DNA of 64,000 bases from Rhizophagus irregularis. Taxonomy: Eukaryota > Glomeromycota > Glomeromycetes > Glomerales > Glomeraceae. The stretch spans positions 310,001-374,000 of the forward strand of contig NC_089432.1 in NCBI RefSeq assembly GCF_026210795.1, written 5' to 3'. Both the position numbers and the translations under genes were made by a program. The notes under the pieces are model-generated. The model worked only from the letters and a program-made list of their open reading frames with translations, was not told the DNA's origin and did not search any database. This document shows, piece after piece, positions 1 through 64,000 of the stretch; position 1 is the stretch's first letter; every line of letters starts with the position of its first letter.

Positions 1-640
1 AAACTATCCCCTTATAACTAAGAACTGGCTGAATTATTTTTAAGAAAGAATAAAATAATATATTAAAAATTATTTTCTTCCGGTATAATAAAACAGGTAA
101 TTACAGTACAGTCTACTCCTTTATAACGTTATAAGAAAATTCGTTAACATAGTATAACTCGGCGGGAAAATTTTGTATATTGTGGTAAATTGTATATAGT
201 ATTGTATTATGGATAACGCATGTCACCTTTAAGTCAATTAAAATGGAAATTCTTTTTCATGTTCTACTATAATAAAAAATATTGTATACATAAATTAAAA
301 CTATTATATCCTAGTTTATCTTTGGAGTGAAAACCTTAGGTGGATTTAAAGCTAAAAAATCATTTTTTAAATATCATGTCATGTAACACTAGAGAAGTTA
401 AATTTTCAATGAAAAATTCTTTCTCGAAATTTCTCTTAGGTTTATTGAATATAATAATAGAATTTCAAAAAAAATAATAAAAATAAAAATAAAAAAAAAT
501 GCGAAAATACATTTGTTATAAAAATTTAAATTTGTTACTTAATAAATTAAACATGTTATTGATTCAATATTAATGTTCAGCACGTAGTACACTGATAACT
601 TATTAGTCAAAATCATTTCTAAGAAAAATGCACATTGAAA
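1..640. other. AT-rich stretch without gene
   Basis: I see no coding region, only AT-rich sequence with short A and T runs. It is the 3' flank of the secreted-protein gene that ends at 644. Confidence 0.6.
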
Positions 641-643
641 TAA

Positions 644-1144
644 TTATGGAATATTCCGAAATACAGCCCACCCACAATATGCGCACGCTAATTCACTATC
701 ATCATTATCGCGATGACAGCTGTGATAGACTCCTGATGAGACCATAACTTCTGTTCCAGATGGCGGAAGGTTGCGAGGATCATAAGGTATTTGCATGGTA
801 TGTGGATTGCTTCCAACATACGTACTACTGTTTGTACCATTAAACATATCACTACTATAACCGTTCATGAAGATAGGATCAATGGCGTATATATAATAGG
901 CATGTTCTAAATCCCAATAATGCGAAGGGGAAATCATGAATTTATCGATGGCCTGGATAGGATCTGGTCCTTGGTAGGTGACGGTAATAACAGGCGCATT
1001 ATTAGAATCAACACTCCATCGAGCATCTGTAAGTCTAGCAGTAGTTTTGCTTGTACAATCCCAGGTTGTTTGTAGAGCGGAAGCTACGTTAAACATAAGA
1101 GATAAGGATATTACGAAAACAAAGTATTTATTTGGCTTTATCAT
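644..1144 (-). CDS. small secreted cysteine-containing protein
   Basis: Single-exon ORF of 166 residues read leftward from an ATG at 1144. The first 23 or so residues form a classic signal peptide: basic MIKPNK, a hydrophobic core (YFVFVISLSLMFNVA) and a likely cut after SALQ. The mature part has four cysteines (WDC, SCH, ACAYC), enough for two disulfides, is rich in Tyr, Asn and Ser, and has no membrane span or recognised domain. Seen: ORF, signal peptide, cysteines, and a TATA-like box about 60 bp upstream. Inference: an extracellular protein, possibly a symbiosis effector or a wall protein. I do not recognise the family. The G+C of the coding part is clearly above its flanks, which favours a real gene. 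Confidence 0.7.
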   Translation of the reverse strand: MIKPNKYFVFVISLSLMFNVASALQTTWDCTSKTTARLTDARWSVDSNNAPVITVTYQGPDPIQAIDKFMISPSHYWDLEHAYYIYAIDPIFMNGYSSDMFNGTNSSTYVGSNPHTMQIPYDPRNLPPSGTEVMVSSGVYHSCHRDNDDSELACAYCGWAVFRNIP

Positions 1145-1202
1145 CTTTATGTTATTATTGGGTTTATTAGGTTATAAAATTTTGGGCTTACAATTATATA
1201 TT

Positions 1203-1210
1203 TATTTATA
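1203..1210 (-). promoter_or_regulatory. TATA-like box for the secreted protein gene
   Basis: On the minus strand this reads TATAAATA and lies about 60 bp upstream of the ATG at 1144. The same octamer precedes several other genes in the window. The surrounding sequence is AT-rich, so chance occurrence is possible. Confidence 0.4.
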
Positions 1211-1733
1211 TATTTTTTTTAAGACGATCATTAAAATCTATCACTTCTTAAAATTCTTTCTTATTAATTTAAAATAATAAATACTTTTCGCTATCATCGT
1301 TTCAAAATACGTGAACATGTGAAATATGAAAAGCAAAATTTGTGATTTACAGTTTAGCTCAAGAAAGAATGATTTTTGAAACTCTTTTTAAATTTCATGC
1401 AAAAAAAAAAAAAACTCGTGGTTGGAGCATATTTGAATATATTCATGCATTTTCGAAAAAGGCGAGTCCTAATATACTTTTCTTTCAAAAAATGTGAACA
1501 TGTGAAATATGATTTTTGAAAACTCTCTTTTACTAATTAAAATAAGAATTTTTAAGTAAATTCTTTTTAAAATATACCATATAATTTTCAATTTTAAAAA
1601 ATATACCTTCTTTCATACTGGTTTTTAATTTTTAAAAAATATACCTTCTTCCATACTGGATCGTTGTTGGCGATAAATTAATTAGAAGTTTGAAAGGAAA
1701 AAAGGCCGAAATTGAAAAGACCGAAAAGGGATA

Positions 1734-2229
1734 GATTCCCGACATCCATTATATTTTCCCGACATGACATTATATTTTCCCGACATGACATTTTCCCGAC
1801 ATGACATTTTCCCGACATGACATTTTCCCGACATGACATTTTCCCGAACATGATATTTTCCCGACATGACATTTTCCCGAACATGATATTTTACCGAAAT
1901 CAAATTACAAAAAATGATTCACAAAAATACTTGATTTAACTGTAAAAAAAATAAAAATAAAAATAAATTTTATTTTATGTTTATTATATTCATTTAATTT
2001 ACTTTTTGCGTAATATTTTTTACTAATTTTTTTACTCGTTATTTATCATAAAACAATATTATCAATAAAACTAATTTTAAAAAATTTAAAATTTGCGATT
2101 TATAATGCATTATTGTTAAATACTATATACCTAATCAAAGTTACAGTTTCATAAATTGAATTCAAGAAAATGTCATGTCGCGATTTGTCTTTCGGGATAT
2201 TTATCGTCGGGAAAATGAATGTCGGGAAT
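1734..2229. repeat. foldback element with CCCGACATGACATTTT tandem arms
   Basis: The left arm (about 1734-1900) holds roughly eight tandem copies of a 16-bp unit TTTTCCCGACATGACA. The right arm (about 2165-2229) carries the same motifs inverted (TGTCATGTCG, GTCGGGAAAATG). The outer ends ATTCCCGACAT (1734-1744) and ATGTCGGGAAT (2219-2229) are perfect inverted repeats. The core between the arms is plain AT-rich DNA. No convincing target duplication. Further CCCGA motifs continue to about 2310. Likely a non-autonomous foldback-type transposable element. Confidence 0.65.
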
Positions 2230-2694
2230 TATATATATATATGTTACGTGTTATATATCTTTTCTAATAACCCGACTAGCCGAGTAACCCGAGTACCCGA
2301 CAATTCCGACAATAAAAATTATCAAGTGTCCACTATATTTCGAAATAATTGATTATCCTAATTGACAAAGAAATAGAAAAAGACGTATTCGAATACTTGA
2401 TCGATCAATGATCGACTTATCATTACAGTACGAGATATTTTAAAAGGTTGATTTAAAATAAATTCTTTTTAAATAAATTCTTCTATACTGGATCTGCTGT
2501 CATGAATAAGCTGTGTTAATTCAATAAAAAAGCTCATTTTGTGTATAATTTTCATTTTCATTTTCTTTTCTTTAATTTTTGCGCGTGTGTTGTATGTGTA
2601 TGATGCCTTTCACTAACTCATTTACTTTTCGTTGAGTATGATACTTAGAACTTAATTTGATATAGATTCCCATGGTCAATTTCTTGAGGATATG
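2230..2694. other. intergenic, CCCGA-motif remnant then promoter region
   Basis: Holds a few degenerate CCGAGTACCCGACA-like repeats near 2265-2310, then AT-rich sequence leading to the promoter of the gene at 2827. No ORF of note. Confidence 0.5.
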
Positions 2695-2702
2695 TATAAA
2701 TA
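2695..2702 (+). promoter_or_regulatory. TATA box, secreted protein gene at 2827
   Basis: TATAAATA lies about 125 bp upstream of the chosen ATG at 2827, with a pyrimidine-rich stretch (CTTCTTTACTTTAATCTCTT) between, as expected for a core promoter and start-site region. Confidence 0.45.
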
Positions 2703-2826
2703 ATCTCCAATTTTGAAATGCAAAGATAACTAACTTCTTTACTTTAATCTCTTTGAGTATACCTCTGTTTATTTGCGAATTGTGACAAAAATACCATCTA
2801 TTTTGTTATCTAGAACACCATCAGTC

Positions 2827-3655
2827 ATGCGTGTCTTTACCCTTATACTAATTCTCACATTAACCCTGGGTTTTTTAACCACAGCAGAATCTACTTATGC
2901 AATTCCGAAAATTTTTAAAGACATTCTCGTGTTTCAGAATGATTGGGATGTAATCGGCCCTTTTATGGAAAGACAGATTCCACAGTATGTGCAAGGCGCT
3001 GAGTCATTTACTCAATTAAAACAATTGTACGGAAAAGCTTTGCAAGCTTTTAGTTCAGGAAAAAACTATGCTTGGCGGTTTAAAAATTTAGGTCTCACTG
3101 ATGCTATTAAAACGTTCGATGCAACAAATATTGAGCTAGCCGTTTTTAAAAATATAGAAAAATTGAGTTCGAATGCAGTGTATAGTTTAGCAGACAAAAT
3201 AGCGAATGCGCTTAGATACGGAGGTAAAAATATTATTTTACTATGATGTTTAGAATATGTAATTCAAATGTACTGTGATTTACGACTAAATTATTCATTA
3301 TATTCGTAGTCAAAGTTGGAGGAAAACCAGTAGGTTCGTCATCAATTTTGAATTTTACCAAAAAAAATTGCTTTTAGATATAGTTAAATAGGTATATATA
3401 TATATATATAATTTTTTATTTTTGTTTTTCACTCTAGAGGTTACTATAGAAATGATAGCATCAGAGATGGGAGTAGCAGCTCAAGTTGAAGGTGAGTGAA
3501 AACTTGATATCACAGATTATATATTTCTGAAGACTATTAACTCTTTTTTTGTGATTAATATGACAGGCGCATCTGCGATCGAATCAGCAATAATAGGAAT
3601 TTCAGAAGAAGAAGCAGTATCAGCACTCGTAGCATGTATAATCGTGGCAGAATGA
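2827..3655 (+). CDS. three-exon secreted protein of unknown function
   Basis: Exons 2827-3223, 3438-3491 and 3567-3655 join to 540 nt, encoding 179 residues. Both introns are GT-AG: intron 1 GTAAAAAT to CACTCTAG, intron 2 GTGAGTG to ATGACAG, and both split a codon after its first base. I chose ATG 2827 (MRVFTLILILTLTLGF) because it starts a clean signal peptide with a cut near TTAEST; no upstream in-frame ATG exists. The mature protein looks helical (FKNLGLTDAIKTFDATNI; IASEMGVAAQVEGA) and ends with a small-residue hydrophobic tail rich in Ala, Ile and Val that could be membrane-active or buried. One cysteine only. No known domain recognised. Inference: secreted, possibly an effector. Without splicing the first exon runs on to a stop at 3244-3246, giving a shorter 139-residue form. 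Confidence 0.65.
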
Positions 3656-4267
3656 TCATTTATCGATCATTATTTATTCAATTATATCGTATTACTATAA
3701 TATTAATATGTGTTCAAATTTTATAAACAATTTAATATTTGCTTGAAATTACTTTATATTAAATTTTATTCAGATTACATCTTTACTGGCATCTTAAACG
3801 CAGAATTCTCTTGAAATGACGTTTTGAAAATAGATTTCTATAATAAGCCGTGTAAAGGACTTATATTTATTCGACAATGTGGCTTTTGCACTATAAATAT
3901 TATAATAATACTTTTTTTTCTCTTTTTAGTTAGTATTTATTTTTTTTATTATAAATTATTCGCATTCAAAATAAAATAAAAAGTAAATAATATGTACTTT
4001 TTCTTTTGTATTAAATATACCGAAATATATTTTTATGGAAACTAGGCCAAGTAAAAAAAAAGTATATTTGATGTTTAAAAATATCTTTTTTTCTCGTTAG
4101 AATTTAATTTCACATTAAATTTTTTAAGTATTAAGTACTAATATATTTAGTTTGTACACAAGAAATATGTTTTTTACCGCAAGCAATTTTTTAAGATAAT
4201 ACTTCTTTAAGGTAAACATATTCATTTATTATTTTACGTGAGCTCTATTTGCATGTCTTCGATCGGG
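3656..4267. other. AT-rich intergenic
   Basis: AT-rich 3' flank with T and A runs; no ORF, repeat or RNA gene that I can support. Confidence 0.5.
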
Positions 4268-4832
4268 ATCTCCCAAAAATCCTGACAACCATAATATCGA
4301 AAGTCTATAATAACCCCGACACCACAATCCCGATAAATGCGAATCCTAGTTGAATTAAAATCTTGACAGTCACAGAATCCCGATGATCTAAAATCTTGAC
4401 AGCCAAAATCCTGACTGAATTTTTAATGCAATTGTTTCTAATTTCAAAAGATTAGTAATTTAGTAATATACCGTACATATTAGTTAAAATAAAAAATTTT
4501 CCTTTTAATTTCATTAATAATATAGTAGTAACGTTAGTTAATTTGCATTAATATTAAAAAAATTCGCAACAATTTGCATTGGTATTGATAAAATTTACAA
4601 ATATTTAATCAAATAATTCAAATTATATTTTTAATTAGATAAATTAAGACTCGGTACTGCGCCGCTGTATTTTTAAAATTATTTGTTTAATTAGAAATTT
4701 ATAAAAGATTTATAATTTTTTTTTTTTTTTTGAAAAAAAAAACTTTGGGATTTTGAACGTCAAGAATTTCGGGATTTCGGTGTCGGAATTGTAGACTGTA
4801 AATACTCAATATTATGGTTGTCGGGAATTTGT
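4268..4832. repeat. foldback element with AATCCYGACA arms
   Basis: Left arm (about 4268-4420) repeats AAATCCTGACA / AATCCCGA / ATCTTGACAG motifs; the right arm (about 4742-4832) has them inverted (GGGATTT, TCGGGATTTCGG, GTTGTCGGGAATT). Reading the right arm in reverse complement, GACAACCATAATAT and the CCGACACC motif line up with the left arm over about 60 bp. The core is AT-rich. Same architecture as the element at 1734-2229 but a different unit sequence. Confidence 0.55.
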
Positions 4833-5017
4833 GGTAAACTCCTTTGATCACATATATAAATCTGACCTGATTGATCAGCTTTCTCGGATAACGGATAATA
4901 ACGAATTCAATATGACCAGCATGACGTTATCCTACGCGTCTCGTTACATGTTTTTTTTATATCATTTAGAAGAAAAATTTGCTCTTAAATATTTAATAAA
5001 ATAACTCTCATTAAGCT

Positions 5018-5212
5018 TTAGTCTTTTAATGGAGTCAAGACCATTTTGGCTTGCACTTCATTCAGCAAGTTTTTCCTAAATTTATTTATGGTATCAACCA
5101 CCTCTTCTGTAGTTGGTTCTTTAAAAGTTGCCGTCATTACGATTGATTTTTTTGATTTATAGATTTGTAGTTTTTTTTTGCACACCTTGATCCTACCGGT
5201 TTTGGAAAACAT
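5018..5212 (-). CDS. short hypothetical ORF
   Basis: A 64-residue ORF from an ATG at 5212, Lys-rich at first, then TATFKEPTTEEVVDTINKFR, which looks like ordinary helical protein rather than low complexity. No signal peptide or known domain. It may be a terminal exon or an element-derived fragment between the foldback and the mariner remnant. I do not recognise it. Confidence 0.3.
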   Translation of the reverse strand: MFSKTGRIKVCKKKLQIYKSKKSIVMTATFKEPTTEEVVDTINKFRKNLLNEVQAKMVLTPLKD

Positions 5213-5322
5213 ACCCAGGTAATGTAATACCTTTTTCTAGCAAATTTTTGAAGTATTTATGTTATTGTGACGTGATTTTAAGATAGTGCAAACACCATTC
5301 CAGAGCAATAGTATTTAATATA

Positions 5323-6249
5323 CAGACAAAAAAAATGGGAAAGGTGATCACGTGAATAAAATGATCTACATCGCCAAAAATAAACTGAATTTGTACCACT
5401 TAAATACATAATATCTGTGACTATGTTTGACTGTCTTTGCGTCCATTAACGCCCTTTATTTTCATGAGAAATTCCAAAACAATGGCTTGCGAAAAAAGAA
5501 AAACCTATAATAACATGATAAATTCTCATCAGACTTATGAAATAATGGTATATATAATATTAAATGATTACACAACCCATGTAATTTTTATTGTCAATTT
5601 ATAAAAACAAAAAAAACTAGTTTTTGGAGCATCCTAGAGGGAATGGAAGACCTAAAAAAAATTACCGCAAGTACATTCCGTACACTCAGTCAATATGTAA
5701 GACACAATACATTCTTTTCTACAAGAACTTTAGTAAAAAAAAACTTCACAAGGCAACTCCCAGAAATCTTTTGTACACATGTTTCTGAGGTCTCCTGGAT
5801 GCTTTGTGGTCGTTCATTGCTTGGTATTTCCAACAAGAAAACTACCATGCATAATAGTCATTTTTCCAAGCTCAGTCTAAAAGAAAATTCATCAGAAGTC
5901 TCAGGGTGGTCATGAGATAGCCCTGACCCAAATCCTATTGAAATTTATAAGATATCACAAAAAATAAGGCAGAAAAGCGAATACCAAAAAAATTTTAATT
6001 ATTTGGAAGAATTTGTGATGGAGAAATGCCAAAATATTCTAAAAATTATTATAATCGATATTTTAAAGTCAATTAGACGATGTTGTAAGTTAATTATTGA
6101 AATAATGGCGAATATATATAATATTAAAATTTTTTTTAGTAAAATCAGCTGATCTTGAGCTTTAAAATACAGTAAATTTCACGTTTTTTCATTAGTATAA
6201 TTGAACATTAATGATCAAAAATAAAATTCCCATTTTTTTTGCCACACTG
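5323..6249 (+). mobile_element. Tc1/mariner-type element, decayed
   Basis: A 927-bp element bounded by inverted ends CAGACAAAAAAAATGGGAA (from 5323) and, inverted, CAGTGTGGCAAAAAAAATGG (ending 6249), each flanked by TA (5321-5322 and 6250-6251), the target duplication of this superfamily. It contains a broken transposase on the plus strand. Confidence 0.75.
5643..6140 (+). pseudogene. Tc1/mariner transposase remnant
   Basis: Read forward, the 3' part gives WS-stop-DSPDPNPIE, which matches the SPDLNPIE block around the third catalytic acidic residue of Tc1-type DDE transposases. It is followed by a helical tail ending near an SIRRC motif, the usual place of the family's SMPRR motif. A second block, FQQENYH (about 5828-5850), resembles the family's QQDN-H motif but lies in another frame, so at least one frameshift and several stops separate the catalytic blocks. 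The N-terminal DNA-binding half is missing or unrecognisable. Dead copy; it could not supply transposase. Confidence 0.65.
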
Positions 6250-6292
6250 TATAAAAGAATAAAAGACTTTTGAAATTAATTATAGAATTGCC

Positions 6293-6975
6293 TAGTGGTC
6301 CGAACTGGTGATCTGTTGATCTGTACGGGTTTTATCCATTTGAAAAATTTCTTAACTGGTTTAAAATCTGTATCCGCCCATAACATAACCGGATATGCAA
6401 TTGCGGTTAGAAACAGATAGTATAATTAATTTAAAAGCTTAAATTTTGACATTTTTTTCGATGATAAATTGACAAATATGATTTTTTTATTTATATTTTA
6501 TTGCACAGTCATCAGCATGTAGTGTAATCCTTTCGTTTCATTTTATTTAATAAAGAAGGATTTTAATAATATAAATTAGTCCAACTACAATGAACCTCCT
6601 TTTTTTCTTCATTTTGTAAAGGTCCAGTGCTACTCTCTTTTTCTTCTGTTTCAATAAATAATTCTAAATATTTAGTAGGTTCAAAGGTAATACCTTTAGT
6701 AATTAAAGTACCTTTTCAGCACGTTGCTTCCTTTTTTAGTAATAACTTTTCACTTGATTTTCAACCGGTTATTAGTTATTTGGATATAGTTGAAGACATT
6801 TTGTCACAAAAAACACGAGAGAAATAAGAAAAATTAGAAATGAGGAAATATCCACCAGATATTCACTGAATATCCGCTGATCCAGTGAAACCTATCCATT
6901 TAGCAAACTTTCAATCTGGTTAAACGGATATATCCAGAGGATCACTGGATTGCGGATCACCGGTTCAGACCACTA
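6293..6975. mobile_element. hAT-like non-autonomous element with 8-bp target duplication
   Basis: Inverted ends TAGTGGTCCGAAC (6293-) and, in reverse complement of the right end, TAGTGGTCTGAACC (ending 6975). Flanking octamers are GAATTGCC (6285-6292) and GAATTGCT (6976-6983), a duplication with one mismatch. An 8-bp duplication and a TAGNG-type end fit the hAT superfamily. Both subterminal regions repeat GGATATCC/CTGGTTTAAA-like motifs in inverted order. No transposase; a 66-residue ORF at 6627-6827 inside is probably chance. Confidence 0.75.
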
Positions 6976-6983
6976 GAATTGCT

Positions 6984-8438
6984 GATCATTTTGTACTGAT
7001 AAGTGGAGCGGACCGGCAATTAAATTATTTTTTAGAGATTTTTTTTTTCCAGGATATTATCACTTTAATATTCAAATAATTAATGTTAATTGTTAAGAAA
7101 GAAATAAATAACTTTATTTTCCTGAAAACATTTATTCACAAAAAAGTAAGTAAAAAAAAGAAGACTATTAATATATTATAAACAATGAGATAAATTTAAT
7201 AAATCAGCTAATTCAAAATTTTTTCTAGAAAACATTTCTTTATGTATTTAGTATAAAAACAATAAAATAACCAAATGAAATAAATAATTTTTTGGATGTC
7301 CATTCGGCGAAATGTCCATTCGATAAAATGGCTTCGGTGAAATGGAATTCAGTGTATTTATAATTTATTAGTATCCAGGTTATGAAATAACAATTGGGTA
7401 AAAATGACCCATTTTGTATCCGTTTTTATGTTGATACATATATATCCTATTACCTGGGTAATTCAACCGAATTAAATTATGTCAGAATTAAGATGCTAAC
7501 TCTGACCAGAATTAAGGATGTTTACTAGTAAAATGCCTTCCGAAGTTATTATCATCCCACAAATAAAATTTTGACCGAATGAAATATTTATTACCTCTGG
7601 CTAATTATAATTATCAGTCAGAATTAATTGGTGTATTGATGGTTAATTGATGAGCTTTAACAATGTTTTTCTATAAGACTTCTTTATTTTTTAAAGTTTC
7701 AATAATATCAAAGTTTCATAAATTCAATGTTTAGAAAAAGAATTGATTTATTTCTGTCAGAATAGCAATTGACCTTGATTAAAATTGAACCAATTTTCAA
7801 ATTCAGTAAATTTGATCGATAAAACTTATCCAAATTGATCGACCATGTAAATGATAACTACTTTTTTCTAATTTCTGCACAAGAAAAAAGAAATATTTTG
7901 GAAACTTAATGAAATAATTAACGTTAATTAATAATAATATGATAAATAAAAAAATGTAGTTTTTTTTATAAATTTCAATCATAATTCCCTTTGGCATTAG
8001 AAATTTATGAAGTTTAATAGTTTGATTGAATGTAATATTTGGATAACTGTTAAAAAAACCTATATCTGCTAACATAACTGGGTAGGACAGACCCGGATAA
8101 AACACTAGATTCTATTTTTAAAATCGGTTAAAATGACTCAGACAATAGCTGAGATAATAATTTTAGAATATACTACAAAGGTTAGAGATGCGATCTGTAA
8201 TTCAAAATTATTAATTGTTTTATACTCTTTAATCACGTGATTATATTTTTCTTGATGCGATGTGCTGTGATTGTGCCGCATAGGGTACAAAAATTACATT
8301 TCAATAATGGCGGTCATTTTGCCATTTTGAAACGACCCTTTGAATATGTAACTCAGGGCAAATTTATGATGCCGGCCAGAATTACAAATTCATAACGTCA
8401 CGTGATATTTTACCACAAATTATGATAATTTTGGCCAG
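6984..8438. other. intergenic with repeat remnants
   Basis: No gene I can support. A short remnant at about 7293-7345 repeats ATGTCCATTCGGCGAAATG-like units. Motifs GACCAGAATTAAGG (about 7503) and GGCCAGAATTAC (about 8374) belong to a dispersed short-repeat family. The minus ORF at 7803-8105 is AT-rich low complexity and probably not coding. Confidence 0.45.
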
Positions 8439-8456
8439 AATCATGAGATCACATGA

Positions 8457-8640
8457 AGACATGATGGTGTCATGATGCTCTCAGAGCATCCCCGTTTCCC
8501 TTCTGTCCCTTTTCACTTTTATCACCAAGGTGACATCGCCTTGTAGCGGCTTGTTAGAGTTACGTTTGATTTTATTTATTAATTTCTTTGTAATTTGTAC
8601 TGTCACTTTGTGAAATAAAATTAAATTAAAATTAAAATTA
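8457..8640 (+). mobile_element. short retroposon (SINE or truncated LINE) with target duplication
   Basis: A 184-bp insert flanked by identical 18-bp repeats AATCATGAGATCACATGA (8439-8456 and 8641-8658). It ends in an A-rich tail, ATAAAATTAAATTAAAATTA-like, directly before the right repeat. The body is clearly higher in G+C than the flanks (GCATCCCCGTTTCCC, GGTGACATCGCCTTG). This is the signature of target-primed reverse transcription. No ORF, no clear pol III boxes. Confidence 0.75.
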
Positions 8641-8960
8641 AATCATGAGATCACATGATGTAATTTAAATGACAACCTCGAAATGACTGTACTAATGATC
8701 CAAGTCACTTTGCTATCACTGCTAAAATTCAAAATCAATTTGAGAACCATTCCCTACTAATTAATGAATGATAAATTAAAATGACTTAAATTTTTAATAG
8801 GATAACAAATAATGATTTTTCATGATTGCGCGAATACTTACAAAATCAATCGCGTTATAATAATTAGTTGTGTAAACCGATGAATAAAATTTACATAGTA
8901 TTTTAATTGCTCCACTTTGGATTTTTTTTTCTTCTTATGGTTCAGCGGATGGGTCGCATT

Positions 8961-9268
8961 CATTTCACTGACATTCACCGACAATTATCTGACAGACGTT
9001 TCACCAACAGGGTCATTTCGCAGACAATTGTTTTGCCGACAATTCTCTCACCGACAAGGAAATTTAGGATTAAAGTTAGTGTTAGGTAAGAAAATTAGGT
9101 TAGGATTAGGCTAGTATTAGGTTAGAGTAAGTGGATTAGGATTTCAAAACTATTGGTGAAATGACTGTCGGTGAAATGATTGTTGGTGAAACATCTGTCG
9201 GCGAGATAATTGTTGGCGAGATAATTGTCGGTGAAATGATTGTTGGTGAAATGATTGTCAGTGAAATG
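8961..9268. repeat. foldback element with CATTTCACCGACAAT arms and TTAGG-rich core
   Basis: Ends are a perfect 13-bp inverted repeat, CATTTCACTGACA (8961-8973) and TGTCAGTGAAATG (9256-9268). The left arm has about six degenerate units with ACCGACAATT; the right arm has about seven units of GTCGGTGAAATGATT. The core (about 9060-9145) is a run of GTTAGG/GATTAGG motifs. ORFs across the arms are products of the 15-bp periodicity. Confidence 0.65.
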
Positions 9269-9768
9269 ATTTTAAAAAGTTGTCCGTTTGCTCAACCTTT
9301 TATAGGAGGAAATACTGTAAACAGGTCAGAAAAAGAGAAACACGGAATCAAATTTATACTTATGGTCTAGAAAGATCGACCTTCTTTATACACTGGTAAC
9401 GAGATGTAAAACCTGGACATCGTACTGAAGTTGATTGTTAAGAAGTCCGATTCTAGTTTAAGATAATCATTTTTAAGATATTTTAGTTTCCTAAAAGCCG
9501 AAAAATAAATTTTATTGTGCTTACCGTTTACTTGATATTTCACTGGTAATGATTTGGCTCTGCTGAAGGTTCTGATCCGAAGGTCTCCAGAGAAAGAATT
9601 CTGTTAACAAGAAGTTAAATCGAGCTAAAGAGGGAGCTGGAAGTCACGAAAACTTGAAAATAACAATCAGAAGTAGGTTAAAGGAACTTGGAGGATTGTC
9701 TGTAGAGTAGTAGATTGCATCAATGTTCCAGTATGATATAAACTGTACTTGCCGCCATACCATTGGAG
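9269..9768. other. intergenic
   Basis: A slightly G+C-richer patch at about 9560-9720 has a 43-codon open stretch (NKKLNRAKEGAGSHENLK) without ATG; it may be a gene scrap. Nothing else seen. Confidence 0.35.
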
Positions 9769-10532
9769 AATCCCACTCATCCCATTACCCATATTCCATT
9801 CCATGTCACATTATCCTAATTCTATATCCCCATATCACATATCCTAATCCCATATCCTAATTTCTTTTGTATTTATTATATTTATTATATTATTTTTACC
9901 ATTAGTTATTTTTATACTGTATATATTTTAATGATAAATAATATACTGTACAATTAATAATAAATAAATGCTTAATTAAATTCTTTGATATTTAAATTTT
10001 AACTTTGAGAATTATATATTGAATGATGAAAATATAAATCTTGATGGAATAAATAATTGTTATTTAGAAATCGCTTTATCAGCAAGTATGTCGGGTAATG
10101 ATTCTGATAAAAGTTTCAATTATTCATGAGAATTTAAAATTTGATATTGATGAGTTGATAAATAATAACAATATAAATATTGTGATATTTTGAAATAAAA
10201 ATAATCTCTAAAGTGATAATATAAATAAAATTTTATTTTATATGCAATTAAAAACAAATAAATTTATTATCGTACATCGTAACATCTAGTCATGTAACAC
10301 TGCAAATATTAATGTTTTTATAAATTTAAAATATGTCAATATACTGTACAAACAAAAAAATATATAATAATAATGTAATAATAAAATTTAATGAGGAATA
10401 GGATATGGATTGGGATATGGGATATGGGATTGGAATTGGTACGGGATATGAAATCGGGTATGGATTTTTTTCGGATATGGGATTTAAGATATGAATTTGG
10501 GATTTTATAGTATGGGATATAGGCGGTGGGAT
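9769..10532. repeat. foldback element with CCCATATCC arms
   Basis: Left arm (about 9769-9863) consists of AATCCCATATCC-like units; right arm (about 10392-10532) is the inverse, GGGATATGGGATTGG-like units. The core is AT-rich. Same build as the foldbacks at 1734, 4268 and 8961, with a fourth unit sequence. Confidence 0.6.
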
Positions 10533-10759
10533 AATTATACATTACTTCATTAAATGAGGTCATTTGCACCAATATTTAGTGATTATATTGCGTAATTTCC
10601 AATTGGCTCTTTAACATTCAAAATTATCGAGAAAAAATGTTCGTATACCATATTTCGAAAAAAAAAACGTTTATTTTATACAAACAAAAAACAACTTTAT
10701 AGTATTGTTAAAATTTATAATTTATACAATATTTATTTAAATTTTACTACTCTATAACA

Positions 10760-12908
10760 TTACTCTAATAAAAAATATTTAACATTTTTGAGACTAATCA
10801 TTTTATGTTGAGCATCTAAATTTCCTTGCTCAGCAGATTTTTCATACCAAAAAATTGCCTGTTCCATATCTTTTTTAACACCAATTCCATTTTTATACAT
10901 CGTACCAAGATTACATTGAGCAAAATCATTACCTAAACTTGCCGCTTTTTGATATAAATTAAAAGCTTTTTTTATATTTATACTTACACCAACTCCATTT
11001 TCATAACAACGACCCAAATTACTTATTCCAGTATAATAACCTAAATCTGAAGATTTTTGATAAAATTCAAATGCTTTAAATTCATTCATTTCAGTTCCAA
11101 TACCTTTTTCATAACAATAACCTAACATATTTATACCAGCTGTATATTTTTTTTCTGTTAATTTATTAGCCAATTCAAAAGCCTTGATATTATTTTTTTC
11201 AATACCTTTTCCACATAAATACATATAAGCAAGATCAAATTGTGCTGTATTATTTTCTAATTCTGCTGCTTTTTTATAAAGTTCAATACCTTTTTTCTTA
11301 TTAATATTAATATGATCAATTCCATGATAATTAAGATATCCAAGTAAATAAATAGAATTTGAATTATTTTGATTATTTAAAATCCAAGTATAAATTTCTT
11401 TTAAATTTATATTTTGATTATTAATATAATCAAAAAATCTTTTCTTTCTTACTAATTCTCTTCCTTCAGTTATTTCTTTAAAAACATTATTAATTAAATC
11501 ATCAATTACAATATTTAAATCTTCTTCAAATATTGTTTCATTTATATTTTGAATTGAAGGTTCTATTTCTTTTGTATAATTTTTATCAAAATTTCGAATA
11601 ATATGGGATAATTCTTCATGTAATAAATTATTATTATTAAGTTGTTTCAATTTGGTGATTATTTCATTAATAGATGGTCTATTAATTGGTTCACCATCCC
11701 AACATTCTAAATAAATATAAATAAATAAAAAAAATTAATGATAAAAATTAATTATGAATAATGGAATCAAAAAAATCCAAAGTTTTATTTACCAGTATAA
11801 ATATTAGAATAATCGGTAGGTGTACCTGGAATAGGTGTTTCTCTATACCCTTGTAAAATATGCGTATCTAAATAAGTATTAAGAATACTTTTAAATGGTG
11901 GTTGTCCACTTGATATCTCCCATAAAAGTACTCCAATACTATAAACATCACTCTTTTCATTTAATGAGTATGTTTGTATTATAAACTTTTTTGGATCAAT
12001 ATAAGGAACAATACCAGATAAATATGATTCTTGTTTGGTTGCATCTCTAATTCTTTTTGATAACCCAAAGTCAGCCAGCTTGATGGTATTTTGATGAACT
12101 AGTATGTTATTAGAGTGCTATAATATTATTAATATAGTAAATATAAATATAAAAGTAAAATATTAAAATTAATTTAATGAAATTAAATTATTAATTACCA
12201 AATTCTGATGTACGATTCCTTTATTATGTAAACATGATATAGCAGACACTAATTGAAATGCTAATTCATATTTATCTTCCCAAGTAAGTTTCTTATAACT
12301 TTCTTTCAAATAGTTTTGGAGTGTATCACCATCAGCATACTCCATTACCAATAAATATTTCACCTGACCATCTTGATTTTCTAAAATATTAGATAGTAGA
12401 ATAATTAATTTTATTATACAAACTATACAAGCAAAGCAAATATAATTAAGAATTTAAATATTTTATACTTTTGTCTGTAATCCCATGTAAGCGAATGATA
12501 TTATTATGAAAGTTAACTTTACGTTGAAGTTCGAACTAAATCATAAATACAATTGATTAATATATTTAATGTGTATTTAATGTGTATTTAACGTTAATGT
12601 GTGTTTAATGTGTATTTAATGTGTATATTTAATGTATATTTAATGTATATAATAACCTTTATTATTACCTCACGTATAATTTCCTTTACAGTAGCATCAT
12701 TGTCAAAGTTATAGAAAGATTTTAATATCATATATTGTTCGGAATTTTTCCATTTTGCACGATAAATTACTCCAGAATTCCCATTTCCAATCTTTTCAAC
12801 ATTATAAAAATGTTTAAATTCATAATGTTTTATATGCTTCTTTAAGATAGATTCTTCGATCCGTTTAACGCAGTTATTTGAATTATGAATATCGGATATA
12901 CAAAACAT
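10760..12908 (-). CDS. protein kinase-like domain fused to Sel1 repeats (predicted pseudokinase)
   Basis: Five exons on the minus strand: 12908-12669, 12535-12469, 12380-12199, 12117-11793, 11706-10760; 1761 nt, 586 residues, all in phase with GT-AG introns. Kinase-like domain from about residue 35: glycine loop IGNGNSGVIY (40-49), beta-3 Lys 63 (MILKSF), DFG at 179-181 (KLADFGLS), VPYIDPKKF in place of APE, and DVYSIGVLLWE. The catalytic loop reads VHQNLHSNN: the HRD Asp is Asn 162, so phosphotransfer is probably lost or weak. A linker with EIEPSIQNINETIFEEDL follows, then about six Sel1 repeats (YKKAAELENNTAQFDLAYMY and so on), alpha-alpha scaffolds for protein binding. No signal peptide or membrane span. 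Inference: signalling scaffold, typical of the expanded Rhizophagus kinase-Sel1 family. Confidence 0.85.
12560..12655 (-). repeat. minisatellite in intron 1 of kinase-Sel1 gene
   Basis: About seven copies of TTTAATGTGTA/TTTAATGTATA lie inside the first intron (12536-12668). Length polymorphism between nuclei or strains is likely. If the intron were read through, the repeats translate as a spurious tail (IKYTLNIH). Confidence 0.7.
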
Positions 12909-13300
12909 TTTGAATAATACTAAAAAGGTTTTAAATTTGACAGAAACTCCGATTTCTTTGTTTAATTATTTATTACCACGACAGATTTATTTGTCGTACG
13001 GATAGGTGGGTATGGTTGTACGGGGACTTCTCTCGCAGATCGATTTTCTGCGGCCCGTGTAAATCGTCAAAACCTAATACTTTTTTTGAAAATCATCTTT
13101 AAATTATTTTCGTCCGCAAATATTTTTTTTTTTTCGTTCGCTAATTTTAACGTCCTATATTACGTCCTAAGATAGTTCATTGATTCTTGATCATACTATC
13201 CTTAACATCTTTAATTTGTGGCTTTTTTCTATGAATTGATTTAGTATAATTGAAAACTTTTATGTATTAATAGTTTTTCACGGAGATGTTGAGAACTCCC
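12909..13300. other. divergent intergenic region
   Basis: Lies between the start of the minus-strand kinase-Sel1 gene and the plus-strand TATA box at 13301. It contains a patch of higher G+C (about 12990-13070, GTACGGGGACTTCTCTCGC) that may be regulatory; no ORF. Confidence 0.4.
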
Positions 13301-13308
13301 TATAAATA
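13301..13308 (+). promoter_or_regulatory. TATA box upstream of candidate first exon
   Basis: TATAAATA directly after CTCCC, followed by a pyrimidine-rich leader (CATCTGTTACCC, TTCATTCTTTTTCATTC) and an ATG at 13474 in good context (ACCAAAATGAAT). The layout is the same as at the HMG gene. Confidence 0.45.
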
Positions 13309-13473
13309 GGTAAATTTACGTCTTCTTCACCAAATTTAATTCCCTTAAAAATTTTATTTCCAAAATTATTATGAAATAAATATTACATAAAACATCTGTA
13401 AGGAATTATCACAACCGCCCGTCATCTGTTACCCGAATTACTTGTTCATTCTTTTTCATTCAAATATACCAAA

Positions 13474-13503
13474 ATGAATCAGCCTACACCATTTATGAGA
13501 AAG
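13474..13503 (+). CDS. candidate first coding exon, gene otherwise not found
   Basis: ATG at 13474 opens MNQPTPFMRK and is followed at once by GTAATG, a possible donor. I could not find a convincing second exon in the next kilobase, which is mostly T and A runs. Either a gene with its remainder decayed, a very short ORF, or a chance ATG behind a real promoter. The TATA box and leader are the only support. Confidence 0.25.
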
Positions 13504-16500
13504 GTAATGAAAAGATAGTTTAAAACAACAATTGAAAATTATGAAACTTTTTTTTTTTTTTTTCTTTCACATAAACTTATCTAGAAATAATTTTAATCAT
13601 GTGTGGCTTTATTAAATAATTTTTTTTAAAAAAAACAATAAAAATATCTAATAATACATTATTATTTTTTTCTTAAAAAAAACATGGCTATGTTACAGTA
13701 TGTATATAATAAATTATTTTTTTTTTTTTAACATCTATTTTCTATTGTCAAATTAAATTTTTTTTTTCGTAACATTACAGTATTAGTTTTTATTAAGTTT
13801 AGAATAATTTTTTTTTTTTTTTTGCTGCTATTTTTGCATAATCCATATTTAGACATTATATAGGTCAAATGACGTAATTTATTATCCTATTTAGAATAAC
13901 ATAGAAATGACCATTTACTTTATTTGGAAATTTTTAATTACTCTATAATAAAGCCCTCCTAAAAACGATTTTAAAATAATCTTAAGTAATAAATTAGATA
14001 ATATTAAGAATAGAACAGAACAAAAAAAAATAAAATTAAAAATTAAAATATAAAATATAAAATACAAAATATAAAATACAAAATATTTAAAATATAAAAA
14101 TTATTTTTAATTATTTTAATTTATTTTAATTATCATTTTAAACGATCGGAAAATTCTTGGACTATTCGACTAGAACAAGGGATAACCAGAACAAGGGATA
14201 ACCAATCATATAACCAATCATATTTTTTATTATATTTTTATATTAAAACTAATAATATTTTTTAATAAAATACTTCATTAATTGGTTAAAAAATGATAAT
14301 AAGAATATTATTTGTTTAATTTTTTTGTTAAAAAAAGAACGACAAAATGATCGACCAAAATTGTCTGTTAATAGAAATGTGTATATGGTGCATATCATAA
14401 ATGTATATTAAAAAAATGTTGGTGACACAAGTATTTTAACACAACGTGATACAATTGTTCATCCAAATTATACCATGAAAATGCAAAAAAAACAATGAAA
14501 TCAATGAAATGTATATATGTAAATATTGATTTTAATAAAAAAAAAAAAAAGATATTCACTATGTCATTATCTTCATTATTTGACCATTTACAAGATTGTG
14601 TGACGGTAGCGGTTCAATATATACTACATATTGGGTTAGAATTTTATGTGGAATATAATTACGTACTCAAGAATCTAATAAAAAAAGATCGGTCAACTAC
14701 CAATAAAAAAATATATTATAATATATTGTTTTCTTTATTATAATCTTTTTTTGTTTTCAAGTCAGGTGGAAAATTGATTATCCTTTTTATTCTTTCTTTT
14801 CCTATATTATATATATATATATATATATATAAAAGATCAAATTCAATAAAATTCAATAAATTACAATAAATTTCAATAAATTACGATATATTTCACCGCA
14901 TAAGATCAATTGATACAAGAATTTTAGAATCATGTTCTTTTTTGCACGTTTAGTTTCAAACGTATAATACGCGTCATGATTATTTTTAGCGTACAAAGAA
15001 AAAATATTCTTGTGTTTTAAATATTTCGCCAAATTTTCTTAAATGGATATATAAAAAAAGTTTTACACGAGGAACGTTTTATTAAAAGCCACAAAAATCA
15101 TAACGAATTAAAATCCGAAACTAACCTAATAATTAGGTTTCGAACACGTAAAAATTGTGATTCGTCTCACCGTTCAAAAATAATCGATGCCCCTTCAATA
15201 TTCTAAGTTTGGTCATTAGGCTTATACATTATCTTTAAACTTAATCGATTATATTACACGTATAAATGTATAAAATGTATATATATGTATTTTAAGTTAT
15301 ATTTTAAGTTATATATTTTATATAATGTTGATATATAATGTTGATATATAATGTCATATATTATGTTGTATATTATACAATTATATAATTATTTTATTTA
15401 TTTATATGATCTCATCTAACGATAATACAGTATATATATATTTAACGTAATGCATATGTAAATTATTATAAAATATTATGTTCTAAACAAATATGAATAT
15501 GTCACATATGAAAAAAAAAAAACTTTATTTTGTTTATAATGTTTAGTTGTGAAACAATTAAGCTCCAAAAGTTTTACATCATAATGTTTACCGCATTTCA
15601 TTGTGAAAATTGCATAAGTTCTTAAAAATTCTGAGAACAAAGAATCATAAATAGTTTCAATGGAAACCAAATTAGAATATTAATTTATATTAATTATATT
15701 CATATAATGCAAAAAGAACTGAACAAAACTGAATGATTAATAATTTTACTTTTTTGATTTAAAAAAGAACAATAAATATGCAAAAAACGCGATAAGTTAT
15801 TTCATTTGTTTTATTAAGCTACACCTCGAAGGTATAGTTACAATGGGTCCTTGTATAGAAAATATAAATAATAAACTTTCTTTCTTTGTACTCGGAGAGA
15901 GTTTCAAATTTGGTAATTTTACGTCATAAGAACTTAAGATATTTTGGCTGATAATCTTTGTAACATGGGGTCAACGAAATTTATCAATAAAAAAAAAAAA
16001 ATATGTCAACTAAGAATAGAAAGAACATTACGTTGTTTTTATGTTGAATAAATTATTTTTTATTGCATGGATTTAAAATCTTTTTTAAAATATTATTTTT
16101 TTTTTTTGAACGGCCAATTGATTTTATTAAGAAATTATATTATCGGCTTTGTAAGCCCGATTTCTCTTTTTATTGAGATTTTTTTTTTGGCCAATAATCA
16201 AACCCAAAATAAAATTATTAATTAAACATTACAAAAAAAACTTATGACGAAATATTTTTTATTTGGTATCTGCGCACAACGAAATTCGTCATTACGCATA
16301 AATATTTGGTTATAAAAATTATAAAAATAACTTTATTGTGACACAAATGACGAAACGTGTTTGTATAATATACAGTCAATTTGATTAATTTGGGATTGAT
16401 CAAATATCAATAATATTAATGATCGTCGATATACATATATTCAAAACACAATATATATAGGTAACAAAAAATATATTATAATTAAAATATTATATATATA

Positions 16501-16903
16501 TACATATATAATATATATATTCTCGATAATGAATGATTTTTGATTGTTACATTAATATACATACATTAAAATTTCTTTCTTGTTGTTATATTAAAACAAA
16601 AAATGAACCAAAACAAATCTGGAAGAATATAATTGATAAGCCTACACAAAAATATTTTAATGATGAATTTGTTTTCTACATTTGGATTAATTGATTTCGT
16701 TTGTTTATGCAGAAAAAAAAAGGAACTAAAAAACTAAAAAAAAACGAGTTTTTTTTTAAAGATTTTTTTTTTATTTCAGTTGTACTATTCCAAAAAAAAA
16801 AAATAAAACTTCCTTTTGATAATCAGATGTATCAGTTAGATTAACGAATTCCTGTTAATATCTTGACATAATACTGATAAGCTGAAACTTTAAAAAAGTA
16901 CAA
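13504..16903. other. long AT-rich intergenic with microsatellites
   Basis: No gene I can support. Simple repeats: poly-T runs near 13550, 13720 and 13810; AAAATATAAAATACAAAAT repeats at about 14030-14100; a dinucleotide (TA)n at 14808-14830; AATTCAATAA units at 14838-14880; ATATATAATGTTG units at 15320-15375; TA-rich tracts near 16490. Two weak ORFs (14495-14743 plus, 15476-15670 minus) have low-complexity composition. Confidence 0.5.
14808..14830. repeat. (TA)n microsatellite
   Basis: About eleven uninterrupted TA dinucleotides. Confidence 0.85.
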
Positions 16904-16911
16904 TATAAATA
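16904..16911 (+). promoter_or_regulatory. TATA box of the HMG-box gene
   Basis: TATAAATA 166 bp upstream of the ATG at 17077, followed by a CT-rich tract (GTCCTTCTTCCCACC) that likely marks transcription start, then a long A-rich leader ending in about 18 consecutive A's before CAAATAAAACAAAATG. Confidence 0.5.
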
Positions 16912-17076
16912 TCCTATCGAAAAGTCCTTCTTCCCACCTAAAAAAATTTTCTACAATTTTTTTTTAAAAAAAATTTTTTTTTGTTTTTAAAATTATATAA
17001 TATAATTAATTTTTTTCTTCAAATATATATATATTTTTTTTTATCAAAAAAAAAAAAAAAAAACAAATAAAACAAA

Positions 17077-17922
17077 ATGAAATATCCAAAGATTGAAACA
17101 ATGAAAATGACTTGTCAATCTTCAAACACAAATACAAAAATTGCACTCCCATTTCCGCCAATTATTAAGGCAATCGATATTGTAAATAGACGTAAACCTT
17201 CTAGATTCAAGTCAAAAAGTCCAAACGCATTTTTAATTTATCGTAAAGCATTTTTAAACGAACTCAATCGACAAAATCATAATCTTAGAATGACTGATGT
17301 TTCTAAGCTAGTAAGCAATTATTGGAAAGGTGAACCAGATAATGTAAAAGATGCCTATCGTAAAATAGCTCAAGAAGTAGAAGTTGAATTAAACGAAAAA
17401 CGTAAAAAAACCGCATCATACAAAATTGTATGGAAAAATTCTAAATATTCTTCTCGCAAACGAAATCAATGCGAAAAGATAAAGAAAGATAAATCCGAAG
17501 TTAATACAAAGTTCAGACCGGCCGTTTCTTCTAATGACAAGATATTTTATCAATTTGTACCCGTCGATACCGAATTTACTTCAAAACCATCAAAAAGGAA
17601 CAATAAAGAAAATAAACCGTCTTCCGTTGAACCAAAAATTCCGTCGTGTAACATATCGGAGAATCCGAATTCTCAAAACATCGAATCAAATTATACTCAA
17701 GAATCGAACGATATTTACGATAATCCAGATTTGGATTTGAATCTTAACGTTAATCAATTTACGCCGTCTTATAATATACAATTCGAACAATTTGAGGAAA
17801 ATCCCGTAACAAACATAGAAGAATACATTTTCAGCGAAGAAAATGTCGATCAATTATTATATTTCCAAAATTTCCAAAATTTAAACCTTCCATATTTTAA
17901 CCCACCACCTTTATATATGTAA
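17077..17922 (+). CDS. MATA-HMG-type HMG box protein
   Basis: Intronless ORF of 281 residues. An HMG box spans about residues 47-115: KSPNAFLIYRKAFLNELNRQ, then MTDVSKLVSNYWKGEPDNVK, then DAYRKIAQEVEVELNEKRKK. The N-F-Y pattern of helix 1, the S-K-LV-NYWK core and the basic C-terminal end fit DNA-binding sequence-specific HMG boxes of the fungal mating-type (MATA-HMG) class. The N-terminal 40 residues contain PFPPIIKAIDIVNRRK, a short conserved lead often seen before this box. The C-terminal half is disordered, Asn/Glu/Pro-rich and acidic, a possible activation region. Known: Rhizophagus carries a large MATA-HMG family. Inference: nuclear transcription factor; no evidence that it sits in a mating locus, as no homeodomain gene lies nearby. 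Confidence 0.85.
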   Translation: MKYPKIETMKMTCQSSNTNTKIALPFPPIIKAIDIVNRRKPSRFKSKSPNAFLIYRKAFLNELNRQNHNLRMTDVSKLVSNYWKGEPDNVKDAYRKIAQEVEVELNEKRKKTASYKIVWKNSKYSSRKRNQCEKIKKDKSEVNTKFRPAVSSNDKIFYQFVPVDTEFTSKPSKRNNKENKPSSVEPKIPSCNISENPNSQNIESNYTQESNDIYDNPDLDLNLNVNQFTPSYNIQFEQFEENPVTNIEEYIFSEENVDQLLYFQNFQNLNLPYFNPPPLYM

Positions 17923-18138
17923 GCTTATTTACTTTTAATTAATACTTGTAAAATATCGTAAAAACAAAAAAATTCAATTAGTTTATTTTAATATTCATTG
18001 TAAAATTGTAAATATTTTTTTTATTTTATTTTATTCCTTTTGTTTGTATTTTTATTTTTTATTTTTTATTTTTTATTTTTATTTTATTTATTTTTTTTTT
18101 TTTATTTTGTGTTTTGTGTTATAAAAATTCAATTGTAA

Positions 18139-18169
<31 letters not shown>

Positions 18170-19227
18170 AATTTAAAAAAAAAAGCATACATGAGTAATA
18201 TGCAAATCATCTATCACATAATTGTTGAATAAAAAGTTCCTTAAATTATAACATTTGGAGATTTTCCTGTTTATGTTTGCATTACAAGATACAACACCTG
18301 CATTTTCTATTATTTTTTACCTAATCTGTATATAAACAAATGATGAAATACCAAACATCAACGTGAGCACTAGACCGATTTTGAACAACGTAACCAGACA
18401 TTTTTTTTCTTTTGATGAAGAATTATAGGAACAATATGTAAATATTAAGTGAATGCCTAATCCCAGAAATATAAATTTAGTGGTCAGGTGCAACTACTAT
18501 TAAAATGTACGTACAGATATCATTCATGTTCTAAAAAAAGCAATAAAAATTTTTGCATTCATTATCCAAAAAAGGAAAAAGCTAAATAATTATTTTTTAC
18601 GAAAACTCGAACTTGGAGCGTATATTTCTGGTTCTTGAAATGTACAATTTCTCGAAATAAGATTTTTTTATATATTGAGAAATATGGAGTAATATGGAGA
18701 AATATGGAGAAATGTTATTTTATAATGAGAATTTCGACAATTAATTAAACATAATAAAAACAATAAAATTCAATAAAATTAAAAATTCTGAATAACAATG
18801 AACTATACTAAAATAATCGTAACCTTAGGTATTTACTAAGTGTAGCATAAAGCATGTGCAGTAAACATACTATATTTAGCTATCAAACTTACCGAAATTA
18901 AATGCCTTGTTTTAGTATGATCGACACATCAAATTTAGTACAGCATTCTTTTCTTTTTTATGCTAAAAATACGATTCAATATGAGTTACATGACCAAAAA
19001 TTTTTTTGAATTAAATTTAACTCTTTTAAGTTATTAAAAAATAATTATTGATTGGTGAATATTTGATATTGAAATTATTAGTAAAAAAATTTGTCTGCAT
19101 TCTTTCAATTTCATTTTTACTTTTTTTTTTTGCCATTTTTTTTTTCTTTCTAGAATTCTATAATTAGATTAGTTTTTATCAACCCGTTTGTCTATTTGTA
19201 ACAAAAAATTTATTTTTCTGTAATAAT
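17923..19227. other. AT-rich intergenic, TTTTA microsatellite
   Basis: Directly after the HMG gene is a TTTTA/TTTTTA microsatellite (about 18025-18110) and a T-run/A-run pair (about 18138-18185) that could fold as a hairpin. A short GGAGAAATAT repeat occurs at about 18680-18712. No gene seen. Confidence 0.5.
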
Positions 19228-19452
19228 TTATTTTTGTCCAAACGTTTTTTTCGTTACATGTTCATATTTTTCATTAGAAGCTCCGTTAGTCCGTTTATCA
19301 AATCTCGGATCAACGTTTTTTCTACGACACTGCATTTTGACGCAAAATGTTTTTTTTACCGCCCAACCAGTACGTGCATGACTTAATTGACCTATCGTGC
19401 ATAATACCCCTTCCATAAATAATAAATGTAGCATCCGTTCACCCCTAATCAT
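19228..19452 (-). CDS. short hypothetical basic ORF
   Basis: A 74-residue ORF from ATG 19452: MIRGERMLHLLFMEGVLCTI, then a Lys/Arg-rich half with three cysteines in all. Codon composition and G+C stand out from the flanks, so it may be a real small gene or exon. No known domain. A 20-codon ORF on the other strand (ATG at 19626, MAKEKSRNPPKFFTR) faces away from it. I do not recognise either. Confidence 0.35.
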   Translation of the reverse strand: MIRGERMLHLLFMEGVLCTIGQLSHARTGWAVKKTFCVKMQCRRKNVDPRFDKRTNGASNEKYEHVTKKTFGQK

Positions 19453-20358
19453 TGAAAAAATTAACGCAAAAAATATTATATTTATTTATTTATAGTTTTT
19501 TTATTTTATTTTTATTATCATCTTTCAAAATAAATTACATTCTTGGTATTTATTAAAGTTCATTATTTGTATTATTTGTCAAATTTAAACTAAATAAACA
19601 AATAAATAATAATCTCTTTTTTACTATGGCCAAAGAAAAAAGCCGTAACCCGCCGAAATTTTTTACACGTGATGATATTAATATTTAGATTTTATTTACA
19701 TAATTTCATATCTCATATCTATATAATATCATCCTTTCCCATGAATGTATATACCCGGATATTCATATAATGAATTTCTAATATAATAATAATTTCCCCC
19801 TGAAATTTTTTGTGGAATGTTATTTATGTTATAGTACCCGGGTTATTATAATTTATTATAATAAAGAACGCTTTTTGTTCCTCATGTATGACTAAGATCA
19901 CCGCATCTTTGATAAATTCAGTATTATAACAATCGTTGGTAAAAAAGATCATTTTTTTTTTTAAAAAAAAAAGAAAATTCATTACGTATTATTTATTTTT
20001 TGTAATACGAAAAAATATTATTTACACACACCTCCCTGTGTCATTTAAATATTTTTGGCGTTTAATTGAGAATATAAAAATTTTACATTGTTTTGTCTAA
20101 TATAACTATAAAAATATGTAATATATAAATTAATTGTAAAAATGTTGCAAATATTTAATAATATTAACTAATAAGATATTATTTACTAATTTTAAAGAAT
20201 AAAAAAGAATAAAAAAAAGAATAAAAAGAATAAACAAAGAATAAAAAGAATGAAAATATTTATATTATAGTTTTTTTTTTCTTTTTATATTAAAAAAAAA
20301 ATTATTATTTTGGTCATCTGATTCATTTTTATTTTATTTTATAACACAAAAAGTAAAA
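19453..20358. other. AT-rich intergenic
   Basis: Contains an AAAAAGAATA-type tandem repeat at about 20195-20255 and T runs; no supported gene apart from the 20-codon ORF at 19626. Confidence 0.45.
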
Positions 20359-20481
20359 TTAACTTTCTTTTTTCAGTTTCGGTACCCATCTCGAATTTTT
20401 TTTTAGAACAGGTTTATATTGGCGTATCTCATTTTCCAAATTTAACTCTATTTTATTATTATTTGTTTTATCGATAACCAT
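20359..20481 (-). CDS. 40-codon ORF, possible terminal exon
   Basis: From ATG 20481, MVIDKTNNNKIELNLENEIR and ending KKNSRWVPKLKKES. Not low complexity and slightly richer in G+C than its surroundings, but no upstream exon was found. Could be the last exon of a lost gene. Confidence 0.25.
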   Translation of the reverse strand: MVIDKTNNNKIELNLENEIRQYKPVLKKNSRWVPKLKKES

Positions 20482-21446
20482 CAATCCCAATTCATTTTTA
20501 TAAAAATATCAAAATATCAGATACGTATTACAAAATCTAACTGGATGTAGTTCGGGCCAAATTCATATTGAACGGCCGAAATTTATGAAATATAACGTTG
20601 ACCAGAATTAACGTCCAGTGATTATTTATTTTGTTTATTTATTTTACGGCTAGCAATAATCCAGTGATTATATGGCGCAGCAATCATATTATTCACATAT
20701 CGCATATCATGTGACTACGCATACCGCCAAATGAAATTATAGCTTCTAGCAACATTATAGACTCTTGGCCAGCATTAAGAATATAATCTAGACATGAACA
20801 CACAGTAATACAAAATGTCCCGTTATCCGCCCATGACGATAGGTGATTGGTCCGGTCATTGCAAACGCAAAAATAAAAGATTAGTGTTCGGAATAAATTA
20901 GGTGATATTCAAATGGCTGATCCAAGAAATATCTTCTCTGGAGTTAGTGTTGGTCTCTGTGAATAGTTGTGTCCAAAAGTAAAGTAAATATAACGGTTGT
21001 AAATCAGAATTACCATCTTTAGCTAACCACAATAGTGCAGTATTTACAGTAAATTTACAGCTTATGTTTATTATATTACAACCGCTAAAGGTTGTAATTC
21101 GATATATAATAATAATCTTTACTTACGGCAACCAGCCTTATCTGGAGTCAATCCCTTCTATAGCAGTTGATTCAAATCTGGTATCATATAATTTCATGTG
21201 CCATGCCAATATACCATGCAAATAACTCATAGTCGGTAGATTTTTTGCGTCTTCAAAGTATAGTTGCAAGATCGGTTTTGAGGATTCGGAAGGGAGTTGG
21301 CAAATAAAGTCATTTTTACGTTATCCTATACAAATAATAATGAGAAACAAGCTATTGTACACTTTAGTTTGTGATACTGTGAATTTTTTAGTTGCAAAAA
21401 ATTTGCATTTAAACCTTTAAAATACTAAACAAACTTTTAGTTGTAT
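20482..21446. other. intergenic with dispersed short repeats
   Basis: Contains GACCAGAATTAACG (about 20611) and GGCCAGCATTAAGA (20767), members of a dispersed motif family, within a patch of inverted motifs (about 20550-20790) that may be a decayed MITE. Also a pair of palindrome-like AACGGTTGTAA / TTACAACC motifs near 20990-21080. Confidence 0.35.
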
Positions 21447-21671
21447 AGTGTTCAACTGAAGATCTGCAGAAATGGTGGCGTCAATCAAGTAAATATGGCA
21501 GGAATTCCCCAACCATTTTTGACTGGGGCGATGATATCCCATTTCTTGCGAAACTTAGACTATATTTGCAAAACCAAGGTGTAGATCCAGCAGATACAGC
21601 AGTAGATCCACCAACAGGAAAATGGTGGCGTCAAATAAAAGTAAAAAATTATGTGAGAAATTTATTTTAAA
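21447..21671 (+). pseudogene. coding fragment with duplicated KWWRQ module
   Basis: An open stretch without ATG reads EDLQKWWRQSSKYGRNSP, then DWGDDIPFLAKLRLYLQNQG, then PPTGKWWRQIKVKNYVRN and a stop. The motif KWWRQ and its DNA (AAATGGTGGCGTCAA) occurs twice, 144 bp apart. A second copy of the same sequence at 61940-62215 has only one such module. Likely a fragment of a multicopy gene or element; function unknown. Confidence 0.4.
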
Positions 21672-21850
21672 AAACAAACTATTTGAAACTTTGTGATAAA
21701 TATTATGTATTAAATATGTAAGTGTTGAATGGGTTCACATAAAGAGCATTACTCAAGGGTATCAGAAAAAGGTTACTGATGATCATATATGAATTTTTTG
21801 CATTTGACTTACGGATCACGAATAAATAGCGATCAACAGAAATTTGGAAT
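21452..21850 (+). repeat. dispersed repeat, copy 1 (partner 61940-62215)
   Basis: From GATCTGCAG (21461) to GCATTTGACTTACGGATCAC (about 21800) this matches 61940-62215 closely apart from the missing 144-bp module and small indels. Confidence 0.65.
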
Positions 21851-22904
21851 AATTTTAAATTATTACCCGATCTTTCTCTCTCAAACCATTTGGCAGCTTT
21901 ACCTTTTAGGCATGTTTAAAGAAGCCGAGAGCGCCAAATTATTGTCGGAGGCAGTTAGTTTATTACATTACTCAGTTTATAATATTTTGATTATTTGTAA
22001 TTCAATTAAATAATTTTAATTTATAATAATTATTACAATAACTACTCTTAATAGAAAATTTTTATGATTGCAAATTTTCTTTAAAATCTTTTTTTGATCG
22101 TCACGACGTCACGAACTTCGAAATGTTGATCATCATGTGAAATTGAACCAATTATCACATAAGTGATATAAACGTGAACGTGTTAAATTGGTCATAGATT
22201 TGCCCGTTTAACTCATTAAATTATAAAAATCACAAAAAAACCATTTTTTAATTTAATTAAAGAAATAATTTTTTTAAATCAAAATAATCGACTTACTATC
22301 AAGAATTGATTTCGATTAAAAATTTAAAATTCAATTTTCCTAATTTTTGTCGATGATTGTTGCTAATATTAACCGGGGAGAAAATTAACCGGGTAAGGAA
22401 TTACGTTAATTCTGTTAATTCTGGTACAATCCAGTTTTGAAGCTTGACTAGGAATTATGCAATTCTGCCCGCCGGTTAATTTTCGCCCCAGTTAAATGTT
22501 TAACAATTATATACCTATAAATTTATTTTGATTTTCTTTGAATAAACATATTTAATTTGCCTTTGATTAAGAATCAATTGTCTTTCAGTTAAAAATTGAA
22601 TTCTCTTCAGGAATCAATATTTAATTCAGATTATAATTTTTAAACGAAAAAAAAACTTACGGTTAAAATTAAGTTTTTTTACGATTCAAGGATACTACTT
22701 TTACGGAAATATCTGGTTTATTAAATTTAATAATATTATTTTCAACTTTTATTTTCATATTTGAAATGCATCACGAAAATAAGGCGAGCAAACTTTTAAT
22801 ATAAAAGAATGCAAACGAAAAATCTTTGTGTTTGCTTCTTCTCCAACTAATACTTCTATATCATAAAATTCACCAATTTTTTACGATTAGCTAAATATTA
22901 CCAG
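21851..22904. other. AT-rich intergenic
   Basis: No gene seen. A small symmetrical patch at about 22370-22490 (TTAACCGGG ... CCCCAGTTAA, with AATTCTG / CAGAATT motifs inverted) may be a decayed MITE. Confidence 0.4.
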
Positions 22905-23005
22905 TGGTGACGGTGAATTTATGATGCAATGGCGGCTTATTAGATTTTTAATTTTGGCCAAAAGTACATTATAATGCTGGTGTGGTGACCATCATCACTT
23001 GGTGA
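22905..23005. repeat. diverged MITE related to the 24.7 and 29.7 kb copies
   Basis: Ends ACCAGTGGTGACGGTGA and CATCATCACTTGGTGA are inverted, and the interior has TTTTGGCCA and TAATGCTGG as in the other two copies, but the sequence is clearly more diverged. Confidence 0.4.
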
Positions 23006-24704
23006 GCTTTAGCAATTTTCTTAATTTTTATGATTAAAATTAAATTTTTTCGACTAGAATTCAATTTTTTCATATGGGCTAATCTACAGAATCGCCCAAA
23101 ATTAAGGATTGTAAAATTTAGAGGCATTAGATAAACCAATAAATCACGTGAATATTTAAGCACGTGAAAAACTGAAAATCAGCGAAAAATCAAAAAAAAA
23201 ATGTTTAACTAGCTCAGATTATTATTGCCGACCAGACTTTCACATATATATATCTGGAAGAATCTAAGAATCTGGTAACGGAACGGCCGCAGTTTTTTAT
23301 TTAAGCTGTGTACCAGTAACTTCTTAACACCACAGTTATATTTATGAACGGGAAAATAAATGGATTGGTGAAATTTGGTTTGTCAAACATTAGAGTAATG
23401 ATTTTATAAATGATGTCCAATTTGGTAAACATCAACAAATCCAACTTTGTTTCTATGCGTTCTTTTGAACAACTGTTGTTGCCAGTTCTTTACATTTAAT
23501 AAAAATTAAACTATATATTTTATCGTGCGTAAGCAGAAGGTTATTATTATATATTAAAAAGGTATATACTTAAATTAAGTCAATCACGGTCAATAAAATA
23601 AACACAAATTCACCGAAATCTATCGTTGATCCAATCAGATGTAAACAAAGTGTAGCACTCCTGGCATATACGATCAGACACAAATAAAGGACAACAAAAA
23701 TACAACAACAAAAAAAAAAAAAAAAAAATAGAAAAGGAAGACGAAGCAACTGGATGTGAAAATATGGGCTTTATTATATATAAAAATGTCAAGTTATCTC
23801 TCTTTTTTAATCTTTACAAAACTTCATATCTATATTAATTTTTTAATAATAAAAACTATTAAATATATTTGTTTTAGGAAATGTAAATCATTAATTATTT
23901 GAAAGGTTACTTAGAATTTTTAGAATATTTTTTTGCAAGGTTTCTTGAAAATCAAAATCTAAGGATTATGAATTATTTGAATCTAAATTAATGAAAATTT
24001 CATCTCCAAAATTATTCTTTCATGTTAATTGGCGATTCTTTTTTGAGTATTTTTTACATATTCAGTTGGTATACCGCCACACACCACCTTTCTTTCTTTT
24101 ACGAAATATTTTTCTAATAAATTGTTAATATGTCATATCAATAACAAAATAAGGTTTGTAAAGGATGTCATTATACTAGAGAAAGTTGTGAATTTTTTAA
24201 TGAAAAAGGAATTATTTTGAAAATGTTGCAAACGCTAAAATAATATTACAAGATCACATTCAATAAAAAAAACAGAAAATCTGTCGCGACAATTAGTTAT
24301 GCAGGATATAACAGAAACCATATATAATTCCTTAACCTCTTATAAATAATACTAATAAACTTTACCAACCCATCGCCAACTGTGCTACGGTGGTGAAGGA
24401 AAAAATACTGAACTAAGCATGAGTTTAAATATTTTAATTGTGAAATTTGATGCTATATAGTAACTCTTATATAAGAGGGTGATGGTTACATACAGGTTTA
24501 CATATTAAATCAGAAAAAGGACACACTTCTTTTGACATAGCATGTTTAATAATATTTCGTATTTGTAATGCATAGGAACAAACTATTTAGCGTTAATTAT
24601 ATTTACAGTACATATAAAATATATGCTCTTTTATTATATCTTAGTAGTTTATTATAATAACTAAATAATAAAATTAAAAGTACGTAAAATAATTGTATAA
24701 CATT
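23006..24704. other. AT-rich intergenic
   Basis: I see no gene, RNA or structured repeat. An A run of about 19 occurs near 23710; the minus ORF across it (23610-23792) is not convincing. Confidence 0.45.
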
Positions 24705-24838
24705 TTTTTCTAACTATCACTGGAGGTGATGATCACCGGTGACTGAAATTATGATAATCGACCAGCATTAAAAAAAATATAGTGCCGGTAAAAATTGATA
24801 ATTCTGGCCAACGGTGACAGTGATTTGAAATAAAAACC
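24705..24838. mobile_element. MITE, copy A
   Basis: About 130 bp starting TTTTTCTAACTATCAC and ending GTGATTTGAAATAAAAACC, with inner inverted CACTGGAGGTGAT / GTGACAGTGAT. Nearly the same sequence, including the outer flanks, lies at 29733-29873. Confidence 0.65.
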
Positions 24839-25059
24839 ATAAAAAAATACAATCACGATAAAATAAAATCACCAAAAATAATTCAACACAAATTTTTTTT
24901 TAGTTAACAGACCAAAAATTTTTCAGGTTTAATTATACAACTTTATTCTAGGGTAGCGTAAATTTAGTTAATATAAATTTGTATAACTATACTACTTTCA
25001 TAGGTAAAATAGCTTTTTTTTTAATCAATATTTTTATTTTTATTTTAAACAGATAGACA

Positions 25060-25330
25060 GCAACGGAGGTGCTACAAATTTTGGAGTTGAACGCTTTACA
25101 AATTTTTTTATTTTATTTATTTTATTTTATGTGAAGTTGGCAAGGCGCACAAAAAGATATGAATAAGTAAACGAAAGTTACTAATCTACATAGAACCTGT
25201 CATCCGTCAAGGCCATAACCAGGACGAACCCTTACTTCTAATTAAATGAGAAACCAGACCAGCTCCCTACCACTACCGATAAGGAACAGTGAGCATCCGG
25301 GGTATGAAAAAGAGAAAAACCCAATCTAAA
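25060..25330 (-). mobile_element. probable 3' end of a retroposon, minus orientation
   Basis: On the minus strand a G+C-richer body (CTCACTGTTCCTTATCGGTA, GGTTCGTCCTGGTTATGGCC) runs into an A-rich tail ATAAAATAAAATAAATAAAA (about 25101-25130). This resembles the tails at 8.6 and 61.37 kb. No clean target duplication found; the boundaries are approximate. Confidence 0.4.
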
Positions 25331-26989
25331 AAAAATATTTTAAGATCCGTATTATTCTTTCAGTAAAAATACTGCCACCTGTAAATACTGTCATAGGTGG
25401 AATGGTTAACACTATTCTGATTGGTAAAAAGGGTATAACTATTAAACTATAAGGTTTACAAAAATTGAATACAGGAATAGAAAATATTTCTATATAAAAG
25501 GGGTATCTGGACAAAATTTTTTTAACGTTAATCAATAAATAATAAATAAATATGTGGAGGTCAGGTGATTTCAGAAATTTTACTATTTGCTATACGCATG
25601 TTTTTCAGAGCCGAAATTATGCTAAAGTCGGTCAGTTACTAAAATAGGTAATAAATTTTGATTGGCATTATCTAAAATATCTAAAAAAGGAAGGATCTAC
25701 GCGATTTTTTTTTTTTTTGGTCATACTCGCGTCTGAATCGCACAATAAAGGTCACTCATAGTAAACTTTTTTTTTACTAATGAAACTACTTTTTATTCCA
25801 TAAATAAACTTGTATGCAATAATAAATTACATATATTATAAAAATTTTATACATACCTATTTGATTTATATAAAATAGATATATTATAAGATTTGCTTGT
25901 ACTTTTGAATGAAGTGCTTTTCACGAGTTTGAGCTTAATAATAAGTTTATTAAATATATTAAAAAATATGTAATCATAAAACATTAAATTGATTAAGTCT
26001 GGAAATTTATAACAATTATATATCATAAGTGACGCGCGTCAGTATATCTGGTGCACAACATATACATTTCTTTCAAATTTCATCCAATCTTTTTAGTAAT
26101 TTTTTAAATTTTCTTTATAATCAGAATTTCAGTGAGCCCCAAATTTCCCCGCTCACGTGATCCTATGTTTATTTATCACAAGTCATCACACCAATGACCA
26201 ATCTCCGGGCATGAAATACTATTTATCTGATGAGCACTTGAGACTTGAGTAGCGGAAAATTTATGTCACTTGTTTTCGTCACGCCAAATTTTCACGTATT
26301 ACTGCATAATGCTGTGTGTGGAGAATTTTGAGGGATCGCTATACGAGTTTCAGAGTTTGTTCGTTGCGTCACATTCTTACAACATTTCATTATTATAATT
26401 TATTACGCTGAAAAATTATTGTAACTACTTATTCTAACAATACTACGTGATTAAATCTGTCCAATCGGAAATTCAGAATGCTAATAATTGTGATATTAAT
26501 CGTTGCAAAGCACAATAACTTACAAGTAAAAAAATTCAATATATTCAAATGTACAAATATAAGTTCACCACCAAAATATTCAGGTAATATTAACTGTAGC
26601 CTCTTTTATTTAGTTTTTGACGTAGGTAAACGTAGGTAAGCAAAAAAAAATCATTCTTGTATTGGATGTATTAAATAATTTAATTAAAATAATAAAATCA
26701 CAATTGTTGTATAATAAGTCAAAGTGTATAAGAAAAATATTTTGGATTTATTCAACAAATTAGTTCGCAATCTAATAATTTATTAAAACTTCAAGAATTT
26801 TGTACAAATAATGGTTCAATCTCCTGAAAAAATATTCTTTCACATCACTTTCTGAAAAATCTTCAATTATTTGTAATCATCTATGAAAAAAGATAAGAGA
26901 AATTGAACATTTTTCATTAGAAAATTATGAAGTATTTCAAATCATAGATAGCCGAGATGAATAATATCGGATTTGTCTCCTTTACGACA
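25331..26989. other. AT-rich intergenic
   Basis: No gene supported. GGTGCACAACATATACA (about 26050) resembles the terminal repeat of the MITE at 29032-29146. Confidence 0.4.
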
Positions 26990-27905
26990 GAGTAGTGTTC
27001 CAATCCGTTAAACCGCTATACGTCGGATTACGGATATCCGTCAAAAAATTCGGATTTTCGAAATCGAATAATTGAATAATGGCATCATTCAAACTTGTCC
27101 ATCAATAATATCATATAAATTTGTTTTTATCCGATCCGATTATCCTTCGGATATCCGTTGTAAGGGTTGAAATTATCTAGTGAATTTATTAATTACAGGG
27201 AGCAGTGTTATATTTAGTTTAGGTGTATAAATTTTTTTATTTTATGTATAACGTGTAACGTCCGTAATTGACGTTAAACTATTCTGAAATTGAAATATAT
27301 TTGAAATTAACTTATTTAGAAATAGAAATTTTAGAGATTATATTTTATTTATATTTTAAGAGGGGATTTTTGAACCAATTATTTCATCGGAATTTGTATA
27401 AGGAATTTTTGATATAATTATTTACTTTCTTAATGGGAAGCCTAGATTAACAATGATCGTCGTGTATAAATAGACTTTAATTCTAACCATTTGAGGGAAT
27501 TAATTTTTAAATATTCGATTCTTTTTGCCTTTTCTTATGATGAAAAAGTGCCTCATTAATTATTTTAATTAATGAATTATAGATTAGTTACTATGAAGAG
27601 AAACTATCGCATTTTTAGTTTAGGAATTAAGAAATTACCTTTTTCATTTTTAATTAATTCGTTATATTAGTTTAAAATTCAAGAAATTAATCTTAATAAT
27701 TTTTAACCAAGCATTTTTATGATTTATTATAGAATATTGTATAACTTTGCATTACTTAATAAAGGATTATTTTTATAGCTCAAGGTGGCAACGTCTTATA
27801 TGACGAGTCTTGCACCGTCAAATATCCGGAATCTGGCAGATTTTTCGGATGACGGATGATGATCAGATCAGATAAACAGATTACGGATGTCTTCAGATCG
27901 ATAGA
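26990..27905. repeat. GGATATCCG-motif repeat region
   Basis: Motifs CGGATTACGGATATCCGTC (about 27023-27041) and inverted CCTTCGGATATCCGTTG (about 27144-27160) form one pair; a second cluster (ATATCCGGAATC, CGGATGACGGATGATGATC) lies at 27820-27900. Between is AT-rich DNA without genes. Probably remnants of foldback or hAT-like elements; edges uncertain. Confidence 0.4.
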
Positions 27906-28505
27906 GGTGATTTTAAGAGATTTTGAATATATCTACGTTTTTGAAACTCAAGTTATTAAATGTAGAATAGAACAAAAATCTACATAGTAATTGTTATTAG
28001 AGAGTGAGAGTATGTCTTATAATTAAGAAATTTGTATATCTTTCACATATTTTTAAATAGAATTTGAATTTAAATTTATTTAATTTAAAGGTTGGAACCG
28101 GCCAAAAAAATTTTAACCGATTAAAAACCGATGAACCAAAGCCTTAATCTGACTAATTAATCGATTAATATTAAAAAAAAAAATTCAATTTTTTTTTTGA
28201 CTGCAACTTTTTACTCATATATTTAGCTGTATTAAAGTCATATTTTAATCATACGAACCAAAATTTCACATTTGACTAGAATTTTTTAGATAATTTAATT
28301 GATTTTTGCACTCTTAATCGATTAAGCTCACAACCTCTAATTTAACTGTAAATATAGGAACTTTTTATCCTACCCATTTCTGCAAAAAAAAATCTGTTAT
28401 TTCAGAAGGACTAGGTTCATGTCAAATACTTATCAATATTACTAAAAATTACATATATAAAATTTTAGTTTAAAAACTAATAAAATCATAAAATTTTTTT
28501 TATTA

Positions 28506-28738
28506 GGCCGGGCAAAAAAAAAATTTAGATTCTTGTGACCTGTCCGGGTCAGTTTTTCGAAAAATGGGAATTTTTTTTTTATAGTAAAAATTGTTATCAC
28601 GTGATTATAAGTTATTGGCCAATGTGGCGTAAAAAAATTAAATTTTTACAAATATAAAAAAAAAAAATGCCGGCCGGCCGGCCAGGTCATTTTTAAAATT
28701 TTATGTCACGAGAATCTAAAAATTTTTTTTGCCTGGCC
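28506..28738. mobile_element. Harbinger-like MITE with TTA target duplication
   Basis: Left end GGCCGGGCAAAAAAAAAATT followed by TAGATTCTTGTGAC; right end inverted GGCCAGGCAAAAAAAATTTT followed by TAGATTCTCGTGAC. Flanked by TTA on both sides (28503-28505, 28739-28741). GGCC ends and a 3-bp TWA duplication fit PIF/Harbinger. The centre contains the GC-rich palindrome GCCGGCCGGCCGGCC and a CACGTG-like CACGTGAT motif. 233 bp, no ORF. Confidence 0.8.
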
Positions 28739-29031
28739 TTAGTATTCACGCACTTGGCCTTACTGCGCCTTATATGTATTACTTTGCGCAACAAAAAATG
28801 ACAAAATTTAACATGCTAATATAATAAATATTCTATAATATTATAACAAAAAAATTGGATATGTTAATTATTGCAACAAGCATACGCTAATTTTTTTTAA
28901 AGATTATGAACGATCAAATAAAGGATTTATTGATATGTTTCATAAAAAGTAAAGTGGTTTCTTTTTTAGAAATTTCAGTATTTATGATTCTAGGTATATC
29001 TATGGTCAGTCATTAAATAATCAGATAAAAT

Positions 29032-29146
29032 ACATATGTTGTGCGTCAGATGATGCTGGCCTACATTAGATATTGCCCAATATTATAATGCCTTAAGTGG
29101 GTTGGCCAGCATTACTAGGCTAGCTTATTTGATGCACAACATATGT
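29032..29146. mobile_element. 115-bp MITE with 20-bp inverted ends
   Basis: Ends ACATATGTTGTGCGTCAGAT (29032-29051) and, inverted, ACATATGTTGTGCATCAAAT (29127-29146), two mismatches in 20. The interior carries GATGCTGGCC and GGCCAGCATTA inverted to each other. The target duplication is unclear because the tip is itself palindromic. Confidence 0.7.
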
Positions 29147-29732
29147 TTATACATTAAAAAAAAATAAATGAAATGAACATTGAAATTATTCATTGTAATT
29201 ATCTATATCCATAAATTTATATAAAAACTAAATATCAAAAATAAGACTTTCATCCTGAAACTATCAGTCCAAAGACCAGTCTAACTTCGAGATTGCATGT
29301 TATTTTAGTAATTTCAAATAAAAACTTTTTGTTGGTAAGAATTGATTCTTCACAAAATTGACCAGTAAGACAAATTTTTGATCAAATTACTCAATAGAGC
29401 CTTTTAAATAATTAAAAAACAATATTACATAGTATTTAATAACCACATCGGAAACCGTACCAGAACTTTATTGTTATTTTTTTTGGTATCTTGAAAAAAG
29501 ATGACTACCCCATTACCCAATTTGTTTTAAAATTGAGCCAAAATTATATGATTATTAAAAAGATGACAAATATTATGATATTACGATTGAAGTTGATGGA
29601 AATCCTAATGTAAAAATATTTCGTGCTCAAATAAATATTTTGTGTTACCGTTCTCCATATTTACAACGAACTTTAACTTCTAATAATAATAAAAAAAATA
29701 TTTTATATTTTTCAATTACAATTTTATTAGAA
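29147..29732. other. intergenic with possible BTB-like scrap
   Basis: Around 29565-29700 the plus strand reads YDITIEVDGNPNVKIFRAQI then NILCYRSPYLQRTLTSNNN, which looks like the N-terminal strand-helix of a BTB/POZ domain (DxxIEVG ... FxAHxxIL..RSPYF). Open with no start and a stop soon after; a gene fragment at best. Confidence 0.4.
29565..29705 (+). pseudogene. BTB/POZ domain fragment
   Basis: Open reading of about 45 codons, DYDITIEVDGNPNVKIFRAQ then INILCYRSPYLQRTLTSNNN. The pattern (D-ITIEVG, FRAH, IL-RSPYLQR-L) is the start of the BTB domain found in many Rhizophagus BTB-kelch and BTB-TLDc proteins, which bind Cul3 E3 ligases. Only the first third of the domain is here; downstream there is AT-rich sequence and then the MITE at 29733. 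The H of the usual FRAH is Q. I infer a truncated copy. Confidence 0.45.
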
Positions 29733-29873
29733 TTTTTCTAACTATCACCGGGGTGATGATCACCGGTGACTGAAATTATGATGATCGACCAGCATTAAAA
29801 AATATAGTGCTGGTAAAAATTGATAATTCTGGCCAACGGTGATGATCACCCCCGGTGATTTGAAGTAAAAAAC
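29733..29873. mobile_element. MITE, copy B
   Basis: Second copy of the 24705 element: TTTTTCTAACTATCACCGG to CCGGTGATTTGAAGTAAAAA. Here the inner inverted repeat is longer and cleaner, CACCGGGGTGATGATCACC against GGTGATGATCACCCCCGGTG, so this copy is probably nearer the founder. Confidence 0.65.
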
Positions 29874-30370
29874 ATTTTATTAATATTAATTATAAATAGG
29901 TAATTTTATTACTATTAAATTTTTTTATCCCTTAAACGGTAAGCAATTGTGCCCGCAATTTTACTGAAGATTCAACTCTCATCTAATTTTATGAAAAATT
30001 AAGTACATTTAATAAAAATTTTTTTCCATAATAGCTTAAATCATAAATTCATCCATTGATATTTTTAGAATAACCACAAAATTTGTACTTTAACTTTGAC
30101 GATTTCACTGATAATCAGTTATAGCTATATAAAAGCTTAATAAAATATGTAGAATTTGTCATGAGATACAATTTTTATTATTATGATTTTTAATGTTTAG
30201 AAGTAGGGTTTTGTTTTTATATAGAGCTTTAATAAAAATTTCATTCTACGTTTCCATTGTAAATTTATAAAAATTGATTTTTTTTATCTCTATCTTGTTC
30301 ATTATAATGTAAAATTTTCTTAAAAAAATAAAAAGTCATATTCAAATATATATAATAGTGAACAAACATT

Positions 30371-30534
30371 GTGAGAAAAAATTTAGATTTATTATTTCTG
30401 TAAAAACTCCGTAAAAATGAGCCTTTCACAGATCCATTCATGGAAAATGTAAATAAATCGATAAATTCTGTGATATAAGGTTATTAATTCCGGAAATATG
30501 AGCCTTTTACGGAAAAAAAATGGAATTTACAGGG
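30371..30534 (-). mobile_element. second copy of the intron-forming MITE (intergenic)
   Basis: In reverse complement this matches the insert at 45276-45461: it starts CCCTGTAAATTCC and shares AAAGGCTCATATTTCCGGAA, TTATATCAC, GGATCTGTGAAAGGCTCAT and CGGAGTTTTTACA, with about eight mismatches over the central 120 bp. Its far end is degraded. It lies outside genes, which shows the sequence is a mobile repeat. Confidence 0.7.
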
Positions 30535-30937
30535 ATACAGGGAGGCATTAGTTTATAAAATAAATTGAATCTAACCAAAAAAAAGCATTTAATGCGTGGG
30601 ATACTGTGACATCATTATTTGCAAGGATCATGTGATATATGAAATTAAAATATGAATTTAAGCCCACATTTAAGCCTAGGCTTCCCTAATTCTGCTTTAC
30701 GTAAATAAATAAATAAAAGCCTAGACTTACCACAAAAAAAAGCTAAATTATATCAAAAAAGAAAAATCAAACAACGTTTCCATGATGAACTGGATTTATC
30801 AACAATACTTATAATTGTAATACTTCAAAATGTGATTACCAATATTCTTTCAATTCCAGTGAAACCAAAAACATCCATTCATCGTCTTGAAACAAGATAT
30901 TTACTTTGACGGAGGGAATAAAGCAGCAAAAAATTAG

Positions 30938-31171
30938 TGTATAAGTATATTTCATGCGTTTAATTGCAATAAAGCAAGAGATCTTGCAGAAGAAGCATTA
31001 GCAAACGCGCAAAATAATTTTCCTGAATCCACTTTGCATAACGGTTCTGGAGATGCGTATCGTCACTGTTACTGGAGTGGACTATTGACATTCGAGTTTG
31101 ATGTGTCTGGTGCAAAGGGTTTTGGTGATCGGCATGAAGATTATCCAAAAAATAAACAATTCGAACTCTAA
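30938..31171 (+). pseudogene. DUF6973-like domain fragment
   Basis: Open stretch of 77 codons with no ATG: FNCNKARDLAEEALANAQNN, then FPESTLHNGSGDAYRHCYWS, then GAKGFGDRHEDYPKNKQFEL and stop. The HNG-GDAYRHCYW and GDRHED motifs resemble a His-rich domain (DUF6973 type) that I associate with fungal and bacterial proteins of unknown, possibly hydrolytic, role. The product is truncated right after GDRHED, and the upstream part ends at an in-frame TAG (30935-30937). Upstream text (30780-30930) has scraps that may be earlier exons. Family name given from memory. Confidence 0.45.
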
Positions 31172-31319
31172 ATGTAAATAATTTTCATTGAACATTATTA
31201 GACATTTTCTTTAAGCCAACACAAATATATAATAGATTCCATCTCATCTGCAAATTAACAAAATATATTAATGTCAAATATGCGGGAAGCTGAAGTTTTT
31301 CAAAATCAATATATCACCT

Positions 31320-32575
31320 AACTTCCATTTAGCATTTTTGTGTGTTTTTTACACAAAATCTGGTCTAAATTCATAACACGATTAATGAGTGGTTCTAAAT
31401 TTTCACTATTTTCTTCATCCGTCTGATTTATTTTTTCATCTTCATCCACCATTTCAATCCATTCTTTTATTAAATTTCTCCACTCACGAGATGATTCAAT
31501 ATCACACTCAGGATCTTGATCAAAAAATCATCATTATCATCAGATACTCCATCTTCCTGCTGCTCTTGAATTACTGGAATTACAACGTTCATGGTTTTGA
31601 GCTTTTTATTTACATGTAAAATATTTTCTAATCGTTTTTGCCATTGAATTCTCCTAATAATGTGGTAGACATCTGTTTAAACCAAGCACAAAAATAGTAA
31701 ATCATCCATTCACTCAGTTGAGCAAAAGAAAATGATTGATTACTTTTAATGAAAAAATTATCTTGATATTCAAGGTGTAAGAAAAAAGAAATTAAAAATA
31801 AAGGTTGTCTCCAGATATGCACTGTTTTTCCAAACGTGAAATCATTTTTTTCCCTAAATCTTGATCAGAATATTCTTGCCATATTTTGTAAAAATAACCA
31901 GCACATCATGAAAACGGACATTATCTGCTTGTAATTTGTTTAATGTTCTACAAAAAGGAAGTAAAAGCTTTTTTAATTGTCCAATTTCCTTCCACTAAAC
32001 TTCGTTATCAATAATTTTACAAATGTCAAGTGACAAAACCTTATTATTTCATGCTTCATATTCTTTATCAGAATAGTAAATTTCTTTGTCTTGACCTTCT
32101 TAATCAAATTCTTCAGGAGCATAATTAGAAATAAGCACTTAAAAAATATAGAAATAAAGTTAAATATGTTTAACTAAAAGTATTTGTAAATTATAATTGT
32201 AAATACCTTTAAATCTGATTTTGTTCATAATAAACTAAAATCCAATAATAATGAGAATTCCAATGGAAGAAGTAATGCAAAATATTTAAAATATTTATTT
32301 TTTGTTCATCATGTAATCTAGCCATAGATTTGTTAAGATATGCAATAATACAAATAGCCTTTTCAGATGCAATAACCAAATTAGGAGACTTTAAAAATTT
32401 CCCTGATAATTAAATTTGTTTGATGAGCAAAGCGGGGGCAAAAAACATCCCACTGCTCTGATACCAAATTTTTTCCACAAAATAAAAGATATAATAATTA
32501 ATAATTTACAAATTTAAACTCATTAACTTACCTTACATCTTGATTTTGAGACGCAGAATCAGTAATTATGGCATT
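31320..32575 (-). pseudogene. hAT-type transposase remnant
   Basis: Minus-strand blocks in shifting frames: AIITDSASQNQDV (near 32570), WDVFCPRFAHQTNLIIREIF (near 32450; the C-AHQ-NL-I motif of hAT transposases), LLLPFCRTLNKLQADNVRFH (near 31960), PLFLISFFLHLEYQDNFF (near 31790; the L-FLHPEYR block), SEWMIYYFCAWFKQMSTTLL (near 31690), and an acidic tail near 31330-31510. Stops and frameshifts separate the blocks and the C-terminal dimerisation region is not intact. Known: this order is that of hAT RNase-H-like transposases with the insertion domain. It is dead. Confidence 0.65.
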
Positions 32576-32826
32576 ATATTTTATTTTATTTTTTTTGGTC
32601 TAAATCTATTTTGTCTGGAACTTCCCATAAAAGAAGAAAAAAGAAGATAATCTAATTAATAAGAAAATCACCTCCAAGAATTGAACTTGGACACAAAAAT
32701 TGTGGAACCAACGGTGATGGATTTTGTTGAGTTAATAAGTTATTAAGGAAAGAACTCAACAAAGGAATGAAATAAAGGGTATCACATGTGAAGAAGGAAA
32801 TCACATGAGATAGATCAATTGATCAC

Positions 32827-33033
32827 AAGAAAGGTAAATTTTACAAGACAAAGGATCTCTCTGACACCAATTAAGGGCGATGCAAACGATCCCCTTATAA
32901 AATTTATCTATCTAAGAATGGTCAAATGATCAAGAAAGGGTAAATTTTTACAAGACAAAGGATCTCTCTGACACCAATTAAGGGCGATGCAAACGATCCC
33001 CTTGTAAAAATTATCTATCTAAGAATGGTCAAG
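32827..33033. repeat. tandem duplication, 107-bp period
   Basis: ACAAGACAAAGGATCTCTCT followed by GACACCAATTAAGGGCGATG occurs at 32843 and again at 32950; the two units differ at only a few positions. Confidence 0.85.
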
Positions 33034-33118
33034 TAATCCCAAGTTGACCAAAGGGAAAGATTACGTCTCCATGCTATATTTGGTAAGCAATGGGCCAAGC
33101 TACGTAATATAAGTTTAT

Positions 33119-33586
33119 TTAATTAAGATATTGGGAGATTAAAAGGAGAATAATATTCACTAAATAGGTTATTTTATAAAGTAGAGAATAAGAAAAGATG
33201 AGAATCTGAATTATGCAATTGAGTAAATAAAGAAAATGAAGAAGAATAGATAATAATGTAAATAAAATACGAAAAAGAATTGATAATAATAAATGTTTAA
33301 AAGAATAAAATATATTAAATAGATATGAAGGAAGAGAAGGGAGTTGGTTGAGAGAAATGATTATAGTGCACATGAATTTCAATAAGTGAAGAATTAGGAC
33401 AATTGTATTAGTGAGAATGTTGGTATATATGAGGAGAATTATAAAAAGAATGTAAAAAAATCCGGTAAGTAATGGTAAATAAGGTTGAGATGTTTCAATG
33501 ATAGGTAAAGGATTATTGTAACATTTGTTGATAGGAAATTCATTTAAGATAGTATTGATAGTATTTGGACACAAATGATAAGACAT
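33119..33586 (-). CDS. 155-codon hydrophobic ORF, doubtful
   Basis: ATG at 33586 lies 131 bp downstream of a TATA box and in a good context (ACAAAATGTC). The product opens MSYHLCPNTINTILNEFPIN, then is almost wholly Leu/Ile/Tyr/Phe with several possible membrane spans. The DNA is strongly asymmetric (purine-rich on plus, C/T-rich on the coding strand), which by itself yields a stop-free, hydrophobic frame. It could be a transcribed non-coding LTR leader rather than a protein gene. Confidence 0.25.
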   Translation of the reverse strand: MSYHLCPNTINTILNEFPINKCYNNPLPIIETSQPYLPLLTGFFYILFIILLIYTNILTNTIVLILHLLKFMCTIIISLNQLPSLPSYLFNIFYSFKHLLLSILFRILFTLLSILLHFLYLLNCIIQILIFSYSLLYKITYLVNIILLLISQYLN

Positions 33587-33716
33587 TTTGTAATTGTAAG
33601 TTATAAATTTGAATTGAAATTTAGGTGATTGTAAAAGTTTTGTAAGATTTGTAAGATTTGAAAAATAATAATATTGAAATTTGGTTTTTGATTTTTTCCT
33701 TGAGGAAATTAAGGGT

Positions 33717-33726
33717 ATTTATATAT
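33717..33726 (-). promoter_or_regulatory. TATA box, minus strand
   Basis: TATATAAATA followed by CCCTTAATTTCC. Candidate promoter of the LTR-like block and of the ORF at 33586. Confidence 0.35.
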
Positions 33727-34102
33727 TTTTTAAAACCCTTTGAATACATAGATACATAGTGACTAATAATAAAATAGTTAAAAAAATCAAGATTATCTAT
33801 GAGTCACAATTAATTTATAAGTTATTTAACCTAAACTAGTAATATTAATTGATTTAATGATGACTAATATGTATAATTGTGGCTTATAGTACATAGTTAA
33901 TATGATTTACTCCCTATAAATCATATAATTAAAGATTATATGATATTGTACAATATTCCCATATTATTAAAGCTTTTATTATTGTTAAATAAATTTATTA
34001 AAAATTTTTGTTCAAGCTATTTTAGAAATAGTATTAGTATCTCTTGAGTGTACTAGTGTACTTGAAAGTTTAAATAAATTAACCACGCGTGATATACATA
34101 AC

Positions 34103-34460
34103 AAGATTAATTAAATACTGTATACTATAGTATTATTTAATAACTAATTATTATAGAACCCGTGGGAACTAGGGAGATTATCGACTATCTGAGTTTATTT
34201 GAACTGTGTGACTGAGTTAAGATTAATTAAATACTTATACTATAGTATTAATTAATAAATAATTATTATAGACGCAAAAACTGATTAAAGTATCATTTTG
34301 GCGTTTTCATATGTAAACCTATGGGAACTAGGGAGACTATCAACTGTCTGAGTTTATTTGGACTGTGGGACTGAGTTAAGATTAACTAAATACTTATACT
34401 ATAGTATTATTTAATAACTAATTATTATAGACACGAAAACTTCATTTTGGCGTTTCAAAA
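34103..34460. repeat. three imperfect tandem repeats of 84-160 bp
   Basis: Each unit starts AAGATTAATTAAATACT.ATA followed by CTATAGTATT and AATTATTATAG; the first two continue with GTGGGAACTAGGGAG or TATGGGAACTAGGGAG and end CTGAGTT; the second and third carry CATTTTGGCGTTT. Starts at about 34103, 34217 and 34377. Confidence 0.7.
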
Positions 34461-35604
34461 AATGAAAATTTGATAGTTACGTAAGATCTTAGAATTTAAT
34501 ATTCCCTAATTTGGAGTTGAAGTGTTGTACTATGCAGTCTATGCTTATGTTTCGGACTATAAAAAAAGTATACTGAAAGTTATATGGAAAATTTGCAGGT
34601 ATAAGTATAACAAATTTATATACTGATTATAATATACTGCGTATCGATAAAATATGTTAGTTTGCATTATTACTCATATAAAGTCAACGATATTACAGTA
34701 TCTAATCTCTAATCTCATATCAATATTTTATCTAATAAAAAAAACTATATCAAATTTTTGGAGAAACACGTAATATAACTCGCCAACACCCATTTTATTG
34801 CTTTTTAAATAGGTAAAGATCAATTTTTATTGTAGTATATAAAATATATAAGATATGATTATATGAAAATACTTTATATCGTTATATTATACCTCATGTC
34901 TCTTTACATCATCTAATAACAAAATATCAAAGTTTCTTCGGATCTACTCAGGTGGGATATGAAAGCAAAATGGATTTTTTTTTAATTTTAGAAACTGTTT
35001 TGTTGTTGAAATGATTAAAATACGCAGTAATAATTAAATAGAAAGTTATTTACTATAATCTTTATTTAAAGTAGTAGAATTATACAAAAATAATATCCTC
35101 TTTAATTTATTGGTTAAGAGAACTGCAATTACCCATAGCAGGTCTTTGACATTTATCAAATTAGAAATAATTCCAAGTTATTGATGAAATTAGTCAAGGA
35201 ATTGAATTATAATTTATTCGGTGCCAATTTTATTTTTTTTTAAATTTATCCTTATTTCCACGTGATAATTGTATACTACGGATACATGTAAAAAACTATT
35301 TCTCACAATATTTCAGTACTGTGCAAAGACTCCGCCATACACCGCCAATATATAATATGATACAATTCAATTTAAAATACTTGCTTCTTTAAGTTATATT
35401 TTATTTAATAATTAAATTTATAATATTAAGTCATTCATTTTAATAATGAATATCATAATAATATTAATATGATAAAATATAGTATAAATAATAGATTATA
35501 CAAAATATATAATAATTTTAGAAAAAAATAATCAAAATAGTAACATGATAGAAACGATTTTGAACTATTATAAAAATTATAAAAATATGATTCGACTGAA
35601 CTTA
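34461..35604. other. AT-rich intergenic
   Basis: No gene, RNA or clear repeat that I can support. Confidence 0.45.
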
Positions 35605-35727
35605 TCATTTCTAATCTTTTTGTGCATCTTTATTTCCTCTGTTAGCAGCATCTTTATACAATTCAATTGCATTTCTTTATCAATTTCGGTTCCAATCCCA
35701 TTCTCATAACAGCATCCAAGTATTCAA
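35605..35727 (-). pseudogene. Sel1 repeat fragment
   Basis: Reverse complement reads YLGCCYENGIGTEIDKE, then after a one-base slip AIELYKDAANRGNKDAQK-like residues. This is the last Sel1 repeat of a kinase-Sel1 type gene. It is joined head-on to unrelated plus-strand exons at 35737, so a rearrangement broke the gene here. Confidence 0.6.
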
Positions 35728-35736
35728 AATGATTAT

Positions 35737-36021
35737 AAGATTGAAACAATGCAACAACAAGTAAAGAAACTTTATATCAATGATGATGGTATGATGATAA
35801 AACAATTATTTAAATTCTTATAATAATTATTCTACAGTATTATATGATTTTTAATTTTATATTTGATAGACGAAGATGAAGTACATAACAGTCCTAACCT
35901 TCATTCAGAAGAACATGATGAATTGGAAATTCCTGATAGTAAGAATTATTTTTAAAATGTTTAAAATTTACCATAAATTACTAAATTTAAAGTAACATTT
36001 TTTTTTCTTCTAGATATTTAG
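35737..36021 (+). CDS. 3'-terminal exons of a truncated gene
   Basis: Three exon-like pieces join in phase: (start undefined)-35788, 35870-35938 and 36014-36021. Product: KIETMQQQVKKLYINDD, then DEDEVHNSPNLHSEEHDELE, then IPDNI and stop. Introns GTATGATG to TTGATAG and GTAAGAAT to TTCTTCTAG. The acidic, short-tailed ending resembles C-termini of Rhizophagus kinase-like proteins, but that is from memory. The 5' part of the gene is absent, cut by the junction with the Sel1 scrap. Confidence 0.4.
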
Positions 36022-36649
36022 ATACGGATGAATTATATAAATTAGATAACATTATTATACCTGATTTTTTTTTCTTATCATAAATTATTTAAACACTATT
36101 GACTTATGAGATTTTCTTCAAAATTCTTAGTTTGTAATTTGAATAATTTATTTTCTTATTTTTATCTTTTCTTTCTCATTATATTATTATATTAGTAGCG
36201 TAAACTGAACGCGTTTTTATTAAATAAATTTTAAAGTATATTTTAAATATGAATTTTATAATATCTCATGCGTGATAATATGATTCATACAAGGGAAATA
36301 TATAAATATAAAAAAAATAAATTCATTAAAGTCACGGTGATATGAATTGTTGCAAAACTTCTTTGCCGAAATTACCAGAATTATCATAATTCTGAATCCA
36401 AATCACATGATATACTATTTACCTTTTACAAACGCATCTTCGGTAATATAGCGCTCTCACTAACTCATATATTTATTTACATTTAGAAGAAATAGGGGTT
36501 CAAAATTAAACTTAGTTATATAATATTCGTTTATTTGTCTGTTGAAATAATTAATTTAGATGTAATTATTTTTTTAAAAAAATAATTACTATCTTCTTCA
36601 TAGTTTTCTTATCTCCTTTTAGGCCCTTTTTTCTTTTCGTCTCTCTTTA
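36022..36649. other. AT-rich intergenic
   Basis: No gene seen. A CT-rich stretch (about 36600-36650) leads into the G-rich minisatellite. Confidence 0.45.
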
Positions 36650-37066
36650 GGTATGTGGGTAGTGTGGGTTGGGAGTGCGGGTGGGTTGGGAGTGTGGGAG
36701 TGTGGGTGTGGGAGTGGGTGTGGGAGTGGGTTTGGGAGTGTGGGTTGGGAGTGTGGGTTTGTGTTGTGGTGTTTCATTTTATTTTTTTTTTTCGTCATCT
36801 TTTTTTAGGTTTACCTTCTCTCTGTCTATCTCCTTTTAGGCCTTTTTCTTTTCATCTCTCTTAAGGTGAGTGTGGAGTGTGGGAGTGTGGGTTGGGAGTG
36901 CGGGTGGGTGTGGGAGTGTGGATTGGGAGTGTGGAAGTGCGGGTTGGGAGTGTGGGAGTGTGGGAGTGTGGGTTGGGAGTGCGGGTGGGTGTGGGAGTGT
37001 GGGAGTGGGTTGTGTGGGAGTGTGGGAGTGTGGGTTGGGAGTGTGGGTGGGTGTGGGTTTGCATAT
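36650..37066. repeat. G-rich minisatellite in duplicated frame
   Basis: Two blocks (about 36655-36770 and 36866-37062) of GTGGGAGTGTGGGTTGG-type units, strongly G on the plus strand. Each block is preceded by AGGCC-T-run-CTTTTC.TCTCTCTTTAGG and followed by TTTCATTTTATTTTTTTT and CGTCATC, so the whole unit is tandemly duplicated with a period of about 215-300 bp. Closely spaced GGG triplets make G-quadruplexes possible. ORFs in all frames here are repeat artefacts. Confidence 0.8.
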
Positions 37067-37870
37067 GTGGTTTTTCATTTTATTTTTTTTCGTCATCATT
37101 TTTTTAGGTTTATCTTTTCTCCATCTAGGTCTTCTCTTTCTTTCTTTATGTCTTCCTTTCATACAAATTCTGTATTGCCTGGTACCTTATATCACCAATC
37201 CACAAGATAAGCATAAACTGATTTATTATATTTTTCTTTCTTGAACATAAACTCTGACGGTATTTTTTAGTCTATAAGTACATGCAATTAATTTCACTAT
37301 TTTATCATCTTTTTTTTTTTGCTTTACCAACATAAAAATTTAATGTTTAAATATTTGATTTTATGTATTTGAAAATAACAATATGTTTTAATACTTTTAA
37401 ATTTTAAATTGAACGTCAAATTTTGTAATTACTATTTATTAATTAATACTTATAAAAAATTTGAATGAGTAATTTTTTGGATGAAATTGGGACTTTGATA
37501 ATCTTTAATGTTTTCACTAAAAAAAAAATCAATTAGAGTTAGTAAGAAACAAAGTGTAAGGATATAAGTTAGAAATAAAAATAAAAAGAAAAAAAGAAAA
37601 ATACCTCGAGACTGAGAAAACGAACCTTGAACCTATAATAAAAATGAGATTTGACAAACAAATAAATATGACAAATCTGCCAGACCCAGGCGATGTTTAC
37701 CAATTCCCAATATAATTTAATATTATAATTATAATTTAGTACATATTATTTTGTTAACTAATTATTACCTATATTAAATTCCTAATTATAATTATAAACA
37801 AAAAACTGCTGTATCCATCTTTAATTTACTTAGTATTACATTATAATACTAAAATTTTCTATTTAAACAA
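37067..37870. other. AT-rich region, possible Helitron body
   Basis: No gene. May be the interior of a non-autonomous Helitron whose 3' end is at 37909; its 5' end (TC) was not found. Confidence 0.3.
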
Positions 37871-37878
37871 ACTCATTG

Positions 37879-37909
37879 GTCCCGGTGCGGAGCAACAGGT
37901 AACTGCTAG
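37879..37909 (+). mobile_element. Helitron-like 3' terminus
   Basis: CCCGGTGCGGAGCAACAGG forms an imperfect hairpin (6 of 8 stem pairs), then TAACTG and a terminal CTAG followed by T. Helitrons end in CTRR a few bases after a short GC hairpin and insert between A and T. The match is good in layout but the stem has mismatches. Confidence 0.5.
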
Positions 37910-37992
37910 TAATAAACTACATTTTTAATGATTTTCAAGATTTTCAACTTAAATAAATCAAAAACATATACTTTACGAATTAAAAGTTTAAA

Positions 37993-38048
37993 TAGCCTAA
38001 ATGATTAGATCACGAAAAATAAGTACCTAAGGTCTTAGGTTCGATTCC
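37993..38048 (+). other. pol III A- and B-box pair (tRNA-like, probably SINE or tRNA remnant)
   Basis: TAGCCTAAATG (37993-38003) fits the A box, and GGTTCGATTCC (38038-38048) is a perfect B box with the 45-bp spacing found in tRNAs. The T arm folds (TTAGG TTCGATT CCTAA), but the flanking 7-mers do not form an acceptor stem, so it is not an intact tRNA gene. Confidence 0.45.
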
Positions 38049-39948
38049 TAAGGTAAGTAAATATTAAATTAATTATTTAAATATATAATTTTTTCAACAG
38101 CTCGAACGTTCATATACCTGAAATTTACGGTTTATAGATGTACATAATATAACGTCCAACCTACGGAAGGTCCATCAATGGACAGTTAGTGGACATATGT
38201 CCAATAATGGTTGCCGGTCTACCTGGAAATTTAGTGAAGTCCATTTAGGTTATATGAAATTACCTTTTATGCTTAAGCTGTTCAGCAAGTTGAACTTACA
38301 AGGCTAGGTATGATATTTGTACGTTTTACATTTAGTGTTACATGATCTTATAAACAAAAAAATAAATAAATGAAAATTATTTATTCCTATCAATTACAGA
38401 TTGTTTAATTATGTTAATTTATTAAAAAAATTAAAATAAACAATGAACTAACAATGGGGTTTAAGATTATAATGGATTTTTGGTAAAGATAACAATTTGC
38501 TATTCACATATTAAATATAGGTATTTTGTTATCCAAAAGTTTTTAACATGAGCTAAAGTTATAAGAAGTTGTAAGGGTTCAGGACCTTAGGCAAAACTTG
38601 GTATGATTTATTTCTTTTTTGTTTATATTATATTTGTTAAAGATATTTAAGTTAGGGCAAATTTTTATTCAAAATCTGAGACTGAGAGTGGCTTCCTATT
38701 AATAAATATTATTCTACAAAAAAAAAAATAAATAAATAATCTAGTCTATTTTTTGTTATTTTTGAAATTTCAAAATTTTACGTACGTTGATAGTGATAGT
38801 ATCGTTCATAGTATTAATGGATGATTAAGATCATATTCCGTAGATCGGCCCAAATGTAAAATTTTTTTTTTTTGATTTTTAATTAAATAGAATAAACTAA
38901 TGTTGTTAATTAACAGAATATTCTGGATACATTTAGATATTTTATTAACGCTCTCCAAACAATATTTTCATGATAATATGGTAATATCTATATACATTTG
39001 TAAAACATTTTTAATTTATTCGGAAAATTACAATAAAAAGTCTTATTTATTAACACCTTAAATTTGGGTAATATATTCTATTCATTTTACTTAGTATCTG
39101 ATATCCATAGTTCCATAGTTGACATGCAAAACATGTAGCCTATAAAATGATCACGTGATGTTTAAATTTAAAAAAGAAAATTATCAAGGTAGGGGCGTCT
39201 TTAACTCTTTAACGTACAGTACATCCTACCAGAGTTTAGGAGTTATGCACTTGCACTGTTGCACATGATACTGTTAACGTTAACTCCGGCCAGTTCGTAC
39301 GTTAATATCGTACACCCACACTGTGCATTCCCATCTACAAGATGAAACTGAAATGACGAATTAGAAATAATTACAAATGATGCGGCAAAATTGTCTAGCA
39401 GTTGGAATATTCAATAAAGTTAATTTTTAACAAAATTTATACCACTAGTCGTCCGTGATTTTCCTATCAGCGCGGTATAAACCAAATATTTCGCGAATCA
39501 GATATCATTGATCACCGTGATGATACGACTTCTACGGCTTTCCGAGAAATAACTATTACATAATCAATATTTTTAAATATTATTGAATTCAATTACTTAA
39601 ATTATTACTTTGTTTTTTTATTTATTTAAAGAACGTAAAAATTTACTGAATGATATACAAAAAGTTTTGCCGTAAAATTGATCAATGGCAAGTGCTTACC
39701 ATCACGTGATTAATAAGCTAACCAAAAAAAAATTCTTTCTGGAATTTTAAGCGTTTAAAATAAATGAAGTGCATGATTAATGGATCACTACATCGACGAT
39801 CAATACATTCATTACATTGACGATCACTATATCTATGATGGGTAGTTAAGGTCTGTTGATAAAAGTAAGATTCTGGGATTTGGCCAGAATTATATAAGGT
39901 CGGCCTACATTACGATTCTCAAATTCCGGCCAAATTTAATATTAGCCA
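38049..39948. other. AT-rich intergenic with small inverted repeats
   Basis: No gene. A patch at about 38160-38260 has inverted motifs around the palindrome GGACATATGTCC (38191-38202), a probable MITE scrap. From about 39880 the GGCCAGAATTAT / GCCAGCATTATG motifs mark a decayed MITE into which the large transposon inserted. Confidence 0.45.
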
Positions 39949-40014
39949 GCATTATGAGGGCCCCTGAATGCCACTGTGGCGCATATATGAAACCTCGTCC
40001 TTGACAGTTATAAT

Positions 40015-40190
40015 AAGTGTACATAAAAATTTTAATAAAGAGTGTACATATATTTTAAAATTTATTATTAAATGTACTACATAAATTTATATATAATTTT
40101 TGCGTTCTAATAGAGTGTACAGACAAAGTTGAATCAAAAGCAAATACAATGTACGACAAAAGTTTATTGATAAATCACATGTACACTAAA
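40015..40190. repeat. left subterminal TGTAC motif cluster
   Basis: Six TGTAC motifs in this stretch (AAGTGTACAT, GAGTGTACAT, AAATGTACTAC, GAGTGTACAG, CAATGTACGAC, CATGTACACT). Mirrors the cluster at 44570-44810. Confidence 0.55.
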
Positions 40191-40221
40191 GGTTATAGAA
40201 GGAAAAAAAACTATTTTAAAA

Positions 40222-43200
40222 CTATTCATCGTTAGAATTAGCATTATTTTTTCTCATCCGCATTATTTTTTCTGCTTCTTTAATGGATTGTTCAAGTTCG
40301 CAGGACTTTCCAACAAAATGGAAATATGTCGCATATTGAAGATCTCCTAATTTTAGTGTTTTTCCTAACCAGTGAGAAGTACCATGATATTCTTCTAATA
40401 CAGAACCCAAATGTGCAATGAAACGAAATGGATTAGACTCACATGTGAATTGTGTACGGTCTTTGCTTATAATCGGAATAAATTCACATGCTGAATCCGG
40501 CTTGAGATCATACAAGCGTGCATGAATTTTTCCTTCGTTTAAACCAGATAATAAATCTACACGAACATAGCTTGATCCACGTTTCTTAAATTTGTAAAAA
40601 AACCATAAATTTTGAAGAATAATAAAAAAATTTAGTAAAAATAATAAAAATTTAAAATAATTTACCTCAAATACTGCAATAATTTCAGCAATGACAATAG
40701 AATGACTATTTTCGCAATAATAATAAAAATCTCCTCTTTTGAATTTAGATGATTGTGGATTTATTTTTGTGGAATCAAAGACCTTTTTGCATGCAGTTTT
40801 CCATCGTGTAATTCGTCCTTTTGTTCTTGCTTGATGTTCAGTATTACTTAATCGGTCCTGACGAACGGCAGCCATAATATCCATTGTGCCTAGTTCAGTG
40901 ACTACTGTGAGATTATTTTTATTGAGTGTAGCTTTATTTCCAACTTTTTTCTTTTCCTTTTGAGTAAAGTAATCATATTTTTCTAAAGTATCAAATAATT
41001 TATTAAAACATTGAAAATAAAGAATAATAAAAAATTAAATTCAAATTACCTCGATAATATGACATTGCTTGCATTATTGCTAATGGACTCAATTCATGAG
41101 TTTTTCCAAATGCCTTATTTATCTTTTCAAAAAAATTATCCTCAAAATCCAGTTCCAAAGTTGATTGAGTATTTTCATTATCCATTTCATCTAAATCATT
41201 ATTAGGAACGTCAAGATGTTCAGGAAATTTGGATCTATTCAATATGCGTTGTTGATGTCGTGTGAGCAATTTGCCAATATCACATTCATTATCCAATTCA
41301 TCCTCTGATTCACCCTCAAGTTCATCAGTTTCACTTGTGTTCTCCATAGGTATATTATGATTATTTATTTTTTTAAGTGAATGTAAGGATTGTTGAATTA
41401 ATTCTGAAAAAATTTCCTTATTTACTACTATGCCAAGACTGCAAAGTATAATTTTCATAGCATACGAAGTCTAAAATTTCAGTAACATACAATTAATAAT
41501 AATAAATGATGGATAAATATAAGATAATAATGTAATATATACCTTTTCTATCATATTATCAATATCAAAAATTGATGGAAAATCCGTCAAATTTTTTGGC
41601 AATTTTTCTTTAACTGTGGATAATTTGATATTATAACCATCATTATTATCGGGTCTGATTAAATCACCTAAGATTATATATATAATTAATTTAATTATTT
41701 TTAAAATAACTAATAAGTTTTAGTTAAATTACTAACCTTTCATTTCAATCATAATATTTTTTAAAATTTTTTCATTCATTGATAAGAAATCTAGTACGGT
41801 AAAATCTTCAATAATCCGTCGTGCACAGCCAAATATATGCTCAAGAAAGGCAGTAGAAATCATCCACGGACATAAAGGATAATTTGAATAAAAATTTGGC
41901 CATTGTTGAATTAATAATATCAAGGTTAATCCCAGATAGATAAAATCATCGCATGATTGCCAAGATATTCCAAATTTATTTCCATTACACGTGGCTTGAT
42001 TTGCTTTTAAAAAATGTTGTACTCCTGCAAAAAAAATGCATGCGCCCCAAGCAAATCCTACACGATCTATATGGGCCATGCTATGTGATTTCCATGATTC
42101 GAACAAAATTCCACAAAAAAAATGGTAACAAGCGTCACCATACATTTCGTCATCATTATTTTTCACAGAATAATCTGTAAAGCCTATGAATAATAAATAA
42201 ATTATTAATTGTATTTTTTAACTAAAATTACTTCACATTTTACTTGCCTTTTAAAACAGATGATGAAAAAAATCTCTCAGCTGATTCATCTGCCTGCTTA
42301 TCTTTAGGATTAAGAATATTACTTGTTAAACCTGAATAAATTTCAGAATTTTCTTTTAAAATCCACAAATGTTCAGTAGACATAATGTAATATCCAATTG
42401 GACACACTCTTGTTCCACTATTATGCATATTTCGTCCTTAATAATCAAATAAAAATTTATTTATATAAAATCAAATATAACTACAGCATATATTTACAAT
42501 ATTTTACCCTTTTTCACACAATGATAAATATCCGTTCCACAAATAAATGGTAATGAATTATCCATCAAATGTAAGGCTATAGGATATTTCATTTTACTGA
42601 ATATAGAAGTATTCTAATAAAAAAAAGTCCATTTTAATTATTGCTATTTAAAATCTTTTATTAAAGATCTTACCTTTTTAAGTGCAAGTTCACAAGTAAA
42701 AGTTGGATCTTCGCTATAAACTTCACCTAACCAATTCCGATCAAGAGTAGCACCATCAAAATATAAACCAATTGTCATAGCTCCTGCACGATTTAATTCT
42801 CTCATAATTAAATTGTTATCATGTGTATTAATTTCTGCTTTTTCCGTTTGGTCTGACGGATTGACAGCAATCACAATTGGCGGTATTCCAGGAATACAAG
42901 CTGAAAGAGCATAAACTGTAATATATGTTGCTTTTTTAAAATTGCTAATTTTATTATGAAGTTCCTCTATTGTCATTGTTGTTGGAATTATAGTATCTTC
43001 AATAGGCACACATCCAATCCATTTTTGCCGCTGTTTACAAACTTCAATCAATTCTGCAACTTTTGTTTGATCTTTTGCACATATTGTAGGACCAGCATAA
43101 TCATATGCTTTACGCCACATTGTAATAATATCTGGAAAACTTGATGTATTTATTCCATATATATTATAATAAATATCTGATTCATTTCTTTTATGCCGTA

Positions 43201-44503
43201 AAAATCGAATTGTTGGTCCAGCCAAATTTGCTGTGAGCCAACGTGTTGCTAAAGTGCTAATAGACATAAGCACAACTAAAAAATCAATAAAACTTTCATG
43301 ATACTCTCCAATTCCTCTCATAGAAGTTACACCACGTTGCAATTTATCAATAACTTTTGTTACAGCTTGTGCCATTCCAACAAATATAGGTCGATTTTCT
43401 TCCAATGTTTTGTCAATTAAAAAGGTTATACATTGGCTAACCCAATTCTCAAGCCCATGGGTCTCAACTGCTTCAATAATACGTCCAAGTGCTGGATATT
43501 TGTTAACTATTACATAATAGGAATGATCTGATACTTCTTTTTCAACATATGTGCATAATTGTTGTAATTCTGTTGATTTTGTATGTCCAGGTCGATGTTT
43601 AAGTGAAGTAATTATTGTTTCATGCAGCTTTTTGATATCGTATTGAGCCCAACTATCTCCAAATTGAGAAATAATACTTGCAGGTATTGGTTGACCTTCT
43701 TTCAGGAGAAACAAACAATCAATTTGTGCAATAAGTTCTTGATAACGTCGATTCCTTTTTTGTACAGCATCCATTTGTGCTAAAATACCACATTTGGAAC
43801 AATATTTGGATGTTGTATAACCTTCACATTCGTTGCTTTTGATATATCCATGTGCCTTAACATTTTTATCAAAAAGATTATCATCACGTAAAATTTTGTA
43901 TTTATCTGTTGATGTTCCATATCGTGCTAATGCTGCAAATGATTTAGAATAAAAACCATGGCACACTAAAAATAGAGAATTTGGATAAGATTCTTTACTT
44001 TTATTCTTTGAACATTATTAAATAATTAAATAATTACCTTTTCCTGATGATTCTAAATGCATTCCTGTATTTAAAGTTTCTTTTCGTTTACTTTCAAAAT
44101 TCAGGAAAGTGGTACGAAGTTTTTTGGAAGGATTTGATTCAGTATTTATTATGTTATCTTTATGCATATTTGTTTCAAGATGCTGCCATAATCGATAGCC
44201 ATCATTAATCCGATGTAAAGTAATAGGCGTTCCAGTATCACAATAATGACAATAAACTTGATTATTACTAAGTTTTTCTAATTTTGGATCTTTTAAGAAT
44301 TCACCAAGTATCGGTATCTTTCGATTACTTTGAGTTTTAATTTGGGCTTTTGGTTTTATTGCCTGTTTAGCATTTACAAAGAGTGTAGAATTGTCTTTTT
44401 GTATCTTTCTCTCTGTGGAAGGACTATCATTTACTTTTACAGGAAAATTCAATTTTGTTTGTACATAAGCTTTACGTTTCACTGTTGCTGTTTTTTCTTC
44501 CAT
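40222..44503 (-). CDS. nine-exon transposase-like protein
   Basis: Exons: 44503-44038, 43965-42674, 42613-42508, 42436-42248, 42183-41737, 41667-41543, 41470-41050, 40982-40666, 40584-40222. Sum 3726 nt, 1241 residues, in phase throughout. Eight introns are 46-89 nt; intron 4 has a GC-AG pair (AAAGGCAAGT to TTCATAG). N-terminus: a zinc finger CHYC ... WQHLETNMHKD (C2-H2 type, BED-like). Middle: YCSKCG knuckle, long helical region, then AGAMTIGLYFDGATLDRNWL, a likely RNase-H-fold acidic strand (D in YFDG), and FICGTDIYHCVKKGRNMHNS with another acidic residue. Late: FLEHIFGCARRIIEDFTVLD, reminiscent of hAT C-terminal blocks, an acidic stretch, and a basic C-terminus. No GAG or RT. Acts presumably on the element's own ends. 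Superfamily not settled. Confidence 0.75.
42184..42247 (-). other. GC-AG intron in the transposase gene
   Basis: The only way I find to stay in frame between exons 4 and 5 is a GC donor (G|GCAAGT) with acceptor TTCATAG. The donor is otherwise a strong match to the extended consensus (AAG|GCAAGT), as usual for GC-AG introns. Confidence 0.6.
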
Positions 44504-44569
44504 TTAAAACATTTAAAACAAAGAACGTTGAAAAAAAAATTATAATTGCTAACCATAAAAATATTATAT

Positions 44570-44810
44570 AACGCGTACATCATATGTACTACAAATCTAT
44601 ATTCAATTGTACATCATATACATCTGTTCTTTATGTCATGTACTACGAATTGATCTTAGATTAATATAAACCGTACAACAAAAAATTTTTGATAATCATA
44701 TTAAGTGTACTTCGAACGTCAAGCCACAATACCATCAAAAAAGGCAAATTGTGTAACTGTACGATGAACACACAAAAAAATCTAGCCTGAGTGTACGACA
44801 AGGTCATTAT
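44570..44810. repeat. right subterminal TGTAC motif cluster
   Basis: Motifs GCGTACATC, TATGTACTAC, TTGTACATC, CATGTACTACG, CCGTACAAC, AGTGTACTTC, CTGTACGATG and GAGTGTACGAC; counterpart of the left cluster. Confidence 0.55.
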
Positions 44811-45015
44811 ATATGTATTCAGGGGCCCTGCATTATGATGATTGCAAATCCTAAATCAGGCCAAAATTTTAAAAATTCTACAATAATTCTGTGGCACGTC
44901 ATACTTGATCAACGGTAACAGTGTCACCAACTGAATCACCATACACTTAAAATAAATTTGTAAAAAAAAAAATTTACACAAATTTTACTATTCTTTCTCC
45001 TTAAAATAATTTACG

Positions 45016-46209
45016 ATGCCTGATACGAAAATCAATTCAAATAATAATGATTTTACAAAAATTAATGATTCAATCAATGAATTTATTCAAATTATTAAAA
45101 ATTTTGATAAAATGAATATAAAAGAAATAGAACCTACAACTAAAAATATCAATAAATATATTTTTGAAGGAGATATAAGTATTGTGATTGATGAATTAGT
45201 TAATCTTATTTTTAATAAATTAAATGAAGGTAATGATGAAATAATAATTAAACAACATGTTTTAAATTATATTAACCCTGTAAAAAAAGTCAATCCGTTT
45301 TTTTTATTCCATCTTTTTTCCGTAAAAGGCTCATATTTCCGGAATTAATAACTTTATATCACGGAATTTATCGAATTATTTGCATTTTCCGTGAATGGAT
45401 CCGTGAAAGGCTCATTTTCACGGAGTTTTTACAAAAATAACGGATAAAATTTTTTATAGGGTAATAATAAGAAGATAAATTCACAAGAAATCGATAATTG
45501 GCTTTTAAATAATCAAAATAATTCAAATTCTATTTATTTATTTGGATATTTTAATTATCATGGAATTGAGATTGATCTTAATAGGAAAAAAGCAATTGAA
45601 TTATATCATAAATCAGCAGAATTAGGAAATTATGTAGCTCAAATAGATCTTGCTAATATTTATATTCATGGAAAAGGAGTTGAAAAAAATCCTGATTTTG
45701 CTTTTAAATTATCTAAAAAATTAGCAGAAAAAGGAATTCCAAATGCAATAAATAGATTAGGATATTGTTATAATAATGGAGTTGGAACTGTTATTGATAA
45801 ACAAAAAGCATTTGAATCATACAAAAAAGCAGCAGATTTAGGAAATTCAACAGGAATAAGTAACTTGGGCTATTGTTATAAAAATGGATTTGGAACTCAA
45901 ATTAATATACAAAAAGCATTTGATTTATATCAAAAAGCAGCAGATTTGGGCAATTCATATGGAATAAATAATTTAGGATGGTGTTATGATGGTGGGGTTG
46001 GAACTAATGTTGATAGGCAAAAGGCATTTGAATTGTACCAAAAATCTGCAAATTTGGGAAATTATTTAGGTCAATATAATATTGCTTTAATATATGAAAT
46101 TGGAGACTTAGTTGAAGAAGATATTGATCAAGCAATTTATTGGTACAAAAAATCTGCTGAACAAGGATATAAACATGCTCAAAAAAAATTAGACAAATTA
46201 ATAAAATAA
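45016..46209 (+). CDS. Sel1-repeat protein, coding exon split by a MITE-derived intron
   Basis: ATG 45016 opens MPDTKINSNNNDFTKINDSI; the region EFIQIIKNFDKMNIKEIEPT matches the linker that follows the kinase domain in the two kinase-Sel1 genes here. The frame is open to 45279, then meets a 186-bp MITE with stops. Splicing 45280-45459 (GTAAAAAAAG to TTTTTTATAG, 180 nt) gives 1014 nt, 337 residues, with the second exon 45460-46209 fully open. At the join, YINP-GNNKKIN replaces the YINN-KIN of the relatives, so the net gain is three residues. The rest is about six Sel1 repeats (GVGTVIDKQKAFESYKKAAD and so on). No kinase domain lies upstream; the start is 187 bp from the big transposon's end. 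Role: protein-binding scaffold. Without splicing it would be a pseudogene cut at residue 110. Confidence 0.75.
45276..45461 (+). mobile_element. MITE inserted in an exon, carrying splice sites at its ends
   Basis: Inverted ends CCCTGTAAAAAA and, from the right, CCCTATAAAAAA, flanked by TAA on both sides (45273-45275, 45462-45464), a Harbinger-type 3-bp duplication. Removing the element and one TAA gives TATATTAATAATAAG, matching the intact relatives. The left end contains GTAAAA (45280) and the right end TTATAG (to 45459), which work as donor and acceptor. A second copy is at 30371-30534. Confidence 0.8.
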
Positions 46210-47816
46210 ATTATGTATTTTAATTTTTTTAATATAAAGCAGCATGTCAACCTTATATAGAAATATTTTTTCAAAAAAAAAATATTAATTTCGAAACTAC
46301 AGATATTAATACTTTTTTTTTTTGGAAGGCTTTTTTCAGTAAGATGTTAATTTTTAATTCTTTTTTTGGAGGCTTTTTATTTTACCATTAACATTTCAAG
46401 AATATTTCCATTTTCTATTTACTAAAAGCGTTAACCACTAAACATTAATAGGTTACATACAATATGTTTATATTTCTTAAGAGGTTATGCAAATGTTAAA
46501 CACTTTATGTAAAATTTACTAAAAATAATTATTAAGTTAAAAATAATTGCGTATAATAAATATATTTGTTTTGTACTTTTAAAATAAATATTCAATACTA
46601 TTTTTTTTCATTTTACTCTCATCAGATAATTTCTGAAGTTTTTATATGAAAATTTAATACGGATAATGAACTTTTACGATGGATTAATTCTGAAACTCAG
46701 CGAAACTAGTTTCGTCGATTTTCAAATTTCCAAAACCTAAACTCTGAAATTTATGAAACATGTGAATACTGATGCAACCAATCAGAATGATGATGTTATT
46801 TTATGATAATTTTAAAAATATTATAAAGTGAAAATTTATAAAACGATCATACCATACACCTATTATAATATTATTTATATACAGTACTAAAATTATAAAA
46901 TTGATGCCATTTTCAAAATAAAATATCAAGAAAGAAAGTAAGGTATTAGCAATACGATGTTACAGTAAAATTGAAAATCACTGGACACTGCAAATTTTGT
47001 TTCTTATCGAGAGAATTTGGTAACATTCAGAAAATTCATCTTCCGAACAAGGCATGTAGCATACCACTATGTTTGGAACATCGATTCAGACGTAGCGATA
47101 TGCTTATTTCTTCAATTTTATATACAGTATAGTTCGATATTAATTATTGGTTATACGTTACTATACTTTATTGGACTGTTATTTATACATATATAGTTCC
47201 TGTTCTTGATTGATGTGGAAGAGAAATTATGGTTCCGATCTGGAACCTTTCGAATTATAATTCACACTAGCGTCTGGAACTGTCAATCTAAGCTTTAACT
47301 CTCGCTGAAATTATATTTTAGACAGAATTAAATGTCAAAAAATGATTTAGCTCTGCCCACAATTATAGTATTGGCACAAAATGAAAATAATACTGGATGG
47401 AATTAAAAAATCGAATCAATCCGTCAAAATAATCGGATAAGGTTCCGATTTTAACGAGTTTAACACTTTAACGAGAAGCTGCGGATCACAAAAAACTGAT
47501 CGACGGCAAGTTTAAATTGCGTAATAACAAAAAAACGTGAAAAAAATAATACATAAAGTATCCATTTTTCCCTTAAATAAGATAATAAGATTAAGATAAA
47601 ATTTTAAATTTTCATGAATTTAAAAATTTTAATTGACGTTAATTTTTTATAAGATTGTTTGTCGACCAAATTCAAAATGATAAGCATATAACGGTGCCGC
47701 AGAAAATTGATCTGCAGTACTGTATTACCGTACACACAAACAAATATAAATATTTGCTACATATGATAAAATTTTTTTTACTCCTTGCATTTTTATTATT
47801 ATTTCACAAATCAACA
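46210..47816. other. intergenic between the two Sel1 genes
   Basis: AT-rich, no gene or repeat that I can support. An in-frame upstream ATG for the next gene lies at 47763. Confidence 0.5.
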
Positions 47817-50100
47817 ATGTCAATTTCTAATAATACTGAAATACAAATTTTCAATAATTCATTTGAATGGATTAAAGAAGCTATTTCTAAAAAACATATA
47901 AAATATTACGATTATAAAGATTTTTATAATATTGAAAAAATTGATAATAAAAAAATTGATGATCATAACTTTGGAAAAGTTTATCGTACAAATTTGAAAA
48001 ATTCTGAACAATATTTTGCGTTAAAATCATTCAACTTTGATAACGCCGTCATTGTAAAAGAAATCATTCATGAGGTAATTAATAATTATATATATCTTTG
48101 ATTTACAGTTATTTTATTTTTAATATAATATATTAAATTATCATTTTTATCCCAGATTAAACTTCATCGTAAAATAAATTTTCATAATAATATTATTCAA
48201 ATTTTTGGATTGACAGCCAAAGGTAATGATAAATGTATATAATTTTATTGAACTTTATTAATGAGATTGATTCAATTCTTTTTTTAAAATAGAAAATCGA
48301 AACGGTAATTTGAAGAAATATTTATTAGTTATGGAATATGCTGATGCAAATTCCTTACAAAATTATTTAAAAGAAAATTTTAAGAAACTCACATGGGAAG
48401 ATAAATACAAATTATCATATCAATTAATCTGTGGGATATCATACTTGCATGATGAAGAAATTATTCATCGTAATTTGGTAATTTATTTAGAATTGTTTAT
48501 AATACAGAATTTATTAATATTTGCTCATGTTTTATTATATTTTATTTATAATAGCACTCTAACAATGTTTTGATCAATAAAAATACTATCAAATTGGCCG
48601 ACTTTGGATTATCGAAAAGAATCAAGGAAGCTTCTGAACGAGATCTGGATTTATTTGACACAGTCCCTTATGTTGACCCCAAAAAATTTGTCAGTAACAA
48701 GTCATACTTACTAAATAAAAAGAGTGACGTATACAGTATTGGAGTGATTTTGTGGGAGATATCAAGTGGTCAACCGCCATTTAAAGATCAACTTTATGAT
48801 TCTAGTTTAGTTATGCAAATTTCGAAAGGTTATAGAGAAGCAATTGTTTCAGATACCCCTTCAAATTATTCAAGTCTTTACATTGGTAAATATTATTTAA
48901 TATACTCTTATTTATATTATGCATCTAGTTTAAAATTTTTAAAGTCTTTTTTTTACGTTTTATTTAGAATGCTGGAATGGTGAACCAGACAATAGGCCAA
49001 CTATGAGTCAAGTTGTTGCTAAAATAAAAGCAATTGTCACAAATTCAAGTATAATAACAGGAGATTATCAAACATTTGATCTCACATTAAACCCTTCGTT
49101 AATAAAAAATAAGCAACAGTTTAATATTGACCTATCAACTGCTGATGATTTATCTCACGAAGTAAATTTTAACAGAATAAGTATAAGGGAAGTTGAACCT
49201 ACAATTCAAAATATTAACGAAAATATATATGAAGAGGATTTAAGTATTGTAGTGAATGAATTAGTTAATCTTTATTTTAAGGAGGTAAATGAAGGAATAG
49301 AAGAAAGAGTAAGAAAGAAACATATTCTTGATTATATTAATAATCTCAAGATTAATTTACAAGAAATTTATAATTGGCTTTTAAATAATCAAAATGATTC
49401 AAATTTTATTCAATTACTTGGTTATTTTAATTATTATGGAATTGTAATTAGTGCTGATGTACAAAAAGCATTTAAATTATATCAAAAAGCGGCAGAATTA
49501 GAAAATATTGTAGCACAATTTGAACTTGCTAATATGTATATGGACGGGGAAGGTACTGATAAAGATTATGAAAAAGCTTTTAAATTATCTAAAAAATTAG
49601 CGGATAAAGAATATTCAAGTGGAATAAATTTGTTAGGATATTGTCATGATATTGGAATTGGAACTGATGTTGATAAGTTAAAGGCATTTGAATTATATTT
49701 AAAAGCAGCAAATTTAGATAATAGTATAGCGCAACATAATATTGGTCATATGTATAAAGATGGAGAAGGTATTGAACAAGATTATAATAAATCTATTGAA
49801 TTTTTTAAAAAATCAGCTGAAAAGGGATATTCAGATGGAATGACTATGTTAGGATTTTGTTATAATAATGGAATTGGAACCGATCCTGATAAGAAAATGG
49901 CATTTAAATTATATGAAAAAGCAGCAAATTTAGAGAATAGTGTAGCTCAATTTAATATTGCTTTAATGTATGAATATGGTAATGAAATAGAAAAAGATAT
50001 AAATCAGGCAATTTATTGGTATAAAAAATCTGCTAAACAAGGTTACCAAAATGCTCAAAATAAGTTAAAAAAGCTTAATAAAAATATCCAAGAAATTTAG
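47817..50100 (+). CDS. protein kinase-like domain fused to Sel1 repeats (second copy, predicted pseudokinase)
   Basis: Exons 47817-48074, 48156-48222, 48293-48477, 48555-48885, 48968-50100; 1974 nt, 657 residues. Intron positions and phases equal those of the 10.8-12.9 kb gene, and exon 2 is 67 nt in both. I start at ATG 47817 (MSISNNTEIQIFNNSFEWIK) by alignment with that gene; an in-frame ATG at 47763 would add MIKFFLLLAFLLLFHKST, a possible signal peptide. The glycine loop is degraded (KIDNKKIDDHNFGKVY, with extra residues), beta-3 Lys is 70, DFG at 186-188, DVYSIGVILWE present. The catalytic loop reads IHRNLHSNN, with Asn 169 for the HRD Asp. The C-terminal part has the EVEPTIQNINENIYEEDL linker and about six Sel1 repeats. 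Inference: catalytically impaired signalling scaffold, paralogue of the minus-strand gene. Confidence 0.85.
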
Positions 50101-51820
50101 CATTTATTAATTTATTTATCTGAATAGCCAATAATCATTTTTAAATGTTACTATTAACATAGTTTAACAAAAGAATATCAAGTCGTATGGTAAAATTTAC
50201 TTGAAGATTTTTTTTTGTATTAAACTATACTGTATTATAATTTATACTATAATCATAATAATTTAATAATAAATTTTTTATTATTTTAATCCTTAATAAC
50301 TCTGGACTCTTTAACATTTTCGTTTCAAATTTCGCGAAAATATTCCAAATATCTGTCTTTTCCATAAAGTATCTCGCTTTTTTTTTAAAAAAAAAAAATT
50401 AATAATAAATCAAACCTTTCAAAAATTTTTTCTTTAGAAGTTTCAGGAGAAAAATGAGTTATTTCATGTTTCTTAAAATTCATCATATATCCATTAAAAT
50501 TTACAAATTCTAATAGAGCATAAGTCATGAAATTTTAAAAATTTTAGGATAATTTACTAGTAAAATGACTCGTCCATCAAAGCAAGACTGCCTTATTGTA
50601 ATATTGTGTAATCATATTATATTTAATTTATTTAATTTATAAACTGGTGAATTATTAATCGTTGTTTTTGGAAATAATACATATATTACTTTATATTTTA
50701 TGTATTATGAAAAAAAATTAATTTAAATTTTACTATACGACTTGATATACTTTTGTTAAACTACACTCTAATGTTACATCAAGCAGAAAATGAGATTAAG
50801 GCCGCTGAAGATGGATAATGAAAATTATTGAAGAATGGACAGAGGATGGAATTATTGAAATCGGTTAGATATGACAATTAATGATTGGATAAAAGGCGAA
50901 TTGAATTAAGTTTGCATCGGTCTACAAAATCTCAGATTTTTATTGGATGGTGTCGCATCATCACATCACCAGATACAGACATACAGTAATACAGTATTGT
51001 AAATTAAACCATATACTGTACCTATCATACATTGATATTCCAATTGAATACATTTCTTACTATTTTATTTCAAGTTCGATATTTAAAAATTTATTCTAAT
51101 TGGTAATTTAAATAAAGCTAGTTAATTGATATACTACACAATTTATTTAATTCAATTATTTCGATACATGAAATTGAAAAAAAAGATATACTATATTTCA
51201 AGAATAAAATTAAAAATGTCATTATAACAATACGATAATATTATAATAAATATAACTACAGTAATAAAGTTAATGAGGAAATGGCTCGATCTCGTAGTAC
51301 CCGTTTTTACACAACTAATGAAGTTATATTCTAAAATCTAAAATAATAAAAATAAGAATTACTATACCGTATAGACTGCTTATGGTCTAAATGACTAAAT
51401 GTACCTTCTTATACGATACTAGAGCACTATATTTTGGCCTATTGTATGTCCTTTTATAATAAAGAGATGTGTGCGTAGAATTAGCATAATTACATTCAAA
51501 TTGTCTTATAGATTAGTATCACTTTACATGAATTTCCCTAGCACTGTTCAAATTAAATTCCAGATTTTTATTAAACCTAATATGATCAAGTAATTTACTG
51601 TTATCTTTATTTCATGTGAATTCCAAAATTTTAACTCATTTTACTTTACTAGATGATAAGGTCATAGGATTTAAAATATAATACAACTACCCCAAGAACA
51701 CCCCAAAAATTCTGCGTAAATCATGTGATCATCACGTATCACATGATTGTGATTAAGTAATTTACATAAATATTACTAGTTAGTTAATCTTTTATTAAAG
51801 TTTCGCCTTTCCACTTTCAA
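50101..51820. other. AT-rich intergenic
   Basis: No gene, RNA gene or structured repeat that I can support. Confidence 0.5.
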
Positions 51821-51821
51821 T

Positions 51822-52692
51822 ATGGATATTGTAACTACTAATAATTTACAAAAATGTAAAAAATGTTGAAAAACATTAACGAAAATACTCAGCAATTTAA
51901 AATTTGTAATATTGTCATCATAAAGCTACTTTGCAATATGAACAATCTAATTATCTACTAACACAGAGGTAGAACTTTAACTCTAGAAGAAATGTCAAAA
52001 CAATTATTTGAAAGAATTTTAGAAATCAACACTAATGGATATTTAGAAAATGATTTAACTAGTAGTATAGATTTTAATGGCAATATTTCAAAAAAATTTT
52101 CGACCACGTCTTGATTTAGTAATTTATATTCTTCTTACACATCATTAACAACAATAAATATTTATGTGGTCGTGAAAAACCTTCATGGTGAAAAGATTTT
52201 AAATTGTAAGCATCTTCTCAATTTACAATACTTTTTTTACAAAGTTCAACGTCAAGAGATAGTATACCCATTTATATTTTTACCAGGCGAAAAATCAATG
52301 CAAAATCCACCTTCTAATTCAAATAGAGGTAAATAATATTTATATTACCATATTGACAATAACAAAAATAAACTTTTTTTATTTTTTTTTTAGATAATAC
52401 ATTAAGCAATATAACAAATTTAATGGATAATAAAAAAACTGCTCAATTCGCAATTGTAAATTCAATGAGTGATGATGATGACGACCAAAAGATGCAACTT
52501 TTTAAAGATTACAAATTAATACTATGTCAAGCATTGAAAATTGTAGAAGAACAAGATAATATTGGTAATAAAAGATGGGCACAAGCAGTTCAGACAAGTT
52601 TTACTGATATTGATAAGTATGAAAGACAGATTACAAATCCACACACCATATCGGCGGATTTGGTTACTCATTCCGATAGTGTAATTTTTTAG
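51822..52692 (+). pseudogene. broken gene with CxxC start and intact 3' exon
   Basis: Begins MDIVTTNNLQKCKKC, like the start of a small zinc-ribbon family, and stops at once. Scraps RTLTLEEMSKQLFERILEIN follow in other frames, then VQRQEIVYPFIFLPGEKSMQ and NPPSNSNR up to a donor at 52329. Intron GTAAATAA to TTTTTTAG; last exon 52394-52692 is open: DNTLSNITNLMDNKKTAQFA, then acidic DDDDDQKMQ and a helical end. The last exon alone would encode about 99 residues. Probably a decayed member of a multicopy Rhizophagus family; function unknown. Confidence 0.45.
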
Positions 52693-52910
52693 TCAAAAAG
52701 TATTATATAAGACGCAAATAAGGTTTGGCAAATTAAAAATAAAAATAAACAAATAAAATTGTTACACGTTATTCTAATATTATGTTAGGCTAAAATTATG
52801 CTAATTCCGGCCAGAATTAAATCGTATTTCTAGTTTATCGCACTTGCGATAATGTCATGTATCATATGGACCATTTATAGTTTATTTTTTATTTTTCTAG
52901 TAACGACTTA

Positions 52911-53077
52911 GGACCTGGTTGTCCATATGAATTTCTCACATAAGCATTGCAATACTATAAATATTTGATACAAAAATATATTCTCTTCCAACAATAACTT
53001 CAGGCGCTACATAAGGAAGATTTCCATTTATAATTTTTAATGGATTATTGGCATATCTTTTGAAATTGGAACTTTCG
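52911..53077 (-). pseudogene. protein kinase fragment (activation segment)
   Basis: Minus strand reads ESSNFKRYANNPLKIINGNL then PYVAPEVIVGREYIFVSNIY, SIAMLM-stop-EI. PYVAPEV is the APE motif after the activation loop, and SNIYSIAMLMWE is subdomain IX (D of DIYS replaced by N, W codon now TGA). Only about 50 residues survive; the N-lobe and catalytic loop are gone. Relic of a Rhizophagus kinase copy. Confidence 0.6.
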
Positions 53078-53906
53078 TAAAAAATGCATGACGGTGTAAG
53101 TATTCATGATTATGAAAAAATAATTTTTTTTTATTAATGAAAATTTCGTTTTTTTCGTAGGGTTATCTTCGGTAGATACGGCCTTGTTCTTTTGATTTGG
53201 AGTTATTATTGAACGTAATCGTACTGGGTCGCTCATAACGGAATACTCTTGAGTGTTAGGATTTTGATTCATTAAAAATGATATATATTAAGGCTTTAAA
53301 AATATTAATGATACTCGTAAATAGTCAATTATTTTATTAATAGTTTGGGATTTCAAATGCTAAAATATTTAAATTGTACCTTTTATGAGAAACAGTATTT
53401 TAACTTAAACCCTTTGCTCAGTTTGTATGTTCTATCGTGCTCAGATCTCATAGTAAAAAACTTAAACAAACGCCAAATGTTTTATGACGGATATGACGCA
53501 CTGTGATTATACAATCACATAATATAGTGGTGTATAGGGATGACGCACTTACTGCGCATGATATTTTTTCGATATCTTTCTGTGCATTTCAAATGATCAA
53601 TTTCATGAAATTGCAAAGTGTGTATCTTTGTTTTATTTATTTTTATTTGGTATTTTGTGGTTTTTTTTTAATTTGAAAACATCACTAACATTCTCTTTTT
53701 TTCTTTTATTTAAGAATTCCAACAATAAAAAGAAGTAACATGAAATAAAAAAATCATCCAACTAGTTTATCTCATTGAACCTAAAGATAACCCCTCATAA
53801 TAATAACTATTTTAATTAGCTACGAAAAGTACAAAACAAGCTAAGATCAAGAGATATGATCAAGATAAATTCCAAGAATCAAATCAAGAAACACAACCAA
53901 AAAATT
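53078..53906. other. intergenic with weak ORF
   Basis: A minus ORF at 53272-53045 starts MNQNPNTQEYSVMSDPVRLR and then becomes low complexity where it runs into the kinase fragment; possibly an old first exon. Nothing else seen. Confidence 0.35.
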
Positions 53907-54439
53907 CCTAAAAAAAGAAAGAAGGAACATTAATAATGCTCCAAGATTAAAAAAAAAGACGCAAACTACTTGTGAAAATTTATACTGAAGTCCAAGGTAT
54001 TTCTAGAGTAAGAAAAAAATATTATTAATAACATTTTCAAATAGAAAAAAGATACTGAAATAAAAAAAAATGTGAAACTTACTTTTCCAATAAGGTCTAT
54101 ACCGAAGTGCAAAGTGTTTCTAAAGAAGAAAAAGAAAAATAATATATACAAGGTTCTCAAATAAAAAAAAAGACATTAAAATGAAAAAACGTGATACCCA
54201 CCTTTCCAATTTGCAATTTTACTAAGTCCATATCAAAGTTCTAAAGAAGAAAAAACAATTGCGTTAACAAAAAGATACTGAAACGAAAAAAACAGGACAC
54301 TCACCTTTCCAACCTGCGATTTCAAGGTCCATATTGAAGTGCAAAGTATTCCTAAAAATAAAAAAAAAGAGTATTATTAATAATGTTCTCAAATAAAAAA
54401 AGACACCAAAAAATTTACCTCTACATGCGTATTGCGAAT
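53907..54439 (-). repeat. tandem array of exon-intron-like units
   Basis: Read leftward, a unit of about 95-121 bp is repeated: T-rich tract ending in TTTAG or CTAG, a 33-47-nt exon-like block (AATACTTTGCACTTCAATAT, AACTTTGATATGGACTTAGT, AAACACTTTGCACTTCGGTA, AAATACCTTGGACTTCAGTA), then a donor (GTGAGTG, GTGGGTA, GTAAGTT, GTAGTTT). Blocks at 54351-54305, 54240-54202, 54119-54083 and 54002-53970; flanking pieces at 54439-54419 and from 53907. Intron-like parts share a TTTTTTCATTT...TTTATTTGAGAAC core. One frame gives KYLGLQYK / KHFALRYRPYWK / EYFALQYGP. Exon lengths differ, so a single open frame through all is not obvious. Confidence 0.6.
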
Positions 54440-55000
54440 CTATTAAAATCAAATTAACTGCATAAAAATTAAGTCACAAGATTTCTGCCAATTAAATTTA
54501 GTGGAGTGACCAGAGATATACATATTTATTTTTTTTATTTACGATCGAAAATAGTGAATGTAAGATTACATATAATAGAATTATAAAATAAAACTAAAAA
54601 TGATATTGTTAACATTTTGCATCCCCTACGGGACCTATTTAAGTTTGGGAATAATAAAGACTGGAAAACTACGCTGCAGCCTATATTTAAAAAATAAAAT
54701 GAATAAAAAAAAACGCACTGGGACCAGGAATGTGACCAATAAAAGGGGATGGAAAAAAAGCGGAAGCTAAAAAAAAACCAAAGACACCGAGAAAAAGAAA
54801 AAAGAAAGTAAAATAGAAAAAAAAAGAAAAACACCATCCTACCGATCCACCTAAATCACCTTAAACACCAATTAACTGCTTTCTTGGGTCCTACAAAAGA
54901 AATAAGCGCCACTGATTTCACCTAAAAAGAAAAATGTTATGACTGTAATACAGTTAAAGCCACTTATTCTATGCTATTTAGGATTTGATTATTCACAATC
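54440..55000. other. purine-rich intergenic
   Basis: A-rich plus strand with many AAAAAG runs; the minus ORF at 54837-54535 (Phe-rich) is a composition artefact. No gene seen. Confidence 0.45.
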
Positions 55001-57540
55001 TTATACCAAAAGGTTCAGGAGTTTTAAAAGTAAAGAACGCGTGTCTTCAGTCTTTTGTTGAGTATTGGATTTGTTGCACGAACGAGTCAAGGAACTGAGC
55101 GATTTGCCCAAATTTTTCCCTTTACTTTGCTGTGAATAAGGTTTTTTGTCCTTTTTGGACTTTTGAGGAATTTTTTTTGTGGGAGGAGTTGAAATGGTCA
55201 GCTTCCAATGATGCTTAAATTCCATACATCTAAGTAGGTGTTCATGCGTTTCAAAGTAAGCAATCAACTGACATATCCCATGCACCTTTAAATGAATAAA
55301 AGCGTGACCCTTCAATTTATGACTCAATGTATGTTCAAAGGATTGATTATTGTGGTAACTGAATGCTAACGGATTAGATTTCCAGTCTTCCAGAAGAGAA
55401 AATTTTACTTGAAAATGTTCCCAAGCCTTATGTTCTCTTAATTTCCAATGTCCAGGATACCAGCGGACAAGACCATCACCCAATTTTTGTTGCCACGTTC
55501 TCATAACAAAGTCCGTGTCTACAGTTGGTTTTAGTATCATTTTAGTCCAAACGGACTGATACTTGTGTTGTGTCTTAAAGGATATTTCCAATACTTGGCC
55601 CCATGACTTTAAATGTTCCAGGATGGCATCATGTGACCAGGCCGCCAGAGATATACATCATCATACATTGATCACCATACATACATACATCGGTCACTAC
55701 AATAAATACTACATAATCTTTAAAAAATATTAATTTTTTTGGTTTTGGTGTAGAAGTTACAACATAATCAAATAGGTAAAAAAGAGATCTACTTTCATAC
55801 TCTAGGATATCTTTTATTACTGACTTATGCTTACTACCACCACCTTTAAAAGATTGTCTAAAAAAATAAGTAACTTGTTGATGATTTTTTTTTCTACAGG
55901 TGCGCAAGAAAACGCCTTTATGCCCCATTGCTTATGAATTTCCATAAACTTGGATATGTGATACACGAGAACATGTATGTATGGAGTAATTGCGCTTGGA
56001 CTGTACAATCCTTTTTCAATGCGATTTGAATTTGGAATAACTCTATCTGGAGTTAAAAACAATTCCAGCCAGTCTTCTGCTTCAAATTGAAACTGGTGTG
56101 GGTCATAATCTTTTAATTTAAGATTGGAGTAAATTAGGTTGAATCTATCCCACAACTCTCAAATTTTTTTGGCTCGTGAAGGTGGTAATATTCAACCTAA
56201 ATCAAAATCTTTTAGAACTTTTAACTTATCATTACCCATTAATGATGTATAATTCCATGTATTAGATCCATTCTCTTCCCAAAATTGAAAATGAACTCCA
56301 ATTCTGTTCATTTCTTGCACAATTTCATTATGACATATGTTATCAAATTGATCAACATCTTTTAATTCTGACAAGACTAAGCTCCAAAGACGATCAAAAA
56401 TTCGGAGCATAATATGAAGTTCATCTGGAATCCAATGATCTAAAGAAATCATATTAAAGAGTGGCTTTTTACTATGACCTGGATATTCATTTATTTTTTC
56501 CATTTTTTTACTAATTTTCCAATTAGTTTGATTATTAATTTGGTCATGCTTGGATATCTGACACCACGGACAGAAATAATTTGAATTAGCTGCATTAAAT
56601 CCAAGACATATAGACAGAAACTTCCAGTCAGAGCTAAAGTACAACTCAAACTTCCAAATTATATTATTAATTTTTAAACCATAATTCTTAAGATCATTTA
56701 GTTCTTGAATGAATGGTGACATCATAACTTCCAAAAGTTCATAACTCTCTATTCCTGGAAAAAGAATGGTTGTATAGTGATGATCAGGTTTGTGAATGTT
56801 TTGTTCATCATTCAAAATCGCCATAGTGATCATAACCTGTTTTATTTTCCTTCCCACATTACGTCCATCTCCAGATATACGTAAATGAATTATTGGATTA
56901 CTTATATCCAATACCCCTTCAAAGATGAGAGCTGGTATAATATATGTTAAAATATCTTTTGCACTACGATGCCCTCCATTTGTAATGTTTTTAATTTCAA
57001 TTATCCCTTCACCAAAAATATATGAACTTTCAGCAAAATCTAATTCATCTAAAGTTGGAATAATTGGAATATTAATGAGACTAATTGCAATTTTCTGATT
57101 CATATTTTTTGTTATTTTAAGTCATTGTTCAGATACTATCCATTCACGTTCTAAATCAGGTTCCACTGCAACTAAAGCTCTATAACCCTCACGAGACAGG
57201 AAATTTTGGTCAATTACTTGTACTATTGAAGTGACTTTTTTTTCTGTTTCTCTATCATCCTTTGATCCATAAGCAATTTGAAAGCCCATATGCTTAACAT
57301 TATATGATAGTATATATAATAAGGACGTTAAAAAATACTTGAAATGAGTTATTGAAAATTTCAGTAAGATTTTTTAATTGTCCTCTTCCTGGAGTACCAA
57401 ACGTTTTTAATTTTATTTCTGGAACGCAACCTTTCAAATACTTTTTTCCATGTTCGATTGTAAAGTCTTCCATGGAATTTTATTATTATTATTATAGGAG
57501 AAATACTCTTCCATCCACTCGTAAATATATTCTTTTTCTC
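55001..57540 (-). pseudogene. decayed multicopy, transposon-like gene
   Basis: One minus-strand frame can be followed from a start near 57480 (MEDFTIEHGKKYLKG) through GYRALVAVEPDLEREWIVSE, a stop near 57107, MNQKIAISLINIPIIPTLDE (57103), LRISGDGRNVGRKIKQVM, PDHHYTTILFPGIESYELLE, YFSSDWKFLSICLG, a CPWC knuckle, two stops near 56193 and 56156, then WDRFNLIYSNL and SCAPVEKK. A slip in an A run near 55890 continues as NHQQVTYFFRQS. A last block (about 55630-55001; ILEHLKSWGQVLEISFKTQH, LGDGLVRWYPGHWKLREHKA) resembles a second family and is open. The GDGRN and SSDWKF blocks recur, in my memory, in many Rhizophagus hypothetical proteins and look transposase-like, but I cannot name the class. Confidence 0.55.
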
Positions 57541-59957
57541 TATGCGTAAAAGGTACGTGGATGGTTAAACAGACTAAAACAAAGAAAAATTACTTCAAAG
57601 ATTTTTTCTTTATAAAAAAAAGGATTATAATAATTTACTTATGTCGCGGATCCAACTTATTCCACCAACTACATTTTTGTGGTTAATAAATTAATTTAAT
57701 ATTTTTTCTTTAAAAAAAAGAGAGAACTGAAAAATTGGTTATTAACTTACGAATGACAAATTTGCCTGGGACTGTGTGGAATAATTTTACTCAATTCCAC
57801 AAAGGAGCTTCGATTTACTCTTCCGTACTACTCCATTTATCTCATTCTAATAAAAATTATTAAAATAAATAGAAAATTAATATCTAAATTTTTAATATAA
57901 ACTGCTTTAACATACATTCAGGTCAATTCTACAAATTGTTCTTCGTTAATGTTGGCATACTTGTTAATTTTAGTGAACGGAAGGTTAGTGAAGAGAATGA
58001 AGAGGATTTATAAAATTTCTAAATGCTTTCAGTTATTCTTATTATATTTATTATATATCTATTTTATTATACATTTTGTTATCATTTTAATAATATATTA
58101 TTAAAATAAAATGCAGTTCAAGTCAATTATAGAAGTCGACTTTAATATACAGTGCATATGTTTAAATATTGATTGAATTATGCCTTTGTGTAAGTGAAAA
58201 TTTTTTTTTGTGAGTAGGTAAAATAAAATAAAGTTATTAGGTCTAGATTGTAAAGAAAATATACATTTTAAGACAGGTAATAGATTACTCATATCTAGTT
58301 ATCTTAATAATATCATGTGTTACACGTACAAATTAATCATAATGGAGAAATTAATTTGACAACGTTGACACAATTTAGTTCAATGAAAAAATCTCATCAT
58401 TCTTAAATATTCGAAATTTCGAATTGTTGCTTCTTATTTTGATAAAATTCCCGAAATGATCCGTTAACATAAAAAATATTTGCTATAATTTGCTTATAAT
58501 TACTTTATCTTTAAACTAGATACAGTATTTCCGATAAATATGATAAATATTATAAAATTCCATGATACTATTCCTAATAAAAGTATTATTTTTTTTTTTC
58601 ACACACTAATCAGCTGATCTACTGATACGTTTTTCAATTATGATGGTACAGAAAAAATTAAATTTTTTTTTTTATATTCTTTTTTTTAAAAACGCATTTG
58701 AAAGTTCTCCTGATGTGATATCTTAATATTACTATATACAGTATGCAATATATTATGTATATATTGATTCATGTTCGGTAGATGCGGAGATTTGATCCGA
58801 TCAAAATGAATGCGATCTGATATAGTGGTACAGAAAAAGCCAATAAAAAGCGGTTCTTAGATATCTCGTGACTTTTGATTTCCTTCGTTAGCGAAAAGTT
58901 TTATTTATATTTTCATAAAAAATGCAAAAATAATACATATATATATATAATTCCCATAACGAAATAATAAATAGCGTAAATAACATAAAACATAATATAT
59001 GAATATTCTTGAATAACATAAATATCATAAATAATATCAAATAAAATAAAGTATATATATAATTCAAAAACAAACAAGGGTAAGAAAATACGACATAAAG
59101 CTTCAATAAATAAAAGGCATAAATTACAAATATCATAATTTTCCCATTTGTATAATTATATACAAAGAAATTATCTTAATCCTGACTAATTTTTTTCACA
59201 AGTTAGTTATCATAATTTAAAAGGCATGAAATAGAAATTTTTGAATACCCATTTTGATTTTTTGGAATAAGCAATTCATCGGAATTAACATGATGAAAAA
59301 TGAATTTACGTTCATCTTCTTTAGCATCCAAATTTTTTACTTGTTCTTGTTCTTGTTTTTCGGGTCCAATCACTTCTTGTTCGTATTTTATATTTATTTA
59401 TTTAGATGGATTTTAAATTACTTAATATTTGCCAGAATATATTCTGTTTTACTTTTTTTTTTATTTTGAATTATTTAAACACTAAGTATAGAGTAAGTAA
59501 AATTTTTTACAAGGTTCTTAGTTTGTAATTTAAATAATTCAATATTTCATTGTTTTCATTATTGTTATAACTTACCTGTTACTCATTAAATAATAATTTA
59601 ACTTTTACGATAATATTAAATTCTTGCAAATAAATTATTTTATGTATGGAGTGGGAAGTTTAGTACTGAGTTAATGAAGCTTACAATAAATAAGTCGTAG
59701 AGGTATGAGTAAATTAACAGCTAAAATTTTTATGTTGGTATGATTTGTTTGTTGAATTTTGTTTATTTTGACTATTAAAAGGATGTAATAAAATTAACCC
59801 TTTCAATAATACAAAGTAAGTAAAACGGAAGAACTAAACTTATAAAAATTAATGATCGATCAAATTAATGCGAATAAACAATCATAATGCGGGCCGAAAT
59901 TACTGACCCAATCACGTGATATGATCACGAATATTTTGGTCAATTGATATAAATACT
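57541..59957. other. AT-rich intergenic
   Basis: No gene supported. Repetitive ATAAAATAACATAA-like sequence lies at about 58920-59060; weak hydrophobic ORFs at 58888-59136 and 59254-59469 are low complexity. Confidence 0.45.
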
Positions 59958-59969
59958 GTATTTAAACAA

Positions 59970-61382
59970 ATTTTGTCAACAAACCTATTAAACATTTACT
60001 ATATAAAAAGAAATTTTTATTTCCTAAACAACAAGATTATACATTTTCGGTTCCTATTTTTCCCTCACTCCCACAGCAAAGGCAGAATTATCGCTGGTGT
60101 TGAATCAAGTACTGCGAAGCATATTCCCATAGTTAATCAACCATCACCTTCACTAGTCTTGATAAATAACCCTACCGATACTACTCCTCTTGTTACTACC
60201 GTAACCACACCTGCTACGCCTCTCACGACTTCCGATAATATGGAATTACCGAAATTGGATGGTCCTTCGACCCCTTTGGTCTCAATACATGACCAAATCG
60301 CTGTCAACATACCTCCTGTTGACGTGGATTTTGACAATAGTCACGCTTCTGATATTCCGGAGGAATTAAAACCCTTCATACCTGAAGGTCCCTTACTTTC
60401 AACGGATTCGAAGTTATCAAACAAACAGCACAGACGTAAGGGCGCGTTCCTTTAATACCTGGCAGCAAACGATATCTTGCAGAATTACGGAGACATAAAA
60501 AACGTCATGATGGCGAAGTTAAACAGAAAAGCATACGTTTAGCACGACAACATCAAGCCAAATGGCTCGGCACTTCCCTCAACAAATTAGAAGAACGTCA
60601 GGGTTTAACTAACGACCTCACTAAATTTCATGACATTTATCACACACGCATGACCTCGTTCACCAACAAACGCAAAAAGATCAAAGACCCTGCCAAATTA
60701 GCCAAATTGGAATCGGCATATGAAGAATTCGTATCGGAATTCTCTTTTTCGACATTCATCAACCCCAATCTTACCTCAATATCGCTATAAAGGCGATACA
60801 TCTGATGATACCGAATCAATTGAATCACGCCCGAATAAGCGTGATGTTAGTACTATGGCAAGCTAGATCTGACGCCCTTGTTCATCAACTGTTACCCTGG
60901 AGACTCCTAGTTGTTTGGACTTATAGTTTTTTTTTTACTATATTTCTCTTTTTGTATTATTTTGTAATGAGTCTAGATACCCTTTTACCTGTAGGCTGTA
61001 GCTGTAGCTTTTTTAATATTAGTCTACATCATTTGTTACTTCAACCCACAACACAAAACAATTTTGAATAGTGTGAACCACTCCATCTCTGACAGTATTT
61101 ACAGATGGCGGCCTTTTGGTCGAAAGAAAAATACGGATCATCAAAACCTTTTCTCTTTTTCTTAATTGATATAATTTCTTTTCTTCTTTTTTTTTCTTTG
61201 CGTTCAGTTTTAGACAGTGCTGGCTATACCTAGTATTGTTTTATCAATAACAGGCGAGGCGATTTCTTCTTCTTGGGAGGAGGTGGGTTTAAACGCGTAC
61301 GGTGGTGTATGTAGTGCCTTCGTTAAGGCCTCGTTCCATAATACATTTCAAAAATAAAAATAAAATAAAAATAAAAATAAAA
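59970..61382 (+). mobile_element. LINE-like insertion with 12-bp target duplication and A-rich tail
   Basis: Flanked by identical GTATTTAAACAA (59958-59969 and 61383-61394). The right end is a tail of AAAAATAAAAATAAAATAAA type (about 61346-61382). The body is much richer in G+C than its surroundings and codes for an ORF1-like protein, followed by a long T-rich and G-rich 3' region (GGGAGGAGGTGGGTTTAAAC). No reverse transcriptase is present, so it is internally deleted or a non-autonomous partner. Confidence 0.7.
59973..60866 (+). pseudogene. ORF1-like protein of the LINE, frameshifted
   Basis: First part, open from 59973, has a Pro/Thr/Val-rich region (TTPLVTTVTTPATPLTTSDN) and a conserved-looking PEELKPFIPEGPLL. 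A one-base slip near 60440 leads into PGSKRYLAELRRHKKRHDGE, then a basic helical, probably coiled-coil stretch (KWLGTSLNKLEERQGLTNDL; MTSFTNKRKKIKDPAKLAKL). A second slip near 60785 leads to KGDTSDDTESIESRPNKRDV and stop at 60866. Basic coiled-coil proteins of this kind are typical RNA-binding ORF1 products of non-LTR elements. No good ATG at the front. Confidence 0.5.
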
Positions 61383-61939
61383 GTATTTAAACAATGGAAA
61401 TATTTTTTAATTTATAATTTTTATGATTAAAAATATTGGACCATTAGCAAATTAAATGCGTAGATAATTTAATACTCATGTTAAAATTCAAATTACAATT
61501 TACTATTTCATCATTTATCGTAAAATTTATTATAATCATGAAAACATTTGATCCAAATTTACCAACAGATTTTTATTTAAATCATTGTAAGAATTACAAA
61601 GGATAAAATAATTTACTCTAGATTCTACTTATTCAAATGGGAATGTCAATTAAACTAACATTAATTATTCTCATTTCAAAATTAGCCAAAAAAAATACAT
61701 ACCCATACATTAATATTAATTAATATTACGTAATTCAAAAGTCAATTATTTCGTCACGTTATTTATATAAAAATAAAAAATCGTAAATGATCAATATAAT
61801 AATAAGACATCTCACATAGTTGTAAGATACTTTTTCCTCAAAGTGGCACAAGAGTGTTCTGTATATTTGTGTGTAAATTTATAGGTTGTTCTTGTTTCTT
61901 ATAATAACTGATAAAATACATTTTTATTCCTATTTAATT

Positions 61940-62215
61940 CAACTGCAAAAGATCTGCAGAAAATGGGAATCTGGCGTGACGTCAAATAAAAGTAAAAAAT
62001 TATGTGAAAAATTTATTGTAAAAATCAAACTATTTGTAACTTTGGGATAAATATTATGCATTAAAATATGTTGGTGTCGAATGAGTTTACATAAAGAGCA
62101 TTACTTTTAAGAAATGAAAATAGGGTATCGGAAAAAATTACTAATGATCGACATAAATTTGCGAATTTTTTGCAGTTGACTCACGGATTACGAATTAATC
62201 TATTTAATAAAATTT
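61940..62215 (+). repeat. dispersed repeat, copy 2 (partner 21452-21850)
   Basis: GATCTGCAGAAAATGGGAATC joins directly to TGGCGTGACGTCAAATAAAA, so the 144-bp module flanked by AAATGGTGGCGTCAA in copy 1 is missing here; the downstream 200 bp align well. Confidence 0.65.
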
Positions 62216-62330
62216 AAGATGAAAAATTAAATCTTGTCATTAAAACTCAAATTAAAAAAATTTTAAAAATGTTAACTAGGAGAATAAATTATCCAATAAA
62301 CAAAAAAAAAAGTCCCCGTACACCGAGACT

Positions 62331-63698
62331 TTATTCCTCATTCGGAGCATCACTTAAAATCCATTTTAAATTTAAAGGATGATGATTTGATGTTATAACA
62401 GTTGACGTTTGGGAAAAATAAGGTTGAATCCATTGTGGCTCAATGGCTTGAGATGGTGGGAAAGTAGGTCCATTTTTGCGTATATTTTGAGACGGATTGC
62501 TTGCGACAAATGTTGGATATAATGGGGAAGTTGTGGTTGGACTTGTAGACGCTATCCATATTCGTTCATCCGAAGTAGTAATTGGGACACGCATTTGCTG
62601 TAATGATATATCATTTGAAGTAGTTGTTGAATAATCATTTGATGCACAAATATAAATTGCATTAGATGAAGATGCTGTTCTTAACGATGACGTGAATGAA
62701 TTATTGATGTCATTAAGATCTATTTGACTTACATCGTTCATAATAACGTCACAAGGTCCGTCTTTGTTTTCATCATAAATTGTGTGATTATCAATTATGG
62801 TTTGATACATTGCTAAATTAACAATCCCACCATAATGTGTGTTTGGATCTCTATTATCAACATTTTTTATAGCTTCACTTCTTATTAATCTAGAAGAAGC
62901 AAGCCTTTTCTCTAACATTGCTATCCTATCATTTAAAGTTTTGATTTCGTTCTTTGCCGAAGTATAAAGCACTTCAAGATTTGAAGTTCTTAACTCTAAA
63001 CTTCTTATATAGTTTTTCTTACTTTGACGAAATGTTCTTTGGTTGGTTAGGTTCTGAACGTGCTTTTTCTAATTGGATGAAAAAAAAAAGGTAAGAAATA
63101 AGGAATAGATACTCAAAAAATGAGAATCGTTTAGGAAGTATGTATACGGGAAAATAAATTAACGTACTTGGCTGTTATTAAGCACCCTGAAAACGGGTAT
63201 CATCGAATTTGACCAGCATTATATGCAAAAAAGGGTGCTCAATAACAGTCACATACTTTAAATTCATATTGCAATCTTGTCGCGTAAAAAAAAACACAAC
63301 ACTCACATCCAAAGGTATAGTCGCCAATGGTTTTCCACCGCGTCGATTCGGCATTGGTTTTCCGATAGGTTGCAATTTAGAGTTTGTTGTTCTATGCAAG
63401 TATACAAAACAAAAATGAAAAGATTACGTTAAGGGAATTGGTTACAAAAAAAAAAAGTATTTATGTAATTGTTTCTTTAATATCGCGCAATTGTAAATGA
63501 AGCTCTACTTTTACGGATAAATTATAAACAAAATAACTTACGACAAAAAATGATATCTAATGATGATGCTTGAGAAAGTTGAGGGTTAGGAATACAGTTA
63601 TTTATTGGAGATTCATTATATTTGAAAGACGAAAAGGAACCGTTAATAGGTTTTGGTAAAGGTAAACTGAAACGTTGGGGCAACGATCGGTCACTCAT
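62331..63698 (-). CDS. Yap-type bZIP transcription factor
   Basis: Well-supported exons 63391-63307 and 63068-62331 join in phase: PMPNRRGGKPLATIPLD, then KKHVQNLTNQRTFRQSKKNY, then IRSLELRTSNLEVLYTSAKN and a leucine-zipper-like heptad run to about RLASSR. GG-KPL...LDK-QN-QR-FRQ-K-YI-LE is the fungal Yap1/Pap1 basic region and lead; N-x7-F-R is kept, although the usual RAAQRA reads LTNQRT. The C-terminal 190 residues are Ser/Thr/Asn/Pro-rich without a visible redox cysteine cluster. The upstream exon 63698-63542 (MSDRSLPQRFSLPLPKPING) has a good GTAAGT donor but its phase does not fit exon 63391 by one base, so a small exon or other acceptor is missing from my model. Nuclear DNA-binding regulator, perhaps stress response. 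Confidence 0.7.
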
Positions 63699-64000
63699 TT
63701 CGAAAGGGAAGGAGAAATAAGGAAAATTTCGTTGCACAAGGAAAGTTTTATTCAAGATTTAACATTATATAGAAAATAATCCATTAAAACGTGTCTGTAC
63801 TTGATATATGATTGGCCTCAAACTTAATTCAGTTTTTAATTTGAATGCATAATTTGCATTTAATAGAAGCCAATAGTTTAAACACAGTGCTTTTGATCTA
63901 CTCAAACTTAAAAATATATAAGGTAATAAGGCTTTAAGAAAAAAAATTACATTGTGATGATACAACAATGAAAATTTTTCCGTATAAAGTTTCAAAAAAG
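63699..64000. other. upstream region of the bZIP gene
   Basis: Holds the likely promoter of the bZIP gene; the minus ORF at 63995-63765 is not convincing. Confidence 0.4.

Follow-up and report, generated by a model that had tools for sequence, protein, structure and literature searches.

The question raised by this locus of Rhizophagus irregularis is whether a short repeat inside the coding exon of a Sel1 gene is removed from the message as a ready-made intron or has mostly disabled the gene. The window, which is the whole stretch of 64,000 nucleotides that was analysed, lies on contig C4 (5,894,816 bases), and the genome searched comprised 146.7 Mb in 32 contigs. The original prediction described a 186-bp repeat with inverted ends and a TAA target duplication inside a Sel1 coding exon. 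This description was confirmed from the sequence, the element being situated within the single coding exon of the gene, and the features are as follows.

45016 to 45279, forward strand: upstream part of the Sel1 gene, with the ATG at 45016; 264 nt, or 88 codons, if spliced at the element ends
45273 to 45275, no strand assigned: left copy of the target-site duplication TAA, read from the sequence
45276 to 45461, forward strand: MITE-like non-autonomous DNA transposon with terminal inverted repeats, 186 bp, the family consensus also being 186 bp
45276 to 45287, forward strand: left terminal inverted repeat CCCTGTAAAAAA, which includes the candidate donor CCCT/GTAAAA with GT at 45280
45280 to 45459, forward strand: hypothetical intron of 180 nt, predicted from the ends alone by frame arithmetic and splice-site scoring
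45346 to 45348, forward strand: first in-frame stop (TAA) with the element retained, the open frame ending at 45345
45450 to 45461, forward strand: right terminal inverted repeat TTTTTTATAGGG, which includes the candidate acceptor TTTTTTATAG/GG with AG ending at 45459
45462 to 45464, no strand assigned: right copy of the target-site duplication TAA, read from the sequence
45460 to 46209, forward strand: downstream part of the Sel1 gene, 750 nt with the stop, 249 codons and six Sel1 stretches

The terminal inverted repeats are 12 bp each with one mismatch between the ends, and the GT and AG claimed for the element ends were found within them. The element is short and has no coding capacity which, alongside the inverted ends, target duplication and dispersed copies, marks it as MITE-like. 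Read-through of the retained element stops translation after 110 codons. Splicing at 45279/45460 would yield an open frame of 337 codons, equal to the empty site plus three codons, with the predicted junction ...TTAACCCT joined to GGTAATAATAAG..., the protein sequence INPGNNKK across the join and Asn-Pro-Gly as the added residues. The joined protein carries Sel1 repeats. The downstream part contains no Met codon and hence no ATG start of its own, and its frame is intact, a combination in favor of splicing.

Six DNA searches of the genome were conducted with the window copy, a decayed copy at 30 kb and four other copies as queries. The pooled searches, tallied by hand with two short fragments excluded, identified at least 81 distinct places besides the 30-kb copy. 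For each query the best 40 of 820-1014 flagged candidates were scored, a sample that leans to near-consensus copies. The 79 loci examined with flanks were reduced to 74 copies by removal of four repeated places and of L015, which has the flanks of L014; for 29 of the 74 the flanks were only about 350 nt per side. Among the matches listed for the window-copy query, 40 of 41 cover at least 179 of the 186 positions at 94-100% identity, the 41st being a short fragment. Across the 74 copies, identity to the window copy is mostly 92-98% and the median divergence from the 186-bp consensus is 3.3%. An exact 3-bp target duplication flanks 49 of the 74 copies, compared to 2.7% expected by chance per copy, and the 49 comprise 28 different triplets, of which TAA is one and no signature of the family. 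These results bear on the reading that the element is an assembly or haplotype artefact absent from this site in the living genome, which is extremely improbable given clean ends, a perfect target duplication and membership in an ordinary family that has comparable insertions at other places.

PIF/Harbinger elements produce a TWA-type 3-bp target duplication. The 28 triplets among the 49 exact duplications rule out this superfamily. The termini of EnSpm elements are CAC..GTG and those of Plavaka elements are TGT..ACA or CATCA..TGATG in the available text of PMC12730594; the family termini CCC..GGG match neither EnSpm/CACTA nor Plavaka as given there, although the 3-bp duplication taken alone is compatible with EnSpm or PlavakaB by the same account (PMC12730594). 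The original prediction also placed a parent repeat 15 kb away, a claim that did not survive the comparison. The feature at that place is the following.

30376 to 30526, reverse strand: decayed copy of the same family without either end, 90.7% identical over 151 bp

Copies more similar to the window copy are on other contigs, the most similar among the matches listed being L002-L004 at 98%. On C22, L014 and L015 lie about 128 kb apart within stretches that are 94.7% identical over about 3 kb, and the pair is a segmental duplication carrying the element.

The two relatives of the host gene in the window, at 10.8 kb on the reverse strand and at about 49.2 kb on the forward strand, run unbroken through the insertion position, in agreement with the original prediction that relatives have no intron there. 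A protein search of the genome listed at least 71 Sel1 matches that cross the site without a change of frame and cover 300 or more of the 335 residues, and 69 of these 71 are free of stops with one stop in each of the other two. Since these listed relatives are uninterrupted through the site, the insertion is derived, and an ancestral intron at this position is ruled out. The length at the site is 25-29 residues in 40 aligned relatives versus 31 in the would-be spliced product. The structural model of a relative, P0001 (mean pLDDT 85.4), places the site within the final turn of helix 73-87, adjacent to loop 88-91. The model is of P0001 and not of the gene itself; it suggests that three added residues might be tolerated at the helix end or loop, which would suit an element that is spliced. 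A separate observation is that contig C4 holds 64 of the 71 listed near-full-length Sel1 matches, this single family being conspicuously expanded there.

The original prediction stressed that removal of 180 nt keeps phase 0 and leaves three extra codons. The arithmetic is correct; it fails as evidence for an intron, being true of any forward insertion. The splice scar is composed of CCCT, GG and the 3-bp duplication (4+2+3 = 9 nt), and precise splicing gave 0 bad outcomes in 45,384 open contexts representing any target and phase, the frame being kept with no new stop. Since the 9-nt scar is free of stops in all contexts, a restored frame is expected wherever a forward copy hits an exon, and frame restoration and "phase 0" are a property of the family. 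That the scar preserves the frame and introduces no stop in any of these contexts is also a point in favor of the reading in which the spliceosome uses CCCT/GTAAAA and TTTTTTATAG/GG, cuts 180 nt and gives rise to a 337-residue protein, the family then being introner-like and able to insert into coding exons in forward orientation without harm. The left-end GT and the right-end AG are retained together in 60 of the 74 copies, wherever located, which likewise favors that reading, although a feature so common across the family is no evidence of intron function at this site. Insertions in reverse orientation count against it, since the left end then reads CCCTAT and lacks GT.

The age of the insertion determines the weight that the open downstream exon (exon 2) can bear. 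The window copy has five differences from the consensus, of which four are subfamily markers present in 12-19 copies and the fifth, at position 159, is common to L002 only.

45434, forward strand: G to A change at element position 159, which destroys an internal TTTTTACAG acceptor-like site

The alignment column at position 159 has G in 72 of the 74 copies and A in two (L001 and L002); a stricter string match at the TTTTTACAG site gave AG in 60, AA in 2 and 12 unassignable. The copy closest to the window copy is 3 alignment columns apart among the 74. On this count of differences the insertion is very young, its 186 bp carrying roughly one private mutation. At one private mutation, exon 2 is expected to hold about 4 substitutions, and 6.3% of its point mutations were computed to be nonsense. 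Assuming a kappa of 2 and 0.1 indels per substitution, the probability that a dead exon 2 is still open is 0.74, 0.54 and 0.29 at 0.5, 1 and 2 private mutations, respectively, and only 0.05 at the 95% upper bound of the age. With an insertion of such recent date, an open downstream exon is weak evidence of function. Thus, the 750-nt downstream frame that the original prediction found open is indeed open, whereas its use as evidence of function is undercut by a probability of about 0.54 for a dead exon, and the intact exon as proof of function was set aside by the age calculation. For the same reason it lends little to a ready-made intron. Nor does the calculation establish that the gene is dead; with an older insertion, which retains a small probability, the open exon would count.

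Splice signals were scored against a set of introns from the same genome. A total of 26 exon junctions were examined (8 in the window and 18 in four CCT genes). Manual selection retained 17 donors and 16 acceptors, contributed by three CCT genes and, within the window, by two kinase-Sel1 genes. Nine ambiguous junctions were dropped, one of them GC-AG-like, which biases the set toward canonical sites. Nine of the 17 donors were deduced without transcripts, and in the CCT genes the joins were assessed from HMM positions, reading frame and the conservation of CCT proteins. The element donor CCT/GTAAAA scored -0.3 and ranked 13th of 29 GTs in the gene; in the window, 1175 of 2725 GTs scored at least as high. 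Only 1 of the 17 reference donors scored below it in a leave-one-out comparison, placing it below the other 16. The last exon base in the 17 donors is G in 15, A in 2 and T in none, and the element donor has T. Both the score and the T speak against use of this donor, while one inferred intron of a CCT gene also starts with GTAAAA, following ATG (ATG/GTAAAA), which speaks for it. The acceptor behaved differently: its score of 9.5 was the highest among the 53 AGs of the gene, and of 2561 AGs across the window 5 equalled or exceeded it. Two further features are relevant to splicing.

45438 to 45441, forward strand: possible branch site TAAC suggested by the sequence, with the A at 45440 located 19 nt before the AG end
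45230 to 45235, forward strand: GTAATG in the upstream exon, the top-scoring donor-like GT of the gene (9.9), in the context AAG/GTAATG

An acceptor that is the best in the gene, with TAAC 19 nt before its AG, is what an intron contained within the element would be expected to have. The absence from the window copy of the internal TTTTTACAG acceptor-like AG kept in 72 of 74 copies is also in its favor, as this loss would favor the terminal acceptor; L002 shares the change, which may therefore predate the insertion. In the predicted RNA fold, the ends pair in a 12-bp terminal stem that holds both splice sites (z = -6.0 versus shuffles), and the donor would thus be buried, a point against splicing.

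The contrast between acceptor and donor raises another reading, in which the terminal acceptor is spliced to a donor of the upstream exon, the best being 45230 (AAG/GTAATG), with frameshifted messages as the product. Copies of the family would then mainly bring 3' splice sites in both orientations and not whole introns. No sites in the gene score above this acceptor (9.5) and this donor (9.9), and frame arithmetic indicates that joining the two shifts the frame. Strong 3' splice-site-like ends are present in both orientations (TTTTTTATAG 9.5, TTTTTTACAG 10.3), the latter being the reverse-orientation end, which is as this reading requires, and acceptor trapping could occur wherever a copy lies inside a transcription unit. 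The scores rest on a small intron set, however, and the exonic GTs in the intronless relatives are presumably unused. We consider such trapping quite improbable as the main fate of this transcript.

The copies were also compared with the coding sequence around them. Only 1 of the 74 copies, the window copy with a 336-codon frame across the empty site, was cleanly inside an intact host coding exon, a count from which short exons could be missed. At minimum ORF lengths of 150, 120 and 100 aa, 2, 3 and 3 of 45 insertion sites fell within ORFs, compared with 5.6, 7.8 and 11.0% of nearby positions, and neither enrichment nor depletion of the family in coding sequence was detected with these 45 sites, a sample of low power. 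The single clean copy and the lack of enrichment are both arguments against a family of ready-made introns. A Pfam scan was conducted with 141 of 177 nearby ORFs, 35 low-complexity ORFs and the upstream part of L001 being left out. The matches besides Sel1 were to phosphomannose isomerase, RNase H and F-box, with two weak others (E 0.004), and were assigned to L023, L029 and L011 by reading the ORFs. L029 is a reversed copy within a frame with the RNase H match, which is taken as a LINE, and one of the two sites in ORFs of at least 150 aa has an RNase H match. L011 is a reversed copy inside an F-box gene already broken by an in-frame stop. The L002 copy, in forward orientation, falls within the last part of an N/Q-rich ORF, for which a protein search found a single relative, P0133; comparison with P0133 suggests that this frame is broken apart from the element. 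At L023, a forward copy at 1501-1686 lies shortly upstream of the start of the phosphomannose isomerase gene, which is on the opposite strand.

The products were also sought among 5.8 billion clustered proteins. The best match to the spliced product was at most 79% identical among the best 120 of 1659 proteins, and for the 110-residue product 12 proteins were listed, none above 82% identity and that over half its length. As a control, 8 intact relatives encoded in the same genome were looked up in the protein list; 3 were present at 100%, though all 8 score high enough to be listed. Since the list omits 5 of the 8, the missing spliced product is weak evidence against splicing.

Overall, the results are best explained by a fresh and mostly disabling insertion of a MITE in the Sel1 gene, with precise splicing possible, a reading to which we assign a probability of roughly 0.6. 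A member of a young, nearly homogeneous MITE-like family entered the single coding exon of one gene of the large Sel1-repeat family with duplication of TAA, so recently, at about one private mutation, that the element and the gene have both had little time to decay. Most transcripts would probably keep the element or be mis-spliced via the strong terminal acceptor; translation would then end after about 110 codons and the allele would be mostly null, a loss presumably tolerated because of the many intact Sel1 relatives. Precise removal as CCCT/GT...AG/GG would be possible and is predicted to add three residues near the helix end of an otherwise full-length protein. The evidence from the sequence thus points to a true MITE insertion of recent date whose ends resemble those of an intron, for which splicing is possible and predicted to be weak; clean splicing is doubtful, although a real prospect. 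The proposal that the MITE is a ready-made intron is upheld in so far as a mobile element with frame-restoring ends occupies a formerly intronless exon, and is weakened by a poor donor, its burial in a stem and the lack of enrichment in coding sequence. Splicing of the element as a ready-made intron is rather unlikely. The broader reading is distinctly unlikely, in which a frame-safe introner family exists in Glomeromycotina and forward exonic insertions become instant introns, the ends and 3-bp duplication leaving three stop-free codons for any phase and target; the window copy would then have been caught within about one mutation of insertion with its internal competing acceptor lost.

A maize Ds transposon insertion was reportedly described as an intron by Giroux et al. 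in 1994. As at this locus, a DNA transposon is located in an exon with splice sites possibly near its ends. A review gives indirect evidence for introns derived from transposon insertions in its available text (PMC3443670), whereas splicing in the Sel1 gene is only a prediction. The nearest precedent in the accessible text is the introner of Aureococcus, which carries both splice sites and whose splicing adds 12 nt in frame, 4 nt from the element and 8 nt from the duplication (Gozashti et al. 2022, PMC9860276). A comparable in-frame scar is predicted here, 9 nt in total, of which the element would contribute 6 nt and the duplication 3. The elements of Aureococcus differ in that they are identified as introns, whereas here there is one clean exonic copy in 74 and splicing is predicted (PMC9860276). 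Multi-copy intron-creating sequences of fungi are represented in Pezizomycotina by introner-like elements and stwintrons, according to the available texts (PMC9860276, PMC8469720, PMC12403724). The present family resembles them as a multi-copy fungal sequence; however, ascomycetes are described as an outlier for DNA-transposon signatures (PMC9860276, available text), while this element has terminal inverted repeats with 3-bp duplications. The 2024 curation of R. irregularis transposable elements defines a MITE as an element with terminal inverted repeats of 50 bp-1 kb and no transposase domain (PMC11075540, available text), a definition that this element fits. The same text gives no description of this family, and the words "intron" and "exon" are absent from its main text (PMC11075540). 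No report of introners in Glomeromycotina or of this family was found in the open-licence literature as available, and neither "Glomero" nor "Mucoromyc" occurs in the main text of PMC9860276. If the element is spliced, intron gain by a DNA transposon would have been caught at birth, the reading frame being safeguarded in an unusual way by the element itself, and no introner reports for this fungal group were found in the open-licence literature searched, as available. If it is unspliced, the insertion is an ordinary disabling one and a caution, namely that neither a frame restored by calculation nor an open downstream exon is evidence of splicing for insertions so young.

In two CCT genes, L092 on C27 and L093 on C13, one junction is best read as a GC-AG intron with a GCAAGT donor. 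Another junction of these genes has a GTATCC donor and resembles a minor (U12) intron, a class of which 205 are reported for R. irregularis in the available text of PMC10639083.
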